Source of the DNA: Vibrio ziniensis
Lineage (GTDB): Bacteria > Pseudomonadota > Gammaproteobacteria > Enterobacterales > Vibrionaceae
Assembly (NCBI RefSeq): GCF_011064285.1
Contig: NZ_CP049331.1
Coordinates: forward strand, 186,001 to 250,000
Length of the DNA: 64,000 nucleotides
Direction of reading: 5' to 3'
A program made the position numbers and the translations under genes. Numbering within the stretch: the first letter of the stretch is position 1; each line of letters opens with the position of its first letter. The notes under the pieces are model-generated. The model ran no database searches, had not been told where the DNA came from, and saw only the letters and a list, made by a program, of their open reading frames with translations. Shown one piece after another: positions 1 to 64,000 of this stretch.

Positions 1-178
1 GCATTTCTGCCAGAATTCGAGCTACTGCCACTGGGTGAATAATATAAGGTTCGCCGCTTGAGCGGGTTTGCCCTTCGTGGGCATCTCTTGCCACTATATA
101 AGATTGGCGTAGAGCCTCAAGTTGAGGCTCTGTGAGATATTCCTGGGCAACGTCTTTGAGGCTATCGAATAGATACAA
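1..178 (-). CDS. spoT: SpoT, (p)ppGpp synthetase/hydrolase, N-terminal fragment
   Basis: Only the first 59 codons are in the window; the rest lies beyond base 1. The translation begins LYLFDSLKDVAQEYL and continues through a segment rich in His and Asp (DAHEGQTRSSGEPYIIHPVA). This is the start of the HD hydrolase domain of RelA/SpoT proteins, with the first metal-binding His in the IIHPVAV stretch. SpoT makes and degrades the stringent-response alarmone (p)ppGpp. The apparent start is TTG at 176-178, because no ATG lies nearby in frame and the family begins with YLFDSL. It follows gmk and rpoZ on the same strand, the usual gmk-rpoZ-spoT operon, 42 bases after the rpoZ stop. Confidence 0.95.
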   Translation of the reverse strand, partial: MYLFDSLKDVAQEYLTEPQLEALRQSYIVARDAHEGQTRSSGEPYIIHPVAVARILAEM

Positions 179-220
179 ATTATAGGCCCGAGAGTTGTCT
201 ATTGTCTTACTTGCAGGGGA

Positions 221-493
221 TTAACGGTTGTGAACAATGCTGCTCACTGCTGCTAATTCAGCTGCTTCTTGCTCTTGCTGCTCTTGACGCTCACGTGCAT
301 CAAGTACGTCTTTAGTGATAAGACCTTCTTCGATTTCGCGAAGAGCGATAACCGTTGGCTTATCGTTCTCTTCTGGCACAAGTGAATCTTTACCACCAGT
401 TTGCATTTGACGAGCGCGGCGAGCCGCAATCAGAACTAGGTCGAAACGGTTGCCAACTTTTTCAACAGCGTCTTGAACAGTTACGCGTGCCAT
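221..493 (-). CDS. rpoZ: DNA-directed RNA polymerase omega subunit
   Basis: A 90-residue protein starting [20 protein letters not shown], the conserved omega fold that binds the beta-prime C-terminal tail and helps RNA polymerase assembly. The signature segment [13 protein letters not shown] follows the N-terminal helix, and the C-terminal third is acidic and Gln/Glu-rich as in enterobacteria. An upstream in-frame ATG would add 16 hydrophobic residues, but the ATG at 491-493 has a GGAG ribosome site 6 bases before it and matches the family start. It lies between gmk and spoT on the same strand. In enterobacteria omega also mediates the ppGpp response, which fits the neighbourhood. Confidence 0.97.
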
Positions 494-590
494 GAGAACT
501 CCAATATAAACAAAAATGTTGAATGACGAGAAAGTATACAACCTTACGCTAGTGGTTTCTAGCTAGTAAAGTTGTTAATAATACGTTTAA

Positions 591-1268
<678 letters not shown>

Positions 1269-1476
1269 TTAAAGATAGCACTAGCTTAATTATTTCATTG
1301 GATTGATGAAATTTAGGCTAGAAAAATGGAGCGGAAGATTAGCATGATCTTGAGGATCTTCTCAAGGAAAAGGTCAAAAGCGACGCAATTTCTGACCGTA
1401 ACCCTCTGCAAGTTCTGAAGAGATCACGCCTCGGTTTTTAATTGTTGTGAGAAAACGTTTGCTATTTTGTGAACTA

Positions 1477-1504
1477 TTGCAGGTGAAATTGATTAATGTA
1501 TAAT
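1477..1504 (+). promoter_or_regulatory. Candidate sigma-70 promoter of yhhQ
   Basis: TTGCAG (1477-1482) and a perfect TATAAT (1499-1504) are separated by 16 bases. Transcription would start near 1511 and give a leader of about 100 nucleotides ahead of yhhQ. The remaining intergenic sequence between gmk and this promoter (1215-1476) shows no gene. Confidence 0.6.
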
Positions 1505-1518
1505 CGCCGCCCTTAGCA

Positions 1519-1604
1519 CGGGAGAGACAACTCTTCCGGATGACAACCAGCGAGAAGCGAAAGCTTCATTTGGGTTCCCTCGCCCCCAAATCAAACTAAA
1601 AAGG
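1519..1604 (+). promoter_or_regulatory. preQ1-I riboswitch and structured leader of yhhQ
   Basis: Three stems can be drawn in the leader: CGGGAGAG/CTCTTCCG (1519-1526 with 1531-1538), GAAGC-GAAA-GCTTC (1554-1567) and TTTGGG/CCCAAA (1569-1574 with 1585-1590). The last stem, its loop TTCCCTCGCC and the A-rich tail TCAAACTAAAAAGG form the H-type pseudoknot pattern of class I preQ1 aptamers. The tail contains the AAGG ribosome site, 6 bases before the yhhQ ATG. Ligand binding would therefore be expected to hide the ribosome site and act on translation. The downstream gene carries queuosine precursors, which is the expected target. The family assignment is from pattern recognition only. Confidence 0.8.
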
Positions 1605-1610
1605 TACAAT

Positions 1611-2282
1611 ATGAGTAACTTTACCCCTGCGCAACAGCGCAAAGCCCTGACATTTTTGGTTTTGTTCCACCTAGTGATTATTGCGTCAAGCAATTATCTG
1701 GTTCAAATCCCGTTTACCGTATTCGGTTTACATACCACTTGGGGCGCTTTCACTTTCCCATTTATCTTCTTAGCGACTGACTTAACGGTACGTATTTTTG
1801 GTGCTGGTCTTGCGCGTAAAATCATTTTTTACGTCATGCTACCTTCACTCGTAGTTTCGTATTTGCTTTCGGTTGTGTTCTACGAAGGTCAGTTCCAAGG
1901 TTTTGCACCACTAAGTGAGTTGAACATGTTTGTTGCGCGTATCGCGATTGCAAGTTTCATGGCTTACTTGCTTGGGCAGATTATGGATGTACATGTGTTT
2001 AACCGTCTGCGTCAGATGAAGCAGTGGTGGGTAGCACCAACAGCATCAACGCTGTTTGGTAACGCTTTAGATACCATCGCTTTCTTCGGCATTGCATTCT
2101 ACCAAAGCCCAGATCCATTTATGGCAGAGCACTGGACTGAAATCGCATTGGTTGACTACGGTTTTAAACTCGTGATTAGCCTTGGTTTGTTCGTCCCTAT
2201 GTATGGTGTATTGCTGAACTACCTGATTGGCAAACTGACGACAGTGAATCCAAACTTTACTGCGATTGATGCTAAAGCTTAA
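1611..2282 (+). CDS. yhhQ: Queuosine precursor transporter YhhQ
   Basis: A 223-residue inner-membrane protein of the YhhQ/COG1738 vitamin-transport-like family, which imports preQ0/preQ1 (7-deazaguanine precursors of the tRNA base queuosine). About six hydrophobic segments are visible, starting around residues 14-32 and 38-60. The motif ATDLTVRIFG (about residues 56-65) and the later NALDTIAFFGIAFY are typical of the family. It is a single-gene unit with its own promoter, a preQ1-I riboswitch whose tail holds the ribosome site, and a strong terminator just downstream. The riboswitch independently supports the function. Confidence 0.92.
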   Translation: MSNFTPAQQRKALTFLVLFHLVIIASSNYLVQIPFTVFGLHTTWGAFTFPFIFLATDLTVRIFGAGLARKIIFYVMLPSLVVSYLLSVVFYEGQFQGFAPLSELNMFVARIAIASFMAYLLGQIMDVHVFNRLRQMKQWWVAPTASTLFGNALDTIAFFGIAFYQSPDPFMAEHWTEIALVDYGFKLVISLGLFVPMYGVLLNYLIGKLTTVNPNFTAIDAKA

Positions 2283-2303
2283 TTTGCACTGAACTATAAA
2301 GAG

Positions 2304-2333
2304 AAAGCCCAAAGCGATGCTTTGGGCTTTTTT
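2304..2333 (+). terminator. Terminator of yhhQ
   Basis: The stem AAAGCCCAAAGC with its complement GCTTTGGGCTTT closes around a short loop and is followed by TTT. It lies 21 bases after the yhhQ stop. Confidence 0.85.
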
Positions 2334-2340
2334 GTATTTC

Positions 2341-2440
2341 CTCCCCTTATGAAGGGGAGATTAGGTGGGGTTGTGCTCACATTAGCTAATTTGATAGCGG
2401 TGGAGTCACCCCCCACTAACTCCCCCTTGAAAAGGGGGAG
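2341..2440. repeat. REP/BIME-like inverted repeat
   Basis: Two copies of a short palindromic unit face each other. The left copy (2341-2370) has CTCCCC-TTATGAA-GGGGAG followed by ATTAGGTGGGG. The right copy (2409-2440) is its near reverse complement, with CCCCCCACTAACTCCCCCTT and AAGGGGGAG. Each copy is itself a hairpin and the pair can form a larger one. It sits between two convergent genes, the usual place for bacterial interspersed mosaic elements. No open reading frame is present. Confidence 0.75.
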
Positions 2441-2445
2441 AACCA

Positions 2446-4149
2446 TTAATGGTCTTGAGCTGCGCCTGCACCTTTAGGGAAGCGGATAGACTCAACCAAG
2501 TCTTGTACTTCAGTTGGTACTTCAGCAGTAAATTTATTCACTACAATAGACACCACGAAGTTCAAACACATACCTAGAGTACCGATACCTTCTGGGCTGA
2601 TGCCGAAGAACCAGTTGTCAGGTGTACTTGCCGCTGGGTTAATGAACTTGAAGTAGATGATGTATGCCGCAGTGAATGCGATACCCGCAACCATACCCGC
2701 GATAGCACCTTCTTTGTTCATCTTCTTGTAGAAAATACCCAAGATGATGGCAGGGAAGAAGGAGGCCGCGGCCAAGCCGAAGGCGAATGCAACTACCTGT
2801 GCTACGAAGCCTGGAGGGTTAATACCCAAGTAGCCCGCACCGACGATGGCAATAATTGCAGCGACACGAGCAGCCATCAGTTCCTGTCTATCCGTCATAT
2901 TTGGCTTGAAGCCTTTCTTCAACAAGTCATGAGAGATAGAAGTTGAGATTACAAGTAGTAGACCAGCTGCGGTTGATAATGCTGCTGCCAAGCCACCTGC
3001 TGCTAGTAAACCAACAACCCAGTTAGGCAGTTTTGCTAGTTCAGGAGAAGCCAGTACTATGATGTCGCGGTTGATGTCCATCTCGTTGCGAGCATCGCCA
3101 GAGTAGAACATACGACCGTCGCCGTTCTTATCTTCCCATTTTACTAGACCAGTGCTTTGCCAGTTTTTATACCAGCTTGGTGCTTGCTCAGCAGGAACAC
3201 CTTGCATATCAGGACCGTTAATCGTGTCAATTAGGTTTACGCGAGCAAACGCAGCAACACCCGGTGCAGTAGTATAAAGTAATGAGATAAACAGTAACGC
3301 CCAACCCGCAGAGATACGCGCATCACGCACTTTTGGTACAGTGAAGAAGCGAATGATTACGTGTGGCAGACCTGCAGTACCTACCATCAGTGCAGCACAG
3401 ATGAAGAATACATCCACCATGCTCTTGCTGCCTTCAGTGTACTGAGTAAAGCCCAGTTCTTGCGTTAGACCATCCAGTTTATCGAGTAGATAAACATCCG
3501 TTCCTGCAATGGTTGAACCCATACCAATTTGTGGTAGTGGATTACCAGTCATCATGATTGAAGTAAAGATTGCTGGTACAAGGAAGGCGAAAATGAGAAC
3601 ACAGAACTGAGCTACCTGCGTATAAGTGATGCCTTTCATACCACCAAGTACTGCATAGAAGAACACAATCGCCATACCAATAATGATACCAACGTTAATG
3701 TCTACTTCTAGGAAGCGAGAGAACACTACGCCTACACCACGCATTTGGCCTGCAACGTAAGTAAACGAAATGAAGATCGCACAGAATACCGCAACCATAC
3801 GAGCTGTTTTCGAGTAGTAACGTTCACCAATGAAATCTGGAACAGTGAACTGACCAAACTTACGAAGGTAAGGTGCTAAACATAGAGCCAATAGAACGTA
3901 GCCGCCTGTCCAACCCATTAGGTAAACCGTACCATCGTAGCCGATGAACGAAATGATACCTGCCATTGAGATGAAAGATGCTGCTGACATCCAGTCTGCT
4001 GCTGTAGCCATACCGTTGGCAACTGGGTGTACACCACCGCCCGCGACATAGAATTCACTGGTTGATCCTGCACGAGCCCAAATCGCAATACCGATATAGA
4101 GAGCAAATGACAAACCAACGAGAATAAACGTCCAAGTTTGAATATCCAT
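2446..4149 (-). CDS. Sodium:solute symporter, large subunit (VC2705/ActP-like)
   Basis: A 567-residue polytopic inner-membrane protein of the SSS/SLC5 family, with about 13 hydrophobic segments. The N-terminus runs into the substrate and sodium-binding core (FYVAGGGVHPVANGMATAAD, about residues 33-52). The segment AAALSTAAGLLLVISTSISHD (near 388) is the conserved sodium-site helix. The closest well-known relatives carry acetate or other short organic acids. The gene is 12 bases downstream of a DUF4212 small subunit, which marks the two-component subfamily found in Vibrio. The true substrate is not shown by the sequence; acetate is likely given the nearby CrbR-like regulator. Confidence 0.88.
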   Translation of the reverse strand: MDIQTWTFILVGLSFALYIGIAIWARAGSTSEFYVAGGGVHPVANGMATAADWMSAASFISMAGIISFIGYDGTVYLMGWTGGYVLLALCLAPYLRKFGQFTVPDFIGERYYSKTARMVAVFCAIFISFTYVAGQMRGVGVVFSRFLEVDINVGIIIGMAIVFFYAVLGGMKGITYTQVAQFCVLIFAFLVPAIFTSIMMTGNPLPQIGMGSTIAGTDVYLLDKLDGLTQELGFTQYTEGSKSMVDVFFICAALMVGTAGLPHVIIRFFTVPKVRDARISAGWALLFISLLYTTAPGVAAFARVNLIDTINGPDMQGVPAEQAPSWYKNWQSTGLVKWEDKNGDGRMFYSGDARNEMDINRDIIVLASPELAKLPNWVVGLLAAGGLAAALSTAAGLLLVISTSISHDLLKKGFKPNMTDRQELMAARVAAIIAIVGAGYLGINPPGFVAQVVAFAFGLAAASFFPAIILGIFYKKMNKEGAIAGMVAGIAFTAAYIIYFKFINPAASTPDNWFFGISPEGIGTLGMCLNFVVSIVVNKFTAEVPTEVQDLVESIRFPKGAGAAQDH

Positions 4150-4161
4150 TTCTAAAACCTC

Positions 4162-4428
4162 TTAGTCTTCGTGCACGTTATATTTCTTGTCGAGCGAGTT
4201 CATTCGCGCAACGTAAATAAAGATTAAAGCGACGAAGGTGTAGATTGAGCCCTGTTGTGCAAACCAGAATCCAAGCTTAAAGCCGCCTAAATGAATGCTG
4301 TTTAGCGCGTCAACGAATAAAACGCCTGCGCCATAAGATACTAAGAACCACACTGCGAGCAGTGACCCCATAATCCCCAAGTTTTCTTTCCAGTAGGCTT
4401 GAGCATGTTCTGTAGATTCGAACGCCAT
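4162..4428 (-). CDS. Symporter small subunit, DUF4212 family
   Basis: An 88-residue protein with two transmembrane segments (about residues 20-42 and 55-75) ending in a short charged tail. The pattern AYWKENLGIMGSLLAVWFLVS and the GFWFAQQGSI loop are typical of DUF4212 proteins, which always sit beside an SSS-type symporter and probably act as its accessory subunit. It is the first gene of a two-gene operon with the large subunit. A ribosome site (AAGGAGAAGG) lies just before the ATG at 4426-4428. Confidence 0.88.
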   Translation of the reverse strand: MAFESTEHAQAYWKENLGIMGSLLAVWFLVSYGAGVLFVDALNSIHLGGFKLGFWFAQQGSIYTFVALIFIYVARMNSLDKKYNVHED

Positions 4429-4817
4429 GGCCTTCTCCTTCCTGTTAGATGTTGTGTTAACGTAATGTTACGATTTATACATTAGCAGTGTTAAAGCAAG
4501 AGATCTGTGCAACTTTAGTCTGTGGTCTTTACTTTGTAATTTGTTGTAATTTAAGTAAATAACCTGTGTGTGGTTGGTTTTTGAATGTTAATTAACTGTT
4601 AAATTAGCCGAAAGTATAAGGACGTTGAGATAAAAATCGAAAATTAAGCTTGTGAATAACCGTCATTTACTCGTCATTGATAGCTTCTAAGCTCAAAGCA
4701 GTTAACGTTGCAATTATTTACACAGACTTTTCTGACGTAGGTAAGAAAAATGTGCACAATGGAGAACATAATAAACTTGTATTTATAAACAGTTGAGTCG
4801 GTTGGGTAGGTGAAAGA
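4429..4817. other. Divergent promoter region, symporter operon and cvrA
   Basis: 389 bases without a credible gene separate two outward-facing transcription units. The stretch is AT-rich, especially 4530-4660, and must hold both promoters. I saw no clear CRP, FNR or terminator pattern in it. Direct control of the symporter by the nearby CrbR-like regulator would be expected here, but its binding sequence is not known to me. Confidence 0.5.
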
Positions 4818-6569
4818 TTGGATGCGATAACGATAAATAGTTTTTTTCTGGTAGGTGCACTGCTGATTGCTCTGAGTGTGCTGCTCAGCCCTGTATCTTC
4901 GAAACTGGGTATACCTATTCTATTGGTGTTTCTTGTTGTTGGTATGCTGGCTGGAGAAGACGGTCCCGGAGGAATACAGTTTGATAATTATCCGTTAGCG
5001 TATCTTGTCAGCAACTTAGCTTTAGCCATTATTTTGCTCGATGGTGGTATGAGAACTCGAGTCGCCAGCTTTAAAGTGGCATTTTGGCCATCTGTTTCGT
5101 TAGCAACCTTCGGTGTCGCTTTGACGACCATCATCACCGGCGCTTTGGCGACTTGGCTGTTTGATTTATCGCTGATGCAGGGCATCCTAGTGGGCGCGAT
5201 TGTGGGCTCTACAGATGCGGCCGCAGTATTCTCGTTACTTAAAGGACGAAGTCTCAACGAGCGTGTCGGATCGACGTTAGAAATTGAATCGGGTACCAAC
5301 GACCCAATGGCGGTATTTTTAACCGTTACTATGATTGCGATTTTGGGCAGTGCTAGTGGCGATTTCAGCATCAATTTCCTAATGCTTAACTTCCTCCAAC
5401 AGTTTGGCGTTGGAGCTTTATTGGGGTTATCCGGAGGTTGGTTACTTTGGAAAATCATCAACCGTAGTCAGCTTCCAGAAGGGCTCTATTCCATCTTGAC
5501 TGTCAGTGGCGGTCTGATAATTTTTGCTTTGGCTAACGCTTTAGGCGGAAGCGGAATTTTGTCTATCTATTTGGTGGGCCTGCTACTTGGCAATCGACCA
5601 ACTCGTTGTCGTCACTCTATTTTAAACGTATTGGATGGTATGACTTGGCTGGCGCAAATTGGTATGTTCCTGGTACTTGGTATGCTAGTGACGCCAACAA
5701 ACTTGTTAACCATTGCATTACCGGGGCTCGCACTAGCGTTTGGTATGATCTTGTTTGCTCGACCTATTTCAGTATGGATAAGTTTGCTACCGTTTAAGAG
5801 TTTCACACCAAGAGAGAAATGGTTCATTTCATGGGTCGGTTTGCGCGGTGCAGTACCGATTATTCTCGCGGTATTCCCTATGATGGCTGGTTTGCCAGAT
5901 TCGCAGCTCTATTTCAATTTGGCATTCTTCGTGGTGATGGTGTCTCTGATTGTTCAAGGTGGCTCTTTAACCAAGGCAATGAGTCTGGCAAAAGTTGAGC
6001 TGCCATCGAAACCTGAGCCAATTTCTCGTTCTGGATTGGAAGTATTCCCCACCAGTGAATGGGAGCTGTTTATTTATCAGCTGCAACAAGAGAAATGGTG
6101 TATCGGCGAGCCGATTCGTAACCTGTTTATGCCGGAAGGGACTCGTATTGCAGCGCTGTTTCGCGAAAAAACTTTACTGCATCCGTCAGGAAGCACGCGT
6201 TTAGAAGCGGGAGATATTCTCTGTGTTGTCGCTCAAGAAAAGGATTTGGCGGCACTGAGTCAATTGTTTAGTGAAGCTCCTGTGAAAGAGTCGCTTGCTC
6301 GCTTCTTTGGTGATTTCTTCCTCGATGTAGAATCGAAGCTGGTGGATATCGCGATGATTTACGGTCTGGATTTAGGCCCATTCCGTACCGATATGACGTT
6401 AAAAGACTTAGTCACGGAACATTTGGGCGCGACACCAGTATTAGGTGACCATTTCGAATGGTACGGTTTGCATTGGGTGGTTGCAGATGTCGTTGACTGG
6501 CAAGTGACGAAAGTAGGTCTACGTTTGCCAGCCGAAGAGGATGTGGTTGAATCAAGCGAAAGCGCTTAG
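4818..6569 (+). CDS. cvrA: K+/H+ antiporter CvrA (NhaP2)
   Basis: A 583-residue inner-membrane antiporter of the CPA1 family that exchanges cytoplasmic K+ (and in Vibrio also Na+) for protons. About twelve hydrophobic segments fill residues 1-390. The ion-binding region contains [15 protein letters not shown] (about 132-146) and the family motif [14 protein letters not shown] hydrophilic C-terminal domain from about 405 resembles a TrkA-C/RCK_C regulatory domain ([18 protein letters not shown]) followed by a CorC-like segment. The start is TTG at 4818, preceded by AGGTG; no ATG gives the family N-terminus. Its last four bases overlap the end of the convergent response regulator. Confidence 0.93.
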
Positions 6570-7195
6570 CTGTTTAGCTCTTTCAATAAAATAACTGCCT
6601 GAGTTCTACTTTTTACTCCAAGTTTTCGGAAGATCGCTGTCATGTGTGCTTTGATGGTGGCTTCCGAAACGTTCAACTCATAAGCGATTTGCTTGTTCAG
6701 CAAACCATCAGAAAGCATACCCAGCACTTTATATTGCTGAGGTGTTAACGTTGCTATTTTACCTGCCAAATCGTCACACGCTTCGTTGTTGGTAATTAGA
6801 CCTTCAGGGAAGTAGGGTTCACCATTAAGAACTTGATTTAAAGCGCTGATCAGCGCGCGCATGTCACTGGATTTAGGAATAAATCCGAAAGCACCATGGC
6901 TCTTCACCTGTGATACAACAGACGCTTCTTCACTGGCCGATATCACCACAATCGGCAAATCTGGGTATTCAGCTCGTAACTGAATCAGACCGGACATGCC
7001 ATTGGCACCTGGCATTTTTAAGTCCAGCAGCAACAGATCAGGTTCAGGATCTTTTTCGAGAAGATTAAGCAAAGCATCTAAAGAGTCTGCTTCAAGTAAG
7101 TTCGCACCGCTTATCGCCATATGGACGGATTGAAACAATGCGTTTCGAAATAGGGGGTGATCATCCGCTATGATGATGGTGTAGGTCGAATCCAT
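6566..7195 (-). CDS. crbR: LuxR-family response regulator, CrbR/ErdR-like
   Basis: A 209-residue two-component response regulator. The receiver domain (about 1-120) shows the acidic pair ADDHPLF, the phospho-acceptor Asp in LLLLDLKMP and the conserved Lys in FIPKSSD. A LuxR-type helix-turn-helix (about 145-205) begins [15 protein letters not shown] and contains the recognition helix [14 protein letters not shown]. The gene lies next to the acetate-type symporter and cvrA, the location of the V. cholerae regulator that pairs with the sensor CrbS and controls acetate use. No sensor kinase is nearby, which fits an orphan arrangement. The CrbR name rests on location and family. The ATG at 7193-7195 is preferred over an upstream TTG. 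Confidence 0.75.
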
Positions 7196-7370
7196 GACGT
7201 TAAGCACTTTTAACAATTACGTTAAATAAATTATTGTCTGCTTTAACGTTTGGAACAATGTCCACAGACTAAAAGTCTGAACTATATCCAGTTTTTATCT
7301 GCATGAAGATGAATACTACAACGAGGTTTGATGTATCGGACCAAACCTTGTTGTATAAGGAGATGAAAAA

Positions 7371-9170
7371 TTAGATCTGATGGTCCTTTAGGTGCTGTAA
7401 AAAGCGATCTGCTTGCATAAATCCGGTAATTCGAGCAGTGGGTACTCTTTCACCTTGCTTGTTCCAAAATTCGATAGTGGGCAGGCCTAGAACGTCCATT
7501 TGATTCAGTAATTCGATATCTTGTTGCTGATTACGCGTCACGTCTGCTTGCAGTAACACAACATCCTTTAATTTCTGCTCCACTTCTGGCTGGTGGAAGG
7601 TGTATTTTTCGAACTCTTTACACGCCACGCACCAATCGGCGTAGAAATCCAACATAACGGATTTCCCAGCCAGCTTCGCTTGTTCTAGTTCAGCGTTAAG
7701 TTCATTGATATTCGCGATACGTTTGAAACTGATGGTTGATTGCTGCTCTATTTGAGTATTGCCGTTAAACCAGTAATTGAGAGCCGGTTGCGCTGAAGCG
7801 AGCAAACCGAGAATGGCAATAATGCCCAATGTACTCTGTTTCCAACCGCCAAAAGGTAGACTGTTTTTGACATGATAAAGCCATGAAAATGCAGCAAAGC
7901 CCAACACTGACCAAAGCGCCGTCGACCATATTTCAGGGAGAAGACGTTCAAGTAAAAAAATAGGTGCAGCAAGAAGAATGAAACCGAAGGCGGTTTTTAC
8001 TTTATCCATCCAAGCACCTGCTTTCGGCAAGAAACGGTTGCCAAAAATGGCGACCAAAATCAGTGGGATACCCATCCCAATCGCCAATGCGTAAAGCGCA
8101 ATGCCACCAGTCAGCAGATCGCCACTTTGCGCTACGTACAACAGAGCACCAGAAAGCGGGGCGGTGGTACATGGCGAGCACACTAAGCCAGAAATCGCAC
8201 CCATGGCAAAAACGCCGGCTAAGCTACCACCTTGCTGTTGATTGCTTAAGTTATTGAGCCAAGTTTGTACTGAGCTTGGCAGTTGTAAGGTGTATACACC
8301 AAACATAGATAGAGCAAGCAATACAAACAGCGTACTCAAACCAATCAGCACAGAAGGGTGCTGAAGAGCGGCTTGGAACTGCAATCCTGCAGAAGCAACG
8401 ACTAAACCTAGAAGAGTGTAAGTTAGCGCCATTCCTTGCACGTACACCACGCATAATAGCAAAGCGCGCTTATGACTAAGCTGTCCATTGCCTAAAACGA
8501 TACTGGTCAAAATTGGATACATAGGCAATACACACGGTGTAAAAGCCAAGCCAATGCCTAATGCCAAAAAGAGTAGTGGTGTCCACCAGCTTTGGCTCAG
8601 TTTACTTGCCAGTGTGTCTTGTTCAGAAACAGGTGCTTTGTTAGTGGTCGTTTGTGAATTGGCGGACGTGTATACCCCTAGGCTGACATTATCGAGAGCC
8701 GAATTTATCGGTTGTGAAAAATTGAATTTGCTAACTTCCACTACTTGGGTTTCTGGTGGGTAGCAGAAACCGGCTTTGGCACATCCTTGATATTGAACAA
8801 TGATTCGCGCACCCAACTGATAATCACTGAGAGGTAAGTTAATCGAAAGTGGAGTCGTGTAAATGGTGACATCACCGAAAAACTCGTCATGGTAAGGTTC
8901 ACCATCAATCAGTTGATATTCGCCTAAAGTGACGTTTTCTGCAGTAATAGTGATGCGATCTTGATAGAGGTAATACCCTGCTTTCACTTGCCAATCGAGG
9001 AACAGATTACTTCCCTGCTGAAAGGCGCTAAATGGAAAGGCTTGATCAACTGGTACAAACTTATTTCCATTGTTTACCGATAAAGTGCTGTTGTTGCCAA
9101 AAATAGCAAACGCAGAGTGGCTGAAAGCAGACAGGGTAAATAGCAACAAAAATAGAATTTTACGCATCAT
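7371..9170 (-). CDS. dsbD: Thiol:disulfide interchange protein DsbD
   Basis: A 599-residue inner-membrane electron carrier that moves reducing power from cytoplasmic thioredoxin to periplasmic DsbC, DsbG and CcmG. A signal peptide (residues 1-22, ending SAFA) is followed by the periplasmic alpha domain with its Cys pair in [13 protein letters not shown] (about 127-139). The eight-helix beta domain carries [10 protein letters not shown] and VCSPCTTAP. The C-terminal thioredoxin-like gamma domain has [10 protein letters not shown] near 508. All six redox cysteines are present. Two adjacent ATGs open the gene; the first is used here. It is probably monocistronic. Confidence 0.96.
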
Positions 9171-9258
9171 CTAAACAATATTCTGGTTGATTGAAGAACA
9201 CATAGTAACTCAATCAGACCGAGATGAGAGGTAATAAGTTTCATCCAGATATAACAAA

Positions 9259-9305
9259 ACCTGCGAAACTCACACAACTAAGGTTGTTGAATCTCGCAGG
9301 TCTCT
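9259..9305 (-). terminator. Probable terminator of dcuA
   Basis: ACCTGCGA (9259-9266) pairs with TCGCAGGT (9294-9301), with an inner AACAAC/GTTGTGT stem. Read leftward, the stem is followed by TTTTG. It lies 34 bases after the dcuA stop. Confidence 0.6.
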
Positions 9306-9338
9306 CTTATGGATGGTTCTGATACGAATAGTTCTGAA

Positions 9339-10646
9339 CTAGATGAACAACCCGCCAAATAGGAAGCCAAAAGTTACTGCCGAAGCAATCGTCGCCACAC
9401 CTGGAATGAAGAATGGGTGGTTGAAGACATATTTACCAATGCGCGTTGAGCCTGTGTCATCCATTTCCACTGCAGCAAGCAGAGTTGGATAGGTTGGCAG
9501 TACAAACAGAGCACTTACTGCTGCGAAAGAAGCCACCGCAGTTAGAGGTGCAACACCAATCGCAAGTGCCGCAGGCATTAGTGCAACAGTCGTTGCACCT
9601 TGTGAGTAAAGCAGCATAGAGGCAAAGAATAATACGATAGCGAGCATCCAAGGATTATTTGCCAATAGTGCACCCGCGACATCTTTGATGTCTGCAACGT
9701 GTGCGTTGACAAAGGTAGAACCCAGCCAAGCCACACCAAGAACACACACACAAGCTGTCATGCCTGAACGGAATGTTGGTGCGCTAGAGATTTTCGCAGC
9801 ATCGATTTTAGTCACAAATACGATCAATGCCGCTGCTGCTAACATCACTGTCATAATGGCTTCGTTACGACCCAACGCAGGGTTCTCAATCAAACCTACA
9901 GATTTAGAGATAGCGGCTGCATAGCAAACAACGAAACCGATAGCGGCAAGGAAAATGTAAGTTGCTGTTTTTGCAGTCGGTAGAATCTTGCGTTGCTGTT
10001 TATCAGCAAGCTTGATTAAGCCCTTCTCTAAACGATCTTGATAAACAGGATCGTTTTTCAGCTCGCCGCCCATAAAGTTCGCAACTAACGCTCCCACCAT
10101 ACAGGCTGCAAACGTTGTTGGAATACACACAGCGAGAAGCGTCAGGTAATCAACTCCGAATGGTGCCAGCATGGCTGCAAACGCCACAACCGCCGCCGAA
10201 ATAGGAGACGCTGTGATAGCAATTTGCGAAGCAACTACCGCAATTGAAAGAGGACGTGAAGGACGTACACCTTGTCCTTTTGCTACTTCAGCAATAACCG
10301 GAAGCGTAGAAAATGCTGTATGTCCGGTGCCTGCCATCAAGGTCATGATGAAAGTAACAATTGGAGCGTAGAAAGTGATGCGTTGTGGATTCTTACGCAG
10401 GAAGTTTTCTGCGATTTGAACTAACCAATCCATACCACCTGCCACTTGCATTGCAGCAATTGCTGTGATCACTGACATGATGATAAGAATAACGTCAACA
10501 GGGACATATGCTTGGCTTGTCGGTACACCAAGGCCTAGTGAGAGCGCAATTACACCTGCACCACCTGCTAAGCCAATACCGATGCCGCCAATGCGAGCAC
10601 CCAAGAAAATGAAGAGAAGAACAACTAATAGCTCGACCCAAACCAT
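9339..10646 (-). CDS. dcuA: Anaerobic C4-dicarboxylate transporter, DcuA type
   Basis: A 435-residue inner-membrane transporter of the DcuA/DcuB family that exchanges or takes up aspartate, fumarate, malate and succinate, mainly without oxygen. About ten hydrophobic segments are visible. The segment MTLMAGTGHTAFSTLPVIAEVAKGQGVRPSR in the middle of the first half is spread over the conserved family core. The gene directly follows aspA on the same strand, the aspA-dcuA order of enterobacteria. Imported aspartate would be turned by AspA into fumarate for fumarate reductase, whose operon is in this same window. DcuA rather than DcuB is inferred from the aspA linkage. Confidence 0.88.
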   Translation of the reverse strand: MVWVELLVVLLFIFLGARIGGIGIGLAGGAGVIALSLGLGVPTSQAYVPVDVILIIMSVITAIAAMQVAGGMDWLVQIAENFLRKNPQRITFYAPIVTFIMTLMAGTGHTAFSTLPVIAEVAKGQGVRPSRPLSIAVVASQIAITASPISAAVVAFAAMLAPFGVDYLTLLAVCIPTTFAACMVGALVANFMGGELKNDPVYQDRLEKGLIKLADKQQRKILPTAKTATYIFLAAIGFVVCYAAAISKSVGLIENPALGRNEAIMTVMLAAAALIVFVTKIDAAKISSAPTFRSGMTACVCVLGVAWLGSTFVNAHVADIKDVAGALLANNPWMLAIVLFFASMLLYSQGATTVALMPAALAIGVAPLTAVASFAAVSALFVLPTYPTLLAAVEMDDTGSTRIGKYVFNHPFFIPGVATIASAVTFGFLFGGLFI

Positions 10647-10738
10647 AGTGATACCTCGTTTAGTAAATGAAATAATATTGGTTTGCAGTCCGTTGCAATT
10701 GTTATTTATGCGCTGCTTTTTGCAGCTTTTTTTAAAAG

Positions 10739-10762
10739 AAAAGGCTCCTTACAGAGCCTTTT
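10739..10762 (-). terminator. Terminator or attenuator between aspA and dcuA
   Basis: The stem AAGGCTC/GAGCCTT has a 6-base loop and lies 13 bases after the aspA stop. Read leftward it is followed by TTTTCTTTT. It could separate aspA from dcuA or let only part of the transcripts continue. Confidence 0.7.
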
Positions 10763-10773
10763 CGCTGAATCTA

Positions 10774-12225
10774 TTATTCGTAGCGCTTCGCTTTATACTG
10801 TGGGCGCATCAGGTTTTCAACAGAGAAGATGTCATCTAGCTCCTCTTCTGTTAGTAATCCGCGATCGAGTACAACTTCTCGGACGCTTTTCCCAGTTTCA
10901 GCGCAGATTTTTCCTACAATGTCACCTTCATGGTGACCAATATATGGGTTCAGATAAGTCACAATGCCGATAGAGTTAAACACGTAGTTTTCACATACTT
11001 CTTTGTTAACGGTAATACCATCAATACATTTGTCGCGAAGGTTTACACACGCATTTGACAGCAGTGAGATTGATTCAAACATGGCTTGTGCAATCACAGG
11101 CTCCATTACGTTTAGCTGTAACTGGCCGCCTTCTGCTGCAAAAGAGACAGTGTTGTCGTTACCTAGAACTTTAAAGCAGACTTGGTTTACAACTTCAGGA
11201 ACCACAGGGTTAACTTTGGCCGGCATAATTGAAGAGCCTGCTTGAAGTTCTGGTAGGTTCAACTCGTTTAAACCTGCGCGAGGGCCAGAAGAGAGCAGAC
11301 GTAAATCGTTACAAATCTTCGATAGCTTCACTGCTAGGCGTTTTAGAGCACCGTGAGTCATTACGTATGCCCCACAGTCGGATGTTGCTTCGATAAGGTC
11401 TTCAGCAGGTACGACACTTAAGCCAGTTACTTCTGCCAGGTGTTTTACTGCTAACGCTTGATAACCTGGCGCTGCGTTTAAGCCAGTGCCAATTGCGGTT
11501 GCGCCAAGGTTGATTTCAAGCAATAGCTTAGAGGTGTATTCAAGAGCACGAATCTCTTCGTTCAATGTTACAGCCCAAGCGTGGAATTCTTGTCCTACCG
11601 TCATAGGTACAGCGTCTTGCAGTTGGGTACGACCCATCTTAATGACGGTGTTGAATTCTTGGCTCTTAAGCTCAAACGCACCTTTCAAGTATTCGATAGC
11701 TTCAATCAGTTTTAGTACGCTGTTGTATACAGAAATGCGGAAGCCGGTTGGGTATGCGCAGTTGGTCGATTGACTGCGGTTTACATGGTCGTTCGGGTTA
11801 ATAAATTGGTATTGGCCTTTTTCTTTACCCATTAACTCTAGCGCTAAATTGGCAATCACTTCGTTGGTATTCATATTCACTGAAGTACCAGCGCCGCCTT
11901 GGAATACATCTGTCGGGAATTGATCCATGCACTTACCTGTTTCAAGGATCACATCACACGCTTGAATGATGTAGTTAGCGACATCTTTTGGAATAACCGC
12001 TAACTCTTTGTTGGCGAGAGCAGCCGCTTTTTTAGTCATTACCATGCCACGAATAAACTCAGGGATATCCGATATCGTTGCGCTGGAGATGTTGAAGTTT
12101 TCGATTGCTCGAAGGGTATGGATACCGTAGTAGGCATCCGCAGGGACGTGACGTTGGCCTAGTAGATCTTCTTCAATACGATTGGCTGATTGAGCTGTAT
12201 GTTGAGCTTCATAAAGAGTAGCCAT
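10774..12225 (-). CDS. aspA: Aspartate ammonia-lyase
   Basis: A 483-residue cytoplasmic homotetramer that reversibly converts L-aspartate to fumarate and ammonia. The fumarase/aspartase signature [11 protein letters not shown] (about residue 328) with its catalytic Ser is intact. The substrate-binding segments [10 protein letters not shown] and [10 protein letters not shown] are also present. The N-terminus ([22 protein letters not shown]) is the normal aspartase start after a short leader. The gene lies upstream of dcuA and downstream, in reading direction, of a diguanylate cyclase gene. The product feeds fumarate respiration and the TCA cycle. Confidence 0.96.
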
Positions 12226-12404
12226 ATTTTGGATCCTTAGAGAATAATTCTATTGATAATAGTTACAGTGAGCCGTATCTGTATTAAGAATCCATTCATC
12301 AGAATAATTGGCTAAAAAACCGTCCTGATATGGCTGTGTATCATACTGGAGTTGGAATTTAAAAACAGGAGGTTTGTCACCTTTTATGTCAGATAAAACC
12401 GAGC

Positions 12405-14315
12405 TTATGGTGAGTTCGATTCTAAAATGCTCAAAGTCTCTTTGCCGTGGATGGAAATGCAATTTCGTCCTTTGCGTTTCGAGCGGTACATTGCCTGATC
12501 TGCGTTAGTAAAAGTTTGGTTTGCATCCGATGTTACTTCTGCTAAACCCACACTGATGGTGACATCATAAAGTGTCCAGTTACTGATATCAGTAGAGACA
12601 CGCTGCATAAGTGTTTTCGCTTGCTCAATGTCCGCATGTTGAATCAAAACGGCAAATTCATCTCCGCCGATGCGAGCAATGAAATCTGTATCGCGTAATA
12701 CAGTGCGCAATTGATTGGCGATATACAAAATCACTTCATCACCAACTGTGTGGCCAAAGGTATCGTTAATTTTTTTAAAGCAATCAATATCAACCACTGC
12801 GAGGCAAAAAGGTGGATGATCAGTGTAGCGTTGTTTTAAGCGACATTGATATTGAAGGTTTTGGTCAAATTTCTTCTTGTTCCACAAAGAGGTTGCAGGG
12901 TCTCGTTCAGTGCGCTCTTTTAGAGTAATGATGGTATTGTGATGTTCTGAAATGTCGGTAAAGGAATAGACATAGTATTGAATGTTTCTCAGCTTACCAG
13001 TAATCGCGTGGATTTCAGTTTGGCAAATCACTTCCTTATTATCTGTGGTGTGTAATGGGAAATGCCCTTGCCAGTTACCACGAATGGAAAGCTGCCTTTG
13101 AATCAGATTTTGTTTCGTTTTCGATGGGAGAAAATCAGCTATGTTACCGCCCAGCAGTAAGCTTAGGTCGCTGTTGACTAAGTGACAGAAGCTGGTATTC
13201 ACTCTGAGTATCTTCATATTCTTATCAGTGACGACGACCGCCATGCTGTTTTCTATCGCGTATTCCGCATAGGTTTGATCCGTTTTTATTCGTCGATAGG
13301 CGTCCATAAACATGGATGCAATGACGGAGAATATACCCAAACCTAGCCAGATAATGACGGCTTCGATTTTAAGTTGTGTTTTTCTATCTGAAAGCAGCTC
13401 CGTAATCGTTGAGTTAGGGTACATAGTCAGCATGGTCAAAGTATTCTCCGAACCAAACAGCTGGCTACTAAATCGCTGATATACATACAAACCGTCATCA
13501 GTCTGCACACTATTCCCCGCACTCTGATTTTGCTGGATAGCACTCCATAGTTCAGTGTTATCTGTAGCCAAATTGCTATTGGAACGATCTTGGATCAGAT
13601 CACCGAATAGTTTGCTCCTGTCGCTGCTGATAATGTAATAGCCATTCTTATCGATGAAGTCGACATTGATGTTATGGGTATTGGTCGTGATTTGCTCGAT
13701 GATGGTCAAGACATCGAGATTGGCAATGAAGTATCCTTGTCTTACCGAATTTGCGACGATGGGGTAAATGATTCTATAACCAGGTTTATAAGGCATGATG
13801 GGTTTATCATTTTCAATTTCCAAATCAATGCCGTAGTGACCTAGTTCCCCATTCGCTAGCCTTTGGGCATAAAGGAAATAGTCTCGATTACTTTTGTTTT
13901 GCAGAAGATCATTGGGCACAATGTAGGGATGTGCCATGTTTGGCATATAATCAACCCTAATAACTTCGTAACCTCGGTTATCAATAAAACGTAATTGGTA
14001 GAACAACGTTGAGTTAAATGCCGTTAGATACCATTGGCTTTCAAGATAGTGTCTAAATTGAGAATCGCGATTAATGGCAAAGTCATGGAGTAATGTTGAA
14101 TGACTCAACTCATAGAAGGTTTGCTGTATCTGTGAGTCCGTACGGCGCGCTTTGGAGTCAACATAAGCAAGAAACTGCAACCCTTGAGCTTCTAGGCGAG
14201 AAATATAAAACTGATGGGCTTTATTGGTTAAGTGGAAATAATAGGCGAGCGGAATCAGTGACAACACAAGCCACAACACAATACCGATTTTGATAGTGTT
14301 GGCAATTCCCTTCAT
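12405..14315 (-). CDS. Membrane diguanylate cyclase, Cache-PAS-GGDEF
   Basis: A 636-residue membrane protein predicted to make cyclic di-GMP. A transmembrane helix (about residues 10-28) leads into a large periplasmic region of about 280 residues that looks like a double Cache sensor (FYQLRFIDNRGYEVIRVDY). A second helix follows near 312-332. A PAS-like domain (about 345-460) then precedes a GGDEF domain (about 465-625). The active-site motif is intact (ARIGGDEFAVL near 545), and an RxxD product-inhibition site sits five residues before it (RDTD). The Cache ligand is unknown. It neighbours aspA, but a 179-base gap suggests separate transcription. Confidence 0.9.
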   Translation of the reverse strand: MKGIANTIKIGIVLWLVLSLIPLAYYFHLTNKAHQFYISRLEAQGLQFLAYVDSKARRTDSQIQQTFYELSHSTLLHDFAINRDSQFRHYLESQWYLTAFNSTLFYQLRFIDNRGYEVIRVDYMPNMAHPYIVPNDLLQNKSNRDYFLYAQRLANGELGHYGIDLEIENDKPIMPYKPGYRIIYPIVANSVRQGYFIANLDVLTIIEQITTNTHNINVDFIDKNGYYIISSDRSKLFGDLIQDRSNSNLATDNTELWSAIQQNQSAGNSVQTDDGLYVYQRFSSQLFGSENTLTMLTMYPNSTITELLSDRKTQLKIEAVIIWLGLGIFSVIASMFMDAYRRIKTDQTYAEYAIENSMAVVVTDKNMKILRVNTSFCHLVNSDLSLLLGGNIADFLPSKTKQNLIQRQLSIRGNWQGHFPLHTTDNKEVICQTEIHAITGKLRNIQYYVYSFTDISEHHNTIITLKERTERDPATSLWNKKKFDQNLQYQCRLKQRYTDHPPFCLAVVDIDCFKKINDTFGHTVGDEVILYIANQLRTVLRDTDFIARIGGDEFAVLIQHADIEQAKTLMQRVSTDISNWTLYDVTISVGLAEVTSDANQTFTNADQAMYRSKRKGRNCISIHGKETLSILESNSP

Positions 14316-14424
14316 GATTTAAGTACTGGCTGAAAATATACTTAAAAGGTAGTTGAGCCTAAGGCGCTTTTCCATTGCACTGGTGAATTGTTGGCGCTAA
14401 GGTGTAGCAAAATAAGGAGGAGCC

Positions 14425-14922
14425 GTGTTTCCGATTTTACTATTTCTATTTATTGCCGTGCCTATCATCGAAATTGGCTTGTTTATTCAAGTCGGTGGCA
14501 TGTTGGGCTTATGGCCGACTATTGCTCTAGTTTTGATAACCGCATTTGTTGGCGCTTCTCTGGTTAGAAGCCAAGGTTTACAAACCTTGCTGACAGTTCA
14601 ACAGCGTATGCAGCGTGGCGAAATGCCTGCGCAACAAATTGTTGAAGGTGTGATGCTCGCAGTTGCAGGCGTTTTACTGTTAACACCAGGCTTTATGACT
14701 GACGCAATGGGTATGGTTGTGTTATTACCAGTACCACGAGCCATGATTGCTAAATATCTGATGAGCAAAGTGGTGGTATCAAATATGTCTGGCGGTTTTC
14801 ATTCAAGTCATTTTGAGCATGATCCATTCCGCTCTCATGATTCTCATCAGGGAAATACCTTTGATGGTGAATATGAGAAAAAAGCCGATGACGACCAAGA
14901 CTCAAATCATCGTCTTCATTAA
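14425..14922 (+). CDS. fxsA: FxsA family inner-membrane protein
   Basis: A 165-residue protein matching FxsA, named in E. coli because overproduction relieves exclusion of phage T7 by the F plasmid. Its normal role is unknown. Three or four hydrophobic segments fill residues 1-120, with the family motif PIIEIGLFIQVGGMLGLWPT at the start and TPGFMTD before the last helix. The C-terminal 45 residues are hydrophilic and rich in His and Asp (HSSHFEHDPFRSHDSHQG), which may bind metal. The start is GTG at 14425, directly after a strong GGAGG ribosome site. It diverges from the diguanylate cyclase gene. Confidence 0.9.
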   Translation: MFPILLFLFIAVPIIEIGLFIQVGGMLGLWPTIALVLITAFVGASLVRSQGLQTLLTVQQRMQRGEMPAQQIVEGVMLAVAGVLLLTPGFMTDAMGMVVLLPVPRAMIAKYLMSKVVVSNMSGGFHSSHFEHDPFRSHDSHQGNTFDGEYEKKADDDQDSNHRLH

Positions 14923-15024
14923 GGCTTTGCTAGCTAAGACCGATTGGGAAAACGCATTGCTGCACCGATACTTAATCTGAACATATTTTTACCTAGAATG
15001 GTGTAATCAAGAATAACCTAATAA

Positions 15025-15057
15025 TAAAAAAGCTCTGGTGTTCGCCAGAGCTTTTTT
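15025..15057. terminator. Bidirectional terminator between fxsA and trmL
   Basis: AAAAAAGCTCTGG and its complement CCAGAGCTTTTTT enclose a 7-base loop. A-run and T-run on the two sides allow termination in both directions between convergent genes. Confidence 0.88.
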
Positions 15058-15082
15058 GATCCATCGGTTTGATTTAGCAAGA

Positions 15083-15556
15083 CTATAACGCGCCTTCAAA
15101 TCCCATTTGTCGCCATGCTTCAAAAGCAATGATAGCAACGGCATTAGATAGGTTGAGACTACGAGCATCGGGCATCATTGGAATTCGGATGCGCTGTGCC
15201 ATCGGTAAGCTCTCAATAATCTCGGCTGGAAGCCCGCGAGTTTCAGGACCGAACAGCAGAACGTCGCCTTTATGGAAGTTGGCATCAACATGATGACCCG
15301 TAGTTTTAGTGGTACAGGCGAAGATGCGAAATTCGCCTCGCTCAGTAAGGTAGTTGAGGAATGCTTGATAGTCTTTATGGCGAGTCACTCGCGCTAGGTC
15401 GTGATAATCCAAACCTGCACGACGAACTTTTTTCTCTTCCAAATCGAAACCAAGAGGCTCAATTAAATGAAGGTTTGCACCACAGTTTGCGGATAAACGA
15501 ATAATGTTTCCTGTGTTGGGGGCGATTTCTGGCTCGTACAGGGCAATATCAAACAT
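15083..15556 (-). CDS. trmL: tRNA (cytidine/uridine-34-2'-O)-methyltransferase TrmL
   Basis: A 157-residue SPOUT-class methyltransferase. It 2'-O-methylates the wobble base of tRNA-Leu isoacceptors using S-adenosylmethionine. The N-terminus [21 protein letters not shown] is characteristic. The knot region near the C-terminus has the cofactor-binding pieces [11 protein letters not shown] (about 100-110) and [18 protein letters not shown]. The length equals that of E. coli TrmL (YibK). It stands alone between the fxsA terminator and the cpx operon. Confidence 0.93.
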
Positions 15557-15636
15557 GACAATTCACTTCCTTACTAAATTTAAGGGGCGAGTATAAATCC
15601 CTCACCCCTTAAATCACAAGTTATAGAAATGGCAGA

Positions 15637-17043
15637 TCAGATTGGTAAAGTGAACTGAACTTTTAAGCCATTTAACGGGCTGCGGCTCGCTTCAATCACA
15701 CCACTGTGTTGGCGGATTGCACTTTCGGTGATGGCTAACCCCAAGCCTGTACCGCCGCTGTGTCGATCCCGTGCGGTAGAGACACGATAAAACGGGCGGA
15801 AGATTTGTGTGAGTTCGTCATCAGGTACGCCATCACCGTTATCTTCTACTGATACGGTAACATGGTGTTCTGTGGTCGAAAAACGCACCACTATAGTGTC
15901 TTTACCGTAATGAATTGCATTGCGAACGATGTTTTCCAAAGCGCTCATCAATAGCTTTGGATTACCAGAAATACTGACATTCGGTATTGCGTCGAATTTG
16001 AGTGTTTTATTCATTTGCTCGGCTTCAAACTGAGCATCACTAAGCAGCTCTTCCCAAAGGCTGCGCAACGGTTGTTCTTCACGACTCAGATGACTGTTGG
16101 TCTGCATTCTCGACAGTTCAAGTAATTCTCCAATCATTTGTTCTAAGCGCTGGGCTTCCGTATCAATCCGCTCAAGCTCGCTACTGGTGCCTTGTTTACG
16201 AGTTGCTAGTGCGTTTGCCATGCGTAACCGAGTCAGAGGCGAGCGCAGCTCATGGGATATATCTGACAGTAACCGCTGCTGACCGGAAATCATCTGGTTT
16301 ACTGCTTCCACCATCTGGTTAAAGCTACGGCCAGCCTGACGAAACTCCATGGTTCCTTTTTCAAGATCGGGGTCAGCTTCAAACTGCCCACGTGCCACAC
16401 GCTGAGCAGCCAGAGCCAAACGCTGAGCCGGTTTACTCAGTGCCCAAGCGAGCCACAATAAAAGTGGAGTACTGACTAACATGACCGCTAATAACAGTTG
16501 TATCGGTTTATCAAACAACTGAAGTAAAAATGGCGGCGGCTGATCCCAACGGAAGCCCACGTAGAGGAGTAGATTCTGATGTGCGAAAGTTACGGGGACT
16601 GGACCTGCTATCATATAGCGTCCATATAGGCGTTGTTGTGGTTTATCTAATGATTCAATACTGGTCGCAAAGTTTTGCAAAGCTTTGTATTTGAAATCTG
16701 GGTGTTCACGAGCGGTAAGCACGTTACCATCTAAGTCTGTGACAAAGAAGCGTGGTCGGGAGTCTTTTTCCTCGTCACGCATCATTGGTCCTTGTCCTCG
16801 ATTGCCATTACCATTGCCTTCTAGGAACATCAGAATACGGGTAAGGTTGCCTTCTCCTCGGAACCGCTCTTCAAGCATATCTTTTTGCACCACGATGCGT
16901 TGGTACATGTCCGATGGTAAGTCGCGAGATTTTCGAGGGTCTAAATGGGGAAGTGCTAATACGGCTAAAAGCACCAGAAACATGGTGAGCCAGAAAATAG
17001 CGAAAATCCGCCCATAGAGATTATTGAATGTTGGTAAACGCAT
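15637..17043 (-). CDS. cpxA: Envelope stress sensor kinase CpxA
   Basis: A 468-residue inner-membrane histidine kinase. A transmembrane helix (about 12-30), a periplasmic sensor of about 140 residues and a second helix (about 180-200) lead to a HAMP linker. The H-box is ISHELRSPLTRLR near residue 262. The ATPase domain shows the N-box ENIVRNAIHYG, the G1 box VEDNGDGVPD and GGTGLGLAI. CpxA phosphorylates CpxR in response to misfolded envelope proteins. Its ATG overlaps the cpxR stop by one base (TAATG), so the two are translationally coupled. Confidence 0.95.
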   Translation of the reverse strand: MRLPTFNNLYGRIFAIFWLTMFLVLLAVLALPHLDPRKSRDLPSDMYQRIVVQKDMLEERFRGEGNLTRILMFLEGNGNGNRGQGPMMRDEEKDSRPRFFVTDLDGNVLTAREHPDFKYKALQNFATSIESLDKPQQRLYGRYMIAGPVPVTFAHQNLLLYVGFRWDQPPPFLLQLFDKPIQLLLAVMLVSTPLLLWLAWALSKPAQRLALAAQRVARGQFEADPDLEKGTMEFRQAGRSFNQMVEAVNQMISGQQRLLSDISHELRSPLTRLRMANALATRKQGTSSELERIDTEAQRLEQMIGELLELSRMQTNSHLSREEQPLRSLWEELLSDAQFEAEQMNKTLKFDAIPNVSISGNPKLLMSALENIVRNAIHYGKDTIVVRFSTTEHHVTVSVEDNGDGVPDDELTQIFRPFYRVSTARDRHSGGTGLGLAITESAIRQHSGVIEASRSPLNGLKVQFTLPI

Positions 17044-17726
17044 TAATCCTCCAACACCATTAGGTAGCCTCGCCCTCGAAGGGTTTTGATTCTTACTTTT
17101 CCATCTTCACGTTCAGGCAGTTTTTTTCTTAGGTTGGATACGTGCATGTCAATCGCACGGTCAAAAGCCGCCAGTCTTTTACCCAAGACATCTAGGCTTA
17201 GATCTTCTTTAGTGATGGTGTTTCCCGGATTCTGTACAAAGTGCGCTAAAAGCGCGAATTCTGTAGTGGTGAGATCGAGCAACTGACCCTGGCAGTATGC
17301 TTCTTGTTTAGCCGGAAATACCTGAATATCTTGGCATTCGATAACATCAGAATGTTTGTTTGAATGCTGCTGAGTGCGACGCAACACGGCGCGAATTCTT
17401 GCTAGCAGCTCTCTGTCGCTAAATGGTTTTGGCAGATAATCGTCAGCACCGAGTTCTAAACCGATGACGCGATCAATTTCTTCACCTTTAGCTGTAAGCA
17501 TAAGAACAGGCGTTTGCCATTTTTCGCGCAATCTCTTTAAGGTTTCCATTCCGTTAAGTTTAGGCATCATGACATCTAATAGAATCAAATCTACGCTGTC
17601 ATTGACCGCGTGTAGCCCCGCTTCTCCATCATTGGCTTCGGATACGTCAAACCCTTCATAGCTTAATACTTCTTTTAGCAAGCTGGTTAATTCTGTGTCG
17701 TCATCAATTAATAGGATGTGTGCCAT
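17043..17726 (-). CDS. cpxR: Envelope stress response regulator CpxR
   Basis: A 227-residue OmpR-family regulator. The receiver domain begins MAHILLIDDDTELTSLL, has its phospho-acceptor Asp in DLILLDVMMPKLNG (near 51) and the conserved Lys in YLPKPFSD. The winged-helix DNA-binding domain (about 130-225) ends RIKTLRGRGYLMVLE. An in-frame upstream start would add 18 residues; the ATG at 17724-17726 matches the family. The first gene of cpxRA, it diverges from cpxP across a region with perfect CpxR boxes, which predicts autoregulation. Confidence 0.96.
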   Translation of the reverse strand: MAHILLIDDDTELTSLLKEVLSYEGFDVSEANDGEAGLHAVNDSVDLILLDVMMPKLNGMETLKRLREKWQTPVLMLTAKGEEIDRVIGLELGADDYLPKPFSDRELLARIRAVLRRTQQHSNKHSDVIECQDIQVFPAKQEAYCQGQLLDLTTTEFALLAHFVQNPGNTITKEDLSLDVLGKRLAAFDRAIDMHVSNLRKKLPEREDGKVRIKTLRGRGYLMVLED

Positions 17727-17852
17727 GGTTACCTCAAAAAATTTACGAACTGCCAATCCATCATTTATTACTAACTGCACTTGATTGTAAATGTAGGATG
17801 CTGAATACAGTGTACTGTGAATTGACCATTAGGATCATAGGCAAACTCATCC

Positions 17853-17888
17853 TTTACGATTATTTACGCTTCTTAAACACTGCTTTAC
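17853..17888. promoter_or_regulatory. CpxR binding sites between cpxR and cpxP
   Basis: TTTAC (17853-17857) and TTTAC (17863-17867) are five bases apart. Read on the minus strand this is a perfect GTAAA-N5-GTAAA CpxR box. A third TTTAC occurs at 17884-17888, 21 bases (two helical turns) further. The site lies in the divergent cpxR/cpxP promoter region, which fits control of both directions. Confidence 0.85.
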
Positions 17889-17960
17889 GTACCAAGTCGT
17901 ATTATAAATTTAAGCGCTGCACAGGCAGCCGATTCAAGTCCAAACGAGAAGGAAAAGATT

Positions 17961-18539
17961 ATGAAACTGGCAAAAAAAATGATCCTTGCAGCCGTTGTTC
18001 TACCTATTACTTTAGGCTCAGCAGCCGTATTTGCAGCTGGTGGCGGTAACGGTCCAGGCCGAGATTTTGGCGGTGATTGTGGACGCGGTGGCATGATGAA
18101 TCCAGAAGTGTTTGCTCAATTAAATGTAACTCCTGAGCAAAAAGCAAAAATGGCGGATCTTCGTCTAAAAATGCGCGATACGATGCAAGCTCAACGCGCT
18201 GGTAAACAAGCTGAAATGCGTGCCTACAAACAGCAAGAAAGAGATTTGGTGATGTCATCAAACTTTGATGAAGCAGCAGCGAAAAAACTGGCAGAGCAAA
18301 TGGTTCAACGTCGAGCAGAACAACGTGTTGCGATGATGAAACAACGCAACGAAATGATGAACGTGCTAACAGCGGATCAAAAAACTAAGTTGGCATCAAT
18401 TCAACAAGATCGAATGAACGAATGTGTGTTATTTGGTCAAGGTAATGGCCAAGGTGGCAAAGGTGGTCAAGGTCCTAGAGGTCAAGGCATGATGCGTGGC
18501 GGTCCTCAAGGTCAAATGCTTCCTCCAATGGCACAATAA
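17961..18539 (+). CDS. cpxP: CpxP/Spy-family periplasmic chaperone-like protein
   Basis: A 192-residue periplasmic protein. The signal peptide (1-26, ending VFAA) is followed by an alpha-helical CpxP/Spy domain that contains the two LTxxQ-type repeats, here NVTPEQKAKM (about 55) and LTADQKTKL (about 138). CpxP restrains CpxA and binds misfolded proteins. The gene diverges from cpxRA behind a perfect CpxR box. The mature N-terminus and the last 35 residues are unusually glycine-rich, the latter with short GQG/GGQGP repeats absent from E. coli CpxP. A terminator follows. Confidence 0.9.
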   Translation: MKLAKKMILAAVVLPITLGSAAVFAAGGGNGPGRDFGGDCGRGGMMNPEVFAQLNVTPEQKAKMADLRLKMRDTMQAQRAGKQAEMRAYKQQERDLVMSSNFDEAAAKKLAEQMVQRRAEQRVAMMKQRNEMMNVLTADQKTKLASIQQDRMNECVLFGQGNGQGGKGGQGPRGQGMMRGGPQGQMLPPMAQ

Positions 18540-18587
18540 ATCTCACACCGTTTGTTATTGTGGTTAATAATAATTTGGTGAGTACAC

Positions 18588-18610
18588 AAAGGCAGCTTCG
18601 GCTGCCTTTT
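18588..18610 (+). terminator. Terminator of cpxP
   Basis: AAAGGCAGC-TTCG-GCTGCCTTTT is a perfect 9-bp stem with a UUCG tetraloop followed by a T-rich end, 48 bases after the stop. Confidence 0.9.
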
Positions 18611-18718
18611 CTGTTTCTGCTTTTTCGCTGGTTTAACCTGTGACTAAATTGACTAACAAACAAGCATCCTAAGAGCTTTTAGGTATAATCAACTCATTGT
18701 TTGTTATGGTAAGACGTT

Positions 18719-19627
18719 ATGAAAAAGGAATACGCACGTTTAGTCACGATTGCTGCATGGACGGCAACCTGTGTTGCGACGTTACTTCTGGTGGTTAAAG
18801 TTGCTGCTTGGTGGATAACCGGTTCTGTTAGCTTGCTGGCCTCACTTATTGACTCCATGTTGGATATTGCGGCGTCCGTAGTAAACCTAGTGGTGTTACG
18901 CTACTCACTTCAGCCTGCGGACAGAGAACATGCATTTGGTCACGGCAAGGCTGAATCCTTGGCTGCTCTCGCTCAAGCCATGTTTATCTCAGGTTCAGCT
19001 TGTTTTCTTATTTTGAACGGTGTTGATCGCTTCTTCCGTCCCCATGATCTTCAGGATCCTGAATATGGTATCTATGTCAGCTTATTGGCTATTGTGGTGA
19101 CTTTTGCTTTGGTGATGTTTCAGCGTCATGTGGTGAAGAAAACGGGTAGTCAAGCCATTGCGGCAGACTCTTTACATTACCAATCCGACTTATACATGAA
19201 CGGCGCAATTATGGTGGCGTTAGGTTTAAGCTGGTTTGGTGTGAAACAAGCGGATGCGGTTTTTGCTATTGGTATCGGTTGTTTCATTTTATACAGCGCA
19301 TTCAAGATGGTTCAGGAAGCGATTCAAACCTTATTGGACAGGCAATTACCCGAAGAAGAGATCGAACAAATTCGAGATATTTCTCTTTCAGTAGAAGGCG
19401 TTTTAGGTGTTCATGACCTCAGGACTCGAATGTCAGGGCCAGTAAGATTTATTCAGCTACACTTAGAATTGGACGATAAGATGCCTCTGATTGAGGCGCA
19501 TCAAATCGCAGATGTTGTCGATGAAAAATTGTGTAAAGCGTTTCCTGGTGCGGATGTGCTGATTCATCAAGACCCGTACTCTTTGATGTTTGGCCCAGAA
19601 AGGAAGCAAAAACTTCAGCACTGGTAG
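18719..19627 (+). CDS. fieF: Cation diffusion facilitator FieF
   Basis: A 302-residue inner-membrane metal/proton antiporter of the CDF family, exporting ferrous iron and zinc. Six transmembrane segments fill residues 1-205. The two metal-site motifs are SLIDSMLDIAAS (about 40-51) and SLHYQSDLYMN (about 150-160), with the paired Asp/His ligands in place. The cytoplasmic C-terminal domain contains the His-rich dimer metal site (GVLGVHDLRTR and QLHLELDD). Length and order after cpxP match the E. coli cpxP-fieF-pfkA arrangement. It is transcribed separately from cpxP because of the intervening terminator. Confidence 0.94.
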   Translation: MKKEYARLVTIAAWTATCVATLLLVVKVAAWWITGSVSLLASLIDSMLDIAASVVNLVVLRYSLQPADREHAFGHGKAESLAALAQAMFISGSACFLILNGVDRFFRPHDLQDPEYGIYVSLLAIVVTFALVMFQRHVVKKTGSQAIAADSLHYQSDLYMNGAIMVALGLSWFGVKQADAVFAIGIGCFILYSAFKMVQEAIQTLLDRQLPEEEIEQIRDISLSVEGVLGVHDLRTRMSGPVRFIQLHLELDDKMPLIEAHQIADVVDEKLCKAFPGADVLIHQDPYSLMFGPERKQKLQHW

Positions 19628-19873
19628 CGACAAAGCTTGTCAGATAGACTATATTTTTTGCGGCATGAATAAAATGCGCGAATCTGATGTGAATCAACGA
19701 TGCGAACGTGCAAAACTGTAATACTGCTTCTGGGTAAAAAGCTTTATAGCAGCGCATGCTAAGCAAGTTAGTTTTTCTAACGTGCACATATAATTACAAG
19801 ATTCTGCTGTCTGAACATGATTTGGGCGGCGCCAAAAATAGCTATACAAATTTCAAAAAAATTGAGGGTGATC

Positions 19874-20836
19874 ATGATTAAAAAGATCGGTGTTTTGACT
19901 AGTGGTGGCGATGCTCCAGGCATGAACGCGGCTATTCGTGGGGTAGTACGTACAGCGTTAAGCTTAGGTATTGAAGTTTATGGTATTTACGATGGTTACC
20001 AGGGTCTTTATGAAGATCGCATCAAACAGCTTGACCGTTCAAGTGTTTCTGATGTTATCAACCGTGGTGGTACTTTCTTAGGCTCAGCTCGTTTTCCTGA
20101 GTTTAAAGAAGTCGCTGTTAGAGAAAAAGCGATTGAAAACTTGAAGAAACACGGTATCGAGGCTCTTGTAGTTATCGGTGGTGACGGTTCATACATGGGT
20201 GCTAAGAAGCTGACTGAAATGGGTTATCCATGTATTGGCCTTCCAGGCACAATTGACAATGACATCGCGGGTACTGACTACACTATCGGTTACTTAACTG
20301 CACTTAACACAGTTATCGAATCTATTGACCGTTTGCGTGATACTTCTTCATCTCACCAACGTATTTCTATCGTAGAAATCATGGGTCGTCACTGTGGTGA
20401 CTTAACTCTGATGTCTGCGCTAGCGGGTGGCTGTGAGTACATCATTACGCCTGAAACAGGTCTGAATATGGATAGTTTGATTGCAAATATTCAGGACGGC
20501 ATTAAGAAAGGTAAGAAGCATGCGATCATCGCTCTGACTGAGCTGATGGTGGATGCAAATGTTCTTGCGAAAGAAATCGAGAAAGCAACCAAGCGTGAAA
20601 CTCGTGCAACCATTCTTGGTCATATCCAACGTGGTGGCAAACCAACAGCATTTGACCGTGTTCTAGCTTCTCGTATGGGTAACTTCGCGGTTCATCTATT
20701 AATGGAAGGCCAAGGTGGTCGTTGTGTTGGTATCCAAAAAGAAGCATTGGTTCACCACGACATCATTGATGCAATTGAGAACATGCGTCGTCCAGTGCGC
20801 AAAGACCTATACAAAGTTGCTGAAGAGTTGTTCTAA
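19874..20836 (+). CDS. pfkA: ATP-dependent 6-phosphofructokinase
   Basis: A 320-residue cytoplasmic glycolytic enzyme, forming fructose 1,6-bisphosphate. ATP-binding [13 protein letters not shown] (residues 11-23) and VVIGGDGSY (about 98-106), and the catalytic [15 protein letters not shown] (about 125-139) are intact. The MGRHCG segment that binds fructose 6-phosphate is also present. The start chosen is the ATG at 19874, eight bases after GAGGGTG; an upstream in-frame ATG adds 19 residues unrelated to the family. A bidirectional terminator separates it from the convergent gluconeogenic glpX, so the two opposing steps sit back to back. Confidence 0.97.
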
Positions 20837-20860
20837 CACTCATCTGATTTAGGTAAAGAA

Positions 20861-20886
20861 AAAGACCGCAAAATGCGGTCTTTTTT
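20861..20886. terminator. Bidirectional terminator between pfkA and glpX
   Basis: AAAGACCGCA-AAA-TGCGGTCTTTTTT is a perfect stem with an A-run on the left and a T-run on the right, between convergent genes. Confidence 0.92.
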
Positions 20887-20897
20887 ATGTTTGATGC

Positions 20898-21905
20898 TTA
20901 AAGAATAATGTCGCGAATTTCTGGGTCTTTACGCTCTAGATAGTGAATCGATTTAATACGACGGATGGTACGGCAGCGCCCACGAACTAACAGTGTTTCG
21001 GTGGTGGCAATATGACCTTTACGCGTGATACCTTCTAGCAAATCACCTTTAGTGATGCCTGTTGCTGAGAAGATAATGTTATCGCTACGGGCCATGTCTT
21101 CCATCTTTAGAACCACGTTCGCTTCAACGCCCATCTGCTTGCAGCGCTCTAGCTCACTTGCGCCCCAAATACGGTTATCTTCTGTGTCACCTTTAACTTG
21201 GTGACGTGGAAGCAAGCGCCCATGCATGTCGCCGTCAAGGGCACGAATTACCGCCGCAGATACCACGCCTTCAGGTGCGCCACCAATGCAGTACATCACA
21301 TCCACTTCGCTATCTGGCATACAAGTAAGAATTGAAGCCGCCACGTCGCCATCTGGCACCGCGAATACGCGAACGCCCATCTGTTGCATTTCAGTAATCA
21401 CCGCATCGTGACGAGGTTTTGCAAGCGTTGTTACCACAAGTGTATCGAGTGTTTTGCCTAATGCTTCTGCAATATTTTCTAGGTTTTCTTTCAGCGGCTT
21501 ATTCAGATCGATACAGCCTTTCGCACCCGGACCAACAACCAGTTTTTCCATGTACATATCTGGTGCTTTTAGAAAGCTGCCTTTTTCGCCAGCGGCTAAA
21601 ACGGCTAAGGCATTCGACTGACCCATCGCTGTCATACGAGTGCCTTCGATTGGATCAACAGCAATGTCCACTTCATCGCCACCTAGACCAACTTTTTCGC
21701 CGATGAACAACATAGGAGCATCGTCGATTTCCCCCTCACCAATAACAATTTCGCCTTGGATTTCTGTTTGATTCAGTAGTGTACGCATAACTTCTACGGC
21801 GGCACCGTCGGCGGCGTTTTTATCACCACGACCAAGCCATTTATAACCTGCTAGTGCAGCACCTTCTGTGACTCGAGAAAAAGCCATTGCTAAATCACGT
21901 TTCAT
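20898..21905 (-). CDS. glpX: Class II fructose-1,6-bisphosphatase GlpX
   Basis: A 335-residue Mn2+-dependent phosphatase that hydrolyses fructose 1,6-bisphosphate in gluconeogenesis. Conserved metal and substrate segments are GEGEIDDAPMLFIGE (about 57-71) and VDPIEGTRMTAMG (about 84-96). The N-terminus KRDLAMAFSRVTEGAALAGY is the family start. A GTG two codons upstream would be too close to the GGAG ribosome site, so the ATG at 21903-21905 is preferred. Here the gene is alone rather than in a glpFKX operon. Confidence 0.95.
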   Translation of the reverse strand: MKRDLAMAFSRVTEGAALAGYKWLGRGDKNAADGAAVEVMRTLLNQTEIQGEIVIGEGEIDDAPMLFIGEKVGLGGDEVDIAVDPIEGTRMTAMGQSNALAVLAAGEKGSFLKAPDMYMEKLVVGPGAKGCIDLNKPLKENLENIAEALGKTLDTLVVTTLAKPRHDAVITEMQQMGVRVFAVPDGDVAASILTCMPDSEVDVMYCIGGAPEGVVSAAVIRALDGDMHGRLLPRHQVKGDTEDNRIWGASELERCKQMGVEANVVLKMEDMARSDNIIFSATGITKGDLLEGITRKGHIATTETLLVRGRCRTIRRIKSIHYLERKDPEIRDIIL

Positions 21906-22225
21906 TTTCACTCCAACTCAGAACGATAGGGGATAATTTCGGCGGCATTCTAACATAATAGTAGGAAAACGTTTGCTAATTAGCCCGGCAGAGAGTTGTA
22001 TTGGATCAAAAGATAGTGAGATTTAGCACGTTACAGGACAGATTCTGATCAGGCTGTAGTTACTTTCTTAGATGAAAGTTAGCGCCAGGTAAAATTACGT
22101 TGTTTTTTTAAGCGAATAGCGAAAAAGATCGAATATAGTGAGTGTTTCTCTGGGCTTGGCTGAGTAGAATGGGGCAATAAGTGACGTTTTGTCCATTTCA
22201 ACCGAATCAATAAAGGGTAAGTACC
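21906..22225. other. Intergenic region between glpX and zapB
   Basis: 320 bases between divergent genes. No credible open reading frame, terminator or recognisable operator was seen. It must hold the promoters of glpX and zapB. The stretch around 21960-22030 is moderately AT-rich. Confidence 0.5.
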
Positions 22226-22468
22226 ATGTCTTTTGAAGTACTAGAACAACTAGAAGCAAAAATCCAAACCGCGGTTGACACAATCGCTCTACTGCAAATG
22301 GAAGTTGAAGAGCTGAAAGAAGAGAAGCAAAAGCTAGTTGAAGAAGCAAATGAGTTGAAAGCGAACCACGAAGCTTCTGTACAAAAAGCGCAACAAATCC
22401 AACAAGAGCATGACCAATGGCAAGAGCGCATTCGTAGCCTACTTGGCAAAATGGATGATGTGGAATAA
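22226..22468 (+). CDS. zapB: Cell division protein ZapB
   Basis: An 80-residue, almost entirely coiled-coil protein rich in Glu, Lys and Gln. It begins [20 protein letters not shown] and keeps a heptad pattern to the end. ZapB forms filaments at midcell, binds ZapA and helps assemble the FtsZ ring and link it to MatP. The size and sequence match E. coli ZapB (YiiU), which is likewise near glpX. A strong terminator follows 19 bases after the stop. Confidence 0.95.
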
Positions 22469-22487
22469 GCCTCTGCTTTTCACAAAT

Positions 22488-22516
22488 AAAAAACGCCGAA
22501 CAGTATCGGCGTTTTT
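22488..22516. terminator. Bidirectional terminator between zapB and metF
   Basis: AAAAAACGCCGA pairs with TCGGCGTTTTT around a 6-base loop. It lies between convergent zapB and metF. Confidence 0.9.
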
Positions 22517-22555
22517 ATGTTTTGAATATCGAGCGAGAGTCGGCTCTCTTCAAAA

Positions 22556-23516
<961 letters not shown>

Positions 23517-23687
23517 ACAGAATGAATTGAATACGTTTTAATGTCAACCCAACTATTATGAATTTTTCTCATGTTGATGGTGAAATCATTTCAATTCATT
23601 TAAATGCTAAATGGTGATTTTTCATACCAAGAAATAATAGTTTCGAGTGTTGTTCTGGATAAATGGAAGTTAATAGCGATAAAACAA

Positions 23688-23716
23688 TAAAACTCGCCAG
23701 TTACGGCGAGTTTTAT
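23688..23716 (-). terminator. Terminator of metBL
   Basis: AAAACTCGCC and GGCGAGTTTT flank a 6-base loop. Read leftward it is followed by ATTGTTTTAT. It starts 4 bases after the metL stop. Confidence 0.85.
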
Positions 23717-23720
23717 AAGG

Positions 23721-26132
23721 CTATAGGAAGCTTGAAAGTAGGTTGAGGTCAGACTGAATCGCTCCAGCGGTCACTTCTCGACCTGCCCCCGGCCCACGAA
23801 TGACCAGTGGGTTGTCTTTGTACCAACGACTCTCGATGGCAAAGATGTTGTCACATGGCAATAGGTTTGCCAGTGGATGATCTTTCTCCAAAGCTTCAAC
23901 ACCTACACTTGCTTTGCCGTTTTTCTCTAGACGAGCCACATAGCGAAGCACTTTATCTTGCTTCTGAGCTTTCGCTAAACGCTCAGCTAGTCGCTCATTA
24001 AGTAATTGGCTGTTGTCGAGGAAGTCATCCAGCGAAATATCACGCAATTCTTTAGGAACCAGAGATTCTACTCGAATGTTTTGAGGTTCAACCTCCAAGC
24101 CTGATTCACGGGCGAGGATCACCAGCTTGCGCATAACGTCAGAACCGTCTAAATCGTTACGAGGGTCAGGTTCGGTCAACCCTTGTTGCCAAGCTAAATC
24201 CACCAGTTCGCTAAACGGGATTGAGCCATCATACTGTTGGAATAACCAAGAGAGAGTGCCTGAGAAAATACCAGACAGTGCAGTGATTTCATCACCACTT
24301 TCACGCAAATCTCGAACAGTGTGGTTGATAGGCAAACCAGCACCAACTGTCGCGTTATACAGCCAGTGGCGGCTGATCTTCGCAAACGCATCTTTGACTT
24401 GGTTGTAGTATTCGCTCGATGCGGAACCAGCAACTTTATTGGCAGAGATAAGGTGCATACCTTGTTCTGCAATATCCAGATATTGGTTAGCTAGGATTTT
24501 ACTTGCTGTCACATCTAACACGATGGCATCGTCATAGCCTTGTAATTTGCCTAGCTTGTAGAGCCAGCTATTACTTTCATTTGGAATCGCTTCATCGCGA
24601 TAACGGCTCAGAACTGTTTCTGGGTCGATACCTTGTGGGTCAAACCAGTATGTCTGGCTGTCTACCACAGCAACCAACTCAAAGTTCATACCTCTGCGTT
24701 TTTCCAACTCTTCTTTTTGTTCAGCAAACAGTTTTAGCCAGCTAGAGCCGATGTTACCTTTGCCGCATAACGCAAGAGCAACACGTTTCTGCGCTTGGAA
24801 AATTTGGTTGTGAACACCTACCACGAGCTTCTCGACGGGTGTTTGGCGTAGTACTGCCACTAAGCTAAGTTCTGATTCCGCTTCACAAACAAACTCTACC
24901 GGTGCATTTTTTAGTTGTTGGTAGAAACCGTAGCTATGGTTGGCGTTCTTGGTAACACCAGCACCGACGGCACCCACTAGGGAATAACCTTCTTTCAATT
25001 TGATGTCGGCTGCGGTTGCGATGTCTTGTAGGTATGCAAGAGCCCCCGACGCGATTTCAGCTGTGTATGCCAAGCGTAATTTATGTTGGTCTGCTTGCGC
25101 TTCAAAAGCGAGAGGTTCAAGTTGCTCGCGTTTGAGCTTCTCAAGAGTCTCACTGTAAACTCGTTCGAAATCATGGCCGTGACCAAACTCAAGTTCAATC
25201 AGTAGCACTTCATCTAATGAAGTAATGATTTTTGCTCCGCGACCTGACGCCAATACACGTTCAATTTTGGTTGAGCCTGATTCTGGCTTGTGACTGCAGC
25301 GCAGTTGAAGTTCCATTGCGCTTTGAGCAACTGGCTGTAACGTGCGGCTATGCAAAACTGGAGCGGCAAGACGAGCCAGTTCGTTGGCTTCATCTAAACG
25401 CAATAGTGGTAGTAGACACGCATTCGTTACGATACGTGGGTCAGCACTATAGACGCCAGCCACGTCACTCCAAATTGTTACGCGAGAAACATCGGCTAGA
25501 GCACCAATGACAGTCGCTGAGTAGTCAGAGCCATTACGACCAAGCAGCACGGTATCCCCTTGGTCATTTTGCGCCATAAAGCCAGTAATCACGATACGGT
25601 GATGTGCATGTTGCGCCAATACTTTCTTCAATAGTGGGTAAGAGCGCGAGCGGTCAACCTCCGGCTGAGTCCCTGCTTCAGCGCGCAGAAACTCACGTGC
25701 GTCTTGTGACAAGGCTGGTAAGTTGCTTTGGTTAAGCAGTGTTGCCAACAATCTTGCTGACCACATTTCACCGTGGCCAAGCACCGCAGCCTGCTGCGCT
25801 TTTGTTAGTGGTGCTGTTAGTTCGCCTAAGCGGATGAATTCGCCATTGACTTGTGTTAGCAAGCTATCTGCCACTTCACCTTCAAGAAGTTCTTCGACCA
25901 ACTTGCATTGGAATTGACGTAATGATTGCAGAGTTTCGTGAGCAACCCGTCCGTCTTTGTTCAATGCTTCTAAAAATGCGATCAAGCGGTTGGTTGTTTT
26001 GCCTGCCGCTGAAACAACCACTAAATCTTCAGGTTGTGAGTACTCTTTAAGAATGTTTGCTACGCGCAAATAACATTCAGGATCTGCTAAGCTACTGCCG
26101 CCAAATTTATGTAGCTGGCGTGAAACCGTCAT
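23721..26132 (-). CDS. metL: Bifunctional aspartokinase/homoserine dehydrogenase II
   Basis: An 803-residue two-domain enzyme that catalyses the first and third steps from aspartate to methionine, threonine and lysine. The kinase domain (about 1-290) starts with HKFGGSSLADPE and contains VLLGRNGSDYSATVIGA. A linker of ACT-like sequence follows. The dehydrogenase domain (about 458-803) begins with the NAD(P)-binding ALCGKGNIGSSWLKLF and carries SGTLSWLFQQYDGS and EPDPRNDLDGSDVMRKL. Its ATG overlaps the metB stop by one base, so metBL is one translationally coupled operon, probably repressed by MetJ. Confidence 0.96.
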   Translation of the reverse strand: MTVSRQLHKFGGSSLADPECYLRVANILKEYSQPEDLVVVSAAGKTTNRLIAFLEALNKDGRVAHETLQSLRQFQCKLVEELLEGEVADSLLTQVNGEFIRLGELTAPLTKAQQAAVLGHGEMWSARLLATLLNQSNLPALSQDAREFLRAEAGTQPEVDRSRSYPLLKKVLAQHAHHRIVITGFMAQNDQGDTVLLGRNGSDYSATVIGALADVSRVTIWSDVAGVYSADPRIVTNACLLPLLRLDEANELARLAAPVLHSRTLQPVAQSAMELQLRCSHKPESGSTKIERVLASGRGAKIITSLDEVLLIELEFGHGHDFERVYSETLEKLKREQLEPLAFEAQADQHKLRLAYTAEIASGALAYLQDIATAADIKLKEGYSLVGAVGAGVTKNANHSYGFYQQLKNAPVEFVCEAESELSLVAVLRQTPVEKLVVGVHNQIFQAQKRVALALCGKGNIGSSWLKLFAEQKEELEKRRGMNFELVAVVDSQTYWFDPQGIDPETVLSRYRDEAIPNESNSWLYKLGKLQGYDDAIVLDVTASKILANQYLDIAEQGMHLISANKVAGSASSEYYNQVKDAFAKISRHWLYNATVGAGLPINHTVRDLRESGDEITALSGIFSGTLSWLFQQYDGSIPFSELVDLAWQQGLTEPDPRNDLDGSDVMRKLVILARESGLEVEPQNIRVESLVPKELRDISLDDFLDNSQLLNERLAERLAKAQKQDKVLRYVARLEKNGKASVGVEALEKDHPLANLLPCDNIFAIESRWYKDNPLVIRGPGAGREVTAGAIQSDLNLLSSFL

Positions 26133-27298
26133 TAAAACTTCTCCTTAGCTTTGGTAAAGGCTTGGTCCAAATCAGCGATAAGATCTGATGCATCTTCTAA
26201 GCCAACCGATAAACGCAGCAATAGCTGAGAAATACCGGCTTCAGCAAGCGCTTCTTCGCCCATTGCACGGTGAGTCATACTTGCCGGGTGGCAGATTAAA
26301 CTTTCCACCCCCCCCAGAGATTCTGCGAGTGAGAAAAGCTCTAGCTCGCCGACAAAATATTTTAGCTGTTCGTAGCTGCCTGCAAATTCAAAGCTCAACA
26401 TGGAACCAAAGCCGAGTTGCTGTTTCTTCGCAATATCATGTCCCGGGTGCTCAGGTAGGCTAGGGTGATAAATCGCTTTTATCAGTGACTGTGTTTTCAA
26501 ATAATCCAAAATTTGCAGCGAGCTTTCTTCATGCACACGCATACGGGCGCCCAAGGTACGGATACCACGCAATGTCATATAGCTGTCAAATGGTGTGCCT
26601 GTTGCACCAATACAGTTCCCCCACCAAGCCAGTTCTTCAGCATGAGCTTTGGTTTTACTGATCACCACACCGCCAATGACATCTGAGTGACCATTGATGA
26701 ATTTCGTTGTTGAGTGGATGACAAAGTCTGCACCCAGCGTTAGGGGCTTTTGGTAAACGGGAGTTAAGAACGTGTTATCTACCGCGACTAGTGCGCCTAC
26801 AGCTTTTGCTTGTTGACAGATTTTTTCAATATCAACTACACGCACCAAAGGGTTAGAAGGCGTTTCTAACAGCACCAGTTTTGGCTTCTTCGTCAACGCT
26901 GCCGTAAGTGCTTGTTCATCAGATTGATCAACAAAAAGAACCTTGAAATCGCCTTTCTTTGAGCGAGTATTGAATAAGCGGTAAGTACCGCCATAGCAAT
27001 CGTGTGGCGCGACGATGAAGTCGTTAGGACCAAGTAGCGTTGAAGCAAGCAGGTTTAACGCTGAAGTGCCGCAGTTAGTCACAACCGCGCCTTCACCGCT
27101 TTCTAATTCGTAGAGTGCCTTTTCCAACAAACCTCTGTTTGGATTCCCTGAACGAGTGTAGTCGTACTGAGGCACTTCACCAAACGCAGGAAAGCCGTAG
27201 TTAGTCGATAAATAAATTGGCGGAACGACAGCGTGATATTGAGTATCTGATTCGATTCCGGTACGAACTGCAATTGTAGCTGGCTTGCGTTTGGTCAT
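26132..27298 (-). CDS. metB: Cystathionine gamma-synthase
   Basis: A 388-residue PLP enzyme that joins O-succinylhomoserine and cysteine to cystathionine. The PLP lysine is in DFVIHSTTKFINGHSDVIGG (near 200). The cofactor-anchoring DYTRSGNPNR (about 46-55) and VDNTFLTPVYQKPL are intact. The ATG at 27296-27298 follows AGGAAA. The gene diverges from metJ across four tandem met boxes. It is the first gene of the metBL operon, exactly as in E. coli. Confidence 0.96.
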   Translation of the reverse strand: MTKRKPATIAVRTGIESDTQYHAVVPPIYLSTNYGFPAFGEVPQYDYTRSGNPNRGLLEKALYELESGEGAVVTNCGTSALNLLASTLLGPNDFIVAPHDCYGGTYRLFNTRSKKGDFKVLFVDQSDEQALTAALTKKPKLVLLETPSNPLVRVVDIEKICQQAKAVGALVAVDNTFLTPVYQKPLTLGADFVIHSTTKFINGHSDVIGGVVISKTKAHAEELAWWGNCIGATGTPFDSYMTLRGIRTLGARMRVHEESSLQILDYLKTQSLIKAIYHPSLPEHPGHDIAKKQQLGFGSMLSFEFAGSYEQLKYFVGELELFSLAESLGGVESLICHPASMTHRAMGEEALAEAGISQLLLRLSVGLEDASDLIADLDQAFTKAKEKF

Positions 27299-27406
27299 GA
27301 GTATTTCCTTTCCTGAGACTCTTAAATAGACTTCCAATTTCACAGTAAGAATACATGTGTTCGTCTATATTGGGGAATGACATCATACTTTACTTATCAA
27401 TTTTAA

Positions 27407-27438
27407 AGACGTCAACACTTCTAGACGTCTATATGTCT
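27407..27438. promoter_or_regulatory. MetJ operator between metB and metJ
   Basis: Four contiguous 8-bp boxes are seen: AGACGTCA, ACACTTCT, AGACGTCT and ATATGTCT. The first and third are near-perfect or perfect met boxes. The array lies in the divergent metB/metJ region and should serve both promoters. Confidence 0.9.
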
Positions 27439-27513
27439 TTGCTTATGGCGGTAAATCCCGCTAAAATCTAGCCTTTGGAATTATTACTCGAATTCAAACA
27501 ATGAAGGTGCGCA

Positions 27514-27831
27514 ATGGCAGACTGGAACGGTGAATATATAAGCCCCTATGCAGAGCATGGAAAAAAAAGTGAGCAGGTGAAAAAAATCACCGTATCAATT
27601 CCACTTAAGGTATTGAAAATACTCACAGATGAACGTACTCGCCGCCAGATCAATAACCTGCGACATGCGACCAATAGTGAGCTTTTATGTGAAGCTTTCC
27701 TGCATGCTTATACTGGTCAGCCGTTACCAACGGATGAAGATTTACGTAAAGATCGTCCGGATGACATTCCAGCAGAAGTAAAAGCATTAATGACAGAAAT
27801 GGGCATTGAGTTCGAGGCTTACGACGACTAA
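27514..27831 (+). CDS. metJ: Methionine repressor MetJ
   Basis: A 105-residue ribbon-helix-helix repressor that uses S-adenosylmethionine as co-repressor. The DNA-contacting strand is [15 protein letters not shown] (about residues 22-36). It is followed by the helices containing [20 protein letters not shown]. The protein is essentially the same as E. coli MetJ in length and core. It should control metB-metL, its own gene and metF in this window through the met boxes described separately. A bidirectional terminator follows. Confidence 0.97.
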
Positions 27832-27877
27832 TTGTTGTCGATAATCTGTTTATTCGCCCAATTGTGTAGATAGTTAT

Positions 27878-27909
27878 AAAAAAGCCCTGATATAAAACAG
27901 GGCTTTTTT
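27878..27909. terminator. Bidirectional terminator between metJ and malic enzyme
   Basis: AAAAAAGCCCTG and CAGGGCTTTTTT enclose an 8-base loop between convergent genes. Confidence 0.9.
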
Positions 27910-27965
27910 GGCTTTGAGTATTTTTAAAACGAGTCATTAAATTGAACTCGTTTATGGGGGCAATA

Positions 27966-29243
27966 TTAGTTTGCCATGTAGTTTTCAGGCATTCCGATAT
28001 GCGCAACTCCAGAATCAATAGCTGCCTGAGCTACCGCTTTTGCTACGCGAGGCAATAAGCGAGGATCCATCGGTTTCGGGATAATGTATTCTTTGCCGAA
28101 AGTTAGAGAATCTACTCCCGCAGCTTTCAATACTTCTGCTGGTACGGGCTCTTTCGCTAATTCACGAATTGCAGCTACTGCTGCTAGTTTCATCTGATCG
28201 TTAATCACTTTCGCACGCACATCTAATGCACCACGGAAAATGAACGGGAAGCAAAGCACGTTGTTCACTTGGTTTGGATAATCGCTACGACCTGTACCCA
28301 TGATTAAATCATCGCGCACAGCATGTGCCAGTGCAGGCTTGATTTCAGGATCTGGGTTGGAACATGCAAACACAACGGGTTTATCCGCCATCAGTTTAAG
28401 TTCGTCGGCTGTTAGCAGGTTAGGTCCTGAAACGCCTAAGAACAAGTCGGCACCTTTAATCACATCTTCTAGGGTGCGTTTGTCGGTATTGTTAGCAAAT
28501 AACTGTTTGTATTCATTGATGTCATCACGACGAGTATGAATCACACCTTTACGGTCAAGCATGTAGATTTTTTCGCGCATAGCACCGCATTTAATCAGCA
28601 GTTCCATACACGCTACGGCTGCAGCGCCAGCACCTAAACAAACGATAGTACATTCATTGAGTTTTTTGCCTTGCAGCTCGATAGCGTTAAGCATACCTGC
28701 AGCGGTAACAATTGCAGTACCGTGTTGATCATCATGGAATACTGGAACATCACAACGTTCAATCAGGCGGCGTTCAATTTCAAAACAGTCTGGGGCTTTG
28801 ATGTCTTCGAGGTTGATACCGCCAAAGGTGTCTGCGATGTTCGCTACCGTATCAACAAACTCATCGATAGTGCGGTGCTTAACTTGAATGTCGATGGAGT
28901 CTAGGTTTGCAAAGCGTTTGAATAATAGCGCTTTACCTTCCATAACCGGTTTAGAAGCCATAGGGCCAAGGTTACCTAAACCTAAAATTGCTGTGCCGTT
29001 AGAGATAACCGCAACGGTATTGCCTTTAGCTGTGTATTTATAAACGTTATCAACGTTTTGTGCGATTTCTCGAACGGGTTCTGCAACACCAGGACTGTAT
29101 GCGAGAGCTAAATCTTTTGCTGAATCTGCGGATTTGGTGAGAGCGACTGCTATTTTTCCAGGAGTTGGCAGAGCGTGGTAGTCGAGGGCTTGCTGGCGAA
29201 AAGCTTCTTCCTCGGTAAGTTCATGGCGATCATTATTGGACAT
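27966..29243 (-). CDS. Malic enzyme, short single-domain type
   Basis: A 425-residue cytoplasmic enzyme that oxidatively decarboxylates malate to pyruvate. The malic domain holds [15 protein letters not shown] (about 45-59), [20 protein letters not shown] and the metal/substrate site [13 protein letters not shown] with [11 protein letters not shown]. The Rossmann domain has [16 protein letters not shown]. It lacks the C-terminal phosphotransacetylase-like domain of E. coli MaeB, so it is of the short bacterial kind. Cofactor choice (NAD or NADP) is not evident. The ATG at 29241-29243 is preferred over one 11 codons upstream. Confidence 0.9.
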
Positions 29244-29385
29244 TAGGTAGAGCCTTATGGTTTTCGTTAAGGCCACTCATTCTAGAGTATGTCAATGGAT
29301 CTTCATAGTTTTGATAAGTGAGAAATATAGCTCCTAAGACCAGATTATGTGGTTAGAGATATGACGGTAGCAAATGCCAAAAACT

Positions 29386-29412
29386 AAAAAGGACGCCGTA
29401 GCGTCCTTTTTT
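29386..29412 (-). terminator. Terminator of rpmE
   Basis: AAAAAGGACGC-CGTA-GCGTCCTTTTTT is a perfect stem with a 4-base loop, 21 bases beyond the rpmE stop. It can act in both directions. Confidence 0.88.
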
Positions 29413-29433
29413 GAATCTTCGCGTAAAGTAAAA

Positions 29434-29652
29434 TTACTTCTTGCTAGATAGCGCGCCGAAACGCTTGTTGAAGCGATCAACACGACCACCAGTATCAACG
29501 ATACGTTGCTTACCAGAGTAGAATGGGTGGCACTTGTCACATACGTCTAGGTGCATTGTGTCTTTACCTAGAGTAGAGTTGAAAACGAAAGAGTTGCCAC
29601 AAGAGCAAGTCGCGTTTACTGCTTTGTATTCTGGGTGGATACCAGTTTTCAT
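29434..29652 (-). CDS. rpmE: 50S ribosomal protein L31, zinc-binding type
   Basis: A 72-residue ribosomal protein beginning [19 protein letters not shown]. Four cysteines (16, 18, 37 and 40, in TCSCG and DVCDKCH) mark the zinc-binding C+ form rather than the zinc-free paralogue made under zinc starvation. It bridges the two ribosomal subunits. It diverges from priA, as in E. coli. A hairpin in the leader may be an autoregulatory L31 site. Confidence 0.97.
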
Positions 29653-29702
29653 GGGATAACCTCAAATTAGGCCGTGTCGCCATCCGAATCTATGCCGGAC
29701 AC
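29653..29702 (-). promoter_or_regulatory. Candidate L31 autoregulatory leader of rpmE
   Basis: In the rpmE leader GTGTC and GACAC (29674-29678 and 29698-29702) can close a stem whose interior also pairs in part (CAT with ATG). The ribosome site GAGG lies between this hairpin and the start codon. Ribosomal protein L31 leaders with autoregulation are known in gammaproteobacteria; assignment here is tentative. Confidence 0.4.
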
Positions 29703-29899
29703 CACACGTAAATTAATAAATAATTAGTGACACTTGAAGAGCGTTCTTACAAGCGTCTCATCAAGGCGCGATATAGTAATGAATCCTGAGTCACTGATCA
29801 ACCGCTTTCGCTGTTATTTTCGCCACTTTAGTTGCTCGAATTTCATGGCATCATCCAGTAGACTGTATTTTCTTTGATTTTTGCTCTCTCAAAACCATT

Positions 29900-32101
29900 A
29901 TGCGCCCAACAATAGCTCGTGTTGCACTACCTGTACCACTAGACAAACAGTTTGATTACCTCATTCCTAGCCATCTTTTTCCAATTATTGGCGGAAGGGT
30001 ATCAGTGCCATTTGGCCGTCAAACGCTGGTGGGGATTGTGACTGAGTTTGCGCAAGAGTCCGAATTTTCTATAGAGCAGTTAAAATCAGTCAAAGAAGTC
30101 TTAGATTCTCAACCTGTTTGGCCGGATAAACTGTACTCGCTGCTGAAATGGTGCAGTCAGTTTTATCAATTTCCTCTTGGCGATACTCTCGCCAACGCTA
30201 TGCCGAGTGCGCTACGTAAAGGTAAACCTGCAGACTTTGCCAGTTGCAAAGAGTGGCAAATGACACCCAGTGGTAGTAACCAAATGATGCAAGGTTTCGG
30301 ACGCGCCTTTAAGCAGGCTCAGGTTATGAACCTTCTTACTTCTGGCGCCGTTTCTCATTCTTCCTTGTTGGAAGAAGACGTCAGCATAGCGACTCTCAAA
30401 AGCTTGCAAGAAAAGGGATGGATTGAAGTTAGTGAGCAGAAGCCGCAGTTCAAAGCCTGGCCGAAGCAGATTGAAGCGGATGTTGAAAAGCCAAAATTAA
30501 ACCAAGAACAAGCCATCGCGATTGCTTCTGTAAACAGCAGTAAAGGCTTCGGTTGCTATTTATTGGAAGGGGTAACAGGCTCAGGTAAAACAGAAGTTTA
30601 TCTCAACCTAATTAAGCCGGTATTAGAGCAAGGGAAACAAGCATTAGTGCTGGTGCCTGAAATTGGTTTAACGCCTCAAACCATCAACCGTTTTAAAAAG
30701 CGCTTTAATGTGCCTGTAGAAGTGATTCACTCTGGGCTCAATGATACCGAACGGCTAAACGCGTGGTTGTCGGCGCGAGATAAAGTGGCAGGCATTGTCA
30801 TTGGTACTCGCTCGGCATTGTTAACGCCGTTTGCGGATCTCGGTATTATTATTGTTGATGAAGAGCATGACAGCTCTTACAAGCAGCAGGATAGTCTGCG
30901 TTATCATGCCCGTGATGTGGCGGTGATGAGAGCTAATCAAGAGCAAATACCTATTGTGCTGGGTTCAGCGACACCAGCGTTAGAGACGTTACATAATGCG
31001 TTAACGGGCAAATATCATCATCTACATCTGACAGAACGTGCCGGTGTTGCTGTACCTACTCGCAACCGCGTTTTGGATGTGAAAGGTTTGTATCTCGAAA
31101 GTGGATTGTCCGCGCCTTTAATTGCTGACATGCGGCGTCATCTGACTGAAGGCAACCAAGTGTTACTGTTTCTCAATCGTCGTGGCTTTTCACCTGCATT
31201 AATGTGCCATGAGTGTGGATGGATCGCCGATTGCCAACGCTGTGATGCCTATTACACCTTCCATCAATACAGCAATGAAATTCGCTGCCACCATTGTGGT
31301 TCTCAGCGTCCTGTTATTCATCAGTGTCAGAGTTGCGGTTCTACACAATTGGTGACAGTAGGGGTAGGGACAGAACAGCTTGAAAAACAATTAGCAGAGC
31401 TATTCCCTGAATATAAAACCATACGTATCGATCGAGACAGCACTCGCAGAAAGGGCAGCTTAGAGTCGGCATTAACGTCGATTCGTAGAGGTGAGTATCA
31501 GATCCTGATCGGTACCCAAATGTTGGCTAAAGGTCATCACTTCCCAGACGTTACTTTGGTCGCTCTGTTGGATGTGGATGGCTCACTCTACAGTAGTGAT
31601 TTTAGAGCGTCCGAACGTTTAGCGCAGCTCTTCATTCAGGTAGCAGGAAGAGCTGGACGTGCAAGTAAGCCTGGTGAAGTGATATTGCAGACTCACCACC
31701 CAGAGCACAGCTTGCTACAAGATCTTCTTCAGCGAGATTATCACCATTTTGCCTTGACTGCTTTGGCGGAGCGTAAATTGGCAATGTTACCACCATATAC
31801 CTATCTGACCCTGTTCAGAGCCGAAGCGAATCAGTCTCAGATGGTGGAAGATTTCTTGCGTCAGGTTCGTCATACATTGGAAGCGCATCCGTTATTTGAT
31901 CAGCACTGCATGGTTTTAGGACCAACGCCTGCGCCACTGGCTAAACGTGCTGGAAAGTTTCGCTGGCAACTTCTATTGCAGGCAGAGGCTCGCTCAGTGA
32001 TGCAAAAATTGTTGATGAGCGCTAAGCCGGCCATTTCAATGTTGCCATTAGCCAGTAAAGTTCGCTGGACACTGGATATTGAGCCTCAGGATTTAAGTTA
32101 A
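29900..32101 (+). CDS. priA: Primosomal protein N' (replication restart helicase PriA)
   Basis: A 733-residue superfamily 2 helicase that recognises stalled forks and reloads DnaB. The N-terminal DNA-binding domain (1-105) begins RPTIARVALPVPLDKQFDYL. The helicase has Walker A GVTGSGKTEVY (about 227-237) and the DEEH box IIVDEEHDSSYKQQ. A zinc module with CHECGWIADCQRC and CHHCG...CQSCG (about 436-480) is complete. The C-terminal motif QVAGRAGR is intact. It is followed by cytR, ftsN and hslVU as in E. coli. Confidence 0.97.
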   Translation: MRPTIARVALPVPLDKQFDYLIPSHLFPIIGGRVSVPFGRQTLVGIVTEFAQESEFSIEQLKSVKEVLDSQPVWPDKLYSLLKWCSQFYQFPLGDTLANAMPSALRKGKPADFASCKEWQMTPSGSNQMMQGFGRAFKQAQVMNLLTSGAVSHSSLLEEDVSIATLKSLQEKGWIEVSEQKPQFKAWPKQIEADVEKPKLNQEQAIAIASVNSSKGFGCYLLEGVTGSGKTEVYLNLIKPVLEQGKQALVLVPEIGLTPQTINRFKKRFNVPVEVIHSGLNDTERLNAWLSARDKVAGIVIGTRSALLTPFADLGIIIVDEEHDSSYKQQDSLRYHARDVAVMRANQEQIPIVLGSATPALETLHNALTGKYHHLHLTERAGVAVPTRNRVLDVKGLYLESGLSAPLIADMRRHLTEGNQVLLFLNRRGFSPALMCHECGWIADCQRCDAYYTFHQYSNEIRCHHCGSQRPVIHQCQSCGSTQLVTVGVGTEQLEKQLAELFPEYKTIRIDRDSTRRKGSLESALTSIRRGEYQILIGTQMLAKGHHFPDVTLVALLDVDGSLYSSDFRASERLAQLFIQVAGRAGRASKPGEVILQTHHPEHSLLQDLLQRDYHHFALTALAERKLAMLPPYTYLTLFRAEANQSQMVEDFLRQVRHTLEAHPLFDQHCMVLGPTPAPLAKRAGKFRWQLLLQAEARSVMQKLLMSAKPAISMLPLASKVRWTLDIEPQDLS

Positions 32102-32167
32102 TTTCGCAGCTTTTAGAGGGTGCAAATTAGGGCTGTGGATACGGTGTACTATATAAAGATTCTCTAA

Positions 32168-32183
32168 TGTGACAGCGATCACG
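32168..32183. promoter_or_regulatory. Candidate CRP site upstream of cytR
   Basis: TGTGA-CAGCGA-TCACG matches the CRP consensus TGTGA-N6-TCACA with one mismatch. It lies about 230 bases upstream of cytR in a 308-base gene-free gap (32102-32409). E. coli cytR is under CRP control. No other clear element was seen in this gap. Confidence 0.65.
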
Positions 32184-32409
32184 TTTGTAGTGCAAATTTT
32201 GTTAATTTGACCGTAACTTTCTGCTTAGAAATGAATAGACTAACGGTAGAATTCTCTCAGTGAAACGTTTTCGTTTTGTGAAATAGATTTCTCACTGGAA
32301 GGCTAGGTGTGTATCACACAATTTATACGCCATTAACATAATTACAAAACGTGTTTAAGCGTGGTTTGCTTAAGTACGACAAAGGAATAAGAAAAGAGGA
32401 CTATTTAAC

Positions 32410-33417
32410 ATGGCGACAATGAAGGATGTTGCCCAGCTTGCTGGCGTATCGACCGCGACAGTGTCGCGGGCTCTGATGAATCCTGAGAAAGTATCGTCTT
32501 CAACTCGCAAGCGCGTAGAAGAAGCGGTTTTAGAAGCTGGCTATTCACCGAATTCTCTCGCGAGAAATCTGCGTCGAAATGAGTCTAAAACGATCGTGGC
32601 GATTGTCCCTGATATTTGTGACCCTTATTTCACCGAAATTATTCGTGGTATCGAAGACGCGGCGATGGAGCATGGATACCTTGTTTTACTGGGTGACAGT
32701 GGTCAGCAAAAGAAACGAGAAAGTTCATTCGTTAATTTGGTTTTTACCAAGCAAGCCGATGGTATGTTGTTGTTAGGTACTGACTTGCCGTTTGATGTGA
32801 GTAAACCGGAACAGAAGAACCTTCCGCCAATGGTTATGGCGTGCGAGTTCGCACCAGAACTGGAGCTACCGACGGTTCATATCGATAACCTGACCTCTGC
32901 ATTTGAAGCTGTGAACTATCTAACTCAGTTGGGTCACAAGCGTGTTGCTCAAATTTCTGGTCCAGAAAGCGCGACACTTTGCCAGTTCCGCCACCAAGGG
33001 TATCAGCAGGCACTGCGTAGAGCTGGCATTACCATGAATCCCGACTATGTGATTTATGGTGATTTCACGTTTGAATCGGGTGTCAGTGCCGTTCGTGAGT
33101 TACTTTCTCTGCCCGACGTACCAACAGCGATTTTTTGCCACAATGATATTATGGCGATAGGTGCGATGCAGGAAGCAAAACGTTTGGGGCTTCGTATTCC
33201 ACGAGATCTTTCCATTGTGGGGTTTGATGACATCCAGTTTTCACAATACTGCGATCCACCATTAACGACAATTTCTCAGCCTCGTTATGAGATTGGGCGT
33301 CAAGCCATGCTGATGATGTTAGAGCTACTGCGTGGTTTAGATGTTCAAGCGGGTTCACGTTTATTGGATACGAGTTTAGTCGTCCGTGAAAGTGCTGCTC
33401 CACCTCGCTCTCACTAG
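32410..33417 (+). CDS. cytR: LacI-family regulator CytR
   Basis: A 335-residue repressor of nucleoside uptake and catabolism that works together with CRP. The LacI-type helix-turn-helix (TMKDVAQLAGVSTATVSRAL, residues 3-22) is followed by the hinge and a periplasmic-binding-protein-like domain (about 60-330) that senses cytidine. Segments AIVPDICDPYFTEIIRGIED and IVGFDDIQFSQYCDPPLTTI are diagnostic of CytR. In V. cholerae CytR also influences competence and biofilm genes. Its position between priA and ftsN is conserved. Confidence 0.94.
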   Translation: MATMKDVAQLAGVSTATVSRALMNPEKVSSSTRKRVEEAVLEAGYSPNSLARNLRRNESKTIVAIVPDICDPYFTEIIRGIEDAAMEHGYLVLLGDSGQQKKRESSFVNLVFTKQADGMLLLGTDLPFDVSKPEQKNLPPMVMACEFAPELELPTVHIDNLTSAFEAVNYLTQLGHKRVAQISGPESATLCQFRHQGYQQALRRAGITMNPDYVIYGDFTFESGVSAVRELLSLPDVPTAIFCHNDIMAIGAMQEAKRLGLRIPRDLSIVGFDDIQFSQYCDPPLTTISQPRYEIGRQAMLMMLELLRGLDVQAGSRLLDTSLVVRESAAPPRSH

Positions 33418-33529
33418 AATAGCTAAGATGAATGACAGTACTCATTGCAGTACTGTCATCAATAGGCTGTTATCTAACGTTAAACTGCTTTAACATGTGG
33501 GCAGATTTTATAACTATTGAAAACTTCCA

Positions 33530-34078
33530 GTGGCTAATAAAGATTATGTAAGACGCGGTCGTAGTCAGAAAAAGCCGGCCCCAAAAAAAACAACCTCTCG
33601 TCGTAAACCTTGGCGTAGTGGGTTTATTGCTCTCCTACTTGTTGCTTTATTAGGTTATGGCTTATACACGTTAAGTAATGATCCTGAGCCGTCAAAACCT
33701 GTTGCAGTCAAACCTGAACCGAAACCAAAACCCAAACCAAAGCAAACTGAGACGATTCCGCCTCCGCCAACAGAGAAGTGGGACTATGTTGATACTTTGC
33801 CAAAGCGCGAAATTGAAGTGGTAGCAAAAGAGCAAGAAATCTCTGATATACCATACATAATGCAGTGTGGTGCTTATAAAACGATGCAGCAAGCAGAAGC
33901 GAGAAAGTTGGATATCGCTTTCCAAGGTATCAACAGCAAAATTCGTAAGAAGGAAGACAGCAGTTGGTTCCGTGTGGTGTTAGGTCCCTATAAATTTAAG
34001 CGTGATGCTGAACGCGATAAGCATAAATTACAGCGCGCTAAAATTGAGCCTTGTGCGATTTGGAAAGAACAACAATAA
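33530..34078 (+). CDS. ftsN: Cell division protein FtsN
   Basis: A 182-residue bitopic inner-membrane protein that triggers septal peptidoglycan synthesis. A positively charged cytoplasmic tail (1-28, KKPAPKKTTSRRKPW) precedes one transmembrane helix (about 31-48). A Pro/Lys-rich periplasmic linker (PEPKPKPKPKQ) and a C-terminal SPOR domain (about 105-180, with IMQCGAYKTMQQAEARK) follow. It is shorter than the 319-residue E. coli protein, mainly in the linker. The start is GTG at 33530. It lies between cytR and hslV. Confidence 0.9.
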   Translation: MANKDYVRRGRSQKKPAPKKTTSRRKPWRSGFIALLLVALLGYGLYTLSNDPEPSKPVAVKPEPKPKPKPKQTETIPPPPTEKWDYVDTLPKREIEVVAKEQEISDIPYIMQCGAYKTMQQAEARKLDIAFQGINSKIRKKEDSSWFRVVLGPYKFKRDAERDKHKLQRAKIEPCAIWKEQQ

Positions 34079-34114
34079 GTTTTTGCATCGATATTTAGTT
34101 GTTAAAAATTGAAA

Positions 34115-34165
34115 GACGCCCAAAACATTTGCAACCCAAAGTGAGCAAGGTTCTGGGCGTTTTGC
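34115..34165 (+). terminator. Terminator of ftsN
   Basis: ACGCCCA (34115-34121) pairs with TGGGCGT (34154-34160) across a long, partly paired loop and is followed by TTTGCTTTCTTT. Confidence 0.6.
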
Positions 34166-34176
34166 TTTCTTTCTCC

Positions 34177-34205
34177 CTTGAAATTTTTTCCGGCTATCCT
34201 CATAT
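34177..34205 (+). promoter_or_regulatory. Heat-shock (sigma-32) promoter of hslVU
   Basis: CTTGAAA (34177-34183), a 14-base spacer and CCTCATAT (34198-34205) match the sigma-32 consensus CTTGAAA-N13-15-CCCCATNT closely. The site is 42 bases before the hslV start. Confidence 0.8.
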
Positions 34206-34246
34206 AACTTACATCTCCATCGTGAAAATAATTAAGAGGCCCTCTC

Positions 34247-34801
34247 GTGACTACCATCGTATCAGTACGTCGTAATAATAAAGTTGTCATCGCAGGTGAC
34301 GGGCAAGTATCGCTCGGCAATACAGTAATGAAAGGCAACGCGAAAAAAGTTCGCCGTTTGTATAACAACAAAGTATTAGCTGGTTTTGCGGGCGGTACCG
34401 CGGATGCGTTTACGCTATTTGAACGTTTTGAAAGCAAGTTGCAAATGCACCAAGGTCATTTAACCAAAGCGGCAGTTGAACTGGCAAAAGACTGGCGTAG
34501 CGATCGCGCATTACGCCGTTTAGAAGCAATTTTGGCAGTGGCAGATGAGACGGCATCATTGATCATCACAGGTAATGGTGACGTGGTGCAACCAGAGCAT
34601 GATTTGATTGCGATTGGTTCTGGTGGCAATTTTGCTCAAGCGGCTGCGATTGCACTGATTGAAAATACCGATTTAGACGCGCGCTCAATTGCAGAAAAAG
34701 CATTAAACATCGCTGGCGACATCTGCGTCTTTACCAACCATCACCACACCATCGAAGAGCTAGAAATCCCGCAAGAGCTCATCGCGAAAGACCAAGCATA
34801 A
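34247..34801 (+). CDS. hslV: ATP-dependent protease HslV, peptidase subunit
   Basis: A 184-residue proteasome-beta-like peptidase, the proteolytic half of the HslVU (ClpYQ) complex. After removal of the initiator Met the catalytic Thr1 is exposed ([19 protein letters not shown]). The Lys and Gly around [10 protein letters not shown] and FAGGTADAF are conserved. The start is GTG at 34247. The gene is 31 bases upstream of hslU in one heat-shock operon preceded by a sigma-32-like promoter. Confidence 0.97.
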
Positions 34802-34832
34802 AACAGTGTGATTAGAATTTAAGGAATTCATT

Positions 34833-36164
34833 ATGTCTGAAATGACTCCTCGTGAAATTGTTCATGAACTTAACCGCCATATTATCGGTCAAGATAAAGC
34901 TAAGCGCGCTGTAGCGATTGCTCTTCGTAACCGCTGGCGTCGTATGCAGCTTGAAGAGAGCTTGCGCGTAGAAGTGACACCAAAAAACATCCTGATGATT
35001 GGTCCAACGGGTGTGGGTAAAACAGAGATTGCTCGTCGTTTAGCAAAACTGGCGAATGCGCCTTTCATCAAAGTCGAAGCTACTAAATTCACAGAAGTGG
35101 GTTATGTGGGTAAAGAAGTTGAAACCATTATCCGTGACCTGACTGATGTAGCGGTTAAGCTGACGCATCAGCAAGCGACTGAAAAAGTCAAATTCCGCGC
35201 TGAAGAATTGGCTGAAGAACGTATTTTGGATGCGCTTCTTCCTCCAGCTCGTGATGCTTGGGGTAAAGCAGAGCATAGTGAAGAGAACTCCAATACCCGT
35301 CAGGTTTTCCGTAAAAAATTACGTGAAGGTAAGTTAGACGATAAAGAAATTGAATTAGACATCGCTGTACCGCAAATGGGCGTAGAGATCATGGCGCCTC
35401 CAGGTATGGAAGAGATGACTAACCAGCTTCAAGGTATGTTCCAAAATTTGGCTGGTAACACCAAGAAAAAACGTAAACTGAAAATTAAAGATGCGTTTAA
35501 AGCACTCACTGAAGAAGAAGCGTCGAAGCTTGTTAATCAAGATGAACTGAAAGAACAAGCTATCTACAGTGTTGAAAATAACGGCATCGTTTTTATCGAT
35601 GAAATCGATAAGATCTGTAAGCGCGGTGAAGTGTCTGGTCCGGACGTTTCTCGTGAAGGTGTTCAGCGTGACTTACTGCCTCTGATCGAAGGTAGTACGG
35701 TTTCAACTAAGCACGGTATGGTTCGTACCGACCACATTCTGTTCATCGCATCAGGTGCATTCCAAGTGGCTAGACCATCTGATTTGATTCCAGAATTGCA
35801 AGGTCGCCTGCCAATTCGTGTTGAACTTGAAGCGCTTTCCAGTGAAGATTTTAAACGCATTCTGACTGAGCCTAAAGCTTCATTGACAGAGCAATACATG
35901 GCGTTGATGAAAACAGAGAATGTGGATGTTGAGTTCACTGACGATGGTATCAAGCAAATCGCAGAAGCTGCATGGCAAGTCAATGAAACAACGGAGAACA
36001 TCGGTGCTCGTCGACTACATACAGTGATGGAGCGTCTGATGGATGAAATCTCATTTGATGCCACAGATAAAGCGGGTTCATCGCTCACTATTGATGCGAC
36101 TTATGTGAAGAGCAAACTCGGTGAGTTAGTTGCCGATGAAGATTTAAGCCGTTTCATTTTATAA
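34833..36164 (+). CDS. hslU: ATP-dependent protease HslU, ATPase subunit
   Basis: A 443-residue AAA+ unfoldase that feeds substrates to HslV. The N-terminus [20 protein letters not shown] is the family start. Walker A is GPTGVGKTE (about 56-64), Walker B is [14 protein letters not shown] (about 250-263). The I domain lies between them (about 110-235). The C-terminus ends in the SRFIL tail that docks between HslV subunits. It is translated from its own ribosome site and followed by a terminator. Confidence 0.97.
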
Positions 36165-36169
36165 AATGC

Positions 36170-36200
36170 AAAAGCCCGCTCAAAATGCAGCGGGCTTTTT
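36170..36200 (+). terminator. Terminator of hslVU
   Basis: AAAAGCCCGCT and AGCGGGCTTTTT enclose an 8-base loop, starting 6 bases after the hslU stop. Confidence 0.9.
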
Positions 36201-36286
36201 ACCTTTATTCAAGGCGATATAGCCCGCTGACACCACGTGCGCTTTAGGTATATACTGACAACATTATTGAACAACCTATCATTATC

Positions 36287-37204
36287 ATGAATAACTCTCT
36301 GCAAATATGGTTTGATGCTGCGCGGCCGAAAACTCTTCCTCTCGCCTTAGTGTCAATTTTTACCGGAAGCGCTTTAGCTTTTTCTTCTGGGCACTTTTCT
36401 TTGCCTATCGCTTTTTTGGCGCTGCTGACAGCCACTTTATTGCAGATCTTATCGAACTTAGCCAATGACTATGGTGATGCTGTGAAAGGTACGGATAATG
36501 AAAAACGTATCGGTCCTATGCGTGCAATTCAGTCTGGAGCTGTGAGTTTGAATGACATGAAAAGAGCGATTGTAATCAATGTGTTGATGACTATCGCGTC
36601 TGGGTTGATGTTGGTTCTATATGCTCTAGATAGTTTGCAAAGTATTCTTGCTTTCATAGGCTTGGGTGTGTTGGCAATGGTAGCTGCGATTGCTTACACG
36701 GTAGGCAATAAACCGTACGGCTACTTAGGGTTAGGAGATTTATCTGTGTTCTTGTTTTTTGGTCTTTTAGGTGTATCAGGTACTTATTTCCTTCACTCAG
36801 GAAGCATAGACTGGAGCCTGTTTTTACCATCATTAGGCTGTGGCTTAATGGCTGTTGCTGTACTTAACGTCAACAACATGCGAGATATCGAAAATGATGC
36901 AGAGTGTGGTAAGCGCACAGTGCCCGTGCGTTTAGGGCAAATGAAAGCGAAGAAATACCATTTCATGCTTTTGTCCGGCGCGGTGCTCGCTTTTGCTGCG
37001 TATCTTATTATGCAGGAGAAGCCGCTGTGGATCAGTTTGCCTTTCTTGTTGAGTCTGATATTAGTCACTAAACATGGTCGTGCTGTGTGGCAAACTGAAA
37101 AGCCGGCACAGATAGCGCCTATGCTCCCTGTAATTGTTAAGTGCTCTTTGATTACTAACTTGTTGTTTGTCGGCGTGGTTATCGCTCAAACTCTGACAAG
37201 TTAA
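36287..37204 (+). CDS. menA: 1,4-dihydroxy-2-naphthoate polyprenyltransferase
   Basis: A 305-residue integral membrane prenyltransferase of the UbiA superfamily that attaches the polyprenyl tail in menaquinone synthesis. The first Asp-rich motif is NLANDYGDAVKGTDNE (about 58-73). The second is NNMRDIENDAECGKRTVPVRLG (spanning 203-222 in part). Eight or nine hydrophobic helices are seen. Menaquinone is the electron donor of fumarate reductase, encoded later in the window. It lies between hslU and rraA as in E. coli. Confidence 0.94.
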   Translation: MNNSLQIWFDAARPKTLPLALVSIFTGSALAFSSGHFSLPIAFLALLTATLLQILSNLANDYGDAVKGTDNEKRIGPMRAIQSGAVSLNDMKRAIVINVLMTIASGLMLVLYALDSLQSILAFIGLGVLAMVAAIAYTVGNKPYGYLGLGDLSVFLFFGLLGVSGTYFLHSGSIDWSLFLPSLGCGLMAVAVLNVNNMRDIENDAECGKRTVPVRLGQMKAKKYHFMLLSGAVLAFAAYLIMQEKPLWISLPFLLSLILVTKHGRAVWQTEKPAQIAPMLPVIVKCSLITNLLFVGVVIAQTLTS

Positions 37205-37279
37205 TTTGCGCTGTGTCATTGCATTGGCTTAATCACCCGATATACTCGTTGAAAGACTTTTCGTAAAGAGAACAAGGCT

Positions 37280-37810
37280 ATGGAATACAACACCTCTGCA
37301 CTATGTGACATTTACCTCGATCAAGTTGACGTGGTAGAACCTATGTTTAGTAACTTTGGTGGTCGCGCCTCTTTTGCTGGTCAAATCACTACAGTGAAGT
37401 GTTTTGAAGACAACGGACTCATTCGTGAAACGCTAGAGCAAGACGGCGTTGGACGAGTGTTGCTCATTGACGGTGGTGGTTCGCTGCGCCGTGCACTGAT
37501 TGATGCTGAGCTAGCCGCTCTTGCAGAAGAAAACGAGTGGGAAGGTATCGTTGTGTACGGTTGTGTTCGTGAAGTGGACGAATTGGAAGATATGAGCATC
37601 GGTATTCAGGCGATGGCTGCAATTCCTGTTGGTGCTAATAGCCAAGGTATTGGTGAGGTTGACGTGCCGGTGAACTTTGGCGGTGTCACTTTCCTTCCAG
37701 AAGATTACTTATATGCTGATAACACTGGCGTTATCTTGTCTCAAGAGCCTCTGAATGTGGATCTTGAAACGGATGAAGAAGATGTAGTCGAAGAAGATGA
37801 AATTCTCTAA
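37280..37810 (+). CDS. rraA: Regulator of ribonuclease E activity A
   Basis: A 176-residue protein beginning [21 protein letters not shown]. It forms a trimer that binds RNase E and dampens RNA decay. The core [19 protein letters not shown] and the segment [18 protein letters not shown] are conserved. The tail is very acidic ([13 protein letters not shown]) and a little longer than in E. coli (161 residues). It follows menA and is closed by a terminator. Confidence 0.94.
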
Positions 37811-37838
37811 TCGTTTGCGCTAAAACTCTCGGTTCAAA

Positions 37839-37877
37839 AACAACAAAGCCGATGCGGATGCGTCGGCTTTGTTGTTT
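37839..37877. terminator. Terminator between rraA and MATE gene
   Basis: AACAACAAAGCCGA and the complementary TCGGCTTTGTTGTT form a long stem between convergent genes. The T-run is short in both directions. Confidence 0.7.
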
Positions 37878-37928
37878 GGACAAATAGAATTTGATAGGAC
37901 GATAAGTGCGTTAAGTTTTGAATTCGTT

Positions 37929-39290
37929 TTAAGAGACGGAGTTTTCCGCAGTTGTTTCACCGCAGTGACTTTTTCTCAGCCACAGGGCATAAAGATACCC
38001 TAGCAATCCACCTGCCACGTTTCCTGCAGCAATGCCAATAAATAAGCCTTCAATACCATAAAGCTGAGAGCCCATCCAAGCCACAGGCAAGGTGAATACG
38101 AATAAACGCATGAAACTCCATTGGAAAGCCTTAATCGGCAAGTGAAGAGCATTCAACGCGGAAATAAGCATCATCACCACACCTTGAAAGCCGTAACTGA
38201 AAGGTACTACCAGTAAGTAGTGCCACAATAAATCCTGCACATCCGCTTCTTGAGAGAACAATTTCGAAAGAGGAATGCTCAAAGGCACCATCATAACGAA
38301 AATCATCAGTTGAAATAACAGTGAAAAACGCAGGCTGATAAATAATCCGGCAAAACTTCGTCTGGGATTATTGGCACCAAGGTTTTGTGCCATAAACGGT
38401 GTCAAAGAGGAAGTCAAAGACATCAATACCAGAATTAAAATCGACTCGATACGTTGTGCCGCACCATAAGCTGCGACAGCAGCGGTACCATGGTTTGATA
38501 GCATCATCATGAGTAATGCACCAGACAAAGGGTTCATTGCTGTTGAGAGCGCGGCAGGTGTGCCGATTTTCAGTATCTGGTTCCAGTCGTGGCGTAGACT
38601 CGGTAAGTGAGGTGCTGCGAGAAGTTTTACTCGTTTAATCAGAACATAGAATGAACCGATCAAAGCGCCAAGCCAAGACAGAGCACTCGCAATCGCTGCC
38701 CCTTGGATACCAAGCTCTGGGAATGGGCCATAGCCGAAAATAAGTAGTGGGTCTAACACGCCGTTGATCACGCCAGCCAGCATCATAATTTTAGCTGGAG
38801 TTTTGGTATCTCCTGTAGCGCGAATGACGCTGTTGCCTGTCATAGGGACAACCAGAAGGGGGATGGTGAGATACCACACTTGCATGTACTGCTCAATCAG
38901 AGGGATAAGTTCTTGCTTTGCACCGAGTAACAGGAAAAGCGGTTCAATAGTGAAATAGCCAATCGAAGAGGCAGCGATCACTAATACGATGGCGAGCATA
39001 ATGCCGTGGCTGGAGAAACGCGCTGCGTTGTGCGCCGCTCCCTGACCCAGTAATCGACCGATATTGGTCGACAAACCGATACCGATACCCATAGTGATAC
39101 AGTTGACGACAAAAGTGACCGGAAAAGTATAACTGATCGCGGCCAGCGCTTCGGTGCCGAGCAATGAAATAAAAAAGGTATCGACCAAGTTGAACATCAA
39201 AATTGCGATTAAGCCGAACATCATCGGTATCGTCATTTGACGTAATACAGTAGCAATAGGCGCGGATAGTAGACCGTGTTTATCGTGCAT
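37929..39290 (-). CDS. MATE family efflux transporter
   Basis: A 453-residue inner-membrane protein with 12 predicted helices in two homologous halves. The N-terminal half begins MTIPMMFGLIAILMFNLVDT and contains TFVVNCITMGIGIGLSTNIG. The equivalent helix pattern repeats after about residue 230. MATE pumps expel cationic drugs or metabolites using Na+ or H+ gradients. The substrate cannot be told from the sequence. It stands alone between rraA and tpiA. Confidence 0.9.
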   Translation of the reverse strand: MHDKHGLLSAPIATVLRQMTIPMMFGLIAILMFNLVDTFFISLLGTEALAAISYTFPVTFVVNCITMGIGIGLSTNIGRLLGQGAAHNAARFSSHGIMLAIVLVIAASSIGYFTIEPLFLLLGAKQELIPLIEQYMQVWYLTIPLLVVPMTGNSVIRATGDTKTPAKIMMLAGVINGVLDPLLIFGYGPFPELGIQGAAIASALSWLGALIGSFYVLIKRVKLLAAPHLPSLRHDWNQILKIGTPAALSTAMNPLSGALLMMMLSNHGTAAVAAYGAAQRIESILILVLMSLTSSLTPFMAQNLGANNPRRSFAGLFISLRFSLLFQLMIFVMMVPLSIPLSKLFSQEADVQDLLWHYLLVVPFSYGFQGVVMMLISALNALHLPIKAFQWSFMRLFVFTLPVAWMGSQLYGIEGLFIGIAAGNVAGGLLGYLYALWLRKSHCGETTAENSVS

Positions 39291-39401
39291 AGAGGCTGTG
39301 TTTATAGAGCATAGAGATAATAGGTTGGCGATAAAGTAGTTAGAATACTCGATCTTTGCCTGATGGACTACCCAAGTCTGGATGGACGTTTAAGGGATAT
39401 G

Positions 39402-39426
39402 AAAAAGGCCAGCAATGCTGGCCTTC
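39402..39426 (-). terminator. Terminator of tpiA
   Basis: AAGGCCAGC-AAT-GCTGGCCTT is a perfect stem. Read leftward from tpiA it is followed by TTTTTC. Confidence 0.88.
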
Positions 39427-39447
39427 GATATTTGAATAAGCTTGAAA

Positions 39448-40218
39448 TTAAGCTTTTGCTGCTGCAGCTGCTTTAGCGATAGCTGCGAAGCTTTTCGCGT
39501 CTAGAGATGCGCCACCAACTAGAGCACCATCGATGTCTGGTTGAGAGAAGTATGCTTGAGCGTTCTCTGGCTTAACAGAACCACCGTATTGGATGATTAC
39601 TTGTTCTGCTACTGCTGCGTCTTTCGCTGCGATAAGCGCACGGATAGATGCGTGGATGCGTTGTGCATCTTCTGCTGTTGCTGCTTTACCAGTACCGATA
39701 GCCCAGATTGGTTCGTAAGCGATGATAGCACCGTTTAGCGCTTCAACACCGTATGCATCGATAACGGCGTTGATTTGACGCGCACATACTGCTTCAGTTT
39801 CGCCCGCTTCGTTTTGCGCTTCAGATTCACCGATACAGAAAACAGGTTTTAGACCGTTTTCTTTTAGGAATGCGAATTTCTTAGCAACAAACTCGTCAGA
39901 CTCGCTGTGGTAATCACGACGCTCTGAGTGACCAATGATGATGTGAGTAGCACCGAAATCTTTCAGCATTGCAGGCGACATATCACCAGTGAAAGCACCG
40001 CTGTTGTGTAGGTCAGTGTTTTGTGCACCTAGGATGATTTTGTTGCCGCCTTCAGCGATTAGACGTTCAGCCAAATCAATGTAAAGCGCAGGCGGAGCAA
40101 CTGCTACTTCAACACCTGTTACACCTTCAAGTTCAGCATTTAGACCATTTAGCAGCTCAGTTACCATTGCTTTGCTGCCATTCAGTTTCCAGTTACCCAT
40201 TACGACAGGACGACGCAT
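39448..40218 (-). CDS. tpiA: Triosephosphate isomerase
   Basis: A 256-residue TIM-barrel enzyme that interconverts dihydroxyacetone phosphate and glyceraldehyde 3-phosphate. The catalytic residues are visible: Lys in MGNWKLNGS (about 12), His in [11 protein letters not shown] (about 97) and Glu in [16 protein letters not shown] (about 168). The phosphate loop [10 protein letters not shown] is present. The ATG at 40216-40218 ([11 protein letters not shown]) matches the family; an upstream start adds 22 unrelated hydrophobic residues. Confidence 0.97.
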
Positions 40219-40469
40219 ATGAAAGATCTCCAATATCAATAAAAATAAAAGTCTATAACTATATAAACTAAAAATGAATGCCACAGAATATAGCAGATAA
40301 AATTCTTCAAATCATGACTATGGTCATTAGTTTCTTGGATCTTATTTGACTCTTACCTATCAGCCTTCGTGATCGAGCTTGCATTATCGACTGTCTTAGC
40401 TCGGATTTTGTTTTGTGACTTGCTATGACTGTCTTCAATTATAGTGAAAGATGGAACAAGGAAAGTAAA

Positions 40470-40820
40470 ATGCCTAATTTAGTACTGGAGTACAGCAATT
40501 CGGTTGAAGAACGAATCAATATTCAGGGATTGCTTGAAGATTTGCATCAAGTTGCTCTAGATAGTGGGCTTTTTGAAGTGAGTTCAGTCAAATCTCGTAC
40601 TTTGCGTTGCCACCATTGGCTAGTGGGCAATGTTGCAGATAGTGAAGATTTTATTCACGTTCAATTTGAATTGCTTGATGGAAGAACGCCAGCGCAAAAA
40701 CGAGAATTGTCGCAACAACTTATGGATGTGCTGTTATCTCAAGCTAGCCATGTCTACAGTTTGACGATAGATCTTCGTGATATGGACAAAGACTGCTTTA
40801 TGAAGATCATTCGCAATTAA
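40470..40820 (+). CDS. 5-carboxymethyl-2-hydroxymuconate isomerase-like protein
   Basis: A 116-residue tautomerase-superfamily protein. It starts MPNLVLEYSN, which leaves the catalytic Pro1 after Met removal, as in HpaF-type 5-carboxymethyl-2-hydroxymuconate isomerase. The C-terminal half contains VQFELLDGRTPAQKRELSQQLM, split by the usual conserved Arg. The ATG at 40470 follows AAGGAAAG; an upstream in-frame ATG would bury Pro1. No other homoprotocatechuate genes are near, so the physiological substrate is uncertain. It lies 28 bases before a DUF805 gene and may be cotranscribed with it. Confidence 0.78.
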   Translation: MPNLVLEYSNSVEERINIQGLLEDLHQVALDSGLFEVSSVKSRTLRCHHWLVGNVADSEDFIHVQFELLDGRTPAQKRELSQQLMDVLLSQASHVYSLTIDLRDMDKDCFMKIIRN

Positions 40821-40848
40821 GTTAAACAGTTATTAACGGATAGCGCTT

Positions 40849-41277
40849 ATGCCACTAACTACGTTACTTTTTTCTTTCCAAGGTCGAATTGGACGCCAAA
40901 CCTTTTGGATTTGGAATTGTAGTTATTACGCTATGATTATTGGCTTTGTCGTTGGCGCAAACCAACTTTTCCCTGGAATTGCTTCGTTTATCTTACCTGT
41001 TTTTTTACTACTCATTTTGATTCCTGATTTGGCGATGACCGCTAAGCGTTGGCACGACAGAGATAAAAATAGCTGGTGGTTGTTGCTTAATATTCCGTTG
41101 GTTATTGGTCGTATGAGCGTACCTGTTGGCGCAAACGCAATGGCAGCGAATGAACCTCTGCTTTATGAAACTATCATTTCAGCCGCAGCGTTAATCTGTG
41201 GTTGCTGGATTTTGATTGAGTGCGGTTTTATGAAGGGAACTCACGGTGACAACCGTTTTGGTAAAGAACCAGTTTAA
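40849..41277 (+). CDS. DUF805 family membrane protein
   Basis: A 142-residue inner-membrane protein with about four hydrophobic segments. It shows the DUF805 hallmarks: a start with LLFSFQGRIGRQTFWIWN, the central AMTAKRWHDRDKNSWW and the ending GTHGDNRFGKEP. The function of this family is unknown. It is probably in one unit with the upstream isomerase-like gene and ends before a terminator. Confidence 0.85.
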   Translation: MPLTTLLFSFQGRIGRQTFWIWNCSYYAMIIGFVVGANQLFPGIASFILPVFLLLILIPDLAMTAKRWHDRDKNSWWLLLNIPLVIGRMSVPVGANAMAANEPLLYETIISAAALICGCWILIECGFMKGTHGDNRFGKEPV

Positions 41278-41323
41278 TGACAGAGTTTCTCTACAACAAT
41301 TGTGTGAGTAAAAGTGCATAAAC

Positions 41324-41350
41324 AAAAGAGGAGCATAAGCTCCTTTTTTA
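41324..41350. terminator. Terminator after the DUF805 gene
   Basis: GGAGC-ATAA-GCTCC with a preceding A-run and a following T-run (41344-41350) lies between convergent genes. Confidence 0.75.
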
Positions 41351-41371
41351 TCGGTTTTTGAAATCGAGTGG

Positions 41372-41722
41372 TTAGTGCCAATCTTCTTTATTGTTGTGAG
41401 GAAAAGGGATCACAACCGCTTGCTGTTGCGGTTCAACGTCACCCTCTAATGCATCACGAAACTTCACCATTTGAATGGTCATTTCACGCATCAAAGTGAC
41501 GTTAATGTGATATGGGTTCTTGCATTGGCTAACGACGAGGTCGATGTGACTTTGCTGGGCTCTTAATCTTTGTTGCATATTGAGTGAGGCGGATGAAATC
41601 ATCTCTTCACACATTTGATGTTTGAACTTAGTAAAAGCTTCTGGATTTTGCTTCGCAAGTGCCACAAGTTCGTCAAACGGAGGAAGCTCTTGATTATAGG
41701 GTTGCGACTGAGGTTGGGGCAT
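41372..41722 (-). CDS. DUF3135 domain protein
   Basis: A 116-residue soluble protein. The stretch LPPFDELVALAKQNPEAFTKFK (about 14-35, described in parts) and the later CKNPYHINVTLMREMTIQM are typical of DUF3135, a family found in marine gammaproteobacteria with no known function. It is rich in Gln at the N-terminus and has no signal peptide or membrane segment. It appears to be a single-gene unit. Confidence 0.8.
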   Translation of the reverse strand: MPQPQSQPYNQELPPFDELVALAKQNPEAFTKFKHQMCEEMISSASLNMQQRLRAQQSHIDLVVSQCKNPYHINVTLMREMTIQMVKFRDALEGDVEPQQQAVVIPFPHNNKEDWH

Positions 41723-41904
41723 AAAAGGCTCCTCTATTCATTCCTGACCTATTTGAACTCCTTATTAAAAACACGTTCAAAGGGCGGATAGAACATATTA
41801 GTGATGAAAAAATCAACACTATAAGCTTAAGCGAGGATTCTCAGTGCGGTGCGGGGAACATCCAAATTCTCAAATTTAAGACAGTTTTACTTAGGTCGAA
41901 AAAT

Positions 41905-42528
41905 TCATTTTACCTTAGTAATGAGATAGGTGCAGCGTCGCTCGCCTTGGATTATGTGTTCTTGACGAACGATTTGATAGTCATGTCCTAATAAGTGCTG
42001 GAACACATTGAGTTCAGATTGGCACAGGTTTGGGCAACGAGTCGCAGCTTTGCAGATAGGGCAATGGTTTTCAATTAATGTAAAACCTTGCTCAGTCTTT
42101 TCAAGTTCTGCCATGTAACCTTCTCGTTCACGCAGCTTAACCAAAGCGTAGAGTTTTTCTTCTATACCAGAAAAGCCAGACAAGGCTTTTTGATAGATCG
42201 ATAGAGTTTGTGCTTCTCTTTCGGCGGCGACTTTTGCGAGCCCTTCTTTACCGAAAATATGCTCCACAGCATCCATCACTTGGATGGTGAGTTCGCTGTG
42301 CCTGTCAGCAAATTGGCTGTGTCCTTGTTTGGTTAGAGACCAATGGCGAGTAGGGCGACCGACTTTGACTTTGACATCATGAAAGGAAAGGATTCCGTCT
42401 TCTTCTAAACTTTGTAAATGCTGACGCGCACCCATAGTGGTAATGGACAGGTCATCTGCAAGTTGTTTAGCGGTTACAGCACCTTCGCGTTTGATGGTGT
42501 GTAAAATCCTATCAATCGTTTTCATCAT
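41905..42528 (-). CDS. Winged-helix regulator with C-terminal cysteine cluster (SufR-like)
   Basis: A 207-residue DNA-binding protein. The N-terminal winged helix (about 3-70) has AVTAKQLADDLSITTMGARQ and the wing with KVGRPTRHWSLT. The C-terminal third contains a CPxC-x5-CPxxC arrangement (HCPICKAATRCPNLCQSEL, about 153-171) plus a late RRC. This spacing resembles SufR-type regulators that bind an iron-sulfur cluster. No Fe-S assembly genes are nearby, so the target genes are unknown. The start is GTG-AGG-GAA-ATG-ATG; either ATG (42528 or 42525) is possible. Confidence 0.72.
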   Translation of the reverse strand: MMKTIDRILHTIKREGAVTAKQLADDLSITTMGARQHLQSLEEDGILSFHDVKVKVGRPTRHWSLTKQGHSQFADRHSELTIQVMDAVEHIFGKEGLAKVAAEREAQTLSIYQKALSGFSGIEEKLYALVKLREREGYMAELEKTEQGFTLIENHCPICKAATRCPNLCQSELNVFQHLLGHDYQIVRQEHIIQGERRCTYLITKVK

Positions 42529-42675
42529 TTCCCTCACAATATATTGCTTTATTATGAGTTCAGTTCTTAATAAAGCAAATTATTTACTATGCTCCTCAGT
42601 TGTTAGGCTCGTTACTTAGATTCTTAGAATACTTCTCTGTTGAATCGTTAATTTGGTCACATTTTTTTCTTGCTG

Positions 42676-42710
42676 CCCCCTTGGGATATGAAAGAGTGTA
42701 CCCCACATAT
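42676..42710 (+). promoter_or_regulatory. Heat-shock (sigma-32) promoter of groESL
   Basis: CCCCCTTG (42676-42683) and CCCCACAT (42701-42708) align with the E. coli groE promoter elements. Counting CTTGGGA as the -35 element, the spacer is 14 bases, the same as in the hslVU promoter in this window. Confidence 0.82.
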
Positions 42711-42791
42711 CATTCACAAGCTGTTTAGGTCTGGTGATCTATAAATCAGTGTTTATTAACCATATGGAAATCTAATCAGGAGAGACGACCG

Positions 42792-43082
42792 ATGAATATT
42801 CGTCCATTACATGATCGAGTTATCGTTGAACGCCAAGAAGTTGAATCAAAGTCTGCTGGTGGTATTGTTCTTACTGGTTCTGCTGCGGAAAAATCAACAC
42901 GTGGCAAAGTGCTTGCTGTCGGTAAAGGCCGCATTCTAGAAAACGGTACAGTTCTTCCACTGGACGTAAAAGTTGGCGATTCTGTGATTTTTGCTGAAAG
43001 CTACGGCACTAAATCAGAAAAAATCGACGGCAAAGAAGTTCTAATTCTGTCTGAAAGCGACATTCTAGCAATCGTTGAGTAA
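42792..43082 (+). CDS. groS: Co-chaperonin GroES
   Basis: A 96-residue co-chaperonin that forms the heptameric lid of GroEL. It begins [29 protein letters not shown], here given in pieces: [12 protein letters not shown] is the family start and [14 protein letters not shown] the mobile loop (about 17-30). The roof loop and [16 protein letters not shown] are also present. It is followed after 85 bases by groEL and preceded by a sigma-32 promoter. Confidence 0.97.
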
Positions 43083-43143
43083 TTGCTCTGAGCTCTTATG
43101 TTCTCCAAAAGGACTAAAAGTTCGCTCTATCACTTATCAATAA

Positions 43144-44802
<1,659 letters not shown>

Positions 44803-44851
44803 TTCCCTAGACTGATAAGACCAGTTTAGTATTTTAAGAAATGATTAATGG

Positions 44852-44885
44852 CGGGATGTACGAAAGTGCATCCCGTTTCTTTTTA
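44852..44885 (+). terminator. Terminator of groESL
   Basis: CGGGATG and CATCCCG enclose a 10-base loop and are followed by TTTCTTTTT. Confidence 0.85.
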
Positions 44886-45062
44886 TTGATTTGTATTCAT
44901 CCCTATCACATATCTCCCTTTCTTGTCGTTAATATTCTTTTACAAAATAAATCTTGTTCCGTACATCATCCCATAACGTTGATATGAGATTTAATCCATG
45001 TTTTTCGATGCCGAATAATAAAAAAATGAGATTTACACCAAACAAATAAAATGTGAATTTCA

Positions 45063-45085
45063 ATTTTATGAAACGATGGTTTATA
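45063..45085. promoter_or_regulatory. Candidate KdgR-like operator upstream of the first pectate lyase
   Basis: ATTTTATGAAACGAT (45063-45077) is followed by GGTTTATA, giving an imperfect palindrome GAAAC-GATG-GTTT. The first 15 bases are identical to a site upstream of the second acetylesterase gene. The pattern resembles the KdgR operator of pectinolytic enterobacteria (GAAAY-RNT-GTTTY) but with one extra base in the centre. It lies 41-63 bases before the start codon. Confidence 0.55.
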
Positions 45086-45125
45086 AATGTACAAGATAAT
45101 AAAAACCTTACTGGGAGTATCCCTA

Positions 45126-46802
45126 ATGAAAAAGACTTACCTTGCTGTTGCTGTGATGGCAACGTTAGCGGGTTGCAGTACTAGCAACAACGCCACTTCT
45201 TCTGCCGCTGCCACATCTCCTGCCGAAGCAATTACTTATGATGCAAACAGCCCTTCTATTGGTGCAACAGGTTGGGCATCCGCTGATGGTCCAGTGACTG
45301 GCGGTGAAGGCGCTAAAGCTGAAAATATTTATGTGGTAGAAAACCGCGTTCAATTAGTTGAAGCGCTTTTTGGTAAAAAAGATGCGAACTTAAAAGCTGA
45401 ACCAAGCAACGAACGCAAAATTATTTATGTAAAAGGCACTATCGATTTAACTGAAGGTGCGGATGGTAAGTCTTTAACTGGTGCTGATTTTATTGCTCAG
45501 TGTCCAGATACAGGTTTCACGGATTACGATGCATTCTATGATGCTTATCGTAAAGCTTATGACCCTGCCGTATGGAACAAGCAGGACCTAGCTCGCAACG
45601 GTCGCCCACCGATGGTAAATGGTCCACTAGAAGATGCACGTAGTTGTTTCCAAAAAGCGCAAGAAGCACACACTGTACTACGTGTTGGTTCTAACACTTC
45701 CATTCTGGGTCTGGGTACCGATGCACAAATCAAATTTGGTACATTGCGTCTAGGTACTGCAGGTCGTGAGGCAGTAACAAACATTGTTATCCGTAATATT
45801 GAATTTAGCGATGCATTTGATTTCTTCCCACAATGGAGCCCAACTGACTCATTTAGCATCGATAAGAAAGAGCTAGGTCAAGGCAACTGTAGCGATAAAT
45901 TTGTTAGCGATACTGTAAACCCATACGGTTGTGCGAGTGCTGGTGGTGGCGGTCGTTGGAACTCTGAATACGATTTGATTGCGGTTGATAATGCTCAACG
46001 TGTTTGGATTGACCACAACACATTTAGCGATGGTGAGCGTACAGACGATAAGTTCCCACCAGTATGGGCTGCTCCTTACAACATCAAAGAGCAAAAAGTT
46101 CAGCACCATGATGGCCTAGTGGACATTACTAACGCTGCAACTAAAGTAACTTTGTCGTACAACATCTTTAAAGATCACGACAAAACTAACCTGCTAGGTG
46201 GTAGTGATTCATCAAATGCGAAAAAAGGTTATGGCCCTGGCGCAATTGATGTGACATTCAACCACAACATTTGGGATAACACTGGTCAACGCATGCCTCG
46301 TATCCGTTTTGGTCGTGTACACTCATACAACAACTACTTCAACCTGAATGCAACTAAGGATAAAGAAGCCGGTAAGTACGGCATGATGGATGCTCTTATC
46401 CTAGGTACCGCTTCAAAACTATACGCTGAGAACAACGTATTTGACATTAAAAACGATGGTGAAGGTACATTTGAACATAAGATTGTTGGTTACTACTCAC
46501 GTACTAACAACGAGCAAAAATGTATTAAGACCGGTGATTTTGATGAAGCATCATGCGGTACATATTTCTACGCTGCAGGAAACCAAGTTAATGGCGCAGC
46601 AGTTGATTTAAATAAAACTGTTGAAGCTAACCAAGCTAAATCAAGCAGCAACGCTAAATTAACTATGTTAAATCCAAATGATGAAAATTCATTCTGGTTG
46701 CCGAAGAAAACTTACCAATATCAAGTTGATTCAGTTGAAACATTGAAAGATCACCTACTAAATAATGCAGGTTCAGGAAAAATAGAAATTATTAAAAAAT
46801 AA
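45126..46802 (+). CDS. Pectate lyase, PL1 family, lipoprotein
   Basis: A 558-residue polysaccharide lyase that should cleave de-esterified homogalacturonan by beta-elimination. A lipoprotein signal (MKKTYLAVAVMATLAGC, Cys17, then Ser) is followed by a Ser/Ala/Thr-rich tether to about 40. The parallel beta-helix carries the PL1 landmarks: RVWIDHNTFSDGERTDD (about 292-308), FKDHDKTNLLGGSD (about 349-362) and MPRIRFGRVHSYNNYF (about 388-403). Residues 243-274 form an insert with two Cys that its neighbour lacks. The ATG at 45126 is chosen because it begins the signal peptide. Its Ser at +2 predicts the outer membrane. Confidence 0.9.
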   Translation: MKKTYLAVAVMATLAGCSTSNNATSSAAATSPAEAITYDANSPSIGATGWASADGPVTGGEGAKAENIYVVENRVQLVEALFGKKDANLKAEPSNERKIIYVKGTIDLTEGADGKSLTGADFIAQCPDTGFTDYDAFYDAYRKAYDPAVWNKQDLARNGRPPMVNGPLEDARSCFQKAQEAHTVLRVGSNTSILGLGTDAQIKFGTLRLGTAGREAVTNIVIRNIEFSDAFDFFPQWSPTDSFSIDKKELGQGNCSDKFVSDTVNPYGCASAGGGGRWNSEYDLIAVDNAQRVWIDHNTFSDGERTDDKFPPVWAAPYNIKEQKVQHHDGLVDITNAATKVTLSYNIFKDHDKTNLLGGSDSSNAKKGYGPGAIDVTFNHNIWDNTGQRMPRIRFGRVHSYNNYFNLNATKDKEAGKYGMMDALILGTASKLYAENNVFDIKNDGEGTFEHKIVGYYSRTNNEQKCIKTGDFDEASCGTYFYAAGNQVNGAAVDLNKTVEANQAKSSSNAKLTMLNPNDENSFWLPKKTYQYQVDSVETLKDHLLNNAGSGKIEIIKK

Positions 46803-46821
46803 TTTTTAAGCGTTAAATTTA

Positions 46822-46850
46822 AATGGGCTTCGTATGAAGCCCATTTTGGG
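46822..46850 (+). terminator. Terminator of the first pectate lyase gene
   Basis: AATGGGCTTC-GTAT-GAAGCCCATTTT lies 19 bases after the stop. Confidence 0.88.
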
Positions 46851-46984
46851 GTCTTGGTTTATGACAATGTTAGTTATTATTTTGTAGGGAGATAATGACT
46901 AGCATTGTTATTTGTCTGGCAAATGTGCCGAATAACTTATTTGTTCTCTTTGATTATTATTTGGTTAAATATTTTTGTAGGTAA

Positions 46985-48550
46985 ATGATGAGTAAGAAAT
47001 TATTAGCTTTGCTTTGCGCAAGTATACTCGCTGGCTGTGGTGGTGGCGGTTCTGGCTCTGGTTCAAGCGATAACAGTGATGATGTGGTTGATATCGGTGA
47101 GGATATTACCGGTGCGCTAACATCGTTAGGCGCCGATGGTTGGGCAGCCTCTTCTTTAGAAGTTACTGGTGGTAATGATGCTGCATCAGCTAACCAGTAT
47201 ATCGTCACAACTCGTGCTGAACTGATAGAAGCTCTGTACGGTAGTAGTGACACGGCTTTGTCCAAAGATCCAAGCAATACGTCAAAAATCATTTATATTC
47301 AGGGTACTATCGACTTGGCAGAAGGCGATGATGGCCAAACGATGGACGGTTCAGACTTCATTCAAGCTGCTAATGCAGATTCGAGTGCTAACTGTTCAAA
47401 GTATGGTCATACGGATATAGACACTTTCTATGATGAGTACAATGCAGAGTATGATCCAAATGGCGATTGGGGTAAAGCAGATGTGTCTGGAGAATTGGAA
47501 TTTGCTCGCCAGTGCTTCCAAAGATATCAGGCTACTCGAATGGTATTTCGCGTTGGTTCAAACACCTCTATCTTAGGTTTGGGTGAAGATGCGGAAATAA
47601 AGAATGGTATGCTGAGACTCGGTAAAAGTAGTGATACCGCGGTCGAAAATATTGTTATCCGCAACATTACTTTTAACGATGCGTTTGATCACTTTCCACA
47701 ATGGGACCCAACAGATTCTGATGGGCGCTGGAACTCACAATATGACTTGATTTCGGTGGAAAATGCCAAGGGTGTGTGGATTGACCACAATACTTTCAGT
47801 GATGGTGAACGAACCGATGATCAGTATCCATCAGTTTTTGCTTCTCCATACAACAACAAAGAACAAAAAGTTCAGCATCATGATGGCTTAGTGGACGTTA
47901 CCAGTGGGTCTACCCAGATTACTTTGTCTTACAACCATTTTAAAAACCACGATAAAACTAATTTGTTAGGTGGTAGCGATACTCCAGATAGGGATGACGG
48001 TTATGGCCCTGGTGCTATTGACGTTACCTTCCATCATAACTATTGGCAAAATGTTGGTCAGCGTTTACCTCGCGTGCGTTACGGTCGTGTACATGTGTAT
48101 AACAACTATTATAAGTTGGATGTATCTGGTAGTACTTCACCAACGTATTACATGGGTGATGCTATGACACTTGGCACTGCCGCTAAGTTGTATGTAGAAA
48201 ACAACGTGTACGATATCACTGGCAGTTATTCTAACAGTAAGCTTATTAAACTAAGCTCAAGCACGTCGAATCAAACTAAGTGTCTAACGGCTGGCTACAC
48301 AGCGGCTGAATGTGGCACCTACTACTATGCTACTGAAAACAAAGTTAATGGTTCTACCAAGAACTTAAACAGCATTGTTACAGGGCAGGAGTCAAGTAGC
48401 AGTGTGTCTGTGACAATTCTAGATCCAACAGATTCGAGCAGCTTCTGGCTACCGTCATTTTCTTATACTTACGAGACTGACAGCACTGATAATGTTAAAG
48501 AACTGGTATTAAGAAGCGCTGGTGCAGGTAAGTTAATCGAAGAAGAGTAA
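46985..48550 (+). CDS. Second pectate lyase, PL1 family, lipoprotein
   Basis: A 521-residue paralogue of the upstream lyase. A lipoprotein signal (KKLLALLCASILAGC, Cys18, then Gly) leads into a Gly/Ser/Asp-rich acidic tether to about 45. The catalytic segments are nearly the same as in the first copy: GVWIDHNTFSDGERTDD, FKNHDKTNLLGGSD and LPRVRYGRVHVYNNYY. The 32-residue Cys insert of the first copy is replaced by a direct SDGRWNSQYDL join. The two genes look like an old tandem duplication followed by divergence. ATG codons at 46985 and 46988 are both possible starts. Confidence 0.9.
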   Translation: MMSKKLLALLCASILAGCGGGGSGSGSSDNSDDVVDIGEDITGALTSLGADGWAASSLEVTGGNDAASANQYIVTTRAELIEALYGSSDTALSKDPSNTSKIIYIQGTIDLAEGDDGQTMDGSDFIQAANADSSANCSKYGHTDIDTFYDEYNAEYDPNGDWGKADVSGELEFARQCFQRYQATRMVFRVGSNTSILGLGEDAEIKNGMLRLGKSSDTAVENIVIRNITFNDAFDHFPQWDPTDSDGRWNSQYDLISVENAKGVWIDHNTFSDGERTDDQYPSVFASPYNNKEQKVQHHDGLVDVTSGSTQITLSYNHFKNHDKTNLLGGSDTPDRDDGYGPGAIDVTFHHNYWQNVGQRLPRVRYGRVHVYNNYYKLDVSGSTSPTYYMGDAMTLGTAAKLYVENNVYDITGSYSNSKLIKLSSSTSNQTKCLTAGYTAAECGTYYYATENKVNGSTKNLNSIVTGQESSSSVSVTILDPTDSSSFWLPSFSYTYETDSTDNVKELVLRSAGAGKLIEEE

Positions 48551-48929
48551 TCATCATTAATTAACTTATATAGAAAATGGATGCGAATATGCATCCATTT
48601 TTTTTATCTATCTTATCTTGTTTTTATATTTAAGTAACTTTATTTAAATTTGAATTGTTTTGATATTGTTAATTTAGTGATTGTGTGATTAAAAGCTATA
48701 TTGTTTGTTGATTTATTGTTCTTAATTATGTTTTTTGATTTTTTATATATTTTTCGATTTAAAAAATAATTTCCTGTTTTTTTATTGAACTGTGATTTAG
48801 ATAAAAAAAACGATATATGGTTTATTTTGAAATAGTGTTTTTCTTATTTTTATAAGATCAAACACAAATATTTATTTGATCTTTTAATATCATTACCGAT
48901 GAAATTTATAATTCTAAAATTCAATAGGT
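48551..48929. other. Very AT-rich intergenic region before the pectin methylesterase gene
   Basis: About 380 bases with long T and A runs and no credible gene. It holds the terminator of the second pectate lyase at its left end. A KdgR-like sequence GAAATAGTGTTTTTC (48829-48843), matching GAAAY-RNT-GTTTY, lies about 95 bases before the esterase gene. Confidence 0.55.
48575..48605 (+). terminator. Terminator of the second pectate lyase gene
   Basis: AAATGGATGC and GCATCCATTTTTTTT enclose a 6-base loop, 25 bases after the stop. Confidence 0.9.
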
Positions 48930-48935
48930 ATGAAT

Positions 48936-51515
48936 ATGAATAAGCATTTAAAGTACAGCTTACTTGCTATGAGTATTGCGCTTGCAGGTTGTGGCAGTGA
49001 TAGCGGTAGTTCGAGCACGGACAACAATGATAACAGCGGTGGTGATAATACTGGTGGCGATGTTGTAACTGCTACGTATTGTGAAACTGCACAAGAAGAA
49101 AAAGGCGAAAGTTTATATTTCTGTGATGACTTTTCTGATGCTTCAACATTTGCAACTAACTGGAAAAGTGTTGGCACCCACGATGGTAAATTTGTCATAG
49201 AAGATGACATTCTATGGTTTGAAAACGGTGCAACGGGGGGGCAACTTCTGATTGCAACTCCTGCTGTTGCTAGCTTGGTTCCTGAGTCTGGTGACTACTA
49301 TGTTGAAGCGAAAGTTCGTCTGCGTAACAATAACTCGACCGGTAGTAAGCGCACTTACCTCCTAGGTCGTTATACGGAAGACAGTCTTGGCTATTCAGCA
49401 GGTTTTAACTCGCAAGCTACTACAGAAGGTCAACGCGCAACCCTAGGTTACATCAACGGCGAAGGTACCGCAGATCATACCAACTATCCTTTTGCAATTG
49501 ATATGGGTTCAAAACACTCTTTAGCAAGTGATGGCTACACTGTAACTGAGCACAGCACAGATGGTACTTGGTACACTATACGTCTTGTTATGAACGGTAG
49601 TGAAATCTCTGCCTACGTTGATGATGTGCCATACGCAGGTTTTGATGGCACTGCAGGTGAAGCTAACTCGACTAACATCACTGACCCTGGTTCAATTGGT
49701 TTCTACAGTAAAAACCGTGCGTTTGAAGTAGATTACGTAATCATCGGTGATGCAGCCGATCTTCCTGCTTCAGTTAGTCTTGATGTTGACAGCGTGTGGG
49801 AACCGACTATCGGTGATGAGATGACTGTCACTGTTTCTGCGGTTCAAGCAGGTGGTGATGCAGATACAGTAACTATGACTAACTCAAATACTGAAGTTGT
49901 TGATGTTACCATCGGTGCAGATAACACGTTTACTTTGAAAGCGATGCAGGCAGGTACTGCGGAAGTAAGCTTTGCGCTAGATTCTGACCCAACTAAGGTA
50001 ACAACGCTATCTGTAACAGTAAACGAGGCTGTGGTTCTGCCAACGTTTGACTACGGTGATATTAGCGCTAAAGTGACTCCGACTGTTAATGCACAAGATC
50101 AACAGGTTGACGTTACTCTATCTTTGACTCTTGAAGGTACACCGACTCTAGGTGAGCGCGGTATCGTATACATCTATGATGCGAACACTAACGAGGTAGT
50201 TCAAGAGCTAAATGTGGGTGGTGATGTAACGACTGTTGGCTCAGTGACTTCTGGTAAAGTTCGTACTCTTAATTACTTCCCGGTTGTTTTAGATGGCAAT
50301 ACGGTAAACATCTACCCTAAAAAAGATGCGTTCACTGCAGGTGGTGAATACTACATCGCGATTAGTGAAGATGTAATTAACGGCGCGACACTAAATGGTG
50401 ATGAGTTCGTTGGTTTAGGTAAAAACCAATGGCAGTTTTCTATCGGTGCGGCTGTTGAAGCGAGTAAAACTGCTCTATCAGTTGGGCCAAGTGGTGATTT
50501 TGCAACTGTACAAGGAGCATTAAACTACTTTATGGATGACACTGCACTTAAGAACTCAGATAAAACCATCACACTAGAAGATGGTGTTTACTACGAAATG
50601 TTAATGCTACGTAACGTAAACAACCTAACTATCAAAGGTACTAGCCGCGAAGGTACGATTATTCGCCATGATAACCATGAAGCTCGTAACGGTGGCTCTA
50701 GTGGTCGTCCTCTAATGTTAGTAGAAAGTGCAGATATGTTAACTTTCGAAGACATTACTCTGGAAAATACACACCGTCGTACAGGTTCCTCAGACCAAGC
50801 GGAAGTTATTTACTTCAACAGTAACTACCGATTAGTGGCGAAAAACGCAAACTTCCTAAGTGAACAAGACACTATTCTCGTTAAAGGTTACAGTTGGTTC
50901 TACAACACGCTTGTAGCTGGTAACGTTGATTTTATCTGGGGTTACCCAAATGCAGCACTATTTGAGAACAGCGAAATCCGTACTATTGCGGACTCGAAAG
51001 CCGGCTCTGCTGATACTGCAACTGATGGTGGTTACGTACTGCAAGCACGTATCCCTGCAATTTATCAAACAGATGCTGCTGGAAATTATGTTCTTGATGA
51101 AGATGGCGCTAAAATTGTTATTGGTTCAGAGACTGGCTTTGTATTCCTAAACTCAAAATTCACTTTTGGTAAAGGTGTCCTAGGTAACGACGTTAAGGCT
51201 GGCTCAACTTACATAGCTCGTAGCGGTGGTGATGCAACATACTTCGATAATGTCACTCTAGTAAATTGTACTCTTGATACCCATATTGCAGATGTAGGTT
51301 ACGGTGGTGCGGCGGTTGATAAAGCGCCAACCCCAGGTATTGCAACTGCAACTGAAGGCTGGCGTATCGATGAGGCGAGCTTAGCAGCAAGCCCTATCAC
51401 AAATATGACAGATGAAGCGTATACATTAACAGCAGCTGAAGCAGAAGCTTATGATACTCGTGCAGAAGTATTCGCTGCTTATAACAGTGGTGCTGGCTGG
51501 AACCCTGCAGAATAA
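48936..51515 (+). CDS. Multidomain pectin methylesterase, CE8 family, lipoprotein
   Basis: An 859-residue surface esterase predicted to remove methyl groups from pectin. A lipoprotein signal (MNKHLKYSLLAMSIALAGC) precedes a Ser/Asp/Asn/Gly tether with SGGDNTGGD. Residues about 45-275 look like a laminin-G/concanavalin-like sandwich (WYTIRLVMNGSEISAYVDDV). Ig-like repeats cover about 280-510. The CE8 beta-helix (about 515-859) shows LSEQDTILVKGYSW (about 641) and GNVDFIWG (about 661) with both catalytic Asp. The usual GRPW is replaced by YIARSGGD near 760. ATG at 48936 is better spaced from AGG than the one at 48930. Confidence 0.88.
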   Translation: MNKHLKYSLLAMSIALAGCGSDSGSSSTDNNDNSGGDNTGGDVVTATYCETAQEEKGESLYFCDDFSDASTFATNWKSVGTHDGKFVIEDDILWFENGATGGQLLIATPAVASLVPESGDYYVEAKVRLRNNNSTGSKRTYLLGRYTEDSLGYSAGFNSQATTEGQRATLGYINGEGTADHTNYPFAIDMGSKHSLASDGYTVTEHSTDGTWYTIRLVMNGSEISAYVDDVPYAGFDGTAGEANSTNITDPGSIGFYSKNRAFEVDYVIIGDAADLPASVSLDVDSVWEPTIGDEMTVTVSAVQAGGDADTVTMTNSNTEVVDVTIGADNTFTLKAMQAGTAEVSFALDSDPTKVTTLSVTVNEAVVLPTFDYGDISAKVTPTVNAQDQQVDVTLSLTLEGTPTLGERGIVYIYDANTNEVVQELNVGGDVTTVGSVTSGKVRTLNYFPVVLDGNTVNIYPKKDAFTAGGEYYIAISEDVINGATLNGDEFVGLGKNQWQFSIGAAVEASKTALSVGPSGDFATVQGALNYFMDDTALKNSDKTITLEDGVYYEMLMLRNVNNLTIKGTSREGTIIRHDNHEARNGGSSGRPLMLVESADMLTFEDITLENTHRRTGSSDQAEVIYFNSNYRLVAKNANFLSEQDTILVKGYSWFYNTLVAGNVDFIWGYPNAALFENSEIRTIADSKAGSADTATDGGYVLQARIPAIYQTDAAGNYVLDEDGAKIVIGSETGFVFLNSKFTFGKGVLGNDVKAGSTYIARSGGDATYFDNVTLVNCTLDTHIADVGYGGAAVDKAPTPGIATATEGWRIDEASLAASPITNMTDEAYTLTAAEAEAYDTRAEVFAAYNSGAGWNPAE

Positions 51516-51549
51516 GTTTTAGTTTATTAAACTTAAATAACCAATAATC

Positions 51550-51577
51550 AATGCCGCTCTTAGGAGCGGCATTTTTT
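51550..51577 (+). terminator. Terminator of the pectin methylesterase gene
   Basis: AATGCCGCTC-TTAG-GAGCGGCATTTTTT is a perfect stem, 35 bases after the stop. Confidence 0.9.
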
Positions 51578-51699
51578 ATCTCAAATATTATGTAATACGT
51601 TGTTTTTGAAGACAGAACTAATCTGGGGTTGCTAACTCTTTGTCGAAGGGTAAGACGTTTGATTTATACCATTCTGGATAATTTCCTGATCAGTGAATA

Positions 51700-51769
51700 G
51701 GCGTCGATAAGCAAACTCTCCGAGCCATGGATTTCAGGGACGAATGAATGCGCGTTTGCGTTTGACGCC
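51700..51769. repeat. GC-rich 70-base inverted repeat
   Basis: GGCGTC (51700-51705) pairs with GACGCC (51764-51769), and GCAAAC (51711-51716) with GTTTGC (51754-51759), leaving a 37-base apical region. It may be a mobile-repeat remnant or a structured RNA. There is no associated open reading frame. Confidence 0.5.
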
Positions 51770-51906
51770 CATTCGCTGCTCTGCCGATGCTCAGTCTGAT
51801 CATATTTTTATATAGGATAGTATTAAGGAAAGAGTTGCTACTGCAGATGTATTTACAATTTACATCGTTATTGATTGATAATTGTGATTTAGGTTATTCG
51901 ACATAT

Positions 51907-51936
51907 AAAAAATCCGCCTCGATGAGACGGATTTTT
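51907..51936 (-). terminator. Terminator of the first acetylesterase gene
   Basis: AAAAATCCG-C-CTC and GAG-A-CGGATTTTT form a stem with one mismatch. Read leftward it is followed by TTTTTTATATG. It starts 29 bases beyond the stop. Confidence 0.8.
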
Positions 51937-51964
51937 ACTAACAATCTTGGGAGAACAACAACGC

Positions 51965-52876
51965 TTATTGAGTTGGAGCTTTGTATTCAACAATATGTGC
52001 CTGCAATTCAGTCAAGCTAGGGTTAGCTTTAATACCTTCTGCTGCTGCTTGGGCAATTAGTGTTGCAAACAGCTCTACAGGGTGGGTCCTGTCTGTTGAA
52101 GTGGATTTGACTTTATCGTAAGTGTAAAGCTCATTGTAAGCTTTCTCTTGGCCGTAAGATTCGACAATTTTCTTCGTCGCCTCTGTTAGGTCAACATAAG
52201 CTATATTATAGCGAGCTGCCAGTGCTTCCATTGCTGCAGGGTAATTACCACGCGCATAAGGTTCGTCTTTATTCAATTCAGTAAGGTTATGTTGACCTTT
52301 TTCAGTGATCTCAGAGCTCTCAAAATAGCCCCTTACAATCGGCGAAATCAAAATAGGTGTAGCGCCAGCGGCTTTTACATCTTCAACGTAGGATTTTAAG
52401 TTTAGGTAATAAGATCGATCTTTATCTTTGCAATTCTCAGCATCATCCGCAGTACTATTATTGCCGTCGTTACAGAAAGCATAAGTCCAGAATAAATTAT
52501 AATCCGCACGTTCTGCCGTTTTTTGATCGTTATGTCCAAATTGAATAATGACGTAGTCACCCTCAGCAATTGCGGGTTTGATATTTGGCCAATGTGGTAC
52601 TCCAGTCAGAGAGTAGTCATGGTAGCTTAATGAGCTACGTCCGCCACGAGCCCAGTTGTTCACTGCCGTTTGCTGATCAAAAAATTTCGGTAGCGCTTCA
52701 CCCCAACCCATCTGTGGACGTTGATGTTCATAGTTCGCCATTGTTGAGTCTCCGACCATATGAATTGTCACGGCTGAACCTTTGGTTGGTGTCACTATGG
52801 TCGTGTTATGACCACTACTACATGCAGCTAGCAGGCTACACACCGCTAAGCTAAGTGTTGTTCTATAAAAACGCAT
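51965..52876 (-). CDS. Acetylesterase, CE12 (SGNH hydrolase) family, lipoprotein
   Basis: A 303-residue esterase predicted to remove acetyl groups from pectin or rhamnogalacturonan. A lipoprotein signal (MRFYRTTLSLAVCSLLAAC, Cys19, then Ser) is followed almost at once by the catalytic domain. The four SGNH blocks are intact: MVGDSTMANY with Ser44, WARGGRSSLSY, IQFGHNDQK and the Asp/His pair in DRTHPVELFA near the C-terminus. It is a paralogue of the next gene to the right but lacks the tether and the C-terminal domains. Function on homogalacturonan rather than rhamnogalacturonan is inferred from the lyases and CE8 esterase beside it. Confidence 0.87.
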   Translation of the reverse strand: MRFYRTTLSLAVCSLLAACSSGHNTTIVTPTKGSAVTIHMVGDSTMANYEHQRPQMGWGEALPKFFDQQTAVNNWARGGRSSLSYHDYSLTGVPHWPNIKPAIAEGDYVIIQFGHNDQKTAERADYNLFWTYAFCNDGNNSTADDAENCKDKDRSYYLNLKSYVEDVKAAGATPILISPIVRGYFESSEITEKGQHNLTELNKDEPYARGNYPAAMEALAARYNIAYVDLTEATKKIVESYGQEKAYNELYTYDKVKSTSTDRTHPVELFATLIAQAAAEGIKANPSLTELQAHIVEYKAPTQ

Positions 52877-52913
52877 TGTACAGTGCCTCTATATTGATAC
52901 CGGATAAATGAAC

Positions 52914-52946
52914 AAAACCCAGTTGCCTGGCAACTGGGTTTTTATT
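52914..52946 (-). terminator. Terminator of the second acetylesterase gene
   Basis: AAAACCCAGTTGCC and the complementary GGCAACTGGGTTTTT share a tight loop. It lies between the two acetylesterase genes and can work in both directions. Confidence 0.85.
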
Positions 52947-52965
52947 TTTTAATCAGTGAATTAGA

Positions 52966-54750
52966 TTATTCGCCGCTTAGACCATCGATACTTACATCGT
53001 AAAGAGCAAGGTAACGGCCACCTTCAGATGCAGACTTCATCCAAGGGTAGATACGAACGTAGATAGCGCTATCAACTGGAACTTGCTCAGTCACAGGGTA
53101 CTCAAATTGCTCCATAACATCTTTAGTCAAGGTTAACTCTGTTGCTACTGTTACTGGGCTACTAAAATCAGCAGATAGTGAGTAAGCAATATTTGCTGTT
53201 ACGTTACTGGTACCGCTTGACGCAAAGTAAGCAGAAATTGATGTAACATTAAATGGTTGGCTCGCTGCCGTAACTTTAAATTCAATGTATTTGTCGCTGC
53301 TGTAGTCATGGTCAGAATAGACACGTGCTGTTACTGTATCTTGACCATTTATCGCATAGATCTTGTCAGAACCAAAGCCCTTAGTTAGCGCTTCTGAAAG
53401 TGTGACTTCAGCACCAGTTACTAGGCCATCAGCAGTTGCAGTTAAGTCGCCTTTACCCGCTGTAAACCAGTTTGAGTATGACTCAACACTTGCACCAATC
53501 GCAACACCTTCACCGCTTACGGCTAGAGTTTCAAGAGTATTTCCGTCTTGAAGTAGCTCTAAGTTACCTGTGTAAGATTTTTCTTCTGTAGGCGTAAACT
53601 GTACGTATACATCTTCAGTGAACGCACCGTTAGTGTAGGCAATCTCAAATGATTGCTCCCAAGTTTCAGAACTGCTTGTGTCTGCTAGTTTAAAACCGTC
53701 TGGTGAAGTTACTGTGATAGTACCTGTCTCAGGAGTTAGTGAGAATGCAGATAGTGTGATTGATTTAGTTTCAGAAACGTCAAGGTAACGTTTACCGAAG
53801 TCTAACTCAGATGGGTTCGCAACAATCATTGTATCTGCCGCCACGATGTGGTCAGTCATGATACCTAACTCTTGCAGGCCTTCAGCTGCTGCTTTAGCAA
53901 TCAATGCCGCATAGAGTTCGTTCGGGTGAGTACTATCGTTGTAGTATAGGTTGGTATAACCGCTAGGACCGTACTGCTCAACGATTGTTTTAGTTGCTGC
54001 AGTTAAATCAACATATGGAATGCTGTAACGTTCTGCTAGTGCTTCCATTGCTGCTGGGTAATCACCACGAGCAACAGTTTCACTACCTAAGATACCAATA
54101 TTGTGCTGACCTTTTTCACTGATCACATCACCTTCAAAGTACGCACGTACAATTGGTGACATTAAGATCGGTTGCGCACCCATAGCTTGAGTCTCTTCTA
54201 CAAACTTCTTCAAGTTTAGGTAGTAAGAATGCTCTGTATCAGTACATGCTTCTGCGCCGTCTGCTGTGGTTGAACCATCGCTACAGAAAGCGTAAGTACC
54301 GTATTGCTCGTAATCAGAACCGTATTTTTGATCGTTATGACCAAACTGGATAATAACGTAATCGCCTTCAACAAGAGTTGGTTGGATATTGGGCCAGTGT
54401 GGGTTTTTACTTGGATCGTAATTGTAGAAACTTAGTGAACTACGACCACCACGAGCCCAGTTATTAACTGCAGTGTCTTCATCAAAGAACATTGGCATTT
54501 GTTCGGCCCAACCCATTTGTGGGCGACGGTCTTCTGTATACGGTGCCATTGTTGAGTCACCGATCATATGAATTGTCAGAGCAGTACCAGCAGTAGGAGT
54601 GACGAGGGAGGTATTGTATTCAGTGTTGTCTCCACCGGTGTTATCACCACCTGTGTTATCGCCAGTAGAAGAGGAACCACCAGAGTCGCTACCACATGCA
54701 GCTAATAAGCCACATACAGCAAAAGCAAGTGCAGATTTATAAAATTTCAT
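52966..54750 (-). CDS. Multidomain acetylesterase, CE12 (SGNH) family, lipoprotein
   Basis: A 594-residue esterase. The lipoprotein signal (MKFYKSALAFAVCGLLAAC, Cys19, then Gly) leads into a tether with three GDNTG-type repeats (about 29-45). The SGNH domain (about 55-325) has MIGDSTMAPY with Ser66, WARGGRSSLSF, IQFGHNDQK and NDSTHPNELY. Two further beta-rich domains follow: an Ig-like one (about 330-440, LDFGKRYLDVSETKSITL) and a C-terminal sandwich (about 445-594) that may bind polysaccharide. The ATG at 54748-54750 starts the signal peptide. The first 20 residues and catalytic blocks show descent from the same ancestor as the neighbouring copy. Confidence 0.87.
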   Translation of the reverse strand: MKFYKSALAFAVCGLLAACGSDSGGSSSTGDNTGGDNTGGDNTEYNTSLVTPTAGTALTIHMIGDSTMAPYTEDRRPQMGWAEQMPMFFDEDTAVNNWARGGRSSLSFYNYDPSKNPHWPNIQPTLVEGDYVIIQFGHNDQKYGSDYEQYGTYAFCSDGSTTADGAEACTDTEHSYYLNLKKFVEETQAMGAQPILMSPIVRAYFEGDVISEKGQHNIGILGSETVARGDYPAAMEALAERYSIPYVDLTAATKTIVEQYGPSGYTNLYYNDSTHPNELYAALIAKAAAEGLQELGIMTDHIVAADTMIVANPSELDFGKRYLDVSETKSITLSAFSLTPETGTITVTSPDGFKLADTSSSETWEQSFEIAYTNGAFTEDVYVQFTPTEEKSYTGNLELLQDGNTLETLAVSGEGVAIGASVESYSNWFTAGKGDLTATADGLVTGAEVTLSEALTKGFGSDKIYAINGQDTVTARVYSDHDYSSDKYIEFKVTAASQPFNVTSISAYFASSGTSNVTANIAYSLSADFSSPVTVATELTLTKDVMEQFEYPVTEQVPVDSAIYVRIYPWMKSASEGGRYLALYDVSIDGLSGE

Positions 54751-54924
54751 AATACATGCCTTATATTTATTTGTTTCCCTATGCCGAGCCAAAAACAGCA
54801 TAGACGCTTAAGTTCAATGAAAGGAATTTAGAGCAATTTTACTAGGTGTTAAATGCTGAAACTGGCAAAGTGTAAGGTGTATCAACAAAGTTCCATTTTT
54901 TTTATAAAAAATGAGTTTCAGATC

Positions 54925-54944
54925 AAAATATCGTTTCATAAAAT
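54925..54944. promoter_or_regulatory. Candidate KdgR-like operator upstream of the second acetylesterase gene
   Basis: ATCGTTTCATAAAAT (54930-54944) is, on the minus strand, ATTTTATGAAACGAT. This is identical over 15 bases to the site at 45063-45077 before the first pectate lyase. Here the right half is ATTTTGAT rather than GGTTTATA. It is 180-195 bases before the start codon. Confidence 0.5.
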
Positions 54945-54993
54945 ACGATCAAATATTTTATATTGATTTTATGTATTTTAAATATAAAAAATA

Positions 54994-55023
54994 ATAGCCC
55001 TGATAATATCTTATCAGGGCTAT
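54994..55023 (-). terminator. Terminator of the discoidin-domain gene
   Basis: ATAGCCCTGATAA-TATC-TTATCAGGGCTAT is a perfect stem. Read leftward it is followed by TATTTTTTATATTT. Confidence 0.9.
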
Positions 55024-55064
55024 ATATACTCAGTATGTATTTATGGTTTCAATGTGTTGGTGTG

Positions 55065-55535
55065 CTAGAATTGAACTTCTGTAATACCAGTCCAGCTCTT
55101 TGATACGTCTGTGCCGTAACCGTTAATGCGAGCATATTTTGCTTTTACAGGTGCGAATTCAAAACGCTCTAGCTCTTTGGTTGTGCCGCTTGTTGCTGTT
55201 TCTTTTAAAGCAGTCGTCCATGTTTTGCCGTCCATAGAGACTTCAAGGTCAAATTTTTGCTTACGCTCATCACCCTTAAATGCTGCTACTTGGACGTGAG
55301 ACAGGGTTTGTTCGCCATCGAAATCAAATTGAATCCAAGCTTCATCACGCTGAGCCCAACGAGTTTTTAGGCTACCATCAACAGCATTTCTTGCTTCGTG
55401 ATTTTTATCATGACCATTTGACGATACATTTACGATAGCTGTGGATGCTGCGCTAGCGTCGCTGCCGCCAGTAGATGAACAACCTGTTACCGCTAATACA
55501 CTCATAAGAGAGGCAAATAATAGAGTTTTTTTCAT
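55065..55535 (-). CDS. Stand-alone discoidin (F5/8 type C) domain lipoprotein
   Basis: A 156-residue protein. A lipoprotein signal (MKKTLLFASLMSVLAVTGC, Cys19, then Ser) and a short Ser/Ala tether are followed by one F5/8 type C or CBM32-like beta-sandwich (about 36-156). Typical pieces are ARNAVDGSLKTRWAQRDEAW, IQFDFDGEQTLSHVQVA and a C-terminal YARINGYGTD. There is no catalytic domain. It may hold galacturonan at the cell surface or help the neighbouring enzymes. The ATG at 55533-55535 follows GGGA; an upstream TTG is less likely. It is transcribed leftward ahead of the acetylesterase genes but has its own terminator. Confidence 0.82.
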   Translation of the reverse strand: MKKTLLFASLMSVLAVTGCSSTGGSDASAASTAIVNVSSNGHDKNHEARNAVDGSLKTRWAQRDEAWIQFDFDGEQTLSHVQVAAFKGDERKQKFDLEVSMDGKTWTTALKETATSGTTKELERFEFAPVKAKYARINGYGTDVSKSWTGITEVQF

Positions 55536-56029
55536 AATCAATCCCGCTGTTTAAATAAATGTAGTGACTTAAAAAATGCTAATATGCTTTAAAGAATATT
55601 GTTTATGAAGGGTGTATTCGAGGGTTAACTTAATTATATGGGCTTTCGATCAATCAAATTATTATATTTTTATTCGATTTTGTTAACTGAAGCAAAGAAA
55701 TTGCAATTAAATGGATTTTATTTTTTATAAAATATAAAAATGCGTTTCTTTTTTAGTGAAACTATTTTTGTGATCTGTGTATTATTAAGTTATTGCTGAT
55801 ATTTAATTAAATGATGTTGCCTTTAAGTCAGAATAAGTCATGCCTCTTACAGAAAATTAGGCAGTGGTTTTCGATAAGGATCTTATAACATATTGATTCT
55901 ACTTGATTTGTAAACGTCAGGTGGCCGCAGGACTATTATTTAACTAATAAAAGGTTCCGACCATCAGAAAGCTAGAAATTACTCGCTAAATTATGCACTA
56001 TAATCATTCGTTTTCCATGGAAGGTTACT
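55536..56029. other. AT-rich divergent promoter region at the right edge of the pectin cluster
   Basis: 494 bases without a credible gene, very AT-rich between 55600 and 55860. It holds the leftward promoter of the discoidin gene and the rightward promoter of modF. TTTTAGTGAAACTATTTTTG (55751-55770) is a weaker relative of the operator-like motif found elsewhere in the cluster. Confidence 0.5.
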
Positions 56030-57481
56030 ATGCAAATTCAGCAGCTTAAACATAAAACTGAGTCAGTCTCTTTAGTCATTGATAATTGGCAAATGCAAGC
56101 TGGCGAGCATTGGGGAATGTTTTCGACTCACAGCCATGCTGCTTCACTGTTAGTGCGAGTGTTAAGTGGTGAATTGGAGCCCCAGCAAGGTGAAGTATCG
56201 GGGCTTCCTGAAAAGATAGCCAGTGTCTCTTTGCATGAGCAGCAGCGATTGCTCGATTTAGAATTGGAAAAAGATGATACCGATTTTATGGACTGTATCG
56301 ACTACGGTTCTAGTGTGGAAGAGCTAGTAGCTGAATCAGACTGTACTCCTGATGAGTTGGAGGCACTGCTTGCCACAACCGATCTCTTGACTATTAGAAA
56401 GCGCGGCTTTCGCCAACTCTCAACTGGTGAAACTCGCCGCGTGATGCTGGCTCGTGCGTTAGCGGTTAAGCCACAATTGATGATTTTGGATGAGCCATAT
56501 TCTGGTTTAGATATTGCGCATCGACAGCATCTTTCTGAACTGTTGCAGCAGTGTGCGAGCCAGATTCAATTGGTCATCATTACTTCTAGGGAAGACGAGT
56601 TACCACCGTTTATCACTCATGTCGCTTTATTTGATGATCAAAAGCTTTCGCAAACGTTAAGCCGTGACGAGTGGTTAAATCACCCTGTAATGATGCAAAT
56701 GTTGGCATTATCCGAGCAAAAAAGTGATGCCATGCTAGAGCTTCTGCAAGCGCATCAATCACAGCATCAATACCCTAATCCTCTTGTGAGCATGAACGAC
56801 GTTACCGTGGAGTATGTGGACGCGAAAATCTTTTCCGGAGTGAACTGGCAGATAGAGCAAGGGCAACACTGGCAAGTGCGAGGCCCGAATGGTTGTGGCA
56901 AAAGTACCTTGTTAGGACTGATTCTCGGCGACCATCCTCAGTGTTACAGCAATGATGTGACAGTACTTGGGATGAAACGCGGGAGTGGAGAGACTATTTG
57001 GGATGTGAAACGTCATATTGGTGTGGTTTCCTCGGCTTTGCATCTTCAATATCGGGTTAACTGCACCGCATTAGAAGTTTTGGTGTCTGGTTTTTATGAC
57101 TCGATTGGTTTGTACCAACAACCGAGTAAGAAAGAAATTCTCTACGCACGCGAATGGTTGCAGCTATTGGAAATGAGTGAGTTTGAAAAAGTGGGTTTCC
57201 GTAATCTGGACTACGGGCAGCAGCGATTGCTGCTAATTGGTCGTGCTTTAATTAAACAACCAGCTTTGCTTATTCTGGATGAACCATACCAAGGGCTCGA
57301 TTTCCTAAACCGTAAGTTAGTATTCAGGGCATTAAATCGAATTGCTTCTGCAAACATTAGCCAGTTGCTTTACGTCACTCATCATGAGGAAGATTCCTTA
57401 GAAGCGATTCACCATTTTGTGGATTTCATTGCTCAAGAAGGTGAGGGATACCGAGTTAATATCTATACTCTTTCTACTTGA
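56030..57481 (+). CDS. modF: ModF-like ABC ATPase with two nucleotide-binding domains
   Basis: A 483-residue soluble protein with two fused ABC domains, matching ModF, a protein linked to molybdate transport in E. coli but of unclear role. The second domain is fairly complete: Walker A GPNGCGKSTLL (about 289-299), signature region LDYGQQRLLLIGRAL and Walker B LLILDEPYQGLD. The first keeps signature LSTGETRRVMLARAL and Walker B LMILDEPYSGLD. However, its P-loop reads GMFSTHSHAASLL (about 29-41), without the Gly/Lys residues that bind phosphate. No membrane partner or modABC genes are nearby. It borders the pectin cluster. Confidence 0.85.
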   Translation: MQIQQLKHKTESVSLVIDNWQMQAGEHWGMFSTHSHAASLLVRVLSGELEPQQGEVSGLPEKIASVSLHEQQRLLDLELEKDDTDFMDCIDYGSSVEELVAESDCTPDELEALLATTDLLTIRKRGFRQLSTGETRRVMLARALAVKPQLMILDEPYSGLDIAHRQHLSELLQQCASQIQLVIITSREDELPPFITHVALFDDQKLSQTLSRDEWLNHPVMMQMLALSEQKSDAMLELLQAHQSQHQYPNPLVSMNDVTVEYVDAKIFSGVNWQIEQGQHWQVRGPNGCGKSTLLGLILGDHPQCYSNDVTVLGMKRGSGETIWDVKRHIGVVSSALHLQYRVNCTALEVLVSGFYDSIGLYQQPSKKEILYAREWLQLLEMSEFEKVGFRNLDYGQQRLLLIGRALIKQPALLILDEPYQGLDFLNRKLVFRALNRIASANISQLLYVTHHEEDSLEAIHHFVDFIAQEGEGYRVNIYTLST

Positions 57482-57506
57482 AATCGCAGCGGTGTTGTCT
57501 ATGTTC

Positions 57507-57590
57507 GTTCACCCCAATCACATAGTTTATCTATGCTGATGGGATTCACTTACTTGCCGCCTACCTGCAATTCCAGGTGGTTTGAGTATA
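57507..57590. repeat. Intergenic repeat-like element with two hairpins
   Basis: CATAG (57521-57525) pairs with CTATG (57531-57535), extended by ATCA/TGAT with one bulge. A second stem pairs ACCTG (57563-57567) with CAGGT (57574-57578), and the element ends in TTTGAGTATA. The sequence resembles a short interspersed element I associate with Vibrio intergenic regions; copy number cannot be judged from this window. Confidence 0.5.
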
Positions 57591-57612
57591 TTCCACCCAA
57601 GAACAATAGCGA

Positions 57613-57642
57613 CAAAAAAAAGTGTTGCCAGAGCAACGCTTT
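57613..57642 (-). terminator. Terminator of epmB
   Basis: AAAGCGTTGC and GCAACACTTT (minus strand) pair with one mismatch and are followed by a run of T. It lies 9 bases beyond the epmB stop. Confidence 0.75.
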
Positions 57643-57650
57643 AATCAATC

Positions 57651-58673
57651 TTATTCAAGATGTAAATCGAGCGGGGTTTTGCTGCTGCGTCCGCCTATCT
57701 CGCGAGTCAATTTAGGTACTAAATAACCCGAGACTCGTTCTATCACTCCCGCCATGATGGTTTTAGCTGCCTCGTCATCAATAAAGAAGTGAGCTGCGCC
57801 CTGAACTTTATCCAACACATGGATGTAATATGGCAAAATGCCAGCGTCAAATAGGTTTTCGCTAAGATTTACCTGAGCTTCAACGGAGTCATTGACTCCT
57901 TTAAGCATTACGCCCTGATTGAGCAAAGTAACGTTAATCGCACGCAAACGAGCCATTTGCTGTTTGAGTTCTAGATTAATTTCATTGGCATGATTGATGT
58001 GAGTCACAAGCACCACTTGTAAACGAGTTTGTGCAAGGGTCTCCACCAACTCATCTGTAATTCGGTCAGGAATCACCACAGGTAAGCGGGAGTGAATTCT
58101 CAGACGTTTGATATGGGAGATCGCGGCGATTTTGTCGATCAGCCAGGTCAGTTCATGATCTTTCGCCATTAATGGGTCACCGCCAGAGAGAATCACTTCA
58201 TTGAGCTCAGGGTGTCCAGCAATGTAGTCTAAACTTTGCTGCCAAACTGATTTGGTGCCTTTGTTGTCTTCATAAGGAAAATGACGACGGAAACAGTAGC
58301 GGCAGTTAATTGCACAACCACCTTTCACTATCATCAGCGCTCGGTTGCGGTATTTGTGCAGTAATCCTGGGATGTCGTTGTTTTGCTCTAACAGAGGGTC
58401 GTTCGAGTAGCCTTGGTGCACTTCAAATTCTTCGCTCAGTGGTAACACTTGACGTAATAAAGGGTCGTGCGGATTGCCTTTTTCCATTCTACGGACAAAA
58501 CTTTGCGGTACACGTTGAGCGAATAACTTGCGTGCAGCGAACCCGTCTTGCCAAGGTGTAGGATCAATATCAAGCTCGTTGAGTAACTGAGTGGGATCTG
58601 AGATGGCATTTGCTAGTTGTTTGATCCAGTTTTGCTCAACAGAATCGACTTTTCGGGTTATGATGTGCGGCAT
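57651..58673 (-). CDS. epmB: EF-P beta-lysylation radical SAM protein EpmB
   Basis: A 340-residue lysine 2,3-aminomutase-like enzyme that converts alpha-lysine to (R)-beta-lysine for modification of EF-P. The radical SAM cluster motif [13 protein letters not shown] (C-x3-C-x2-C, about 119-131) is intact, as are [13 protein letters not shown] and the PLP Lys region near the C-terminus ([17 protein letters not shown]). The ATG at 58671-58673 gives the family start MPHIITRKV; a longer frame would overlap efp. It diverges from efp with only 31 bases between start codons. Confidence 0.94.
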
Positions 58674-58704
58674 TAATTTTAACTCGAAGAATGTAAGAGG
58701 AAAT

Positions 58705-59271
58705 ATGGCTACTGTTAGCACGAATGAATTTAAAGGCGGTCTTAAAATTATGCTTGATAATGAGCCTTGTGTCATTCTCGAAAACGAGTATGTAAAACCG
58801 GGCAAAGGTCAGGCTTTCAACCGTGTAAAAATCCGTAAACTGCTTTCTGGCAAAGTTCTAGAGAAAACTTTTAAGTCTGGTGACTCTGTAGAAACTGCGG
58901 ACGTAGTAGATATCGACCTAGATTATCTATATTCAGATGGTGAATTCTACCACTTTATGAACAACACCACGTTCGAACAAATTGCAGCAGACGTTGCAGC
59001 TGTTGGCGAAAACTCTAAGTGGTTGGTAGAAAACAACACTTGTACTCTAACGCTTTGGAACGGTAACCCAATTTCTGTTACTCCACCAAATTTCGTTGAG
59101 TTAGAAGTGACTGAAACTGACCCAGGTCTGAAGGGTGATACTCAAGGTACGGGTGGTAAACCAGCGACACTCGTTACTGGTGCTGTAGTACGTGTACCGC
59201 TTTTCATCCAAATCGGTGAAGTAGTAAAAGTAGATACTCGTAGTGGCGAATACGTAAGCCGCGTTAAGTAA
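58705..59271 (+). CDS. efp: Elongation factor P
   Basis: A 188-residue translation factor that relieves ribosome stalling at polyproline. Lys34 in [12 protein letters not shown] is the residue modified by EpmA and EpmB, both encoded in this window. Three beta-barrel domains span the full length, with the C-terminal [17 protein letters not shown] typical. The ATG at 58705 follows AGAGGAAAT. An in-frame extension 38 codons upstream would run back into epmB and is rejected. A terminator follows. Confidence 0.97.
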
Positions 59272-59319
59272 GTCTCGCTTCTTTCTGATACAAGATGTTC
59301 TAGAAAAAGTCGAATACAA

Positions 59320-59351
59320 AAAGACCAGTCATTAACGACTGGTCTTTTTAT
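59320..59351. terminator. Bidirectional terminator between efp and frdD
   Basis: AAAAAGACCAGTC and GACTGGTCTTTTT enclose a 6-base loop between convergent units. Confidence 0.92.
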
Positions 59352-59396
59352 TGGTTCATCGCAGCTCAATCGAAATGAGTGAGATTGCTGAATGAC

Positions 59397-59765
59397 CTAA
59401 AGCATGAGCATGGCAATAAACACCACTGTAAGCAGTGTGATAAATCCAGCAAAGCTATAGCAAGCAATTTTGCCAATAACACCGGTATGGAATTTTAGGT
59501 CATGCATGCCGTGATGAATACGGTGCATTGCATGCCACATCGGCAATGCTAGTGTACCGATGATAAACAGCGCACCGATAATGCTGGTTGCAAAATCAGC
59601 CACTCGTTCATAGCTAAGAGCTTCTGCATCAATAATGCCTAGTGGTACTAAAATCCCTAATACGAATACAGTGATAGGGGTAATCATAGCGAACCATGTA
59701 CCGCCAGCACCAAATAGTCCCCACCATACGGGTTCATCTGAACGTTTTGGATTGGTATTAATCAC
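59397..59765 (-). CDS. frdD: Fumarate reductase membrane anchor subunit D
   Basis: A 122-residue inner-membrane subunit with three hydrophobic helices that, with FrdC, anchors the catalytic FrdAB and binds menaquinone. It contains the conserved start [14 protein letters not shown] and the later [17 protein letters not shown]. The start is GTG at 59763-59765, seven bases after AAGGAG; an upstream ATG lies inside frdC. It is the last gene of frdABCD and stops 46 bases before the efp terminator. Confidence 0.94.
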
Positions 59766-59775
59766 AATAGGCTCC

Positions 59776-60159
59776 TTACACCACAATGAGAACAATAAGC
59801 GAGATGAAGGCAACCGTTGCCCACTGGCTCAATACAACGATCTTCTTATCGAGCAATTTGCCTTTGATGCGGATTGGCATCACTTGCGGCATCATGCTAA
59901 AGAAGGTTTGAGCGTGAAATAGGCTTCCCGCTAAGGCAACAATGTTAATTGCGATAACGACAGGGTTTGCCATAAATTCAAGCCATGTATTCCAAGCTTC
60001 AGGACCTTTTACCAATGCTCCTAAACCGACAGTCAGGAACAAGGTGAAAAGAATGAGCGGTAAAACCGTCGCTTCACGCACCATGTAAAAACGATAGAAA
60101 GGATGATCTTTCCACCAAGTACGTTTCATCTGACGAACATAAGGTTTACGGTTACTCAT
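59776..60159 (-). CDS. frdC: Fumarate reductase membrane anchor subunit C
   Basis: A 127-residue inner-membrane subunit with three helices, starting [20 protein letters not shown]. It is close to E. coli FrdC in length (131 residues) and has the conserved [14 protein letters not shown] before the first helix, with the quinone-site Glu. It lies two bases after frdB and 10 before frdD, so the operon is tightly packed. Confidence 0.95.
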
Positions 60160-60161
60160 CC

Positions 60162-60917
60162 TTAGCCCTCCACTTTGTTTGTTGAACCGTCTGGTTTCAA
60201 CATTGCAATCACGAAGTCCATTGACGATTCCACTTTACCTTGGTTTACCGCCGCTGCTGGGTCGACATGTTTTGGACAAACTTCAGAACAGTAGCCAACA
60301 AAAGTACAACCCCATGCACCATTTTCACCATTGATAAGCTTCATACGCTCTGCTTTACCATGGTCACGAGAATCAAGGTTGTAACGATGAGCCAGTGTTA
60401 GTGCCGCTGGGCCAATAAACTCAGGGTTAAGACCGAACTGAGGACATGCTGCATAACACAGCCCACAGTTTATACAACCAGCGAACTGTTTGTAGCGTGC
60501 CATCTGTTCAGGAGTCTGGTTGTTTGGACCATCTTCAGGTTTACGATCATTACCGATGATGTAAGGTTTGATAGCTTCTAGACGTTCGATAAACGGAGTC
60601 ATATCGACGATCAGGTCTTTTTCAATCGGGAAGTTCGCTAATGGTTCGATTTTTAAACCATTCGGGTAATCGCGAAGGAAACTCTTACATGCCAGTTTAG
60701 GCACGCCGTTCACCATAATGCCGCAAGAACCACAAATTGCCATACGGCAAGACCAGCGGTATGAAAGCTCTTTATCTAAGTGATCTTTCACATAGCCAAT
60801 AGCATCCAGTACTGACATGGTTTCATCAAAAGGCACTTCAAAGCTTTGTAGATGAGGCTCTGCATCTTTTGCAGGGTCGTAGCGTAAGATCTCTACTTTT
60901 TGAATACGATTAGCCAT
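60162..60917 (-). CDS. frdB: Fumarate reductase iron-sulfur subunit
   Basis: A 251-residue subunit that passes electrons from menaquinol to FrdA. The plant-type [2Fe-2S] ligands lie in [10 protein letters not shown] with the fourth Cys in LACKSF (about 57-78). The bacterial-type clusters use [12 protein letters not shown] (about 148-159) and [17 protein letters not shown]. All cluster cysteines are present. Its ATG overlaps the frdA stop by one base (TAATG). Confidence 0.96.
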
Positions 60918-62734
60918 TACTCTTGATCCTCCGCACTGACACCAACTTCTTTGGCCGCTTCTGCTGCTGCTGCTTTTTCTGCTGCTTCACCGTACAGTCT
61001 CGCTTTAGGTTGAGACTTAGTGATAGTCACTGGGCTGTAATCGATCTTCGGTGCATTGCCGTTGGTGTAGAAAGCAAGTGAGTGTTTTAGGAAGTTCTCA
61101 TCATCACGCTCGGTACAACCATCGTCTAAACGCTGGTGGGCACCACGAGACTCTTTACGTAACAGTGCAGAATGAACCATAGCTTCAGCGACTTCTAAAC
61201 CGTAGCCAACTTCAATCGCATAGAGTAGGTCAGTGTTGAACACTTTGCCTTTATCTTTGATGCTGATTTTCTTGTAGCGCTCTTTAAGCTCAGCAAGTTT
61301 AGCAATGGTTTCTTGCATCAAGTCTTCTTGACGGTAGATACCACAACCAGCTTCCATAGTGTGACCCATTTCTGTACGGATAGTTGCCCAGTTCTCATCG
61401 CCTTGTTGATCCAGTAGTGCTTGGATGCGTGCTTCAATCGCTTTAACTTGTTCATCAATCGCTTTGTCGTTCCAGCCTTTGAATTCTTCAGCACGTTTCA
61501 CCGCGTGTTCACCGGCAACACGACCGAATACGACGAACTCAGCCAGTGAGTTCGAACCTAGACGGTTTGCACCGTGAAGACCTACAGAAGCACATTCACC
61601 AACCGCAAACAGACCGTTAATGCGAGTTTCACATTGGCCATTAGTTTCAATACCACCCATGGTGTAGTGAACGGTCGGGCGAATTGGAATCGGCTCTTTT
61701 GCTGGGTCAACGTTTACATAGGCTTTTGCTAGCTCACAAATGAATGGCAGACGCTCTTGCAGATACTCTTCACCTAAGTGACGTAAGTCTAGAAGCACCA
61801 CATCTCCTAATGGATGTTTGATGGTGTTGCCTTTTTGCTGTTCGTGCCAGAACGCTTGTGAAACTTTGTCGCGAGGACCCAGTTCCATATATTTGTTCTT
61901 CGGTTGACCAACCGGGGTTTCTGGTCCCATTCCGTAATCTTGAAGGTAACGGTAGCCGTCTTTATTGACGATAATACCGCCTTCACCACGACAACCTTCA
62001 GTCATCAGGATTCCAGTACCAGGTAGACCTGTTGGGTGGTACTGAACGAATTCCATGTCACGTAGTGGGACACCGTGGCGATACGCCATCGCCATACCGT
62101 CACCTGTTACGATGCCACCGTTAGTATTACAGTGGTATACGCGACCTGCGCCACCCGTTGCCAATACAACCGATTTTGCTTTGATAAGGACTAATTCACC
62201 CTCAGACATGTGGATGGCAACTAAGCCTTGAACTTGGCCGTCGACAACCAATAAGTCGACAACAAAATACTCGTCAAATCGTTTGATTTGAGGATATTTG
62301 ATCGAAGTTTGGAAGAGAGTATGTAGCATGTGGAAGCCAGTCTTGTCGGCAGCAAACCATGTGCGCTCGACTTTCATACCACCAAAACGACGAACGTTGA
62401 CTTCGCCATTTTCTTTACGGCTCCATGGGCAGCCCCATTGCTCCATTTGAATCATTTCACGAGTGGAATTTTTCACAAAATATTCCACAACATCCTGTTC
62501 ACATAGCCAGTCACCACCACCAACGGTATCGTTGAAATGATTGTCTAAACTATCTTCTTCCTTGATAACTGCTGCGGAGCCACCTTCAGCGGCAACCGTG
62601 TGAGAACGCATTGGATAAACTTTAGATATCAAGGCAACTTCTAGGTTTGGGTTCGCTTCAGCCGCTGCAATTGCAGTACGAAGACCCGCACCACCTGCGC
62701 CGATGACTGCGATATCTGTGGTAATAGTCTGCAC
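60917..62734 (-). CDS. frdA: Fumarate reductase flavoprotein subunit
   Basis: A 605-residue catalytic subunit that reduces fumarate to succinate in anaerobic respiration. The N-terminal dinucleotide fold is [19 protein letters not shown]. The covalent FAD His lies in [13 protein letters not shown] (about 43-55), and [15 protein letters not shown] marks the active site. The start is GTG at 62732-62734, directly after a strong GGAGGATAACT. It heads frdABCD and diverges from epmA. Fumarate can come from AspA, also encoded here. Confidence 0.96.
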
Positions 62735-62959
62735 AGTTATCCTCCAGTGTAATGTCTGTTGGTGATGAGCTATGTTGCTCATTCCTAGTTATGTTGGATG
62801 GTTGTCCGGTAGGGTGTTAAGCGTTGTAATGTTACCGGAGTAAACCAAATCCACTTATAAAGTGGTAGACCCAGTTTAGGAGAGGTCTGGAAGGAAAAAA
62901 TTGATTCTGTTGGGTTTTTGCTTCGGTATTGCATACATAAGCATACAATTTTTATCTTG

Positions 62960-62975
62960 TGTGATTAGTGTCACA
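62960..62975. promoter_or_regulatory. CRP site between frdA and epmA
   Basis: TGTGA-TTAGTG-TCACA is a perfect CRP core match. It is about 55 bases before the epmA start and 225 before frdA. No clear FNR palindrome was seen in this region. Confidence 0.7.
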
Positions 62976-63028
62976 TTTAAGTTTTGTATTTTGAGCCGAA
63001 AAGGTAAAATCTATACAACCCTGACTAT

Positions 63029-64000
63029 ATGAATAACCAAATGAACAAATCCGATTGGATGCCTACCGCATCAATAGAGCAACTACAGCAACGCGCGCAA
63101 TTATTGGCGGCAATTCGTCAGTTTTTTGCACTGAGACATGTACTGGAAGTTGATACTCCAGCAATGAGTCACGCCACTGTAACCGATATCCATTTACATA
63201 CCTTTCAAACAGAATTTGTTGGTCCCGAGTATGCTAAAGGAAGCTGTCTGCATTTGATGACGAGTCCCGAGTTTCATATGAAGCGACTGCTCGCGGCGGG
63301 AAGTGGCTCTATTTATCAAATCAATAAAGCATTTCGCAACGAAGAGAATGGTCGCTATCACAATCCAGAATTCACCATGCTTGAGTGGTACCGCGTTGGT
63401 TTTGACCACCATGATTTGATGGATGAAATGGATGATTTGCTGCAATTGGTATTAAAAGTGGGTGATGCAGAGCGCATGACTTACCAAAATGCGTTTTTGT
63501 CTGTACTCAAGATTTGTCCGCTAGAAGGTTCGATGAATGAGCTGAAGAAAGTAGCGGCAACGCTTGGTCTAAGTGATATCGCTGAGCCAGAAGAGGACCG
63601 AGATACCTTGTTGCAGCTTCTTTTTAGTATTGGCATTGAGCCTCACATTGGACAGCAGGTTCCGGTCTTTGTTTATGATTTCCCAGCCTCTCAGGCGGCT
63701 CTGGCAAAAATAAACCCGCAAGATCCAAGAGTGGCAGATCGCTTCGAAGTCTATTTTAAAGGCATTGAACTGGCGAATGGCTTCCATGAACTGGACAACC
63801 CTAAAGAGCAACTGGCTCGTTTTGAAAAAGACAATCGAAAACGCTTAGAAATGGGGCTTAAAGATCAGCCGATTGATTATCATCTAATTGCGGCGCTGGA
63901 ATCCGGTTTACCGGAGTGTGCTGGTGTAGCATTGGGTATTGATCGTTTGATCATGTTGGCGCTTGGTGAAGACCATATTGATAAAGTAACGGCTTTTCCA
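63029..64000 (+). CDS. epmA: EF-P--(R)-beta-lysine ligase EpmA, cut by the window end
   Basis: A LysRS-like enzyme without a tRNA-binding domain, which attaches (R)-beta-lysine to Lys34 of EF-P. The visible 324 residues cover nearly the whole protein; only the last few residues and the stop are missing. Class II synthetase motif 2 is [20 protein letters not shown] (about 104-123), motif 3 is [15 protein letters not shown] near the end. The ATG at 63029 is used; a second one at 63041 is equally possible because neither has a strong ribosome site. The divergent epmA/frdA pair is conserved in enterobacteria. Confidence 0.94.

Follow-up and report, generated by a model that had tools for sequence, protein, structure and literature searches.

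What do six adjoining genes between groEL and modF of Vibrio ziniensis, all of them apparently directed at pectin, do together, and how did they come to occupy this place? Positions are given in the window, the whole stretch of 64,000 nucleotides that was analysed (contig NZ_CP049331.1, 186,001 to 250,000). A sequence-only reading had proposed a pectin gene set of six at this site, and family and fold searches confirmed it: the interval encodes two PL1 lyases, a divergent CE8 protein, two CE12 esterases and a CBM32-type discoidin protein (O1-O6, Table 1). All six reading frames are intact, and motifs are retained. The set had also been described as having no transporter or intracellular pathway of its own. 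This holds for the locus, where a family search of the ORFs found no transporter or regulator among O1-O6, and which does not classify as a PUL; it fails for the genome, which encodes both elsewhere. The locus is probably a cell-surface, KdgR-controlled front end of pectin degradation that was assembled stepwise, its activity, exposure, binding and order of events being predicted from sequence. The enzyme families are ordinary, and it is the all-lipoprotein, regulon-linked arrangement that looks unusual for the genus.

Table 1. Features of the groEL-modF interval (positions in the window; operator scores are from the position weight matrix, PWM).
Feature	Position	Strand	Evidence
O1, PL1 pectate lyase lipoprotein, long type	45126..46802	+	PF00544 1.8e-35; 4hwv 3.9e-89; lipobox LAGC
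O2, second PL1 pectate lyase lipoprotein	46985..48550	+	PF00544 4e-41; lipobox LAGC
O3, lipoprotein with CBM66-like domain (about 63-277), middle region and divergent CE8 domain (about 511-861)	48930..51515	+	
O4, CE12-type SGNH acetylesterase lipoprotein	51965..52876	-	PF13472 1.3e-13; 1deo 7.7e-9; lipobox LAAC
O5, CE12-type SGNH acetylesterase lipoprotein with C-terminal beta region	52966..54750	-	O4 paralog (64%)
O6, CBM32 (discoidin) lipoprotein, probable polygalacturonate binder	55065..55535	-	YeCBM32 2jd9 1.2e-26
KdgR-like operator 5' of O1, TATGAAACGATGGTTTATA	45067..45085	+	PWM score 14.1; 1/300 shuffles as high
Weak, uncertain KdgR-like site 5' of O3	48826..48844	+	score 11.3; 25/300 shuffles as high
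KdgR-like operator 5' of O5, TATGAAACGATATTTTGAT	54922..54940	-	score 14.7; 0/300 shuffles as high
KdgR-like site, O6-modF spacer	55733..55751	-	score 12.5; 4/300 shuffles as high
MITE-like dispersed repeat between O3 and O4	51662..51825		two further genomic copies

O1 and O2 belong to PL1, matching Pectate_lyase_4 with 122.9 and 141.4 bits against a cut-off of 24, and are 55% identical to each other in the alignment. The motifs HHDGLVD and QR-PR-R-G, which we take to hold the Ca-binding and catalytic residues of PL1, are conserved in all six aligned PL1 sequences, O1 and O2 included. Both proteins are putative pectate lyases that would cleave polygalacturonate by elimination. Three further PL1 genes are found elsewhere in this genome.

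The C-terminal domain of O3 is a parallel beta-helix of CE8 type. Whole-protein searches with O3 were misleading, giving neither PF01095 nor a sensible PDB match until the domain was cut out. Residues Q623, Q646, D647 and D667 are invariant in 13 aligned sequences and align with 1gq8, the last three also with two classic CE8 proteins of the same genome. CE8 enzymes use two catalytic Asp and two Gln, and have an active-site Arg and a Trp within the loop LGRPW. In the alignment with the two classic CE8 proteins of the genome, this loop is absent from O3, which makes its esterase activity less sure. R764, invariant in the 13 sequences, is a candidate active-site Arg with no Trp two residues on; the alignments of this loop do not agree with one another.

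O4 and O5 fall into CE12, with an SGNH fold and its Ser, Gly, Asn and Asp-His blocks. The fold comparison barely covers the C-terminal part of O5. Neither reaches the PaeY equivalog level (84.8 and 59.9 bits against a cut-off of 1000). Action on acetylated homogalacturonan had been assumed for these families; for O4 and O5 the target may be homogalacturonan or rhamnogalacturonan, as the nearest solved relative of O4 (1deo) is a rhamnogalacturonan acetylesterase. O6 aligns with YeCBM32 of Yersinia enterocolitica over 122 residues and retains the Trp that is described as critical for polygalacturonate binding in the available part of PMC5651945. An Arg is aligned as well, for which a role may be suggested by analogy with AlyQ.

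All six cluster ORFs, but none of the 37 others in the window that reach 150 aa, showed lipoprotein signals in a pattern test. The residue at position +2, which in lipoprotein sorting indicates the membrane of destination, is Ser or Gly in the cluster proteins; outer-membrane anchoring of O1-O6 is therefore predicted, and the proteins may be exposed at the cell surface.

The remainder of the pathway is encoded at several remote loci. Chromosome 2 carries, at 940-970 kb, KdgR, a PL22 oligogalacturonate lyase (1.5e-200), a sodium symporter, a PemA-like esterase, a PelX-like lyase, a KdgM porin, a sugar-type ABC transporter and a PelW-like lyase. KduI, a TRAP-like transporter (by eye), an IclR regulator, KDPG aldolase, a PfkB kinase and an SDR protein are encoded on chromosome 1 near 1.37 Mb, and a fused PemA-PaeY-like protein near 2.72 Mb. 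The labels PelX, PelW, PemA and PaeY mean likeness, all these proteins scoring below the NCBIfam equivalog cut-offs, while KdgR lies above its own (429.2 bits against 275).

A candidate regulatory link between the cluster and these loci is a palindromic 19-mer, attGAAAcgncgTTTcaat, learned from 16 upstream regions of pectin genes outside the cluster (log-likelihood 42.5, against 26.7-33.6 in 12 dinucleotide shuffles). The first motif run had included the cluster genes, and the motif was therefore retrained without them. In the first run width 19 had given the motif, with 60.0 against 39.1-48.2 in four shuffles, and a similar motif of width 20 had given 61.1 against 41.9-55.4; a fixed-core search and widths 15-18 returned noise or A/T runs. 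Within the training set, OGL, PemA, PelX, Eda and RpiB score 2.3 or less, KdgR 8.3 and KduI 9.3; some low-scoring genes have short spacers and may sit within operons. Upstream regions of the cluster score 14.7 (O5), 14.1 (O1), 12.5 (O6), 11.3 (O3), 6.8 (O4) and 5.9 (O2), the operator thus being weak at O2, O3 and O4, and their sum of 65.4 compares with 35.9 +- 6.2 in shuffles, none of 500 being as high. The median over 37 control upstream regions of the window is 3.3; the top control (12.5) is the O6-modF spacer itself, followed by 10.3. An inverted pair of 37 nt (73%) corresponds to the O1 and O5 upstream regions including the operator.

Since the motif width was chosen after the cluster data had been seen, other vibrios offer a more independent check. 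Seven of ten upstream regions of their PL1 and CE8 genes score 12.4 to 15.8, the low scorers being the PL1 (9.4) and CE8 (7.7) of Vibrio sp. S17_S38 and the second PL1 of V. xiamenensis (0.6). Only two of 153 controls, from which the genes under test had been removed beforehand, reach 11; both belong to the V. litoralis locus, and one is the spacer shared with its PL1. That PL1 is preceded by a block (L052 2150-8182) which, by eye, contains TRAP-like genes and possibly a GH105; the KdgR-like box of its first regulator-like ORF, at 17.3, outscores every other control. The O1 box is near-identical before the PL1 of V. plantisponsor. A KdgR and a shared palindromic operator are thus both present in the genome; gene context suggests the name KdgR-like, and KdgR would be expected to bind at the predicted sites and to be released by pectin intermediates.

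The distribution of the cluster genes was surveyed in 196 vibrio genomes, an even sample of a larger group in which each species is represented once. Five of them (G000, G144, G156, G162, G183) have the O3 type at full length and G141 has its C-terminal part alone, while some match is seen in 14. Near-full-length copies of the long PL1 likewise occur in five (G000, G095, G144, G162, G183), with some match in 19. CE12 of the O4/O5 type occurs in this genome only (some match in 25), and the esterase domain has no match above 32% identity in the other vibrios of the survey. CBM32 domains of the O6 kind were matched in 74 of the 196, mostly within longer frames; the closest outside match (52%) belongs to an oligogalacturonate-type locus of G093, where it adjoins a KdgM-like porin, a PL2 lyase (Pfam) and aldolase-like and kinase-like genes (by eye). 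When the PL1 alignment was used as query, 36 loci were retrieved, and no homologs of O4, O5 or O6 were found in these stretches (tblastn, 1e-6).

In Vibrio sp. S17_S38 and V. xiamenensis PL1 adjoins an O3-type CE8, and one Azohydromonas locus of the PL1 scan has a weak CE8 match. An order-wide draw of 394 genomes yielded O3 matches in 11. Four genomes from other genera of the order have the O3 type as part of proteins of 2049-2392 aa in which PL1 sequence follows CE8; these have a lipoprotein-like start (by eye) and lie directly 3' of receptor-like genes. With Pfam, both CE8 and PL1 were verified in two of the four proteins, and a TonB-dependent receptor beside a third. As CE8 and PL1 are fused in one frame in other families, O3 and the PL1 lyases may be regarded as partners. 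On a more speculative reading, less likely than not, the cluster would be a tethered pectin-dismantling array, a split counterpart of these CE8-PL1 lipoprotein-like fusions of some 2000 residues, and O3 a member of a CE8 branch in which a rebuilt substrate-binding loop could have replaced LGRPW.

Sixteen other modF regions were read, comprising those of the closest modF relatives and of PL1 or CE8 carriers, and the six-gene set is found at none of them. The earlier suggestion of a compact, variable pectin locus is thereby supported at the level of species, with one genome covered for each. groEL lies within 8 kb of modF in 15 of the 16 sites, and V. plantisponsor, whose modF is 93% identical to that of this genome, is the sole case among the 15 with a PL1 gene, a single one, between the two. 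In G162 a PL1 gene stands just before modF, with no groEL in the stretch; common ancestry at the site was considered for it and dropped, as the tree does not join it to O1 (open fork, 83/72). The remaining 14 sites have none of the six genes, ten of them having spacers of about 1 kb or less and four unrelated-looking ORFs (L019, L025, L028, L031). By eye, the interval of G047 contains two near-identical ORFs resembling group II intron reverse transcriptases (L019 7734-12585), that of G141 transposase-like ORFs and seemingly copper-resistance genes (L025 4673-12377), and that of G143 a 1296-aa ORF, perhaps pullulanase-like (L028 9631-13521). The start of the latter resembles a 1229-aa lipoprotein-like ORF (L046 8421-12110) beside the oligogalacturonate locus of the present genome. 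A frame change in the assembly interrupts modF of G010 (L026 2720-4166).

The statement that there is no transposase is correct for the six genes but omits a MITE-like repeat of about 165 bp between O3 and O4, the sole mobile-like trace found in the interval. Its two further copies, 89% identical, are situated at C1:1944924 and C1:3156640; the aligned copies run from near ATACCATTCTGG to near TAGGATGGTAT, the two ends being imperfectly inverted, and folding of the strand gives a hairpin. Among the 196 vibrio genomes, only short matches to the repeat were found, in four others. Long direct repeats, considered as possible integration marks, proved to be the paralogous pairs O1/O2 and O4/O5. There was no Rfam match at the gathering threshold, and the window contains no tRNA.

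Could a single horizontal transfer have brought all six genes, as the description of a cluster inserted in a core gene region might imply? The proposed check of GC and codon use gave a divided answer, with low GC in the spacers and lower GC3 in favour of such an island, and ordinary codon use, which carries no sign of recent transfer, against it. The absence of the cluster genes from close relatives also speaks for an island, as do relatives of O3 and O5, 66-80% identical, on contigs of equal size (P0004 and P0010, 18,496 bp; P0005 and P0013, 63,933 bp), which points to possible linkage of CE8 and CE12 genes elsewhere. On the other side, the ORFs of the interval include no integrase or transposase, the paralogs within each of the pairs O1/O2 and O4/O5 have diverged, and in the PL1 tree, where the eight vibrio rows form one clade (95/96), O1 is sister, with support of 100/100, to the PL1 occupying the same site in V. 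plantisponsor, the promoter box being conserved; O2 joins, with weak support (82/69), the CE8-paired PL1 of V. xiamenensis. Arrival of the six genes as one unit is thus rather unlikely, and the insertion was probably not one event. Since O1 has its sister in place in V. plantisponsor, it may be older at the site than O2-O6. Tree and sites fit stepwise growth of the locus, with loss in V. plantisponsor as a possibility.

The function of the cluster may also be read differently. If the same enzymes faced the periplasm, they would process porin-imported oligomers rather than external polymer. YeCBM32, the nearest solved relative of O6, is described as a periplasmic polygalacturonate binder in the title of its reference, and the genome encodes a KdgM porin. 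However, PL1 lyases, the CBM66-like domain and long Gly/Ser/Asp/Asn tethers fit a polymer at the surface, the fused CE8-PL1 homologs stand directly 3' of receptor-like genes (one of four checked by Pfam), and PelX- and PelW-like proteins, which are periplasmic enzyme types, are already encoded elsewhere in the genome; a periplasmic role is improbable. Still another uronate polymer, such as alginate, could be the target, alginate lyases also having CBM32 domains and one of alginate-lyase origin matching O6 nearly as well as YeCBM32 (3.5e-23), or the locus could be a decayed relic, as the divergence of O3 might indicate. Yet PL1, CE8 and CE12 are pectin-type families, the operator is common to the cluster and the pectin genes of the genome, and neither frames nor motifs are damaged, so that alginate is the less likely target of O6, judged from context, and such alternatives taken together are very improbable.

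The surface front end that we prefer would operate as follows. The six lipoproteins would be exported, lipid-anchored and, as predicted, placed in the outer membrane, where O6 would retain polygalacturonate close to the cell. Methyl esters would be stripped by O3 and acetyl groups by O4 and O5, after which O1 and O2 would cleave the exposed polygalacturonate to unsaturated oligomers. These may enter through the KdgM-type porin together with ABC or other uptake systems, whose genes lie on chromosome 2, and be degraded by PL22, KduI, the SDR protein (KduD-like), the PfkB kinase (KdgK-like) and KDPG aldolase. A KdgR-type repressor probably co-switches the cluster and several of the remote pathway genes. 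The slot would have been filled stepwise, with one PL1 probably present in the common ancestor with V. plantisponsor; O2-O6 would have joined O1 later or been lost in V. plantisponsor.

Pectinolysis of the Dickeya type follows the same order of reactions under KdgR-type control, and PemA-, PaeY-, PelX- and PelW-like proteins are encoded along with KdgR in the present genome. O3, however, is distant from PemA in sequence, and the enzymes here are tethered lipoproteins, whereas Dickeya secretes its cell-wall-degrading enzymes by type 2 secretion, according to the accessible part of PMC9239104. A PL1-CE8 protein with a lipobox is already published: Pd5_PL1 of Catenovulum sp. CCB-QB4, for which action at the cell surface was proposed (PMC7953866, in its available part). 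That is one fused, plasmid-borne protein, while here separate chromosomal lipoproteins, with two CE12 proteins and a CBM32 in addition, stand at groEL-modF; the two sets are compared by description only. O6 shares with YeCBM32 (2jd9) the CBM32 domain and the aligned Trp, and has a lipoprotein signal. Within the genus, where pectin genes are called rarely recognised (PMC12625758, available part), the plant-associated V. porteresiae MSSRF30 has PL1 and CE8 genes and grows on pectin. Its clusters, likewise compared by description only, include transporters, porins and regulators, and the same part of that source makes no mention of the groEL-modF site or of lipoproteins for them. The literature covered, with most subscription journals outside its scope, yielded no paper on a Vibrio pectin cluster at groEL-modF. 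A paper of 2017 reportedly dealt with laterally acquired pectin degradation in marine gammaproteobacteria.

The divergent CE8 branch represented by O3 is worth a structure. By way of a shared operator, as predicted, the locus connects enzymes of the cell surface with a pathway encoded far away, and it offers a testable case of how a cell-attached pectin system is built up, one gene after another, in a chromosomal slot that varies. If the tethered array is real, this vibrio would degrade esterified pectin directly at its surface and lose little of the product.
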